In this document: piece by piece, positions 1 to 23,477 of the stretch
Layout: every line of letters starts with the position of its first letter
Numbering within the stretch: position 1 is the stretch's first letter
Virus record (IMG/VR): IMGVR_UViG_3300048784_000209
Location: 1-23,477 of that record
DNA length: 23,477 nucleotides
Reading direction: 5' to 3' (one strand)
Origin: a virus
Position numbers and translations under genes: made by a program
Notes under the pieces: model-generated
Database searches by the model: none
Told to the model about the DNA's origin: nothing
Seen by the model: only the letters and a program-made list of their open reading frames with translations

Positions 1-138
1 GCCAAGGAGCTCAACGGCAACCAGATCTACGGGGTTGGTCCAGCTGTAGCGCAACCTAAGGTATCTAAGGCTCTCAGTGCCATCAACATGGACATTTTAT
101 CGGACGAACTAAAAGCCTTCGTTCAGACACTCGTATAG
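1..138 (+). CDS. C-terminal end of an unknown protein (partial)
   Basis: Frame 1 is open from the window edge to a TAG at 136-138 and gives 45 residues ending in LSDELKAFVQTLV. The composition (Ala, Lys, Leu, Val) and codon use resemble the larger phage genes downstream, so it reads as a genuine coding end. I do not recognise the family, and the N-terminal part lies outside the window. No ribosome site or start can be judged. Confidence 0.6.
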   Translation, partial: AKELNGNQIYGVGPAVAQPKVSKALSAINMDILSDELKAFVQTLV

Positions 139-191
139 TCCCCGGGGTGTGCTAGTCAATAGAGGCTAGGTGCTATGAAGCTTCATAACAT

Positions 192-222
192 CCAGGGTTG
201 TCTCTGGCACTAATAAAATTTT
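192..222 (+). terminator. weak terminator-like hairpin before the tRNA
   Basis: CCAGGG (192-197) pairs with CTCTGG (202-207), one G-U, around a TTGT loop, followed ten bases later by only four T. It lies between the end of the upstream gene and the promoter of the Met tRNA. The T run is short and distant, so termination is uncertain. The rest of 139-239 holds a 12-base palindrome (ATGAAGCTTCAT, about 175-186) and no gene that I can see. Confidence 0.25.
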
Positions 223-232
223 AGGGTATAAT
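205..232 (+). promoter_or_regulatory. sigma-70-type promoter of the Met tRNA
   Basis: A perfect TATAAT (227-232) lies seven bases before the first base of the tRNA at 240. The -35 region (TGGCAC, 205-210, spacing 16) is a poor match. The spacing implies that transcription starts at or one base before the mature tRNA 5' end. Confidence 0.55.
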
Positions 233-239
233 ATCAATT

Positions 240-314
240 CGCAGGGTAGTGGAAGGGTCACCATTTTAGGCTCATAACCTAAAGCACTAAGTTCGAGTCT
301 TAGTCCTGCATCCA
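240..314 (+). tRNA. tRNA-Met (CAT), initiator-like
   Basis: A full cloverleaf: acceptor 240-246/304-310, D stem GTGG/CCAT, anticodon stem TTAGG/CCTAA with loop CTCATAA (anticodon CAT at 273-275), a 4-base variable loop, T stem CTAAG/CTTAG with canonical loop TTCGAGT, then T and an encoded CCA. The terminal pair is C1 with A72, a mismatch that is the hallmark of bacterial initiator tRNA. Against a strict initiator, the anticodon stem has only two of the usual three G-C pairs next to the loop, and positions 11-24 are T-A as in elongators. It is either an initiator tRNA that has diverged or an elongator with a damaged first pair. Confidence 0.9.
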
Positions 315-327
315 AGTTTAATAAATA

Positions 328-390
328 TGTGGGTCTTTCTCTTGATCAAGACTGGCTCACGTAATGCGAGCCAGAAGGGAAGGACCCACA
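328..390 (+). promoter_or_regulatory. RNA hairpin hiding the ribosome site of the first HNH gene
   Basis: Bases 328-343 pair with 375-390 over 16 bp with two G-U pairs and no mismatch. Then comes an 8-base bulge on the 5' side (GATCAAGA, 344-351), a 7-bp stem CTGGCTC/GAGCCAG (352-358/368-374) and a 9-base loop. The 3' arm contains the ribosome site GGGAAGGA and the A of the start codon. Known precedent: phage T4 homing endonuclease genes such as I-TevI are silenced in read-through transcripts by such hairpins. No convincing promoter is visible inside this hairpin. The 5' arm end plus the bulge form a 12-base palindrome (340-351). Confidence 0.75.
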
Positions 391-956
391 TGACAAAACA
401 ATGTACAAAATGCTTAGGCAATCCACAACCGTTAGAGAACTTTTATAAGTCTAAACGTGGACTATATGGACATCAATCTCGGTGCAAGGTCTGCTGTGAT
501 CGGCAACGCTTAGAGTGGGTGAAAGCCAACCCTGATAAGATTGCAGCAATAGACAAAAAATACGCTAAAGATCACCCTGAAAAATGTAGAGCAAAGAAGA
601 AGCGTTGGCAGAAAAAGTACCCAGAAAAGGTAGATGCTAAGCGCATTGAAAAATTGTATGGCCTTAATCCAACTCAGTACAAGGCATTGTTTGAACATCA
701 AAAGGACTTATGTGCGCTGTGCAAACGACATAAGTCGATAATCGCTTTAGGTTTACATGTTGATCATAATCACGCTAATAAAAGAGTAAGAGGACTACTG
801 TGTCCATCTTGCAACCAAGCTCTTGGTTTGCTGCAAGACAGCCCAGACTTGTGTAACTTGGCTGCTCTCTACTTGATAGATGATGGCAAAAGCATCGAAC
901 ACGTCATAAATCCTGATCTTATAAATTTGCATGAAGAAAAAGACACCAGTGGTTGA
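390..956 (+). CDS. HNH homing endonuclease, endonuclease VII type
   Basis: A 188-residue protein. An N-terminal zinc site (C5, C8, C32, C35) is followed by a lysine-rich linker with two similar segments ending in NPDK/HPEK. The catalytic domain carries YGLNPTQY (about 90-97), C108-C111, LHVDHNH (122-128) and C138-C141. These are the pattern of the recombination endonuclease VII family, a beta-beta-alpha-metal nuclease. The family includes T4 gp49, but most phage members with an extra zinc finger are free-standing homing endonucleases. ATG 390 is chosen because GGGAAGGA precedes it at good spacing; an upstream ATG (327) would start inside the hairpin. The coding sequence is AT-richer than its neighbours, fitting mobile origin. 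Its last 26 bases overlap the next gene. Confidence 0.85.
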   Translation: MTKQCTKCLGNPQPLENFYKSKRGLYGHQSRCKVCCDRQRLEWVKANPDKIAAIDKKYAKDHPEKCRAKKKRWQKKYPEKVDAKRIEKLYGLNPTQYKALFEHQKDLCALCKRHKSIIALGLHVDHNHANKRVRGLLCPSCNQALGLLQDSPDLCNLAALYLIDDGKSIEHVINPDLINLHEEKDTSG

Positions 957-1314
957 AAAACCTCTTCGTGATCCAGACCACATAAGCAAAAGAGGGGTTT
1001 GGTATTTCTGGGCGCCAGAGTGGGTAAGAGGAACGAGTTCGGCAAACGATAAGTTCGGCAAGATAAAGGCTGTCCTTGAGCACTCTTGTGGCTTACACGG
1101 TAAGGGCGCACATAAAAACTGTACGTGCCCAAAAACTGTCAACCTCTATATGGTCTCCAAAGAGGGCAAGCTCACCTACATTCAAGGTTCAATTCAACAG
1201 GAGTTCAAGGATTGGCACGACGACCGTCAGATCGACTACATTTTGCTAGGTGAAACTCCTGAAACTGCATCAGAACTTATTATCAGCGAGACAGAGGATA
1301 CGAAGTATGAGTAG
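931..1314 (+). CDS. unknown phage protein, 127 aa
   Basis: It starts inside the end of the HNH gene and ends overlapping the next gene by 8 bases. The protein has a Cys/His cluster (HSCGLHGKGAHKNCTCPK, about 52-69) that could bind a metal, and an aromatic N-terminal segment (VWYFWAPEW). I do not recognise a family. No clear ribosome site precedes ATG 931, so translation may depend on ribosomes finishing the HNH gene, or the original site was displaced when the HNH gene inserted. Confidence 0.65.
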   Translation: MKKKTPVVEKPLRDPDHISKRGVWYFWAPEWVRGTSSANDKFGKIKAVLEHSCGLHGKGAHKNCTCPKTVNLYMVSKEGKLTYIQGSIQQEFKDWHDDRQIDYILLGETPETASELIISETEDTKYE

Positions 1315-1519
1315 CCTGTCTCGCAGTGAGCTTTTGAAAGAGATTATCGACCGTCTCACCTCTTTTGACGACGACATGGACACTATTCGTCGCATTGCCT
1401 CGCGTTATGGGGTTCTGCACACGCCCGAATATGATAGTCTTCTGGAGTTATTAAAGCAGCGAAAAGTAAAGTTTCACAAGGCTAAGAATAAACTGGAGAA
1501 AAAGTCAAATGAGTCGTAA
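1307..1519 (+). CDS. small helical unknown protein, 70 aa
   Basis: ATG 1307 is preceded by AGAGG (1293-1297) at proper spacing and overlaps the previous stop by 8 bases. An in-frame GTG at 1250 lies inside the previous gene and lacks such a site. The product is hydrophilic, mostly predicted helix, with a lysine-rich C-terminus (KFHKAKNKLEKKS). It overlaps the next gene by 11 bases, so it belongs to a translationally linked chain at 931-2444. Function unknown. Confidence 0.7.
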   Translation: MSSLSRSELLKEIIDRLTSFDDDMDTIRRIASRYGVLHTPEYDSLLELLKQRKVKFHKAKNKLEKKSNES

Positions 1520-1928
1520 ACTTGAGATTCGTACCCGCATGGCCGAAGTCCAGAAGGAATTCTCTGCTCTCAGCGCTGAGATGAAGGAGATCGAAGCCAC
1601 CGAGAAGCGCGAAGCTAACAAGGCCAAGTTTGCTGAGTACCTGTTCAAGGTCGGCACTTATGGCCACGCTCTCGACGAGGAAGAAAAGATTACCGACCTC
1701 ACCGACGAAGATCGCGAGGGTGGACATATGGGAATGAGCGGCCTCGCCTACACCGGCTTTGAGGGTCGCTCTCAATCCTTCGGGTATGTTATGTTGAAAA
1801 CGAAGGAGGAGTATAAGAGGGTTAAGAAAATTCTTACACTTCTTGATGCTGCGCAAGCACTGGCAACTGAAGGTACGAAAGACAAAGAGAAACACCTTAA
1901 GGTCCTCCTGGGAGAAGTTGATGGGTAA
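1509..1928 (+). CDS. coiled-coil unknown protein, 139 aa
   Basis: The first 45 residues form a charged heptad-like helix (MAEVQKEFSALSAEMKEIEA), suggesting a coiled coil and self-association. A central segment rich in Gly (GGHMGMSGLAYTGFEGRSQS) and a C-terminal helix follow. ATG 1509 sits in the end of the preceding gene after AACTGGAGAA. No known domain seen. GC-rich third positions match the phage core genes rather than the HNH genes. Confidence 0.75.
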   Translation: MSRKLEIRTRMAEVQKEFSALSAEMKEIEATEKREANKAKFAEYLFKVGTYGHALDEEEKITDLTDEDREGGHMGMSGLAYTGFEGRSQSFGYVMLKTKEEYKRVKKILTLLDAAQALATEGTKDKEKHLKVLLGEVDG

Positions 1929-2121
1929 GCTGAATTACGTTGGTTTTGCAAAGCTCGGAAGTGTTTATGGTCCTGCTATCGCAATCGTTGAGAAGACCGA
2001 AGGCTTCACCGTCGACAATCTTAAGGAGATCATCCAGGCCAACGTTATCTTGGGTGAGCCTCTTGCTGGAGTGATCGACTCCATCAAGGCAACTAAAGTT
2101 CTCGGAGCGCAGGAGGAATAA
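1921..2121 (+). CDS. small unknown protein, 66 aa
   Basis: ATG 1921 is preceded by GGGAG at 6-7 bases and overlaps the end of the previous gene (ATGGGTAA). An upstream in-frame ATG at 1843 lies deep inside that gene. The protein starts GKLNYVGFAKLGSVYGPAIA and is otherwise without recognisable motif; no membrane helix is evident. It joins the next gene through a TAATG overlap. Confidence 0.7.
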   Translation: MGKLNYVGFAKLGSVYGPAIAIVEKTEGFTVDNLKEIIQANVILGEPLAGVIDSIKATKVLGAQEE

Positions 2122-2444
2122 TGCCAGTTAGAGGAGACTTCTTGGATAAGACCGAAGAAGAACTAAATGCTTTTCCTGTACAGGATGTATTGGAAGGAGA
2201 GTACGACTGCACAGAATACTTCCGCGCAAAGTGCGTAGAAGCTGGCTTTCGGATTACTCACATTTACCCTGTGTTCCATCAAGGGTGGGAGTGCGATGAG
2301 TGGGGAGCTATTGGAACCAAAGATGGAAAGAGGTTTCGTTTAGAAACCTCTCATGGTGGTCTCAATCCAGTCATCTTAGAAGAAGGTCTTCCTGTCTTAA
2401 AAACAATTAAAGCACTTTTCTTTGGGGATGACGATGCGATTTAA
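2121..2444 (+). CDS. acidic unknown protein, 107 aa
   Basis: Start and previous stop share TAATG, with AGGAGG just before. The protein is acidic, contains two cysteines and several aromatics (YFRAKCVEAGF, HQGWECDEWGAIG) and ends FFGDDDAI. No family recognised. Its stop is immediately followed by the hairpin of the second HNH gene, so that gene appears to have inserted between this gene and the macro-domain gene. Confidence 0.75.
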   Translation: MPVRGDFLDKTEEELNAFPVQDVLEGEYDCTEYFRAKCVEAGFRITHIYPVFHQGWECDEWGAIGTKDGKRFRLETSHGGLNPVILEEGLPVLKTIKALFFGDDDAI

Positions 2445-2445
2445 C

Positions 2446-2482
2446 TCTCCATAGTGATATGATAGATGTATCACTATGGAGA
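2446..2482 (+). promoter_or_regulatory. RNA hairpin hiding the ribosome site of the second HNH gene
   Basis: Bases 2446-2459 pair perfectly with 2469-2482 (14 bp, 9-base loop). The ribosome site GGAG (2478-2481) for ATG 2488 lies wholly in the 3' arm. The hairpin begins two bases after the preceding stop, so messages read through from upstream would fold it. Confidence 0.8.
2455..2463 (+). promoter_or_regulatory. extended -10 promoter inside the hairpin
   Basis: TGATATGAT fits an extended -10 (TGn plus TATGAT, one mismatch from TATAAT). Transcription would start about seven bases on, near 2470, at the beginning of the 3' arm. Such transcripts lack the 5' arm and leave GGAG free. This is the logic known for T4 I-TevI, where an internal late promoter removes the hairpin. 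No -35 is obvious. Confidence 0.45.
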
Positions 2483-2487
2483 AACTT

Positions 2488-2949
2488 ATGAAATCATGCA
2501 CAAAATGCAAAGAAATTAAGCCTTTAACTGAATTTTATAACCATGTAAAGCACGGTCCAAGACCAGAATGTAAGGCTTGCACCAAGCTGCGCAGCGCCAA
2601 TATTTGGAAAGATAAGAAGGAAGAACTGACGCTGCGCAATAGAAACTGGTTGGACAACAACAAAGAGAGACGAAAAAAATACACAAAAGTTCAAAATCTA
2701 AAACGAAAATATGGACTTACATTGGAGCAATATGAAGCAATGTTGTTAGCCCAGCGTGGCAAGTGCCCCATATGTAACAAAGAACTAGATGCTTGTGCTC
2801 AAAAAGACGTTGATCACTGCCATAACACAGGAAAAATTAGAGACATACTTTGTAGCAATTGCAATAAGGGCTTAGGTTGTTTTGACGACAATCCTGAATG
2901 CATGATAGCAGCCGCAGAGTATGTCAAAAGACATCAAGGGGTAATATGA
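2488..2949 (+). CDS. HNH homing endonuclease, endonuclease VII type
   Basis: 153 residues: N-terminal zinc site C4-C7/C28-C31, basic linker, then YGLTLEQYEAML (75-86), C93-C96, DVDHCH (107-112), C122-C125 and GLGCFDDNPE. This matches the endonuclease VII/HNH family and is a relative, not a copy, of the gene at 390-956. ATG 2488 follows GGAG by six bases; an in-frame ATG at 2476 would lie inside the hairpin stem without a site of its own. The stop shares ATGA with the macro-domain gene. AT-rich coding sequence compared with core genes. Confidence 0.85.
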   Translation: MKSCTKCKEIKPLTEFYNHVKHGPRPECKACTKLRSANIWKDKKEELTLRNRNWLDNNKERRKKYTKVQNLKRKYGLTLEQYEAMLLAQRGKCPICNKELDACAQKDVDHCHNTGKIRDILCSNCNKGLGCFDDNPECMIAAAEYVKRHQGVI

Positions 2950-3389
2950 TCGTTTATAAACAGGGAGATGTTCTTGAGTCCGACGAAAAGGTTATTGCTC
3001 ACGGATGTAATTGCAGCGGCGGATTTGGGTCTGGGTTTGCAAAGTCCGTGGCTGAAAGGTACCCGACCATACGGGAAGCTTACCTTCACAGGCATAATAC
3101 AAGGGGTTGGAAGCTTGGGGACGTACAGAATATTAACGTGGGTGACGGATCAGGGCGCAACATTGTCAATTGTGCTACACAGCAATGCTATGGTAGGCCC
3201 GACCAAGGCCCTTATGTTTCTTATCCTGCTATTAGAGAAGTTATTAAAAAGCTAGCGAAGTCTTACCCAGGCGGTTTCGCGATGCCTAAGATTGGCGCAG
3301 GTTTGGCCGGCGGCAACTGGGACATCATCTCTGAAATTATAAACGAAGAGACTGGAACCATAGAAGTTCGCGTCTATGTCTTGGGATGA
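2946..3389 (+). CDS. macro-domain protein (ADP-ribose binding/hydrolysis)
   Basis: 147 residues that make up a single macro domain. The N-terminal strand-loop IAHGCNCSGGFGSGFAKSV (about 17-35) has the Asn and Gly-rich loop that hold ADP-ribose in this fold. The C-terminal loop KIGAGLAGGNWDII contacts the phosphates. The length is typical for stand-alone members of the Poa1/OARD1 type. Known members remove ADP-ribose from protein, DNA thymine or ADP-ribose-1''-phosphate; the substrate here cannot be told. ATG 2946 overlaps the HNH stop and follows AAGGGG. A NADAR gene lies 2.3 kb downstream, so two ADP-ribose-handling families occur together. Confidence 0.85.
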   Translation: MIVYKQGDVLESDEKVIAHGCNCSGGFGSGFAKSVAERYPTIREAYLHRHNTRGWKLGDVQNINVGDGSGRNIVNCATQQCYGRPDQGPYVSYPAIREVIKKLAKSYPGGFAMPKIGAGLAGGNWDIISEIINEETGTIEVRVYVLG

Positions 3390-3538
3390 AGAGTGGAGAC
3401 CTCACGCTGAGTCAACAAGTATCTCCTGCTGAGGAGAAGACTGGAATGCTGAAGACGGTGTTTCTCAATGGTAAGTTCGACAATATCCAAACCCTGAGCG
3501 AGATCCGCACTCGTCTGCTCAGCAACCTCAACAAATAG
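3386..3538 (+). CDS. small unknown protein, 50 aa
   Basis: ATG 3386 shares ATGA with the macro-domain stop and has TTGGG just before. The frame runs 50 codons to TAG 3536-3538, which lies in the ribosome site of the next gene (TAGGAG). The product begins MKSGDLTLSQQVSPAEEKTG; an internal ATG at 3446, preceded by GAGGAGAAG, could give a 30-residue form starting MLKTVFLNGKFDNIQ. No family recognised. Confidence 0.5.
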   Translation: MKSGDLTLSQQVSPAEEKTGMLKTVFLNGKFDNIQTLSEIRTRLLSNLNK

Positions 3539-3546
3539 GAGTAATT

Positions 3547-3819
3547 ATGAAGTACTTTGCTTTTGGTTTCGTCTTCGGTCTCGTCATCCTCGGTGTTATG
3601 ATCAACCTTGCTAGAGCTGATAGCTTTGACAACGATGTCACTTCCGTGCCCGCTGACTCGTCTCCCGTGGCTGGTAGCGTCTATGTGCCGTCGACTGCAA
3701 CCTCGGACGGCACCAACGACGTGACCTCGCAGACTGACGACAGCGCGGTTCCTCCTGCTACCTCCACCAACAGCGACGCAGCTGTTGGTAACGGATCGAA
3801 CGACGTCACCAGTCAGTAA
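3547..3819 (+). CDS. exported Ser/Thr-rich repeat protein, 90 aa
   Basis: ATG 3547 follows TAGGAG. Residues 1-24 form a signal peptide or membrane anchor (AFGFVFGLVILGVMINLA), with a possible cleavage after ARA. The remainder is Ser, Thr, Asp, Asn and Ala rich with the repeat NDVTSQ (twice, once at the very C-terminus) and a related DNDVTSV, so it is probably disordered in the periplasm or at the surface. No catalytic motif. Its stop is followed by a CTGAAAATATAA motif. Confidence 0.75.
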   Translation: MKYFAFGFVFGLVILGVMINLARADSFDNDVTSVPADSSPVAGSVYVPSTATSDGTNDVTSQTDDSAVPPATSTNSDAAVGNGSNDVTSQ

Positions 3820-3822
3820 TCT

Positions 3823-3852
3823 CTGAAAATATAAACCCCAGTGAGGGGAAAA
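3823..3852 (+). promoter_or_regulatory. CTGAAAATATAA motif and small hairpin at a ribosome site
   Basis: CTGAAAATATAA (3823-3834) resembles motifs at 11439, 12012 and 13254 that also fall between a stop and the next ribosome site. It is followed by CCCC-AGTGA-GGGG, whose 3' arm is part of the ribosome site GAGGGGA for GTG 3857. Role (promoter, processing site) is not established. Confidence 0.35.
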
Positions 3853-3856
3853 CAAA

Positions 3857-4093
3857 GTGAACTTCAGGAAGGTCTCATTAGAGGACTACGAAGTCGGCAG
3901 AAAATATAGGGTTCAAACAAGGAACTACTATGTTTCTGCCGCTGTCGAGGAGTTCCACGGCGGTGCTTCGTGCCTCATCATGAACACTAAGACGCACGAC
4001 GAAACGTTCTTTGGTCCCTCCAAGAAGGAGTACCGCGTCTCCAATAGCAGCCGTATAAATGGCTGGATGAGTCAGGTGAACGGTGGCTCGTAA
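3857..4093 (+). CDS. small unknown protein, 78 aa
   Basis: Starts with GTG after GAGGGG at 8 bases. The protein begins MNFRKVSLEDYEVGRKYRVQ, with alternating aromatic and charged residues suggesting a small beta-barrel or SH3-like fold, but that is only an impression. It overlaps the next gene by 11 bases. No known family. Confidence 0.7.
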   Translation: MNFRKVSLEDYEVGRKYRVQTRNYYVSAAVEEFHGGASCLIMNTKTHDETFFGPSKKEYRVSNSSRINGWMSQVNGGS

Positions 4094-4361
4094 GCGAAGA
4101 AGGAGAAAGTACTACAAAGACTTTCTCTTTAAAGATTCATGCGATGGCTTGGGTACGTTTAGAGGTGCTGAGTCCAACAAGCCGATTGCTAGGCGCAGCT
4201 ATTCATTCTCTATATTCGATCAAGACAACATCTGCATCGAGTTGGAAAATAAGAATGGCAAGCGCAAGTTTCACAACGTAAGCATTAAGAAAGAAGTTCG
4301 CAAAGTTAACTCGCACACCGAGAAATTGAACGGGTATAAGGACCGCATAAAAGGAAGGTAA
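4083..4361 (+). CDS. basic unknown protein, 92 aa
   Basis: Begins with GTG 4083 inside the end of the previous gene; AGG at 4073-4075 is a weak ribosome site. Strongly basic ends (ARKRRRRKYYKDF at the start, KLNGYKDRIKGR at the end) surround a central SYSFSIFDQDNICIELENK strand region. Basic charge suggests nucleic-acid or membrane-surface binding, which is inference. It ends two bases before the AAA+ gene. Confidence 0.65.
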   Translation: MARKRRRRKYYKDFLFKDSCDGLGTFRGAESNKPIARRSYSFSIFDQDNICIELENKNGKRKFHNVSIKKEVRKVNSHTEKLNGYKDRIKGR

Positions 4362-4363
4362 AC

Positions 4364-5356
4364 GTGGCAGAAAATCCGACCGAAGGCAGATTCAAGATTA
4401 AGAAGATCACCAAGTTCAAGGACCTCGTGGAGAACCAGATTCTCGAGCTTCCTGAGAGCGACCTTTGCTTCCAGAACGAAGAGACGATCATTCAGATGAA
4501 GTATGAGCGAGCCGAAGAGGATCGCAAGTACGAGATCAAGCCTGGCATCTACACTCTGATTGAGACTTCCGCTGGTCTTGCGACGTCCAAGGTGGAGCTC
4601 AAGAAGCGCGGCTTGCTCGAGACGATCGATAACACCAAGCAGATCATCCGCGAAGCTCGCACGTTCTTCAACAAGCTGGATGTGTACGAGCGCCTCAACC
4701 GCCCCAAGAAGCGTGGTGTGCTCCTCTACTCCAAGCCAGGCATGGGCAAGACCTCTGCCATCGAGAAGTTCTGCGGCGACGCGGTCAACGAAGATGCTGG
4801 TACCGTGGTGATCATCTGGCCGACCTCGGACATCGAAGCTGACTCCGTGTGTCGCTTCATGAGCACTCGCTCTGAGTACACGGCGGAATGTACCCGCCTC
4901 GTCCTCATCATCGAGGACATTGGTGGTGGTGAGCGCGATGGTGACCATGGTCGCTCGGCAGTTGACTCAGGATTGCTCAACCTCCTGGACGGGGTTGGCG
5001 TCACCTTTAGATTGCCCACGTTTATCGTGGCAACTACTAACCACCCAGAGAACCTCCTCGAAAGTCTTGCCGATCGTCCCGGTCGCTTCGACCTGATGCT
5101 CCAGCTCAATCCTCCTACTCACGAGGAGAAGGTGCAGCTCCTTGGATTCATCTCCAAGCGCGAGCTCACTGACGAGGAGAAGGAGAGCATCGGCATGAAG
5201 GGCTCTGAGGAGTTCAGTATCGCCCATCTCGAGGAGATCGCTGTTCGCAGCCTTCTCCACGATAAGACTTACAAGCAGGTCGTGGAAGAGCTGGTCGCTC
5301 ACTCGAAGCGCTTCAAGAAGAATTTCGAAGACAAGAAGGGCAACCTCGGATTCTGA
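4364..5356 (+). CDS. AAA+ ATPase, 330 aa
   Basis: GTG 4364 after GGAAGG. Residues 1-115 are a unique N-terminal region. The ATPase core has Walker A SKPGMGKT (123-130), Walker B LVLIIEDI (179-186), sensor 1 IVATTNHPENL (221-231) and the arginine-finger box ADRPGRFD (236-243), the pattern of classical AAA proteins of the FtsH/Cdc48/BCS1 kind. A short C-terminal helical lid follows. No protease or membrane segment is fused, so it probably remodels a partner protein or complex. High GC at third positions marks it as a core gene. Partner unknown; the small acidic protein directly downstream is one candidate. Confidence 0.9.
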   Translation: MAENPTEGRFKIKKITKFKDLVENQILELPESDLCFQNEETIIQMKYERAEEDRKYEIKPGIYTLIETSAGLATSKVELKKRGLLETIDNTKQIIREARTFFNKLDVYERLNRPKKRGVLLYSKPGMGKTSAIEKFCGDAVNEDAGTVVIIWPTSDIEADSVCRFMSTRSEYTAECTRLVLIIEDIGGGERDGDHGRSAVDSGLLNLLDGVGVTFRLPTFIVATTNHPENLLESLADRPGRFDLMLQLNPPTHEEKVQLLGFISKRELTDEEKESIGMKGSEEFSIAHLEEIAVRSLLHDKTYKQVVEELVAHSKRFKKNFEDKKGNLGF

Positions 5357-5359
5357 TCC

Positions 5360-5551
5360 ATGTTCGACGATTGGGAGTGGGGAAGCAAGGATGAAGACGA
5401 CTGGGCGAAGGTTGGAGATAAGTGTTGTCGCCGCGTTGCCGACCTACTTGACTTCCTCGTCCTCTTAAAGGTTATAGGACCTGGAACAAACTTTGACGGA
5501 CAAGGTGACCTATACGTAGAAGAGTTCGTCGACCGTCACTGGAAGGTATAA
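5360..5551 (+). CDS. small acidic unknown protein, 63 aa
   Basis: ATG 5360 follows the AAA+ stop by three bases without a good ribosome site, so it is probably translated by coupling. The product is acidic and Trp-rich at the start (MFDDWEWGSKDEDDWAKVG), has a CC pair and a hydrophobic helix LLDFLVLLKVIG. It abuts the next small gene. Function unknown. Confidence 0.6.
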   Translation: MFDDWEWGSKDEDDWAKVGDKCCRRVADLLDFLVLLKVIGPGTNFDGQGDLYVEEFVDRHWKV

Positions 5552-5665
5552 ATGTTTGAATATTTAGCAGGTCTTGTGACGATGATGCTCATGTTGCTGC
5601 CAATAAGCTTCTTTATATTGGCTCCGTTACAGCGTTACATAAAAAGGAGAACCCGTGACCGTTAG
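5552..5665 (+). CDS. single-span membrane peptide, 37 aa
   Basis: ATG 5552 directly follows the TAA of the previous gene (GGAAGG at 5541-5546 is the ribosome site). The peptide starts MFEYLAGLV, has one hydrophobic span of about 22 residues (TMMLMLLPISFFILAPL) and a basic tail (RYIKRRTRDR), so an N-out/C-in inner-membrane topology is likely. It overlaps the NADAR gene by 11 bases. No family recognised. Confidence 0.55.
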   Translation: MFEYLAGLVTMMLMLLPISFFILAPLQRYIKRRTRDR

Positions 5666-6113
5666 ACAAAAGATTTTCTTCTGGTCTGAAGACGACAAGG
5701 AACAGTACGGTTGCTTCTCCAACTTCTATCCTGGTCCATACGAGATCGATGGAAAGGAGTGGCCAACTACTGAGCACTACTTCGCCGCCATGAAGACGAT
5801 GGACGAGAGCCAACGTGAAGACATTCGCAAGGCACTGACGCCTTTGGACGCCAAAGGAATGGGTCGCATAGTTACTCTTCGCCCTGACTGGAACGACGTG
5901 AAGTATGACGTCATGATCGATGCGCTCACGGCCAAGTTCGGTAACAACATGAAGTTAAAAGAGATTTTGGTTTCAACCGGCGACGCACTTATATACGAAG
6001 ACTCTCCTTACGACAAGGTTTGGGGTACGGGCGAGCGAGGCGGTGTCGGCAAGGGTCAGAATCTATTAGGAAAAGCGTTGATGCAAGTTCGCGCTGCACT
6101 TTCCGAGACGTGA
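5655..6113 (+). CDS. NADAR-domain protein (YbiA-like), 152 aa
   Basis: GTG 5655 after AAAAGGAG. The N-terminal block FFWSEDDKEQYGCFSNFYPG, then WPTTEHYFAAMKT, and the C-terminal block EDSPYDKVWGTG with GQNLLGKALMQVR are the signatures of the NADAR/YbiA family; the whole protein is one domain of normal length. Family knowledge: members act as N-glycosidases; YbiA/RibX act on riboflavin-pathway intermediates, and other members remove ADP-ribose from guanine bases. Placement near a macro-domain gene favours an ADP-ribose role here (inference). Its TGA stop is the TG of an extended -10 promoter. Confidence 0.88.
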   Translation: MTVRQKIFFWSEDDKEQYGCFSNFYPGPYEIDGKEWPTTEHYFAAMKTMDESQREDIRKALTPLDAKGMGRIVTLRPDWNDVKYDVMIDALTAKFGNNMKLKEILVSTGDALIYEDSPYDKVWGTGERGGVGKGQNLLGKALMQVRAALSET

Positions 6114-6119
6114 TAGAAT
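6111..6119 (+). promoter_or_regulatory. extended -10 promoter of the tRNA-like RNA
   Basis: TGATAGAAT: the stop codon of the NADAR gene supplies the TGn element, followed by TAGAAT. Six bases separate it from C6126, the first base of the tRNA-like cloverleaf, so transcription should begin on that base. No clear -35. Confidence 0.45.
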
Positions 6120-6125
6120 AAGGAA

Positions 6126-6216
6126 CCGCCTGTTCAGAAGCTGAGCCAGAGATTTATAAACTCTACAAGCAGGAGATACCTGTTGGAACTGGGAGCGTTA
6201 CCCAGCAGGCGGACCA
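6126..6216 (+). ncRNA. tRNA-like cloverleaf RNA with encoded CCA
   Basis: A perfect 7-bp acceptor stem CCGCCTG/CAGGCGG (6126-6132/6206-6212) is followed by A and CCA (6213-6216), as in a tRNA. Inside are a short arm TTCAG-AAG-CTGAG (6133-6145), a 17-base arm AGAGA-TTTATAA-ACTCT (6148-6164; central TAT, A-A mismatch next to the loop), a variable-type hairpin AGCAGG-AGATA-CCTGTT (6168-6184) and a 5+7+5 T arm CTGGG-AGCGTTA-CCCAG (6189-6205) abutting the acceptor. The T loop is not TTCRANY and the D loop is only three bases, so a normal elongator is unlikely. It could be a decayed class II tRNA, a tRNA mimic, or a structured leader of the next gene. Confidence 0.55.
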
Positions 6217-6221
6217 ATTTT

Positions 6222-6452
6222 ATGTCTGACGATAGATGGAAAACCACTTTCGAAATCAAGCACACCATAATAGATGCAACTATGGACGACGATCCAATCT
6301 CGTTCAAGAAGCACATGTGGCAAGTCGTCAACACCCATAACGGCGTAGTCGTAGGAACCTACCGCGACTCATCCTACGCTGTCAAGCAAGCAAGAAGAAA
6401 ATATAAAAAGCTTGTCAGACTCATGGAGAAAACCTTCATGAGTTTGGCTTGA
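6222..6452 (+). CDS. small unknown protein, 76 aa
   Basis: ATG 6222 is the best start; GGCGGA, which is the 3' end of the tRNA-like acceptor stem, lies eight bases before it and is the only ribosome-site candidate. A TTG at 6183 would add 13 residues from inside the structured RNA. The protein is a mixed alpha/beta sequence (TTFEIKHTIIDATMDDDP, YKKLVRLMEKTFM) of unknown family. It sits between two structured RNAs. Confidence 0.6.
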   Translation: MSDDRWKTTFEIKHTIIDATMDDDPISFKKHMWQVVNTHNGVVVGTYRDSSYAVKQARRKYKKLVRLMEKTFMSLA

Positions 6453-6497
6453 AATGGTCGGTTAGTTTGCATGTTTGCGGCCATTTATATACTCTAA

Positions 6498-6631
6498 AGT
6501 GTAAACACGACTACACTACCAAAAAGCTACCCCGATGATGGGAGTGTCGAAGATTATAGGTCGGGTAGAGGTTGCTAGTGCCGCGGTAACTAAAAACCGC
6601 ATGATATGTTGGTATCGAGCACTAGCAACCT
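6498..6631 (+). ncRNA. multi-hairpin structured RNA of unknown role
   Basis: Three helices follow without gaps larger than ten bases. Helix 1 is AGTGTA/TACACT (6498-6503/6512-6517). Helix 2 is CTACCCCGA/TCGGGTAG (6527-6535/6561-6568, one bulged C). Helix 3 is a perfect 13-bp stem (6569-6581/6619-6631) that encloses two hairpins, GCGGT/ACCGC (6583-6587/6596-6600) and GATA/TATC (6603-6606/6613-6616). Helices 2 and 3 abut and could stack. No T run follows, so it is not a simple terminator; TATACT at 6488-6493 may be a -10. The gap 6453-6703 holds no convincing protein gene. Confidence 0.55.
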
Positions 6632-6659
6632 ATTCCTAGCTTTGTCAAATATCTGATTG

Positions 6660-6665
6660 TATAAT
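6660..6665 (+). promoter_or_regulatory. -10 box before the Cys/His gene
   Basis: TATAAT with no TG extension and no -35 at proper spacing (TTGTCA lies only 12 bases upstream). A start near 6672 would give a 32-base leader with AAGGAG at 6693-6698 before ATG 6704. Confidence 0.35.
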
Positions 6666-6703
6666 CACACAGACAATAATCCAATAAAATCAAGGAGATT
6701 CTC

Positions 6704-7042
6704 ATGTCACATAAAGGGTATACTCTCAACTATTTTATCGACTTCTTCAGCAACATTCCTGATCACCAGTGGTGCACTGGCCGCAACCAGAAGGACAACA
6801 CTGTTCAGCATTGCGCCCAAGGCCACGCCCTTCGCGACCCTCGTACCACCCTCGGTAACACCAGTAACCCAAACAGTGCAAAATTGAAGGCACTCGAAAA
6901 CTTCCTCGGTGTCAGCGTTGTGGCTATCAACGACGAGAGTGGCACCTTTGGCGATCTGGGCAGTACGCCTCGTGGTCGCGTTCTTCGTGCTCTCCGCAAC
7001 CGTAAGCGCTACGGCAACATCCGCGGCAAGAACAGTAAGTAA
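6704..7042 (+). CDS. unknown Cys/His protein, 112 aa
   Basis: ATG 6704 follows AAGGAG. The protein has NYFIDFFSNIPDHQWCTG near the start, CAQGHAL (38-44), INDESGTFG and TPRGRVLRALRN. This spacing of WC, CA.GH, IND and TP.-R-L-AL elements recalls a widespread small uncharacterised family of phages and bacteria (my recollection is DUF6197, not verified). The Cys/His residues could bind metal. A CCGAAACTAG motif follows its stop. Confidence 0.7.
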   Translation: MSHKGYTLNYFIDFFSNIPDHQWCTGRNQKDNTVQHCAQGHALRDPRTTLGNTSNPNSAKLKALENFLGVSVVAINDESGTFGDLGSTPRGRVLRALRNRKRYGNIRGKNSK

Positions 7043-7133
7043 TCCGAAACTAGGGAATGCCGGAGGTATTCCATAAATGCCTGCAGTGAATCGTAGTTAT
7101 AACAGTCCCAATAACCCCTCGAAAGGATCCACA

Positions 7134-8336
7134 ATGGATTTCCGTAAGATTAAGCTCCTGTCACTCCTCGTTGTAGGTGTGGTAGGTTTGTTCCTGCTCA
7201 TCGGCGTCGGCCGCGGATTGGTCGGCACGAACAATGCCGGCTTCTACCAGGTGAAGCAGGCTGCTGTTACCGGTACTATGACCGTCATCGATCAGCCAGG
7301 TTCCTACCTGCGCCTTTTCGCCGACGTTCATACCTACCAGGTATCGGATATGCACTACTTCTCCAAGAGCAACTTGGACGGTGGCGCAGGAGATGAGTCC
7401 AGCCCTATCCATGTTCGCTTCAACGACGGTGGAACTGCTGAAGTTTCCGGAGCGATCAAGTATCGCCTTCCTGTTGACCCAGTGAAGCGTCTCAAGATCC
7501 ACCAGGATTTCAAGAGTTACGAAGCCTTCAAGCATGACCTCATTCGCCAGACGGTGGCTGAAGCCATGATGCAGACTGCCACTCTCATGAAAGCCGAAGA
7601 GTCCTACTCGACTCGCCGGTCTGAGTTCACCAGCCTCGTGGAAGACCAGATCAAGATCGGTATCTACGACGTTACCGCTCGCGAGATCAAGAGTGCAGAC
7701 GCCGACGGCAACGAGCTCGTGGACCATGAAGTCTTCGTGAAGAAGGACGAAAAGGGTCTGCCAGTGATCCGCAAGATTTCACCTCTCAGCCAGTACGGCG
7801 TCGAGGTTGTCTCTTTCACTATCAAGGAACTCGACTTCGATCCGACTATCGAAGCGCTCATTCAGAAGAAGAAAGAAGCTGAGCAGCAGAAGGTTGTCGC
7901 TCGTGCGAACGCTGAAAAAGCCAAGCAGGATGCTATCACCGCACGCGAACAGGGCAACGCCAAGATCGCAACTGAAAAGGCTGAGCAGGACGTCCAGAAG
8001 ATCAAGGAAGTCACCATCGCTCAGAAGGAATTCGAAGTCGCCAAACTTCGCGCACAGCAGGCTCAGCAAGACGCTCTGGCTCGCATCACGAACGGTCGTG
8101 CCGAAGCTGAAGTTAACAAGCTGAAGGTTGCTGCTGGTCTCACTCCCCTGGAGCGTGCCAACATCGACAAGGAAACTGCGATCGGCGTTGCTAGTGAGCT
8201 CGCTAAGGTTCAGTTCCCCGGCATGATGGTTCTCGGTGGTGGCGGTGGTAACAACCCAACCAATCCATTCGAAGCTGTCGGTCTCGAGTCCTTCCTCCGC
8301 ATCAGCAAAGAGTACAGCGATAAGACGACTAAGTAA
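7134..8336 (+). CDS. SPFH/band-7 membrane protein, 400 aa
   Basis: ATG 7134 has AAAGGA seven bases upstream and places the membrane helix (LLSLLVVGVVGLFLLIGVG) right at the N-terminus. An in-frame ATG at 7077 with a distant GGAGG would add 19 polar residues. After the anchor comes a band-7 domain (about residues 35-240). A long Ala/Glu/Lys/Gln coiled coil (about 240-340, EQGNAKIATEKAEQDVQKIK) follows, then a Gly-rich segment (VLGGGGGNNPTNPF) and a short C-terminal tail. SPFH proteins assemble into large membrane cages. Phage copies are known but their role is mostly undefined; protection of phage proteins from membrane proteases or changes of the host envelope are possibilities. Confidence 0.88.
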   Translation: MDFRKIKLLSLLVVGVVGLFLLIGVGRGLVGTNNAGFYQVKQAAVTGTMTVIDQPGSYLRLFADVHTYQVSDMHYFSKSNLDGGAGDESSPIHVRFNDGGTAEVSGAIKYRLPVDPVKRLKIHQDFKSYEAFKHDLIRQTVAEAMMQTATLMKAEESYSTRRSEFTSLVEDQIKIGIYDVTAREIKSADADGNELVDHEVFVKKDEKGLPVIRKISPLSQYGVEVVSFTIKELDFDPTIEALIQKKKEAEQQKVVARANAEKAKQDAITAREQGNAKIATEKAEQDVQKIKEVTIAQKEFEVAKLRAQQAQQDALARITNGRAEAEVNKLKVAAGLTPLERANIDKETAIGVASELAKVQFPGMMVLGGGGGNNPTNPFEAVGLESFLRISKEYSDKTTK

Positions 8337-8355
8337 GTGAAGTTCGCTAGTCTAG

Positions 8356-8424
8356 GGTACCTGAGTTAGGACTAGTGGAACCGTGGGCCTCGCGGTCGGA
8401 GGGGTTCAAATCCCCAGGGGCACA
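8356..8424 (+). other. degenerate tRNA-like sequence
   Basis: Bases 8401-8415 form GGGG-TTCAAAT-CCCC, a canonical T arm, followed by GGGGCAC (8417-8423). A D-arm-like GTT-(11)-AAC (8365-8381) resembles that of the tRNA-Phe at 22036, and ACCGT/GCGGT could be an anticodon stem around GGGCCTC, without the invariant U33. The 5' acceptor strand (near 8356-8363) matches poorly and CCA is absent. It is probably a decayed tRNA (Gly GCC is a guess) between the SPFH gene and the small membrane gene. Confidence 0.35.
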
Positions 8425-8443
8425 ATTTTTAAAGGAGAATAAC

Positions 8444-8578
8444 ATGCCAGCATTACTTGATATCGCTCTCGCTCTGATGGTTCTTGCAGGAGCTTTCTTC
8501 CTCGGCTCAGTGGCTCTCGCCCTCTTCAAAGAGATCAAAGGTGGAAACAATGACCAAAACAACACTCCTGGTAAGTAA
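8444..8578 (+). CDS. single-span membrane peptide, 44 aa
   Basis: ATG 8444 follows AAAGGAGAATAAC. One strongly hydrophobic span (ALLDIALALMVLAGAFFLGSVALALF) precedes a short polar tail (KEIKGGNNDQNNTPGK). Its last 29 bases overlap the lipoprotein gene in another frame. The nested pair recalls Rz/Rz1 spanins, but the tail is too short to span the periplasm and lacks a coiled coil, so I do not call it a spanin. Confidence 0.65.
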   Translation: MPALLDIALALMVLAGAFFLGSVALALFKEIKGGNNDQNNTPGK

Positions 8579-8945
8579 TGTCATCATCGCTTGCTTACTG
8601 GCGGTTGGACTTCATGGTTGCACAGATGCTGAGCAACAGGCCGCCAAGACCGCTGCTGAGACCAGCAGCCCAAACAGCTCGGCGTTAACGGATACTGCCT
8701 TACCTCAGCCGGACGTCACTAAGTCTCCTGAGCCAGAGGCAACTCCGGAAACACCAACTGAACCTGAAAAGGTTACTGAGTACATGTTGGACGATCACGT
8801 GGTCTGTACATGCCTCACTCAAAGTGAATGTGGAATCACTGTGACCCACTGCGGAGACGGAAAGATTAGGGCGTGCATGCATAACGTCACGTACTCTGAA
8901 ATTGAAATGACAAAGAACGACACTAACAACGTCAACTGTAGTTAA
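8550..8945 (+). CDS. Pro-rich lipoprotein with Cys-rich C-terminus, 131 aa
   Basis: ATG 8550 after GGTGG. A signal sequence ends in LHGC (Cys24), a near-standard lipobox. Then comes a long Ser/Thr/Pro/Glu linker (TKSPEPEATPETPTEPEK, about 70-87) and a compact end with cysteines in VVCTCLTQSECGITVTHCGD, a further RACMHN and the C-terminal CS. Disulfides are likely, so it should face the periplasm or surface. Roles such as superinfection blocking are possible for phage lipoproteins, but nothing shows this directly. A terminator follows. Confidence 0.75.
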   Translation: MTKTTLLVSNVIIACLLAVGLHGCTDAEQQAAKTAAETSSPNSSALTDTALPQPDVTKSPEPEATPETPTEPEKVTEYMLDDHVVCTCLTQSECGITVTHCGDGKIRACMHNVTYSEIEMTKNDTNNVNCS

Positions 8946-8962
8946 GTAGTTGGTTCTTTAGG

Positions 8963-8997
8963 AAGCTCCGTAGGCGTAACTGCTTGCGGAGCTTTTT
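8963..8997 (+). terminator. rho-independent terminator
   Basis: AAGCTCCG (8963-8970) pairs with CGGAGCTT (8987-8994), extended by AGGC/GCTT inside, and runs into TTTTT (8993-8997). It ends plus-strand transcription after the lipoprotein gene and directly faces the end of the minus-strand island. Confidence 0.85.
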
Positions 8998-9504
8998 CTA
9001 TTTGTTGGCCTTGATTGTGTTTGCCGCGCTGGTTAATAACTGTAAATTCCAAGGCACATGAAGTCCACTTACATTTTCACCCTGTAGAGGACAAATGTGA
9101 TCAACGTCTATAGGTTCATTTAAGATAGATTCGACCCATTTAGCAACAACGTAATAACGCTTTATCTGTTGAAGCTGCTCTTCTATGAGCCATTTAGGCG
9201 TAGCATTAAGCTTAGCAGCTCTGCGTTTTGCCTGTATCGCATTCTTAATTGGTCGGTTGTTTTTTGTCCATAGGGCACTCTTTACTTTAAGTTCTACTTT
9301 GTGAGCTTCATACCAAACCTTATTGCGCTCTTTTTCTTTTGTGTCATGTCTGGCCTTGTACTTCCTTGAGTATTGATTAGTCCAGTCTTTACATGGCACC
9401 GAACGACATTTTTTAGAACAATATTTAGCTTTTTGAGCGTGACTCTTATCTACGAACGAAGTGGCACATATTAAGCAAACTTTATTTGACCAATAATGCT
9501 TCAT
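8998..9504 (-). CDS. HNH homing endonuclease, 168 aa
   Basis: N-terminal zinc site C10-C13/C29-C34, basic linker, ATPKWL, and the HNH core DVDHICPLQGENVSGLHVPW with NLQLLT and a final Asn-Lys. The same core is seen in the genes at 20310 and 22422, so the three form one subfamily distinct from the endonuclease VII type. The start (9504) lies within the last 23 bases of the ClpP-like gene with only a weak ribosome site, suggesting coupling. AT-rich. Confidence 0.85.
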   Translation of the reverse strand: MKHYWSNKVCLICATSFVDKSHAQKAKYCSKKCRSVPCKDWTNQYSRKYKARHDTKEKERNKVWYEAHKVELKVKSALWTKNNRPIKNAIQAKRRAAKLNATPKWLIEEQLQQIKRYYVVAKWVESILNEPIDVDHICPLQGENVSGLHVPWNLQLLTSAANTIKANK

Positions 9505-10294
9505 CTTGTTTCATCTCGACAGTGGAAGTTTCTGGTGAAGCAGTGTCAACGACAACAGCGGGATCTGCGGGTTCCTTAGAAATGGTATTAAGTTCTAACT
9601 TAGGTACCTTAACTCGGTTAATCCTAGAGTAAATTTCTCCCAGTAACTTTTGTAATTCTTTAACGTCTGGAGTTTTCTTAAGAGCAGCTTGACGAACTTT
9701 TCTTAAGTTGCCGCGCTTTTTAGACTCGACTATTTTATCAGCCATACCAAGAGTAATGGCTTCGTTAGCCGTAAGGTAGACATCGCGCTGGCAAACGTCC
9801 TCCCAGAATTCTCTTGGCATCCTAGTGTTGCTGGTATAGATGTCGTATAGAACACCCTGAAGGCGCTTCATCTCGGTAGCTGTAATTTGAGAGTCGGTAT
9901 GCTTCCCGCCAACGTCATCTTGACCATCGTGGACCATAACTGTAGCATGGGGATGTAAGTAGCGCTCGTCGCAGGCCACCATGATCCACGTAGCGGATGA
10001 CATGATAGCTCCGCCACCATAGAACTTAACTTGACATGGGCAACTTAGGATCTCGTCATGGAGTCGAAGCATGGCGTAAGCATCGCCGCCATAGCTGTTC
10101 ATATGCAGCTCTATAGGCTTCCCCGGTGCTTCTAGAGCCATCTTATGAAGAGCTCTGATTGCCAACTCTATAGACGCAGGAGTGAAATCAGTTACAGAGT
10201 CTGGCTCAGCACTCATGTGGCCAAAGTAAATACGTCTACTCTTGACATCTATACCGTATTCAAACAAGTCGGTGAGTTCAGTCTGAGTTGCCAT
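9482..10294 (-). CDS. ClpP-like serine peptidase (S14 type), 270 aa
   Basis: Residues 1-190 match the ClpP fold: oxyanion loop MNSYGGDAYA (65-74), nucleophile region GGAIMSSATW (94-103, Ser99 or Ser100), VMVHDG with His122 and QRDVYLTANEAITLGMADKI (Asp171), so the Ser-His-Asp triad is present. A charged C-terminal extension of 80 residues is not part of ClpP. Phages often use S14 proteins for prohead maturation, but no capsid gene is nearby. The gene overlaps a GIY-YIG gene by 17 bases at its start and an HNH gene by 23 at its end, all on the minus strand in a plus-strand region. Confidence 0.9.
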   Translation of the reverse strand: MATQTELTDLFEYGIDVKSRRIYFGHMSAEPDSVTDFTPASIELAIRALHKMALEAPGKPIELHMNSYGGDAYAMLRLHDEILSCPCQVKFYGGGAIMSSATWIMVACDERYLHPHATVMVHDGQDDVGGKHTDSQITATEMKRLQGVLYDIYTSNTRMPREFWEDVCQRDVYLTANEAITLGMADKIVESKKRGNLRKVRQAALKKTPDVKELQKLLGEIYSRINRVKVPKLELNTISKEPADPAVVVDTASPETSTVEMKQDEALLVK

Positions 10295-10928
10295 TTTGTG
10301 TTCGACCCTTATTCCAGGGGATTCTACCCTTAGTCTTGACGCTTATTTTAAGTTTGGACTCTTTTGAATGGGGTATACCCTTATTCCAAGGAGTTGAACC
10401 GATTTTTGCTGCCCTGATTTTTGCTTTTTGCTCTTCAGATATTGGTTTGTGTGGCCTTCCTGTACATTTAGCTCTTATTATTGCTTTAGTTTCTTCAGAG
10501 TGGGGTACACCTTTTCTGTTGCCCAGTCTTCCTTTTCCAGCAGCGCTAATTTTTGCTCTATGTTTGGTGGACAAACTTTTTCCCTTTTTGGCAAGACTCA
10601 TTTTGACTTTTGCTTCTTCGCAGTGTTTACCTCCACCATCTCCACCACCTTTTAAGTTATAACCATTTGGTGCCATAGTCTTAAGCATCTTAATGACAAA
10701 CACTTCGCGACTATTTAATTCTTTTATAGAGTGACATCTAATCACGGAAACTATCTCAAAGTTTTCCAATCCGTGTTTTCGCATAGAATTATAGAGTGGA
10801 TGATTAGGGTATTTGTCTTCCCTAAGTAGATTGTGCTTATGCGCACTCCATCGTTTACCTAAAGATAGTGTGGTTTGACCAACATAAGCCTTACCGTTGA
10901 TTTTATTGACAATTTTGTATATTAACAT
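10278..10928 (-). CDS. GIY-YIG homing endonuclease with NUMOD3 repeats, 216 aa
   Basis: The N-terminal catalytic domain starts MLIYKIVNKINGKAYVGQT (YK-I and YVG of the GIY-YIG fold), with KRWSAHKH and a later N-Y-N-L element at NGYNLKGGG. The C-terminal half has NUMOD3-type DNA-binding repeats: HSEETKAIIRAKCTG, SEEQKAKIRAAKIGSTPWNKG and HSKESKLKISVKTKGRIPW. Start at 10928: AGGAGAAGG lies just upstream, whereas a start at 10967 would fall in the leader hairpin. Its end overlaps the ClpP-like start. This is a different nuclease class from the six HNH genes, yet it shares their hairpin type of control. Confidence 0.88.
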   Translation of the reverse strand: MLIYKIVNKINGKAYVGQTTLSLGKRWSAHKHNLLREDKYPNHPLYNSMRKHGLENFEIVSVIRCHSIKELNSREVFVIKMLKTMAPNGYNLKGGGDGGGKHCEEAKVKMSLAKKGKSLSTKHRAKISAAGKGRLGNRKGVPHSEETKAIIRAKCTGRPHKPISEEQKAKIRAAKIGSTPWNKGIPHSKESKLKISVKTKGRIPWNKGRTQNGNSD

Positions 10929-10995
10929 AGGACCTTCTCCTTCTGTAGTTGACCCATTGCGGACCAACTACTTCTTCGAAGAAAGAGAAGATCCT
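10929..10995 (-). promoter_or_regulatory. RNA hairpin hiding the ribosome site of the GIY-YIG gene
   Basis: On the minus strand AGGATCTTCTCTTTCT (10995-10980) pairs with AGAAGGAGAAGGTCCT (10944-10929): 16 bp, two of them G-U. An 8-base 5'-side bulge (TCGAAGAA), a 7-bp stem GTAGTTG/CAACTAC and a 13-base loop complete it. The ribosome site AGGAGAAGG is in the 3' arm and ATG follows at once. The layout (16 bp, 8-base bulge, 7 bp) equals that at 328-390, with different sequence. Confidence 0.75.
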
Positions 10996-11040
10996 ACTTA
11001 ACCATTATATCAGGTTGTGTTTCCGAATCTATTTAACCGT

Positions 11041-11436
11041 ATGGGAAAATCTAAAGAGCCGCAGTTTGAGATTGTTATCCAGGTCGACACTAACGATGCC
11101 GACTACAATACCAGCTATAACAAGATTTCTAAGTCGAACCTTGAGAAGATTAAGCCGCTCATCAAGGCCATCAAGAAGTTCAAACCCTATACCGTCTCCC
11201 TTCCTCCCAAGTACGGCTACAGCAACCGCACCTGGGATCACCACGCTAACTGGCCGTCCGGCGAGTGCCAACGCGATGACTTAGGTGAGAAGTCACCCCG
11301 CAACCTATATGCTGGAGTGGTATCTGAGGACGTCTTTGAGATGTTTGAAGAGCTTCTTCCATACGGTGAGCATGGCTTTCATACCATCGAGTCGATTGAA
11401 GTGACTCCCTACGTCAAGAAGACCAAGCTCCTCTGA
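11041..11436 (+). CDS. unknown phage protein, about 131 aa
   Basis: The frame is open from GTG 11017, which would add MFPNLFNR, or from ATG 11041. Neither has a good ribosome site; I list the ATG. The protein starts MGKSKEPQFEIVIQVDTND, with a basic helix KIKPLIKAIKKFK, an HHANWPSGEC segment and a C-terminal EVTPYVKKTKLL. The core codon usage is that of phage genes. No family recognised. The intergenic segment 10996-11040 may hold its promoter (TATAT at 11006-11010). Confidence 0.65.
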   Translation: MGKSKEPQFEIVIQVDTNDADYNTSYNKISKSNLEKIKPLIKAIKKFKPYTVSLPPKYGYSNRTWDHHANWPSGECQRDDLGEKSPRNLYAGVVSEDVFEMFEELLPYGEHGFHTIESIEVTPYVKKTKLL

Positions 11437-11456
11437 TTCTGAATCTAGGAAACATC

Positions 11457-11747
11457 ATGAAGAAAACTGAGACGGTTGCAGAGTTCTTGGCCAAGGGTGG
11501 GAAGATCACTATCATTCCACCTGTTCAGCCTACCGTAAAGACAGAGAGTATAAAGTCCACCTCTAATGGTGGTCCCGCAATCATCATGTCGATGGGTGAA
11601 GCTGACCTTTATTACGGTGAGCATAAGGCTAAGAAGCCAAAGAAAGCCACAGCACCAATCGATCTTTCGGCTCTGCCCGAGGCATTGCGCAAAAAATATG
11701 TTGACGAGGTGATCAATGCCAGTGAGAGTGAAGAAGAAGACGACTGA
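11457..11747 (+). CDS. unknown protein with FLAKGGKIT motif, 96 aa
   Basis: ATG 11457 follows CTAGGAAACATC. The start MKKTETVAEFLAKGGKITII resembles short N-terminal segments found in many uncharacterised phage proteins. A middle polar region, a lysine-rich patch (KAKKPKKATAP) and an acidic tail (ASESEEEDD) follow. Overlaps the next gene by 32 bases. Preceded by CTGAATCTAG (11439-11448), a relative of the recurring intergenic motif. Confidence 0.7.
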   Translation: MKKTETVAEFLAKGGKITIIPPVQPTVKTESIKSTSNGGPAIIMSMGEADLYYGEHKAKKPKKATAPIDLSALPEALRKKYVDEVINASESEEEDD

Positions 11748-12009
11748 TATCGAAGAGATTCCAGCAAAGCCACCAGTTGAAGTGGGCAACTTCTCAGTTG
11801 TCCTCTCGATAGAGGAGATGTTCTCGTTGGTGAGCTTGCTTACCTTCTCTAAGAAGATCTTTGAGAAGATGGCCGACAATTCGCTTAAGGTGGGCGACGT
11901 TGCTGCTATGGAAATTTACAATGCTCACTCTAAGGTGAGCATTGACATCTACCAAAAACTGAACGCTGTTGCTGGCATTGGTGAACCCACTTCGAGAGAA
12001 GTTCATTAA
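11716..12009 (+). CDS. small helical unknown protein, 97 aa
   Basis: ATG 11716 after GACGAGG, within the previous gene. N-terminal basic and proline-rich segment (MPVRVKKKTTDIEEIPAKPP), then mainly amphipathic helices (SIEEMFSLVSLLTFSKKIFE). No catalytic motif. It ends just before a CTGAAACTAT motif and the leader of the MoxR gene. Confidence 0.7.
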   Translation: MPVRVKKKTTDIEEIPAKPPVEVGNFSVVLSIEEMFSLVSLLTFSKKIFEKMADNSLKVGDVAAMEIYNAHSKVSIDIYQKLNAVAGIGEPTSREVH

Positions 12010-12011
12010 TC

Positions 12012-12021
12012 CTGAAACTAT
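12012..12021 (+). promoter_or_regulatory. recurring intergenic motif CTGAAACTAT
   Basis: CTGAAACTAT lies between the previous stop and the GGAGG of the MoxR gene. The same element precedes the VWA gene (13254-13263) and variants occur at 3823, 7044 (CCGAAACTAG) and 11439 (CTGAATCTAG). It may be a phage promoter element or a transcript-processing site; no experiment or known consensus is at hand. Confidence 0.35.
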
Positions 12022-12059
12022 CATGTGTTGTATCGAATAACATTGGAGGAAAACCGTAA

Positions 12060-13199
12060 ATGAAGCCGTCTCATATCTTGACCATTCTGGATACTGCCTA
12101 TGCTGCTCGTATGGCAGGCGAAGTCATGAATCCCCTTTTCACTGGCGAAGCAGGTCTCGGTAAGTCCCAGATTTGTCAGCAATGGGTGAAAGATCAGCGC
12201 AAGCGCAATCCGAAGTTCGGCTTCGTCGATCTGCGCATCGCGTACATGGAAGCTCCCGACCTCATCGGCTTCCCCGAAACTGCCAAGGATAACAATGGCG
12301 TGGTTCGTACCTGCCATCGTCTCCCTGAGTTCTGGCCAACCGAAGGCGAAGGCTTGATCCTTCTGGAAGAGCCGAACCGCGGCACGACTGGCGTCATGAA
12401 CTGCCTCATGCAGGTTCTCACCGATCGCAAGATTCACAACTACACTCTGCCCGAAGGTTGGCTCCTCGCGGGTTGCATCAACCCAGACTCTTCTGAGTAC
12501 GATGTCAACACCATGGATGCCGCACTCAAAGATCGCTTCGAAGAGCATGAGATCGAGTATGATCCCTTGACGTTCATGGAATTCATGGACAAGAGCAACT
12601 GGAACGAGAGTATCCAGCGCTTCATCGGCGACGCCATCTGGATGTACAAGACTTCCAAAGAGCTGGGTCAGGGTGGGAAGTACATCTCGCCTCGTACCTG
12701 GTCCAAGGTCCAGGCTTCTGAGCGTGCTGGCGTTCGCAAGAATCGTCAGCTCCATCGCATGATGGTGACGTCCATCCTCGGCAAGGACATCGGAAACGAG
12801 TTCCACAAGTACTGTTACGATCAGGCTCCAGTCACGGCGACTGAGCTGCTCAAGGATCGCGCGGTCGCGCTGTCCAAGCTGCGCGAGCACTCACACCCCG
12901 ACACGTACAAGGGCGATATGCTTGCTGCCACGGTGGAGAGCATCACCAAGGCGTACGGCGGAGCCAAGAAGGACTGCAAGTCTGACCAAATCGACGAGGA
13001 CATGATGGCCGAAGTGGCCAAGATCATCCCTGCCGACTACGCCGTCAATCTCATCAAGGCTTGCGGCTTCAAGCAGACCAAGGGTCGCATGAGCGACTTC
13101 TTCAACGACTTCTGCAAGCGTCACCCTGAGCTCATCGACGTGCTCAAGGCGAATCTCAAGTTGTCTCGGGCCGTGGATGCGGGTAAAGCGGGTAAGTAG
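12060..13199 (+). CDS. MoxR-type AAA+ ATPase, 379 aa
   Basis: ATG 12060 after GGAGG. Walker A GEAGLGKS (29-36), a MoxR-like APDLIGFPE segment (65-73), Walker B LILLEE (99-104), sensor-1 region AGCINPD (Asn141) and arginine finger near R159 (AALKDRF). The C-terminal half is helical and unrelated to other domains I know. MoxR ATPases work as chaperones with a VWA-domain partner, and such a protein is encoded directly downstream. A strong terminator separates the two, so each has its own expression, perhaps from the shared CTGAAACTAT elements. Confidence 0.9.
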   Translation: MKPSHILTILDTAYAARMAGEVMNPLFTGEAGLGKSQICQQWVKDQRKRNPKFGFVDLRIAYMEAPDLIGFPETAKDNNGVVRTCHRLPEFWPTEGEGLILLEEPNRGTTGVMNCLMQVLTDRKIHNYTLPEGWLLAGCINPDSSEYDVNTMDAALKDRFEEHEIEYDPLTFMEFMDKSNWNESIQRFIGDAIWMYKTSKELGQGGKYISPRTWSKVQASERAGVRKNRQLHRMMVTSILGKDIGNEFHKYCYDQAPVTATELLKDRAVALSKLREHSHPDTYKGDMLAATVESITKAYGGAKKDCKSDQIDEDMMAEVAKIIPADYAVNLIKACGFKQTKGRMSDFFNDFCKRHPELIDVLKANLKLSRAVDAGKAGK

Positions 13200-13208
13200 C
13201 CCAAAGTT

Positions 13209-13253
13209 GACCGGGAGCGGGTGTTCCTCCACCACTCCCGGTCTTTCTTTTTT
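13209..13253 (+). terminator. strong rho-independent terminator
   Basis: GACCGGGAG (13209-13217) pairs with CTCCCGGTC (13235-13243), with an inner GGTG/CACC (13220-13223/13230-13233) and a T-rich tail with six consecutive T. It ends transcription of the MoxR gene. Confidence 0.92.
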
Positions 13254-13283
13254 CTGAAACTATAAGAGGCCAGAGGGATTCAC

Positions 13284-14738
13284 ATGTCGTCACGCATTCG
13301 TCCTAAGGTTTCAAAAGAGACGCTCGATCACGAGCAGGTTGCGGTTGAGTTGAAGACTCGCGCTCTGGCTTCCGCCATCTACGAGTGCAGCAAGACTCAC
13401 CCATTCCTGGGTTCGGTTCTGCAGTGCCTCACGATCTCATACGGCCACGTCATTCCCACTGCTGGTATCATGTTCAACACGGATGCCAAGCGTTGGGACA
13501 TGATCATCAATCCTTACTTCTTCTGCAAGAAGCTCAATCTTCTCGAGCAGAAAGCCGTGCTCTTGCACGAGCTGAGTCACATCACCCACAAGCATCCACT
13601 CCGCGTGCCATTCCTCAAGATCTCGGCTCGCAAGCGCATGCTCATGAACATCGCTGCCGACATGGCGATCAATCAGTTCATCAAGAACCTTCCCAAAGGC
13701 TGTCCTCAGTGTCCTAAGCCCGAGGAGCGCAAGCCATGCGAGAACGATCTGTGTCCCGGCAGAGCAATCATGGTCGAAGACTACCACGACGTGGATGAGA
13801 AAACTGGCAAGCAAGTTCCGTGGGAAAAGAATCGTACCATGGAATACTACTACGAGAAGCTCCTGCAGCGCTTCGAAGACCCCGACAACGAAGAAGATGA
13901 CGGCGATGGAGAGGGTGAAGGCGAAGGGGAAGGTCAGGGTAAGGGCAAGGGAAAAGGTGACGGCAAGGGTCGCGGCAATGCTGGCGGCGGAGCTGATACC
14001 GGCGATCTGCCTCAGACGCTCGACGAGCACATGTGGGATGTAGCATCCGAAGAGGGTGAGATGCTCGATGCCACTGAGGAGTTAGTAAAGCGTGCCATGG
14101 TGAAGGCAAGGTTGGATTACTCCAGCCTTCCCGATTCCGTGAAGGAGCTTCTCGAGGACATCAAGGCACGTCGTGCCGAGATCAACTACAAGGCTCTCAT
14201 CATGCTGGCGCTGAAGCGTCATGCAGCGGGCCATGATCGCAAGAACACTTGGACGCGTAAGAGCAAGCGTTTCGGTAACAAGGCTCCAGGCACGAAGGTT
14301 GGTGACCTGCCAAAGTTGCAGAATTTCATCGACACGTCCGGCTCGATCAGCATCGAGGAAGCCAACGAGTTTCTTGAGGTCGTAGATCAGTTTCTCAGGG
14401 TGGGAGCGCGCAAGTGCAAGCTCGGCTTCTTCCACACGGCTCTCTACAAGAACGAAGATTATAAGCTGGGCACTCGCATCAAGCGCGAGGACATCCAGTC
14501 TGGTGGTACGGACCTCACTCCGGTGATGGCTGAGATCCTCAAGCGCAAGCCTGACCTCTCCGTGGTCATCACGGATGGTTGCTACGGCGACGTTCCTGTT
14601 GAATCGTGGATGAAGCCAGGTGAAAAATTTCCCACAACGCTCTTTATAATTTCAAAAAGCGGTACGGCAGATCACCCTTTGAAACGTCTTGGGTCGACAG
14701 TGCAGATACCTGACGGAGCGGCAAGCAAAAAGCGGTAA
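13284..14738 (+). CDS. VWA-like protein with HExxH metallopeptidase motif, 484 aa
   Basis: ATG 13284 after GAGGG. Residues 1-165 contain HELSHITHKH (95-104), the zinc-peptidase motif typical of the DUF2201 N-terminal domain, and a four-Cys cluster (C140, C143, C152, C157). Next is a low-complexity Asp/Glu/Gly/Lys hinge (about 200-240, alternating EG then GK). The C-terminal domain is VWA-like with a MIDAS start FIDTSGSIS (349-355) and SGGTDLTP. Known DUF2201/VWA proteins are commonly paired with MoxR ATPases, as is the case here. Likely role: a remodelling pair with a protease-like or metal-sensing partner; the substrate is unknown. Confidence 0.88.
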   Translation: MSSRIRPKVSKETLDHEQVAVELKTRALASAIYECSKTHPFLGSVLQCLTISYGHVIPTAGIMFNTDAKRWDMIINPYFFCKKLNLLEQKAVLLHELSHITHKHPLRVPFLKISARKRMLMNIAADMAINQFIKNLPKGCPQCPKPEERKPCENDLCPGRAIMVEDYHDVDEKTGKQVPWEKNRTMEYYYEKLLQRFEDPDNEEDDGDGEGEGEGEGQGKGKGKGDGKGRGNAGGGADTGDLPQTLDEHMWDVASEEGEMLDATEELVKRAMVKARLDYSSLPDSVKELLEDIKARRAEINYKALIMLALKRHAAGHDRKNTWTRKSKRFGNKAPGTKVGDLPKLQNFIDTSGSISIEEANEFLEVVDQFLRVGARKCKLGFFHTALYKNEDYKLGTRIKREDIQSGGTDLTPVMAEILKRKPDLSVVITDGCYGDVPVESWMKPGEKFPTTLFIISKSGTADHPLKRLGSTVQIPDGAASKKR

Positions 14739-14741
14739 CTT

Positions 14742-14882
14742 ATTGTCTATCTTCTTGCGTCCTCATGGACCAAGCGTTCCTACCTGGACCTAGACGGCAA
14801 GAGGATGCCTTGCAAAGATGTTGAGTTGGTTGATTGGGAAGAATTTAGCGGAGACCGCAAAGGAGAGGAAGATGTCAGTTAA
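14742..14882 (+). CDS. probable small gene with unusual start (ATT) or read-through tail
   Basis: Directly after the TAA of the VWA gene the same frame stays open for 47 codons and ends in TAA 14880-14882, overlapping the next start by 11 bases as real neighbours do here. The product VYLLASSWTKRSYLDLDGK (from the third codon on), then KDVELVDWEEFSGD, looks protein-like. The only ATG (14806) is late and has no proper site. An ATT start at 14742 or stop read-through would explain it; a spurious frame or gene remnant is the alternative. Confidence 0.4.
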   Translation: MVYLLASSWTKRSYLDLDGKRMPCKDVELVDWEEFSGDRKGEEDVS

Positions 14883-15069
14883 GAAGGCGCAGAAAATCGT
14901 CAATGAGATCGAGGACAGACTTGGAATCACCATGACTGCCTACAACAACTCCGAACTCGAGTGGCTCAAGAGCGAACTCGAAAATTTCCTGGATCTAGAA
15001 ATTGAAACGGACGAGTTGAGCGATCCGGACGACTGCGAGCGTGAGGACGAAGAGGAGGATTGCCAATAA
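14872..15069 (+). CDS. small acidic unknown protein, 65 aa
   Basis: ATG 14872 is preceded by AAAGGAGAGG. A TTG at 14818 in the same frame lacks a site. Helical N-terminal half (MSVKKAQKIVNEIEDRLGIT), then a very acidic tail (DELSDPDDCEREDEEEDCQ). Joined to the next gene by a TAATG overlap. Function unknown. Confidence 0.7.
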   Translation: MSVKKAQKIVNEIEDRLGITMTAYNNSELEWLKSELENFLDLEIETDELSDPDDCEREDEEEDCQ

Positions 15070-15212
15070 TGGGCAAGTACCTAGTTGAGCTATGGTTAGA
15101 TGGCTATGAGAATGAAGAAGAAAGAGAGGAGGCAGAACTTGCCTTTATCGAGGAGCAACTCAACTTCTCGGCTTCTTCAGTTAAGGTTACTAAGGTGGAG
15201 GACGAAAAGTGA
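15069..15212 (+). CDS. small unknown protein, 47 aa
   Basis: ATG 15069 shares TAATG with the previous stop; GAGGAGG lies 8-10 bases upstream. The peptide starts MGKYLVELWLDGYENEEERE and ends SASSVKVTKVEDEK, with a strand-helix-strand look. Its stop overlaps the GTG of the next gene. Part of a tight five-gene chain (14742-16049). Confidence 0.7.
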   Translation: MGKYLVELWLDGYENEEEREEAELAFIEEQLNFSASSVKVTKVEDEK

Positions 15213-15556
15213 AACCATTTTTACATGGCAAGGTAAGTGTGAAAAAGTTCGGAGGAATTGAGTCCGATTATCAAAAAATTCACGACTGGTTTGACCAAAC
15301 TAAGGCTCACTTCCCCGACATGAGGCATAGAGCCATCCTGCACAACTCGTTCGGCATCTACCTGTGTGAGCAGCAGTTTGGAGAAGGCATCATCAACTCT
15401 GACGGCAAACATGTCTCTGTCAGAGATATCGCTGAACAGCACGTCATTGACGACATGGGCAGGATTCCCACTGTCCAAGACTATTTACAGGGCATGGAAT
15501 TTTATAACTGGCTGGGAGGACCTAAGCGTGTCAAAAGCAAAATCGACTTTGATTGA
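15209..15556 (+). CDS. conserved unknown protein (DUF6915-like), 115 aa
   Basis: GTG 15209 after GGAGG (15197-15201). The segments FLHGKVSVKKFGG, FPDMRHRAILHNSFGIYLCE, SDGKHVSVRDIAEQHVIDD and GRIPTVQDYL match a family found in many phages and bacteria that I recall as DUF6915. The invariant His/Arg-rich DMRHRAILHNS block suggests an active or binding site. No function is known to me. The next gene starts 28 bases before its end. Confidence 0.75.
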   Translation: MKPFLHGKVSVKKFGGIESDYQKIHDWFDQTKAHFPDMRHRAILHNSFGIYLCEQQFGEGIINSDGKHVSVRDIAEQHVIDDMGRIPTVQDYLQGMEFYNWLGGPKRVKSKIDFD

Positions 15557-16049
15557 TAAGGAACTTAAGAAGAAACTCAAGGACTTCGAGGACAAGCAGG
15601 CAGAGATCAGCAAGGCAGGAAAGACGCTGGCTGATGACGTTATCGGCACTCTGAAGGACCTTATTACGTCCTCAAACCTCATTGAGGCCGCACAGTGGAA
15701 GCAGTACACTCCCGGCTTCAACGATGGAGACGCTTGCGAGTTTAGCGTCATGGACATCGAAGTTAAGCTCTCCGAATCTGTCATGAAGGAGTTCGAGAAC
15801 CAGGAGATTGAGACAGTCGACGAAGAGTTTTGGGACGACTACTCGCTCAAGCTCTTCTTGAAAAAGCACATGGATGTTCTCAACCATGAGCAGCTGGGTC
15901 TCTTGGAAAGTCAGATCGAGGCCGTGAGCGAGCTGCATGGAGTACTCTCAGGCATGGAGAGCGAACTGGAGCGCAGGTTCGGCAATAACATGAAGATCAC
16001 GCTCACCAAGAAGGGCATTGAGACTGAAGACTACGACTGCGGCTACTAA
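15528..16049 (+). CDS. conserved unknown phage protein, 173 aa
   Basis: GTG 15528 after GGGAGG. Upstream in-frame starts lie inside the previous gene. An N-terminal coiled coil (KELKKKLKDFEDKQAEISKA) leads to AAQWKQYTPGFNDGDACEFS (54-73), a motif I have seen in other phage hypothetical proteins. The end has HGVLSGMESELERRFGNNMK and an acidic tail. Role unknown. It is the last gene before the promoter of the third HNH gene. Confidence 0.72.
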   Translation: MSKAKSTLIDKELKKKLKDFEDKQAEISKAGKTLADDVIGTLKDLITSSNLIEAAQWKQYTPGFNDGDACEFSVMDIEVKLSESVMKEFENQEIETVDEEFWDDYSLKLFLKKHMDVLNHEQLGLLESQIEAVSELHGVLSGMESELERRFGNNMKITLTKKGIETEDYDCGY

Positions 16050-16059
16050 GCCTCATTCC

Positions 16060-16068
16060 TGGTATAAT
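16060..16068 (+). promoter_or_regulatory. extended -10 promoter, start on ATG
   Basis: TGGTATAAT (16060-16068), a perfect extended -10, then six bases (TAGGAC) and ATG 16075. The expected transcription start is the A of the ATG, giving a leaderless message. No -35 needed or seen. Confidence 0.6.
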
Positions 16069-16074
16069 TAGGAC

Positions 16075-16683
16075 ATGATTTGTAAGGATTGTGGTTTAAA
16101 TTTACCTATTAGCAAAAAGCCTAATTTAAGCGGACGTTGTCTACCTTGTAGACGCAATGCAGCTAAATCATCTAATGACCCAAATACTCAATTATATCAA
16201 GCTACTTATAGAGAAAAGCACCGCGAAAAGCGCAACGCGGACAAGAAAGCTTGGTATGAAGCGAACAAGGCGCGCAAAATAGCCAGAGACAAGATAAACA
16301 AGGCTAACAATCCAGAGTTATATAAAAGAATTCAAAATGAATATCAGAAGAGGCGCTGTCGAATTGATCCTCAGTACAAATTAAGAAAGTTACTACGACA
16401 TTCTCTCAAAAGAGGTCTCTTCAGTAGTTCTAAGTCTATATTAGACTTAATAGACTGTACAATAGAGGAGATGAAACTGCATATTGAATCTCAATTCACA
16501 CCTCAAATGACATGGGATAATCATGGCAAGGTCTGGCACATTGATCATATTAGGCCACTTTGTTCCTTTGACTTAACTAATGAAAATCACATTAAAGAAG
16601 CAACCCAGCGAAGCAACCTACGTCCGATGTTGATAGAAGAGCATCTAAAAAAGTCGGCAGAGGATCGCAAATGGAAGATTTGA
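16075..16683 (+). CDS. HNH homing endonuclease, 202 aa
   Basis: N-terminal zinc site C3-C6/C22-C25, a basic linker of repeated EKHREK, AWYEANKARK type, then the HNH core WDNHGKVWHIDHIRPLCSFD with the later SNLRPM. This is a third HNH subgroup, distinct from those at 390 and 8998. AT-rich. There is no ribosome site at usable distance, and the promoter implies a leaderless message. The last 13 bases contain the start of the next gene, and its RNA-coding tail provides that gene's AGAGGA ribosome site, a neat insertion point. Confidence 0.85.
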   Translation: MICKDCGLNLPISKKPNLSGRCLPCRRNAAKSSNDPNTQLYQATYREKHREKRNADKKAWYEANKARKIARDKINKANNPELYKRIQNEYQKRRCRIDPQYKLRKLLRHSLKRGLFSSSKSILDLIDCTIEEMKLHIESQFTPQMTWDNHGKVWHIDHIRPLCSFDLTNENHIKEATQRSNLRPMLIEEHLKKSAEDRKWKI

Positions 16684-18890
16684 AAGCTGTAGCAGTAGAA
16701 AATTTAGAAGTTTTAGAGCGCAACTGTCCAAGATGTGGCGGCAAGTCTGCTAACCCTAGTAATCCGGCAGGTAGATGTCGTCATCATTTGACAAAGTTAG
16801 CTCATGACAAGAAGACACCTGGAAGCTGGCAGAGAGCGCAAACAAAAGCTGACGACGCGCTTCGCCGCCAGAAGGGCAAGAATGGCACAGCACACAAGAA
16901 GTCTTCCGGTCTCGGCTCTAGAGCTAGTATCGTCAAGCAAACAAAATCAGCAGAGAGAAAGACTGGACAGAAACTGTCACCAGATCGCAAAAACAATGCG
17001 AAAGGTTATGCCGCAAGTAACACCCGTATGGTTCCAGAAAAACTTAACCGAGGTAGGCATCACGTTGACGGTAAAAAACTTAGGGCGTGGCAGAAAAGGC
17101 TAAAGAAGTGTGATACCGACTACGAAGAGTTTTACACTTATCTTCTAGCCAAAGCACAAACTGACACTGCTTTGCTCTCCCTCCTAGAAGACATGCATCC
17201 AAACGATGTCGCCAACTTTATCAACAACGAAGATATTCCTGAAGAGCCTCTAAAAAAAACTGAACTTTTAGGTAAAGAGGCTGCAACTAAGCTCCCTGCT
17301 CACCTGCAGGGACCTCATAACATGCCAGCCATCCACAACGAGATAGGCAAGACTCACACCGTTGAGATCCACCCCGATATTGACCACCTTTACAATGTAA
17401 AGAACTTCGCTAAGCAAGACCCAAGAGGCAAAGTTAAGGTTGGAGACATCAAGCGCAACGCTGGCTTAAAGCACATGGCGGATAAAGTTCCGCGCGATGC
17501 CAACGGCTGGGTAACACCAGATGCCATTGATAAGCACATTGAAAGCTTGCCTAAGCAAAAAGTTAATGTTAAGGTGATGCCATACAACATGGGCTCACAG
17601 CAGCACAGAGAGCTTACCGGCGATAAGCAGCAGTACGTCGCCTCAATGAGATTGCACCCAGAGACCTTAGAGGGCATGAAGCCAGAAGAAAGAAAAGTCT
17701 GGGAAGACATTAAAGATAGTCAGCACAACCTGGGCGCACGTGGTTCGGAGGATGAAGGTCCCGAGGGCGTCGGTCACCAGTTTGGGTGGGCTAGAATTGA
17801 CCCATGGAAAGCCTACACAGACACTGTGCAAAGCCCTAACGGTCATTATCATGATGATGATGTGCAACACGAACCCAATCATGGTCATTGGCATGTCGAT
17901 GAGATTCAGAGCGACTTCCAGAATAAGGATAAGATTGGTAGTCAGAGTAACCCCGAAAACCAGTTGCATGACGACATCGATAGAGACAGCGAACATCCGG
18001 TGCGTAAATTTAGAGACAAAGCTGAAAAGGCATGGGACACATTCATGTCAAAGCACGGCCATGAGATCGACGGCAAGGAAGACGAGCCAGAGTATAAGGC
18101 ATATCAGGCCGCGAGGAAAGACTACGAGGACGAGTTTAATAAATACCTCCAAGAGAAGCAAAAAGGGATTAAGCCCATAGATCCAAATGCTATTCATAAG
18201 CATCTGTCTCACGGCCATGATGACCCACAGCACGCTATTCACTCAGCCGTAAATGCTCTGGGTCGCAAGATGGGTGTCAACTCCATGTCCATGGATACTC
18301 CAGAGGAGCAAGCGTGGCAGAGCGGATTAAATACTTCTCGTAATCCCAGAGGCAACTTGGACCAGAACCTGTATCAAGACCATCTTAATGATATGGTCGG
18401 TAGATATACTCCGGAAACTCATGATAGATCAATTGAAGAAAGCAAAGATAACCCGTATTTGAATAGTGCTTTAAAGAAATTGGGCCATGAAGGAGTGAAA
18501 TCTGTTATGAGTAGCGTGGGAAATAACGCTGATGATTACGACTGGTGGAACGAAGACGATAATCCAGACTCGGCAGAGTATAAGTTTAGTAAGTTGTCTC
18601 ACCCTGAACAGGACATGTTGCTTGAATTTGTGAGACAACGCATACCGGACTTTGACGACTACGGTGGCGGGCATAATCCTTCCGGAGAAGATCCTGAACT
18701 CCCTGTCCACCAACAACTCACCTATGATAAGCGCCCTAAAAAGTTAGGCGCAGAGAATAAGTCTAAAGCTGAAGTGCTAGGCGATGATCCTCAGGACAAG
18801 GCGTCTCAGGTACAGTATATGAAGCTTCATAAGAAAATTAAACTCATACGCGACTTGGTAAAGAAAAATGCTGAACATTCAGAAAGCTAA
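16671..18890 (+). CDS. large polyvalent-type phage protein, 739 aa
   Basis: ATG 16671 after AGAGGATCGCAA. An N-terminal zinc-type segment (NCPRCGGK, then RCRHH; residues 18-39) is followed by a basic, Ser/Lys-rich region up to about 140. In the middle FGWARIDPWKAY and HWHVDEIQSDFQ (around 370-415), then HAIHSAVNALGRKMG, correspond to the EEIQSDW-type domain found in very large polyvalent phage proteins and related phage proteins. The rest is charged and Asp/His-rich with NPYLNSALKKLG. These domains have no firm activity; proteins of this sort may be packaged and injected. Here it is a shorter, single protein. Confidence 0.7.
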   Translation: MEDLKAVAVENLEVLERNCPRCGGKSANPSNPAGRCRHHLTKLAHDKKTPGSWQRAQTKADDALRRQKGKNGTAHKKSSGLGSRASIVKQTKSAERKTGQKLSPDRKNNAKGYAASNTRMVPEKLNRGRHHVDGKKLRAWQKRLKKCDTDYEEFYTYLLAKAQTDTALLSLLEDMHPNDVANFINNEDIPEEPLKKTELLGKEAATKLPAHLQGPHNMPAIHNEIGKTHTVEIHPDIDHLYNVKNFAKQDPRGKVKVGDIKRNAGLKHMADKVPRDANGWVTPDAIDKHIESLPKQKVNVKVMPYNMGSQQHRELTGDKQQYVASMRLHPETLEGMKPEERKVWEDIKDSQHNLGARGSEDEGPEGVGHQFGWARIDPWKAYTDTVQSPNGHYHDDDVQHEPNHGHWHVDEIQSDFQNKDKIGSQSNPENQLHDDIDRDSEHPVRKFRDKAEKAWDTFMSKHGHEIDGKEDEPEYKAYQAARKDYEDEFNKYLQEKQKGIKPIDPNAIHKHLSHGHDDPQHAIHSAVNALGRKMGVNSMSMDTPEEQAWQSGLNTSRNPRGNLDQNLYQDHLNDMVGRYTPETHDRSIEESKDNPYLNSALKKLGHEGVKSVMSSVGNNADDYDWWNEDDNPDSAEYKFSKLSHPEQDMLLEFVRQRIPDFDDYGGGHNPSGEDPELPVHQQLTYDKRPKKLGAENKSKAEVLGDDPQDKASQVQYMKLHKKIKLIRDLVKKNAEHSES

Positions 18891-19164
18891 AGACGAGCTC
18901 AAGGAGTCTTCCTACCTTGAGATCCAGAAGAAGACCGCGTGGACCTGGGCATCCAGAGCCGCTGCGTCCTACGATCTTGCGATCGAGGAAAAGAACACTC
19001 ACCGCAAGGTGGCTGTATTCATGGTTGCCGAAGAATACCACCACGAAGCTATCGAGCATGCCGCTCTGTACGAAGATGGCGGAGACCTTCTAAAAGAAGT
19101 CGACAAAGAGCTCGAACCTTTTAGAGACCGTGCTACAGCAGACCTTCACAACTCCCTCAAATAA
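18868..19164 (+). CDS. helical unknown protein, 98 aa
   Basis: ATG 18868 lies in the end of the large gene with a poor ribosome site (GGTAAAG). The protein is nearly all helix, Ala/Glu rich: TAWTWASRAAASYDLAIEEK, VAVFMVAEEYHHEAIEHAAL, reminiscent of a four-helix-bundle or tetratricopeptide-like pair of repeats. GC-rich codons. No family known to me. Confidence 0.7.
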   Translation: MLNIQKAKDELKESSYLEIQKKTAWTWASRAAASYDLAIEEKNTHRKVAVFMVAEEYHHEAIEHAALYEDGGDLLKEVDKELEPFRDRATADLHNSLK

Positions 19165-19390
19165 CTACTTCCTAGACAAGATCGAGTTCGAAATCTTGTG
19201 GCAATTCACAGACGAGAATTTAGCTATTCCGCACTTCAAGAAGTTTCGCGTTTGTGGACATCAACCAGGTCATCACAAGAGTCCTCGCCTGTTTAAGGAT
19301 AGAGCGTTCATCGATACGGGTTGCGGTAAGGGAAATCGCCCGCTCACGTGCATGGTTTACCCAGGTAAGAAGTATTGGCAGAGCAAGTGA
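19130..19390 (+). pseudogene. C-terminal remnant of a calcineurin-like metallophosphatase, 86 aa
   Basis: The frame from GTG 19130 gives KFRVCGHQPGHHKSP, FIDTGCGKGNRPLTCMVYPG and KYWQSK. The GH element with downstream IDTG and LT(C/A) is the C-terminal part of PPP-type phosphatases such as the lambda phosphatase. The catalytic N-terminal motifs (DxH, GDxxDRG, GNHE) are absent from this reading frame and from the upstream sequence. It is thus a fragment that may be translated (it overlaps the preceding gene by 35 bases) but cannot hold the full metal centre. Its TGA forms the TGn of the next promoter. Confidence 0.6.
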
Positions 19391-19396
19391 TATAAT
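19388..19396 (+). promoter_or_regulatory. extended -10 promoter, start on ATG
   Basis: TGATATAAT: the TGA stop of the upstream frame plus a perfect TATAAT, then six bases (AAGGCT) and ATG 19403. The transcript is expected to begin at the A of ATG. Confidence 0.6.
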
Positions 19397-19402
19397 AAGG
19401 CT

Positions 19403-20320
19403 ATGAAAACACTCTCTAACGGCCAGTGGGTTGACAACGTTCCTGAAACCTCAATAGAGTCATTCGCTAAATCCTACGTAGATAAGCATGTCTCAGAGGA
19501 ACTTCAGAAGAGCTCTGAGACAATCTTGTTTCGCCGCATAGAAGATAAGTTCGTACTGCCTAAAGCACTCAGGAAGCCATTCCTGGATCTTCTAGATAAG
19601 AACCTAAAAACTGACTACCCTGATGGTGCTACGAAGTACAACTTTATGAAGAGTACCTACTTTGACTCTGCTAACTTTGACATGCTTAAGCACCACGCTT
19701 CTAAGGCGACATCCAGGTTCAAAATAAGAACTAGAGAATATGCCCCAAATGGAAAGCTTCACAAGTCTGACTTTACCTACATGGAAGTTAAGGCCAAGAG
19801 TGGGAATGTAACAGATAAGTTCAGGTTGCGCGTTCCTAAGGAAGATGTGGAAACCTTCAAAAAGGGTGCACCCATTACTGCTACTGTTAAGCTAATTAAA
19901 GCCAATCCAAGCATCGGCGTCACAGAGCTAGTGAAGCGCATAGCAGACATTAACCAGTCCATGGAGTTGTTTCATTTGAGGCCATCTTGTGAGACGTCGT
20001 ACAACAGAAAAGCTTACACGGATGGGGCAGTTAATGATACCGGACTCAGGATAACAGTTGACGAAGATGTCAACTATAAGATACTGGACATAATGCCTAG
20101 TAGCGTTAGCAGTGACTTGAACAAGGCCGGTGAAGAACATAATGCCTTAGCGAACATGGTTAGCGGCTTTAATCCTAAGGACCACGTGATAGTAGAGGTG
20201 AAGCACCAAGGTGTCGGCTATCCAGACTGGCTTACTAAATTCTTGAACGACAACAAGCTTCAAAAAACTAACCTGTCGAAGTACTGTTGGTCTCTCACTA
20301 AGCACGCACTCAAGAAGTAA
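19403..20320 (+). CDS. VTC-domain protein (triphosphate-tunnel polyphosphate polymerase type), 305 aa
   Basis: The VTC fold signatures are clear: [10 protein letters not shown] (43-52, ExK), [12 protein letters not shown] (84-95), [15 protein letters not shown] (104-118), [10 protein letters not shown] (125-134), DKFRLRV (138-144). Then come [22 protein letters not shown] and [20 protein letters not shown]. The alternating Lys/Arg and Glu residues line the tunnel that binds triphosphates and polyphosphate in known members (yeast Vtc4, bacterial CYTH/VTC proteins). No SPX or membrane domain is attached. A phage copy could make or handle polyphosphate or another triphosphate; this is inference. 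Leaderless start is likely. The HNH gene on the other strand overlaps its end by 11 bases. Confidence 0.85.
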
Positions 20321-20861
20321 CCTTGTTACTCTTACTGAGATTTTCTTGCCAAGTTAACAATTGAAGATTCCAAGGGACATGAAGTCCGCATACGTCTTTA
20401 CCGCGCAATGGAATTATGTGATCCACGTGGAAAGCCTTACCATCTTGATTGAGCCAAGCAAGCTCTTGAGCCAATGTATAGAACTCTTGAATCTCTTCAA
20501 GATGCTTATCAGTTAACCATTCAGGTGTAGCTTCATTCTTAGCTGCTCTATATCTAGCATATAAAGCATTGCGCTTATCCGGGTTGGCCTTTCGCCAAGC
20601 GCTAGATCTAGCCTTTACTTCTTCTTTGTGTGCCTCGTACCAGTTCTTTTCAAGAACCTTAACACGCTCAACATTATCGCCTTTATACTTCTTGTTAGCG
20701 GCCAACTGTTGTTCTTTGTGGGCCTCATACCAAGCCTTGTAAAGCTCTTTTTGCTGAACCTTGTGAGTATCGCGATAAGCTTTCTTCGCAATCTTACGAC
20801 ACTCTGGGCAGCGCAGTAAATCTTTGGAATACTGGTGTAGACCTTTTTCACATGTCTTCAT
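20310..20861 (-). CDS. HNH homing endonuclease, 183 aa
   Basis: N-terminal zinc site C4/H9 with CPEC (18-21). A repeated linker unit ([10 protein letters not shown]..., [10 protein letters not shown]...) is followed by ATPEWL and the HNH core [20 protein letters not shown] with [16 protein letters not shown]. Same subfamily as 8998-9504 and 22422-22952. ATG at 20861 stands six bases after a perfect extended -10, so a leaderless message is expected. It converges on, and overlaps, the VTC gene end. Confidence 0.87.
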
Positions 20862-20867
20862 CTGCTT

Positions 20868-20876
20868 ATTATACCA
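20868..20876 (-). promoter_or_regulatory. extended -10 promoter, start on ATG (minus strand)
   Basis: On the minus strand TGGTATAAT (20876-20868), six bases (AAGCAG), then ATG 20861. Same geometry as at 16060, 19388 and 21783. Confidence 0.6.
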
Positions 20877-20922
20877 TAACTACTTGATATTATTCCGATC
20901 CTATTATCCCACAGGAGAAATT

Positions 20923-21519
20923 ATGGCATTAGGCACAGCGATATTTCTTATATTTATTATCTGGTTGGCTATCAGAATGTGGCCAGTAACATTGGCCATT
21001 TTGACTGTTGTAGTGCCGCTAGCTGTTTTGTCATTTGTTTTGCTTTTATGTTATGCCGCGCACGAAGATCATCAAAGAGAAACAATCGATAGACAAGAAA
21101 AGCAAAATCAAGTTATTCAACAAAGAGCTGCTGAAGAAGCTCAAAGAAAGCAAACCGAAAGAGAAAACAAGGCTTACGAAGCCTCTAAACAAATCACGCC
21201 AAAAACAGAGAGTGTGCCCGCCATTAGACTTAGCATGACCAAAAGTCAAGTATTTAAGGCCTATGGAACACCAGACAGAATAGAAGAGGACGTAGATTAT
21301 TGCGCTGGCTTTGACCGCAACAATAACTGCATCGTGTCAAAAACCACAGAGATGTGGTATAACACAAAAAGCTTCTGCGAATACTATCCACCAAGCGACA
21401 CTCCTGGTTATGGTCATTTTTCCGGTGGATACGGTAATTGTGAAATAACTATAAAGAATAACAATGTTATAAGTTGGACTGGTTTTGGGCATGCCTTTGA
21501 TAGTAAATATTCACCCTAA
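20923..21519 (+). CDS. membrane protein with SmpA/OmlA-like C-terminal domain, 198 aa
   Basis: ATG 20923 after AGGAGAAATT. Two hydrophobic stretches (TAIFLIFIIWLAIRMWPVTL and AILTVVVPLAVLSFVLLLCY) anchor it. A charged coiled-coil linker (about 45-90, Gln/Glu/Lys rich) leads to a domain starting IRLSMTKSQVFKAYGTPDR, the pattern of the SmpA/OmlA (BamE-like) fold, with four cysteines further on and a Gly-rich PGYGHFSGGYG. Such domains bind proteins at membranes. Rather AT-rich, perhaps a recent acquisition together with the HNH gene next door. Confidence 0.72.
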   Translation: MALGTAIFLIFIIWLAIRMWPVTLAILTVVVPLAVLSFVLLLCYAAHEDHQRETIDRQEKQNQVIQQRAAEEAQRKQTERENKAYEASKQITPKTESVPAIRLSMTKSQVFKAYGTPDRIEEDVDYCAGFDRNNNCIVSKTTEMWYNTKSFCEYYPPSDTPGYGHFSGGYGNCEITIKNNNVISWTGFGHAFDSKYSP

Positions 21520-21537
21520 TTTAAGGTAACAAATAGT

Positions 21538-21762
21538 ATGAGTAAACAATCAGCAAAAGAACTACTAAACAAACTTAACGTCGAGCAAGAATATCCCGAT
21601 CTTAGCCCTGCTCAGCAGGCGTCGATTGTGCATGATCGACTTAAACGAGATCAGCAGCAATACGACAAAGTTAAAGAACTAGAAAAACGAATTGAAGAGT
21701 TAGAAAACGCCCATGACTCTGACTGTACTTGCAACGATTGCAATGACGGAAAACTAACCTAA
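21538..21762 (+). CDS. coiled-coil unknown protein, 74 aa
   Basis: ATG 21538 follows the previous stop by 18 bases with AAGG rather far upstream. The sequence is helical and charged (YDKVKELEKRIEELENA) with a C-terminal CTCNDC cluster that could bind a metal. No family recognised. It is the last protein gene before the stable-RNA block. Confidence 0.65.
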   Translation: MSKQSAKELLNKLNVEQEYPDLSPAQQASIVHDRLKRDQQQYDKVKELEKRIEELENAHDSDCTCNDCNDGKLT

Positions 21763-21782
21763 TTTGCTTAGGTATTGTGCCC

Positions 21783-21791
21783 TGGTATAAT
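21783..21791 (+). promoter_or_regulatory. extended -10 promoter of the stable-RNA block
   Basis: TGGTATAAT followed by six bases (CAAATC) and ATG at 21798. The only evident promoter upstream of the tRNA-Asn, tRNA-Phe and RNase P RNA, so it probably drives all three. Confidence 0.6.
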
Positions 21792-21797
21792 CAAATC

Positions 21798-21917
21798 ATG
21801 ACGACGCAATTGTTCACAAACAATCAAATCTTAAGGAACCTCTCGAGTTCCAATGCGTCATCGTATAGTCTCTTTAATAGAGATTAATATACAGGCCACC
21901 TACCCGCTTACGTAGGT
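21798..21917 (+). ncRNA. structured 5' leader of the RNA block (or leaderless 29-codon peptide)
   Basis: From the predicted start base on, GACGCA (21803-21808) pairs with TGCGTC (21854-21859) around two hairpins, ATTGT/ACAAT (21809-21824) and GGAAC-CTCTCGA-GTTCC (21835-21851): a three-way junction. Next come a nested hairpin GTATA/TATAC with TCTCT/AGAGA (21863-21892) and ACCTAC/GTAGGT (21898-21917). The same start also opens a 29-codon frame (MTTQLFTNNQILRNL..., stop TAA at 21885-21887), placed on the start base like the leaderless genes. Either or both may be real. The function is unknown; it could be a tRNA-like processing signal. Confidence 0.45.
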
Positions 21918-21935
21918 ACAAATAAAAGTTAAGAT

Positions 21936-22030
21936 TGGGAGATAACGCTCAGGGTGAAACGTGACTGGCTGTTAACCAGATCTTGGGGATAAAACCCCTT
22001 AGGCAGGTTCGATCCCTGCTCTCCCAGCCA
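21936..22030 (+). tRNA. tRNA-Asn (GTT) with class-II-like variable arm
   Basis: Acceptor TGGGAGA/TCTCCCA (21936-21942/22020-22026), G73 and CCA. The anticodon loop CTGTTAA (GTT at 21971-21973) on CTGG/CCAG is identical to the E. coli tRNA-Asn loop, and U1-A72 with G73 also fits Asn identity. The T arm GCAGG-TTCGATC-CCTGC is canonical. Between anticodon and T arms is a long segment with hairpin GGGG-ATAAAA-CCCC, instead of the usual five bases, so the RNA is 95 nt long. Asn tRNAs normally lack this arm. The D stem is only 3 bp (CGC/GTG). Confidence 0.88.
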
Positions 22031-22035
22031 AATAT

Positions 22036-22112
22036 GCCCACTAAGCTAACCTAGTGGAAGCGTCTCCCTGAAGAGGAGAAGATCGTTGGGGCGGAACCAA
22101 CAGTGGGCACCA
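22036..22112 (+). tRNA. tRNA-Phe (GAA) with non-standard T loop
   Basis: Acceptor GCCCACT/AGTGGGC (22036-22042/22102-22108), A73, CCA. D arm GCT/AGC, anticodon stem TCTCC/GGAGA with loop CTGAAGA (GAA at 22070-22072), 5-base variable loop, T stem GTTGG/CCAAC. The T loop is GGCGGAA, not TTCRANY, so the usual D-loop/T-loop contact and T54/psi55 modification could not form normally. Everything else is sound. It starts five bases after tRNA-Asn and ends 17 bases before the RNase P RNA. Confidence 0.85.
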
Positions 22113-22129
22113 AGTTAAAAGAAAGGGGT

Positions 22130-22413
22130 TTGAGACAGACGGGGCATCGCAAGGGAAACCTTGAGGAACGTCGGAGCGGCAAGAGCAGCGTAGTGGTTAA
22201 CGACCATCCACCGCGAGGTGAGGATTAGAGCTACAGGAACGTAACCGTTTAAGTGCGGGTTGAAACGAGCAATCTCTACGTGACGCAACCTAAAATAGGT
22301 CAACCATACTACTGCTCGTAGTGTTGACGGGTATAGGGCTAGAGGTCAGCAGTAATACTGATCCCAGATGAATGATGTCACAAATACAGAACTCCGCGTA
22401 TAGTCTGTCTCAA
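22130..22413 (+). ncRNA. rnpB: RNase P RNA (phage-encoded)
   Basis: RNase P RNA is the catalytic RNA that removes 5' leaders from pre-tRNA. Here P1 is an 11-bp perfect helix (22130-22140/22403-22413) closing the molecule. P2 is GGCATC/GATGTC (22143-22148/22374-22379). P3 is CAAGG-GAAA-CCTTG (22150-22163). P4 is ACG/CGT plus CGGAG/CTCCG (22168-22176/22392-22399) with U22171 bulged exactly as universal U69. Conserved blocks GAGGAACGTCGGAGC (22163-22177), AGATGAATGAT (22366-22376) and ACAGAAC (22386-22392) match bacterial rnpB. P5/P7 is GAGCAG/CTGCTC (22183-22188/22312-22317). A GCGA-capped hairpin at 22209-22220 resembles P9, and a P18-like hairpin is at 22344-22363. About 284 nt, shorter than usual host RNAs (330-420). 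The protein partner is not in the window, so a host subunit may serve. Confidence 0.92.
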
Positions 22414-22421
22414 TACAGTTT

Positions 22422-22952
22422 ATGAAGATCTGCTCTATAGAAAGATGCGGTAAGAAGCACAAAAGTAAAGGGTTTTGTAATAACCACTACATCAAGTGGC
22501 GCTATACAAACGACGAAGAATATCGTCAAGGTAGAATCTTAAAATCCGCAAAAAGAAAAGCTGAATGGTTGAAAGAAAATCCGGCAAACAGGGCAAGACA
22601 TAACGCCACCAATCTAAACTCCATGAAAAAGCGTTATGACTCTAATCCTGATTATAAGAAAAACGAACAAGAAAGAACAAAGAATTTTCGTCGAGAGAAA
22701 TACAGTAGAGACGAAAAATTTCGGCGCAAAGAAAAAACCGCCGCTACCATGAGAAAGAGACACATTAAAGTTGCCACTCCTAAGTGGGCAAATCTCGATG
22801 CGATAAAGAATTTTTATGATGAAACTCCTGAAGGTTTTCACGTAGACCACATCATTCCGTTACGCGGAGAAAATGTAAGTGGACTTCATGTAGAGTACAA
22901 CCTTCAATATTTGAGCGCCGAGGAAAACCTGATAAAGGGTAACAAAGTTTAA
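22422..22952 (+). CDS. HNH homing endonuclease, 176 aa
   Basis: ATG 22422 lies eight bases after the P1 helix of the RNase P RNA, with no clear ribosome site. N-terminal zinc-type segment C4, C9, C19 and H22 (CSIERCGKKHKSKGFCNNHY), basic linker, ATPKWAN, HNH core [20 protein letters not shown] and NLQYLSAEENLIKGNK. Closest in the window to 20310 and 8998. AT-rich insertion between the RNase P RNA and the next gene, which suggests that it homes into the stable-RNA block. Confidence 0.83.
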   Translation: MKICSIERCGKKHKSKGFCNNHYIKWRYTNDEEYRQGRILKSAKRKAEWLKENPANRARHNATNLNSMKKRYDSNPDYKKNEQERTKNFRREKYSRDEKFRRKEKTAATMRKRHIKVATPKWANLDAIKNFYDETPEGFHVDHIIPLRGENVSGLHVEYNLQYLSAEENLIKGNKV

Positions 22953-22954
22953 AT

Positions 22955-23179
22955 ATGAACGGATTATTAGTAGCAGCCGCAGTGATGTCGGCGACTATAA
23001 ACGTAGTAGGAGTAGTACCGCCAATCATCAGGGTCACTCCTATTAACAGCAGGTGCGAGGATATCTACGCGAACATAGATGTCACCGTGACAACGATAGA
23101 GGCTACAACAACGTGCAAGGCACTCGTTCACTGCAAAATTTGCAGCGATGGTATCATAGCAGTTGGGACACAAGAATAA
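22955..23179 (+). CDS. small exported unknown protein, 74 aa
   Basis: ATG 22955 follows the HNH stop by two bases; AAGGG is 14 bases upstream, so initiation may be by coupling. The first 20 residues (MNGLLVAAAVMSATINVVGV) are a plausible signal peptide. The remainder is strand-rich (IDVTVTTIEATTT) with cysteines in SRCEDI, TTTCKALVHCKICSDG. Probably periplasmic with disulfides; compare the Cys-rich end of the lipoprotein at 8550. No family known. Confidence 0.6.
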   Translation: MNGLLVAAAVMSATINVVGVVPPIIRVTPINSRCEDIYANIDVTVTTIEATTTCKALVHCKICSDGIIAVGTQE

Positions 23180-23184
23180 AGTTT

Positions 23185-23276
23185 GGAAGATCAATCAGAG
23201 CGGCCTCTGACTCTGCCTTGAAAGCAGGTGGTACCCCTAAGACGGGTATGGCGATCGTCACGTCGGTCTTCCTCCA
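23185..23276 (+). tRNA. tRNA-Ser (TGA) with variant T loop
   Basis: Acceptor GGAAGAT/GTCTTCC (23185-23191/23266-23272), then T and CCA. Anticodon stem TCTGC/GCAGG around CTTGAAA (TGA at 23219-23221), variable arm TACCC/GGGTA as expected for a Ser tRNA, T stem TGGCG/CGTCG with loop ATCGTCA. The D arm CAGAG-CGGC-CTCTG is tight. The T loop keeps TCG but has A54 and T58, and the discriminator T is unusual for Ser (normally G). Confidence 0.75.
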
Positions 23277-23281
23277 AATAT

Positions 23282-23372
23282 GCAACGGTAGTTCAAATGG
23301 CTGAAGACGCCTGACTGTAAATCAGGTCCCTTAGGGTTAACACTGTAGGTTCGAATCCTACCCGTTGCACCA
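23282..23372 (+). tRNA. tRNA-Tyr (GTA)
   Basis: Acceptor GCAACGG/CCGTTGC, A73 and CCA. Anticodon stem CCTGA/TCAGG with loop CTGTAAA (GTA at 23317-23319), a class II variable arm with TCCC/GGGT pairing, and a fully canonical T arm GTAGG-TTCGAAT-CCTAC. It follows tRNA-Ser by five bases and precedes the next gene's ribosome site. Confidence 0.93.
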
Positions 23373-23386
23373 AAATTAGGAGAAGT

Positions 23387-23477
23387 ATGTCTGATACTCT
23401 GTTTACGTTCGATGACGTTCTGATTATGCCAGCCGCTTTCTCCACAGTGCCTGGTCGAGGTGAAGAGTATGTGAGCC
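23387..23477 (+). CDS. N-terminus of an IMP dehydrogenase/GMP reductase-like protein (partial)
   Basis: ATG 23387 after TAGGAGAAGT. The 30 visible residues read MSDTLFTFDDVLIMPAAFST, then VPGRGEEYVS. The TFDDVL(L/I)xP opening is the N-terminal signature of the IMPDH/GMPR barrel, which oxidises IMP to XMP (or reduces GMP) in guanine nucleotide synthesis. Only the start is visible, so the catalytic cysteine and family (GuaB or GuaC) cannot be checked. Such a gene would fit phage control of the nucleotide pool. Confidence 0.65.
   Translation, partial: MSDTLFTFDDVLIMPAAFSTVPGRGEEYVS

Follow-up and report, generated by a model that had tools for sequence, protein, structure and literature searches.

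The window analysed here is a virus record of 23.5 kb (23,477 nucleotides), and the whole analysis rests on metagenome sequences. Through its Band_7 protein, it could be placed in a clade of phages of about 150-177 kb, a family of large and for the most part uncultured phages. The plus strand of the window carries the following features.

21783-21791, + strand: extended -10 promoter TGGTATAAT (exact sequence match)
21798-21887, + strand: putative leaderless leader-peptide ORF MTTQLFTNNQILRNLSSSNASSYSLFNRD, closed by a stop codon; its ATG comes 6 nt past the -10, where transcription would be expected to start
21798-21864, + strand: leader helix P1, formed by 21798-21808 and 21854-21864, which takes in the start codon and closes over two hairpins (fold z -5.2, pairs counted on three relatives)
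21866-21886, + strand: leader hairpin P2, spanning the final codons with the stop (fold, pair counts)
21898-21917, + strand: leader hairpin P3, loop CCGCUUAC (three compensated pairs between relatives)
21936-22030, + strand: tRNA-Asn(GUU), CCA encoded, 22-nt variable region (ARAGORN/structure scan)
22036-22112, + strand: tRNA-Phe(GAA), CCA encoded, T loop GGCGGAA (Rfam, 42.9 bits)
22131-22416, + strand: class A RNase P RNA, 286 nt, no P13/P14 (RF00010, 188.2 bits, E 1e-59)
22168-22176, + strand: P4 5' strand ACG-U-CGGAG, bulged U kept (pairs 8/8 with 22392-22399)
22392-22399, + strand: P4 3' strand CUCCG-CGU (pairs with 22168-22176)
22422-22952, + strand: HNH/endonuclease VII-like gene, inside the array (PHROG matches)
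23185-23276, + strand: tRNA-Ser(UGA), CCA encoded, odd T loop ATCGTCA (structure scan; same place as the relatives' tRNA-Ser(UGA))
23282-23372, + strand: tRNA-Tyr(GUA), CCA encoded (ARAGORN/Rfam)

The tRNA sets were compiled with ARAGORN, Rfam and a simple structure scan that gave two false matches in 20 shuffled 5-kb stretches; visual inspection of the sequence supplied tRNA-Tyr in G063, G061 and G067 as well as tRNA-Arg in G067. ARAGORN missed tRNA-Phe, which was recovered by Rfam and by the structure scan, since the scan needs no T-loop sequence. tRNA-Ser(UGA) lengthens the array beyond the elements listed in the first-pass annotation. In the relatives, the order of the array is Asn, Phe, RNase P RNA, Ser, (Tyr) and Leu, with Arg, Ser and Cys in addition in G061 and G067. 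HNH/endonuclease VII-like genes occur at differing points of the array in G063, G061 and G067, as mobile genes would. The tRNA-Asn of the window has a class II-like variable region and discriminator G, unlike the tRNA-Asn of the four relatives; charging with serine is conceivable, because SerRS reads the long arm. Outside the arrays, we also found tRNAs with a CTA anticodon (L177, L178; two in G058 and one in G067), of an amber suppressor or Pyl-like type. At the other end of the window (224-314), GGGTATAAT ends 7 nt before a tRNA-Met (240-314); because of this spacing, tRNA-Met may be transcribed from its own first base, with RNase P unneeded.

The RNase P RNA was detected in seven related contigs, making five distinct types when the window is counted. 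The relatives used were G058 (176.5 kb) and G063 (176.8 kb), G061, G062 and G064 (same RNase P locus, up to 175 kb), and G067 and G068 (identical RNase P RNA, up to 147 kb). It lies downstream of Band_7, and in relatives reaching far enough its distance from Band_7 is about that of the window. G059 and G060 were without it, both records stopping short of the expected position, and it was absent from the available sequence of more distant Band_7 relatives (at most 62% identity). Run by blastn against 50,697 phage records, the RNase P RNA matched a single weak fragment (E=3), and that region gave no RNase P match with Rfam. By DNA, no closest isolate emerged, the whole segment matching only tRNA-Tyr genes of other phages by blastn. 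The Band_7 relatives in isolates (crAss-like, Vibrio and Aeromonas phages) reached at most 33% identity over most of the protein and indicated no host. In the window clade the gp23 capsid protein was not found and the terminase matched only weakly. Contig L134, picked up by the promoter pattern, proved unrelated.

A single extended -10 upstream of the leader had been noted in the first-pass annotation, and a perfect match does lie at 21783. The exact motif TGNTATAAT has six sites in the window against 0.45 expected, a count reached in none of 100 shuffles, and a promoter occupies the same position before the leader ORF in G058 and G063 (TGGTATAAT), G067 (TGGTATACT) and G061 (TGGTATGCT). The spacing from the -10 to the ATG, 6 nt in the window and 7 in some relatives, fits a leaderless start. 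Further exact extended -10 sites at 16060, 19388 and 20876 (-) each stand 6 nt before the ATG of genes of 183-305 codons; leaderless mRNAs may be common in this phage. Between 21791 and 22416 there is no second exact extended -10, and the + strand holds no intrinsic terminator-like site from 20800 to 23477. The stretch from leader to RNase P RNA is consistent with a single transcription unit. The reported spacings were also borne out: tRNA-Asn and tRNA-Phe are 5 nt apart, and the RNase P RNA follows after 18 nt to its Rfam start, or 17 nt with P1 extended by one pair. In G067, a TATAAT directly before the RNase P RNA is a possible second promoter. The order, strand and promoter type of leader, tRNA-Asn, tRNA-Phe and RNase P RNA are kept in five distinct clade members, and this recurrence makes co-expression of the ribozyme with its substrates, as first proposed, likely.

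Leader RNA and leader ORFs before tRNA arrays

The leader had been described as a structured RNA; the structure is significant, but a conserved small ORF within it had gone unseen. Fold z-scores were -4.1 (21796-21935) and -5.2 (21798-21923), neither reached in 200 shuffles, and the layout of helices is similar in G067 despite sequence divergence. In G063 and G058 (L127, L128), a hairpin ending in NCCA, absent from the window, lies between the leader and tRNA-Asn and resembles a minihelix RNase P substrate. The leader helices contain five double changes, and 84.6% of their cells are paired versus 32-44% when the helices are slid. These figures, like the strong fold and the lack of an intrinsic terminator on the + strand of the operon, would suit an alternative that we judge rather unlikely: the RNase P RNA and tRNAs would be passenger cargo expressed together, the leader a processing or stability RNA and its ORF incidental.

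The ORF itself speaks against that alternative, since it is kept in five types with its ATG at the expected start. In the window it has 29 codons in the form TGGTATAAT-N6-ATG, within a clade range of 27-31 codons. It is conserved in four related genomes, with the peptides MNTQLLTNRNSLRAFSSSNASFYSLFN (G058), MTTHVITNNLFLRNSSSSSVSLYSFNRL (G063), MKAFAHTSYLRSNLSRSAINDFSYFSCFNS (G061) and MKALFSQFSLRSYLSRSRYNAFSYFSCFNCK (G067), and the promoter-ATG arrangement occurs in five of five types. Asn, Phe, Ser, Tyr and Leu, for which the array has tRNAs, make up 62-73% of leader residues versus a background of 24% in phage proteins, and none of 3713 28-residue windows of phage proteins reaches the share found in the leader. 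In a ranking of 15,504 five-residue sets, this set comes third, behind two sets that add Cys or Arg, likewise array amino acids; Cys and Arg occur in the leaders where the array has tRNA-Cys and tRNA-Arg. Nor does nucleotide composition account for this bias, a further point against the passenger alternative: dinucleotide shuffling failed to reproduce it (0 of 4000 for the summed statistic), and it is absent from the other two frames. The coding signal of the ORF is moderate per pair (P 0.004-0.025 by BLOSUM), and the five sequences of this first leader fall into two related groups, their P values not being independent. RNA structure is a competing constraint on the leader sequence.

Two further tRNA arrays were found in relatives, each with its own leader. 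The Glu array is preceded by MNNAIYTIQFMEAEQERSVCVGLFA in G058 and MNNANITIQFMESEQERLVCVVFTSYT in G063, and the Val-Lys-Lys-Glu array of G067 by MRNVSVFTFESKQAKRYERMVCVSVVAV. The large arrays, which in G058 and G063 carry tRNAs for Ala, Lys, Gly, Gln, Leu, Pro, Ile, Val, His, Asp, Thr, Met, Arg and Cys, are preceded by ORFs of 42-45 codons rich in array residues. Every array that could be traced upstream opens with such a small ORF, and the amino acids of each leader tend to match the tRNAs of the array that it precedes: pairing each leader with its own array gave the best total (rank 1 of 216 within-genome assignments), the leader and array sets of the relatives being partly homologous. Taken singly, leaders of arrays 2 and 3 match weakly (P 0.03-0.34). 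In leaders that precede Glu-containing arrays, 8 of 77 residues are Glu, versus 0 of 266 in other leaders, a contrast spotted post hoc. In G069, a homologue of the third leader contains Trp and precedes an array with Trp. The pattern TGGTATANT-N6/7-ATG has 16 sites in four of the five clade genomes (whole records), against one for a reversed-pattern control, and half of them (8/16) are tRNA-array leaders; the huge phages G010 and G043 have none. Leader ORFs before tRNA arrays were also sought in other phage clades, where three candidates showed no residue match. Matching leaders of different sequence before other arrays count further against an incidental ORF, and from the residue match we infer a codon-sampling leader peptide.

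RNase P RNA in the clade and in other phages

The presence of an RNase P RNA, proposed from the letters alone, held up: the match covers model positions 1-367 and its 188.2 bits stand against an Rfam gathering cut-off of 100 bits. Outside P13/P14, the architecture is present with all conserved regions in the Rfam alignment; the P6 pseudoknot GAGCAG/CUGCUC is intact, and the GGU of the P15 loop, for the RCCA end of the tRNA, is there (CGGGUA in the alignment). P4 is nearly invariant in bacteria. Four P4 sequences occur in the clade: ACG-U-CGGAG/CUCCG-CGU in the window and G061, ACU-U-CGCGG/CCGCG-GGU in G058, AGU-U-CGCGA/UCGCG-GCU in G063 and AAG-U-CGGGG/CGCCG-CUU in G067. With G-U counted, all eight pairs form in the window, G058, G061 and G063 and seven of eight in G067, and every clade form keeps the bulged U. 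The Y-K-TCGS form of P4 was matched five times in 84,980 species (one genome each), and one of the five was an RNase P RNA above the Rfam cut-off. Compensated changes in the catalytic core argue for a working ribozyme. In G067, the RNase P RNA (L166, 2982-3389) is 408 nt long with a tRNA-like insertion in P12 (RF00005, 27.1 bits) that has an anticodon-like loop CTGATAA. A search for the protein subunit RnpA (PF00825) found none in 33 phage records, several of them fragments, while the same search found it in 10 of 10 control bacteria; the RNA would thus have to use the host protein or act alone.

To survey other phages, two motif scans of IMG/VR were followed by Rfam scoring, which gave about 50 contigs. 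Many short contigs were excluded because an RNase P RNA of about 330 bits at one end pointed to bacterial DNA flanking a prophage. More than 20 contigs remain, many above 90 kb and up to 497 kb; 16S rRNA was found in 0 of 33 records tested, and several of the contigs carry terminase or gp23 capsid genes (G010, G011, G043). The RNase P RNA is often inside a tRNA array, with spacers often of 0-6 nt (upstream/downstream: 0/-1 in G026, 0/2 in G055, 0/4 in G010 and 6/6 in G004). Where a tRNA follows so closely, cleavage at its 5' end would at the same time release the 3' end of the RNase P RNA, and the ribozyme would help to mature itself.

Several individual cases were also observed. G007 (L100, 301-507) has a 207-nt match without P12-P14 and P15-P17, a candidate minimal or decaying ribozyme, and G009 (L102, 301-771) has an insertion of about 184 nt in the P3 loop. 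On a 385-kb phage contig, a GOLLD RNA (RF02032, 212 bits; L012, 5070-5488) shares the tRNA array with the RNase P RNA. Microcystis phage MaAM05 (L072, MW495066) contains an unannotated RNase P RNA (251.8 bits) adjoining fabI and engB, and this region could be bacterial sequence. Another unannotated RNase P RNA was found in a fecal phage contig. The open-access literature, subscription papers and preprints aside, yielded no phage RNase P RNA and no leader peptides before phage tRNAs; priority is not established.

Phage RNAs without their protein in every record searched, some of them heavily cut down like that of G007, could also act as decoys that take RnpA from the host enzyme and lower host tRNA maturation without being active ribozymes. 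We consider this improbable, as compensatory changes have preserved the catalytic core, the window has the GGU loop that binds RCCA, and the RNA sits flush between tRNAs in several phages.

A standard T loop reads TTCRANN. The loop GGCGGAA of tRNA-Phe, flagged as non-standard in the first-pass annotation, is real and fails this pattern, and it is conserved in G063 and G061. It stays identical in these two across a T-stem change from GUUGG/CCAAC to GUCCG/CGGAC, and acceptor stems of the members with this loop differ yet still pair; an identical loop on different, paired stems is not an error. The tRNA-Phe of G058 and G067 has a canonical T loop, and a second odd loop, AGAATTA, is common to the tRNA-Cys of G061 and G067. 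C56, which we take from established RNase P structures to be the T-loop base stacking on the specificity domain, is kept in the odd Phe loop. J11/12, the part of the RNA that reads the substrate, is altered in the window and G063 (ACAGGAACGUAACC) and ordinary in G061 (CAGAGACGAGUC). An RNase P RNA reserved for phage tRNAs that have non-standard T loops and tuned to them, as had been suggested, would fit the conserved odd loop and the altered J11/12 common to the window and G063, but is highly improbable: G061 combines the odd loop with an ordinary J11/12, in G058 and G067 the RNA coexists with a canonical Phe loop, it lies beside canonical tRNAs in many other phages, and, as loop and RNase P RNA do not covary, the loop tracking neither RNase P presence nor J11/12, tuning has no comparative support.

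A model for the operon

Taken together, the locus is, somewhat probably, a phage stable-RNA operon with a codon-sampling leader and an RNase P RNA working with host RnpA. Transcription would start at or beside the ATG of the leaderless 29-codon ORF, from one extended -10, and translation of this ORF, built largely of codons read by operon-encoded tRNAs, would let ribosome progress report whether decoding of Asn, Phe, Ser, Tyr and Leu codons is possible. This progress would set the amount of tRNA and RNase P transcript made or surviving. P1 lies over the start region and P2 over the stop, and double changes support both as well as P3, so that ribosome position would decide which of P1, P2 and P3 can form, as in attenuation; the effect could then run through Rho-dependent termination, RNA stability or processing. 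Downstream would come tRNA-Asn, tRNA-Phe, the class A RNase P RNA, tRNA-Ser and tRNA-Tyr, in relatives then Leu and others, and the phage RNA would join host RnpA, adding catalytic RNA for the phage's own pre-tRNAs. That tRNA supply rises on shortage is our guess. More broadly, we propose, tentatively, that the clade regulates its tRNA arrays, one of them with RNase P RNA, by array-matched leaderless codon-sampling leaders, shortage raising the supply of tRNA and ribozyme. If true, this would be a feedback loop in which, for example, host tRNA cleavage as a defence would lead to more phage tRNA and to more of the ribozyme maturing it.

RNase P RNA is usually regarded as a cellular ribozyme. 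Its recurrence in phage tRNA arrays without the protein suggests that phages can take charge of the initial step in tRNA maturation while sharing a subunit of the host enzyme. With its P4 variants, the clade offers compensatory mutants, made by nature, of a catalytic core that hardly varies elsewhere. Should the matched leader peptides be confirmed, viral tRNA genes would have a regulation system of their own, and the timing and purpose of phage tRNA expression, a response to tRNA-cleaving defences among them, would become testable.

Comparison with known systems

Attenuators of amino-acid operons (trp, his, ilv, phe) likewise have a short ORF rich in the regulated codons and hairpins overlapping it. 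The phage leader, however, precedes tRNA genes, covers five to many amino acids and is leaderless at its promoter. No intrinsic terminator was found on the + strand, and because of this we do not file it as a classical attenuator. Leaders of the TnaC type, with Rho-dependent termination, also combine a leader peptide with a following RNA that lacks an intrinsic terminator, but the phage leader is without a single sensor residue or arrest motif.

Phage T4 relies on the RNase P of its host for all such cuts and is not known to encode an RNase P RNA. Its tRNA operon likewise clusters phage tRNAs that RNase P cuts from a multimeric precursor, as in T4 tRNA dimer processing (PMC11143913). The tRNA arrays of huge phages hold many tRNAs and sometimes a tmRNA (Al-Shayeb et al. 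2020, PMC7162821; megaphages, PMC8172020); RNase P RNA and leader peptides are not reported in PMC7162821 or PMC8172020. Compared with bacterial class A RNase P RNA (RF00010; E. coli M1 RNA), the phage RNA differs in lying inside a tRNA array, in having no RnpA gene, in its 286-nt length, in the absence of P13/P14 and in its unusual P4, and it shares the conserved regions, the bulged U of P4, the P6 pseudoknot, the GGU of P15 and presence in one copy.

Follow-up and report, generated by a model that had tools for sequence, protein, structure and literature searches.

A class A RNase P RNA gene within the tRNA array of a myovirus lineage

Introduction

RNase P RNA (P RNA) is the universal cellular ribozyme for tRNA trimming. 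It is regarded as a cellular gene, borrowed by phages from the host. The GGU motif in L15, a contact for the 3' CCA of tRNA, is common in class A P RNAs and does not define them. Archaeal type T P RNA has largely lost the specificity domain. One-strand tRNA arrays are common in large phages. Known phage arrays rely on host RNase P, as with the T4 pre-tRNAs (PMC11143913), and in the megaphages of PMC8172020 only tRNAs and tmRNA were reported among Rfam RNAs. No description of a phage P RNA was found in the open-access literature searched; preprints and most subscription papers lie outside that coverage. Such an RNA is likely to be novel, with priority not established.

The gene considered here lies in a linear IMG/VR contig of 23,477 bases (IMGVR_UViG_3300048784_000209), the whole of which is called the window. 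All window features described below are on the plus (+) strand.

Results

The P RNA gene and its structure

Positions 22130-22413 (+) of the window are a complete class A bacterial RNase P RNA gene, the identity given in a preliminary description of this DNA. An Rfam covariance search, which that description had set in advance as a possible refutation, matched RF00010 at 22131-22416 with 188.2 bits and an E value of 1e-59, far over the gathering cut-off of 100 bits and across the full model (positions 1-367). These values exclude a chance match. Both ends of the gene are set by P1, an 11-bp helix (22130-22140 with 22403-22413) that closes the molecule, and the predicted length of about 284 nt was correct. 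P2 (22143-22147 with 22375-22379) and the GAAA-capped P3 (22150-22154 with 22159-22163) were also located where they had been claimed. The P4 5' strand, ACG-U-CGGAG (22168-22176), forms eight of eight pairs with the 3' strand CUCCGCGU (22392-22399), and its bulged U, at 22171, stands in the canonical place. The J3/4 sequence GAGGAA adjoins P4 and its bulged U. The class A pseudoknot P6 is present both in the sequence and in the Rfam alignment, as GAGC (22183-22186) pairing with GCUC in L16 (22314-22317); in L077 this pairing is GAGU with ACUC. Conserved region V, AGAUGAAUGA ... ACAGAAC, spans 22366-22392. It comprises the two strings noted earlier, AGATGAATGA at 22366-22375 and ACAGAAC at 22386-22392, and contains the pattern AGAUGAAUG ... 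ACAGAA. P15, P16 and P18 were found as well.

The specificity domain is shrunken, not lost. P13/P14 are missing (1 nt versus 44 in the RF00010 model) and P12 is short, which bears out the reduced specificity region first described; P7-P12 are nonetheless kept. The L15 GGU motif was found neither in the window P RNA nor in its five relatives. This motif is also missing in cyanobacteria and many CPR bacteria (PMC8172020), so its loss does not disqualify the RNA from class A. Judged from its sequence, the window P RNA is class A by every testable defining feature.

Covariation and phylogeny

Folding of the window P RNA as a single sequence gave only a z of -2.1, and a comparative fold was therefore needed. 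Five sequences (the window, G048, G073, G053 and G070) were aligned with MAFFT and folded with RNAalifold. The de novo consensus fold recovered P1, P3, P4, P5, P7, P8, P9, P10-12, P15, P16 and P18, and thereby reproduced the helices of RNase P. Compensatory change, with at least one sequence altered on both sides and pairing kept, was seen in 47 of 71 pairs, P4 included. These changes indicate that the RNase P structure of the window family is kept by compensatory change.

The variation extends into P4. Among 30 Bacteroidota P RNAs the first five of the eight P4 pairs are invariant (AAG-U-CC with GGCUU), the sixth is G-U for G-C in one, and only the last two pairs vary further. The second, third, fifth and sixth pairs of the window family change jointly with their partners, and both the pairing and the bulged U are kept. 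A search of 84,980 bacterial and archaeal genomes for the window P4 3' strand in its AGATRAATG context gave no exact match.

The tree, whose cellular P RNAs were all from Bacteroidota, joins the window to G048 and G073 (90/98 support); a weaker grouping links it to the P RNAs from other large viral contigs. The best identity of the window P RNA is 55% to a Bacteroidota P RNA versus 71% to its phage kin. In the P RNA of G055 (L076, 1501-1908), the P12 region carries a large insertion that brings the length to 408 nt, and P4 contains a single G-G mismatch.

Phage origin of the DNA

Genes in the window encode a ClpP-like head protease, homing endonucleases, a Band 7 protein, a MoxR ATPase, and NADAR and VTC domains. 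The MoxR-type ATPase (12060-13199, +; phrog_1297) served as the anchor in the search for relatives and led to 25 related viral contigs, the closest copy (91% identical) being on G048, a contig of 176,837 bp. The VTC gene, tried as an anchor, recovered no relatives. The window is colinear with G048, the identities being 87% for the AAA protein, 83% for NADAR, 80% for Band 7, 91% for the ATPase, 87% for DUF2201 and 61% for VTC, and its surroundings are viral as first reported. G048 has genes for the terminase large subunit (TerL), portal, major head protein, tail sheath, DNA polymerase, UvsX and ribonucleotide reductase. By these structural and replication genes, the window lineage is a myovirus of about 175-177 kb. 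The Macro-like, NADAR and VTC-domain proteins of the window (2898-3389, 5655-6113 and 19403-20320) are possibly an ADP-ribose/polyphosphate-related set.

Seven related viral contigs (G048, G051, G052, G053, G055, G070 and G073) have a P RNA, with RF00010 scores of 149.5-179.6 bits. Four of the seven are about 147-177 kb in size; G051-G053 have equal scores and identical sequence where read. A junction with host DNA had been named as grounds for rejecting the phage location, and none was seen. Since the P RNA occurs in seven relatives, in the same place where mapped, and G048 carries phage genes, the comparison indicates that the window P RNA is phage DNA and that the contig has no host junction there.

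One phage contig of the window lineage, C305 (LNEN01000305.1), was binned into a Cytophagales metagenome genome, G076. That bin holds two P RNA genes, its own and the phage copy, and P RNA counts from metagenome bins can thus mislead.

The tRNA array and flanking genes

Two tRNA genes precede the P RNA. The tRNA-Asn (GTT; 21936-22030, by ARAGORN and fold) has an unusually long, base-paired variable arm, unlike a normal class I tRNA-Asn; relatives have an Asn tRNA of 76-77 nt at this position. The tRNA-Phe (22036-22112; anticodon GAA, from the sequence) encodes CCA, matches RF00005 with 42.9 bits at 22036-22109, and is separated from the P RNA by 17 nt. An ORF for a free-standing HNH-type homing endonuclease (22422-22952; PHROG 26577/1035) starts 8 nt past the P RNA, and the next tRNA gene downstream on the same strand is tRNA-Tyr (GTA; 23282-23372, by Rfam match and ARAGORN). 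The order in the window is Asn, Phe, P RNA, HNH gene, Tyr. A candidate promoter for this tRNA/P RNA unit lies at 21764-21791: TTGCTT-16-TATAAT, its -10 box preceded by TG. It was found by eye and is weak, below the threshold of the consensus scan. Near the P RNA gene, sites resembling promoters or terminators are no commoner than in shuffled sequence.

This arrangement recurs in the relatives. Asn and Phe are also upstream of the P RNA in L074, L076 and L137, and the mapped relatives (G048, G052, G053, G055, G070 and G073) have tRNA-Asn, in some tRNA-Phe, the P RNA, and then tRNA-Ser, tRNA-Leu or tRNA-Tyr. The P RNA of G048 lies in one array of 24 tRNA genes, with CCA encoded in 24 of 24. Rfam counts of tRNAs per genome, from few genomes of which some are fragments, are 32, 6, 26, 21 and 32 in P RNA carriers and 4, 1, 16 and 12 in non-carriers. 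No P RNA match was obtained in these several non-carriers, which are related phages with tRNAs, and the P RNA is thus dispensable within the lineage.

HNH ORFs lie against P RNA ends in three contigs. They are downstream in the window and in L079 (1821-2342), where an ORF 63% identical to that of the window has the same place, and upstream in L075 (1806-2057). The difference in side points to homing into the P RNA gene or its vicinity.

Among 45 viral P RNAs, 29 have a tRNA within 1.5 kb, versus 2 of 31 Bacteroidota P RNAs. Of the 157 tRNAs at most 1.5 kb from the viral genes, 155 are on the strand of the P RNA. Fifteen of the 45 are flush with a tRNA (≤10 nt), six of them on both sides, and several of the other viral contigs have their next tRNA at most about 6 nt past the P RNA 3' end.

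P RNAs in other viral contigs

A strict 3'-end pattern matches 47 other viral stretches. RF00010 matches at E ≤ 0.001 were obtained in 42 of the 47 records, and 19 are over the cut-off. A terminase family match was found in 16 of 23 contigs tested, a test that bacteria with prophages pass too. The proposition that all 47 are phage was rejected, as L018, L015, L004/L046 and L045 have no nearby tRNA and group with Bacteroidota in the tree. These may be cellular or host-derived; the L004 and L046 contigs nonetheless hold a terminase. The few matches that look cellular were left out of the case for phage P RNAs. Microcystis phage MaAM05 (MW495066.1, L089) gave a strong match and was rejected as a carrier, being cellular by its genes. 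Deposited as a complete phage genome, it has the genes fabI, engB and glyS together with a P RNA of normal bacterial type, and it looks like bacterial contamination.

All positive evidence comes from metagenomic contigs. A similarity search of named phages and plasmids with the window P RNA gave no P RNA match. RF00010 with strict filters gave none in the named phages XbC2, Kaldavass, G, Atu_ph07, XacN1, RaK2, phiKZ, MTATph1 and phiWae14, nor in uncultured Lak-C1 and two huge-phage assemblies.

Miniature P RNAs of 158-195 nt occur in contigs of up to 328 kb (L020, L047 at 1545-1710, L044 and L027). Most or all of the specificity domain is missing from them, and they are flush with tRNA genes. 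In L020 the P RNA (8982-9139) is 158 nt long and scores 73.6 bits (E 1.4e-20), with tRNA-Ala directly after it; the specificity domain between the P5 strands is missing, and P1-P4, a P15-like element and the region V elements are kept. The 195-nt P RNA of L027 (2115-2309) lies among 23 tRNAs, and a similar stretch is present in the 735-kb huge phage LR756501 (72% over 136 nt). These viral miniatures are possibly the smallest bacterial-type P RNAs. The 385-kb contig L036 (2784-3119 and 5070-5488), from a large phage, combines a P RNA with a GOLLD RNA (212 bits) and some 20 tRNAs, all on one strand and within 10 kb.

Discussion

Protein partner and proposed function

RnpA (PF00825) was not found in 32 P RNA-bearing viral contigs, six of them of the window's family; ten of the control bacteria match. 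The protein subunit must then be the host's, unless the RNA acts by itself. The P RNA is probably a working phage ribozyme, with host RnpA as its partner and the phage tRNA transcript as its substrate. It would probably be transcribed with the phage tRNA array, fold into the class A core, and assemble with host RnpA, none having been detected in the phage. The hybrid enzyme would then trim the 5' leaders of phage pre-tRNAs in infection, a time when host supply may fall short or be degraded, and would so benefit the phage. The tRNA precursors of T4 are RNase P substrates (PMC11143913). Because the P RNA lies in a tRNA array and phage pre-tRNAs are substrates of RNase P, a ribozyme supplied with its substrates is the simplest reading. 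Two findings count against a working ribozyme: the L15 GGU is missing although the phage tRNA genes encode CCA, and several tRNA-bearing related phages have no P RNA match.

Where a tRNA follows flush, cleavage at its 5' end would also free the ribozyme and make the P RNA 3' end. The spacing suggests such self-release from the transcript in those contigs; in the window itself the HNH gene occupies the downstream place.

Four other explanations were weighed. Host contamination or a chimeric contig is vanishingly improbable: some of the 47 pattern matches may be cellular, and MaAM05 carries fabI, engB and glyS beside its P RNA, but gene by gene the window corresponds to a myovirus of complete size, its P4 variant is in no bacterial genome searched, and the P RNA of the seven related contigs, in the same place where mapped, already refutes this explanation through synteny. 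The region might instead be mobilised by the adjoining HNH genes with little benefit to the phage. HNH ORFs do hug the P RNA on either side, the P RNA is patchy in the family, and L074 groups in the tree with the P RNA of a 318-kb contig. Conservation through compensatory change is strong, however, and the place within the tRNA array is constant, which makes passenger status very improbable; L074 and L137 have tRNAs close on either side of the P RNA, and HNH genes occur at many places in the window.

The remaining two concern what the RNA does. It could titrate host RnpA or pre-tRNAs, and so inhibit or redirect host RNase P while catalysing little itself. An RNA without a detected RnpA, an altered sequence in the active-site helix P4 and the missing CCA-binding GGU would all fit, but the whole catalytic core is under compensatory selection, beyond what a decoy needs, and the gene lies within phage tRNA arrays, whose tRNAs depend on RNase P in their turn. 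Such a role seems quite unlikely. An enzyme with changed substrate choice, acting for example on tightly spaced phage tRNAs or on non-tRNA phage RNAs and so not simply duplicating the host's activity, is suggested by the loss of P13/P14 and GGU, the changed P4 and the flush tRNA spacing in several phages. Cellular P RNAs also lose P13/P14 and GGU (PMC8172020), however, and such specialisation is considered unlikely.

The position of the window P RNA among tRNA genes, and the like position in its relatives, suggest that some phages supply the catalytic RNA themselves and borrow a host protein to make their own tRNAs. A broader and rather doubtful proposal is that RNase P ribozymes evolve in phages of several lineages, the smallest being about 158 nt long and devoid of a specificity domain. 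Such ribozymes would cut themselves free of tRNA arrays and either capture host RnpA or dispense with it, for a separate line of tRNA maturation and a changed output of host RNase P.

A compensatorily kept ribozyme encoded by phages inside tRNA arrays would extend the phage takeover of translation to tRNA maturation. The set also offers natural P4 variants near the active site, of a kind not seen in the cellular genomes searched, as well as naturally miniature P RNAs.

Comparison with known systems

The window P RNA shares with bacterial class A P RNA (rnpB, M1 RNA; RF00010) the helices P1-P12 and P15-P18, the P6 pseudoknot, conserved regions I, IV and V, and the bulged U of P4. Unlike rnpB, it is phage-encoded, has no detected RnpA, lacks P13/P14 and the L15 GGU, lies in a tRNA array, and has a P4 sequence that differs from the nearly invariant bacterial one. 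The loss of P13/P14 and GGU is shared with CPR bacterial P RNAs (PMC8172020), and the loss of the specificity domain in phage L020 and L047 resembles type T. Those RNAs differ in being the sole P RNA of a cell, whereas the 158-166 nt phage copies keep bacterial catalytic-domain motifs. L036 resembles phage tRNA arrays with a GOLLD RNA, but has a P RNA in addition.
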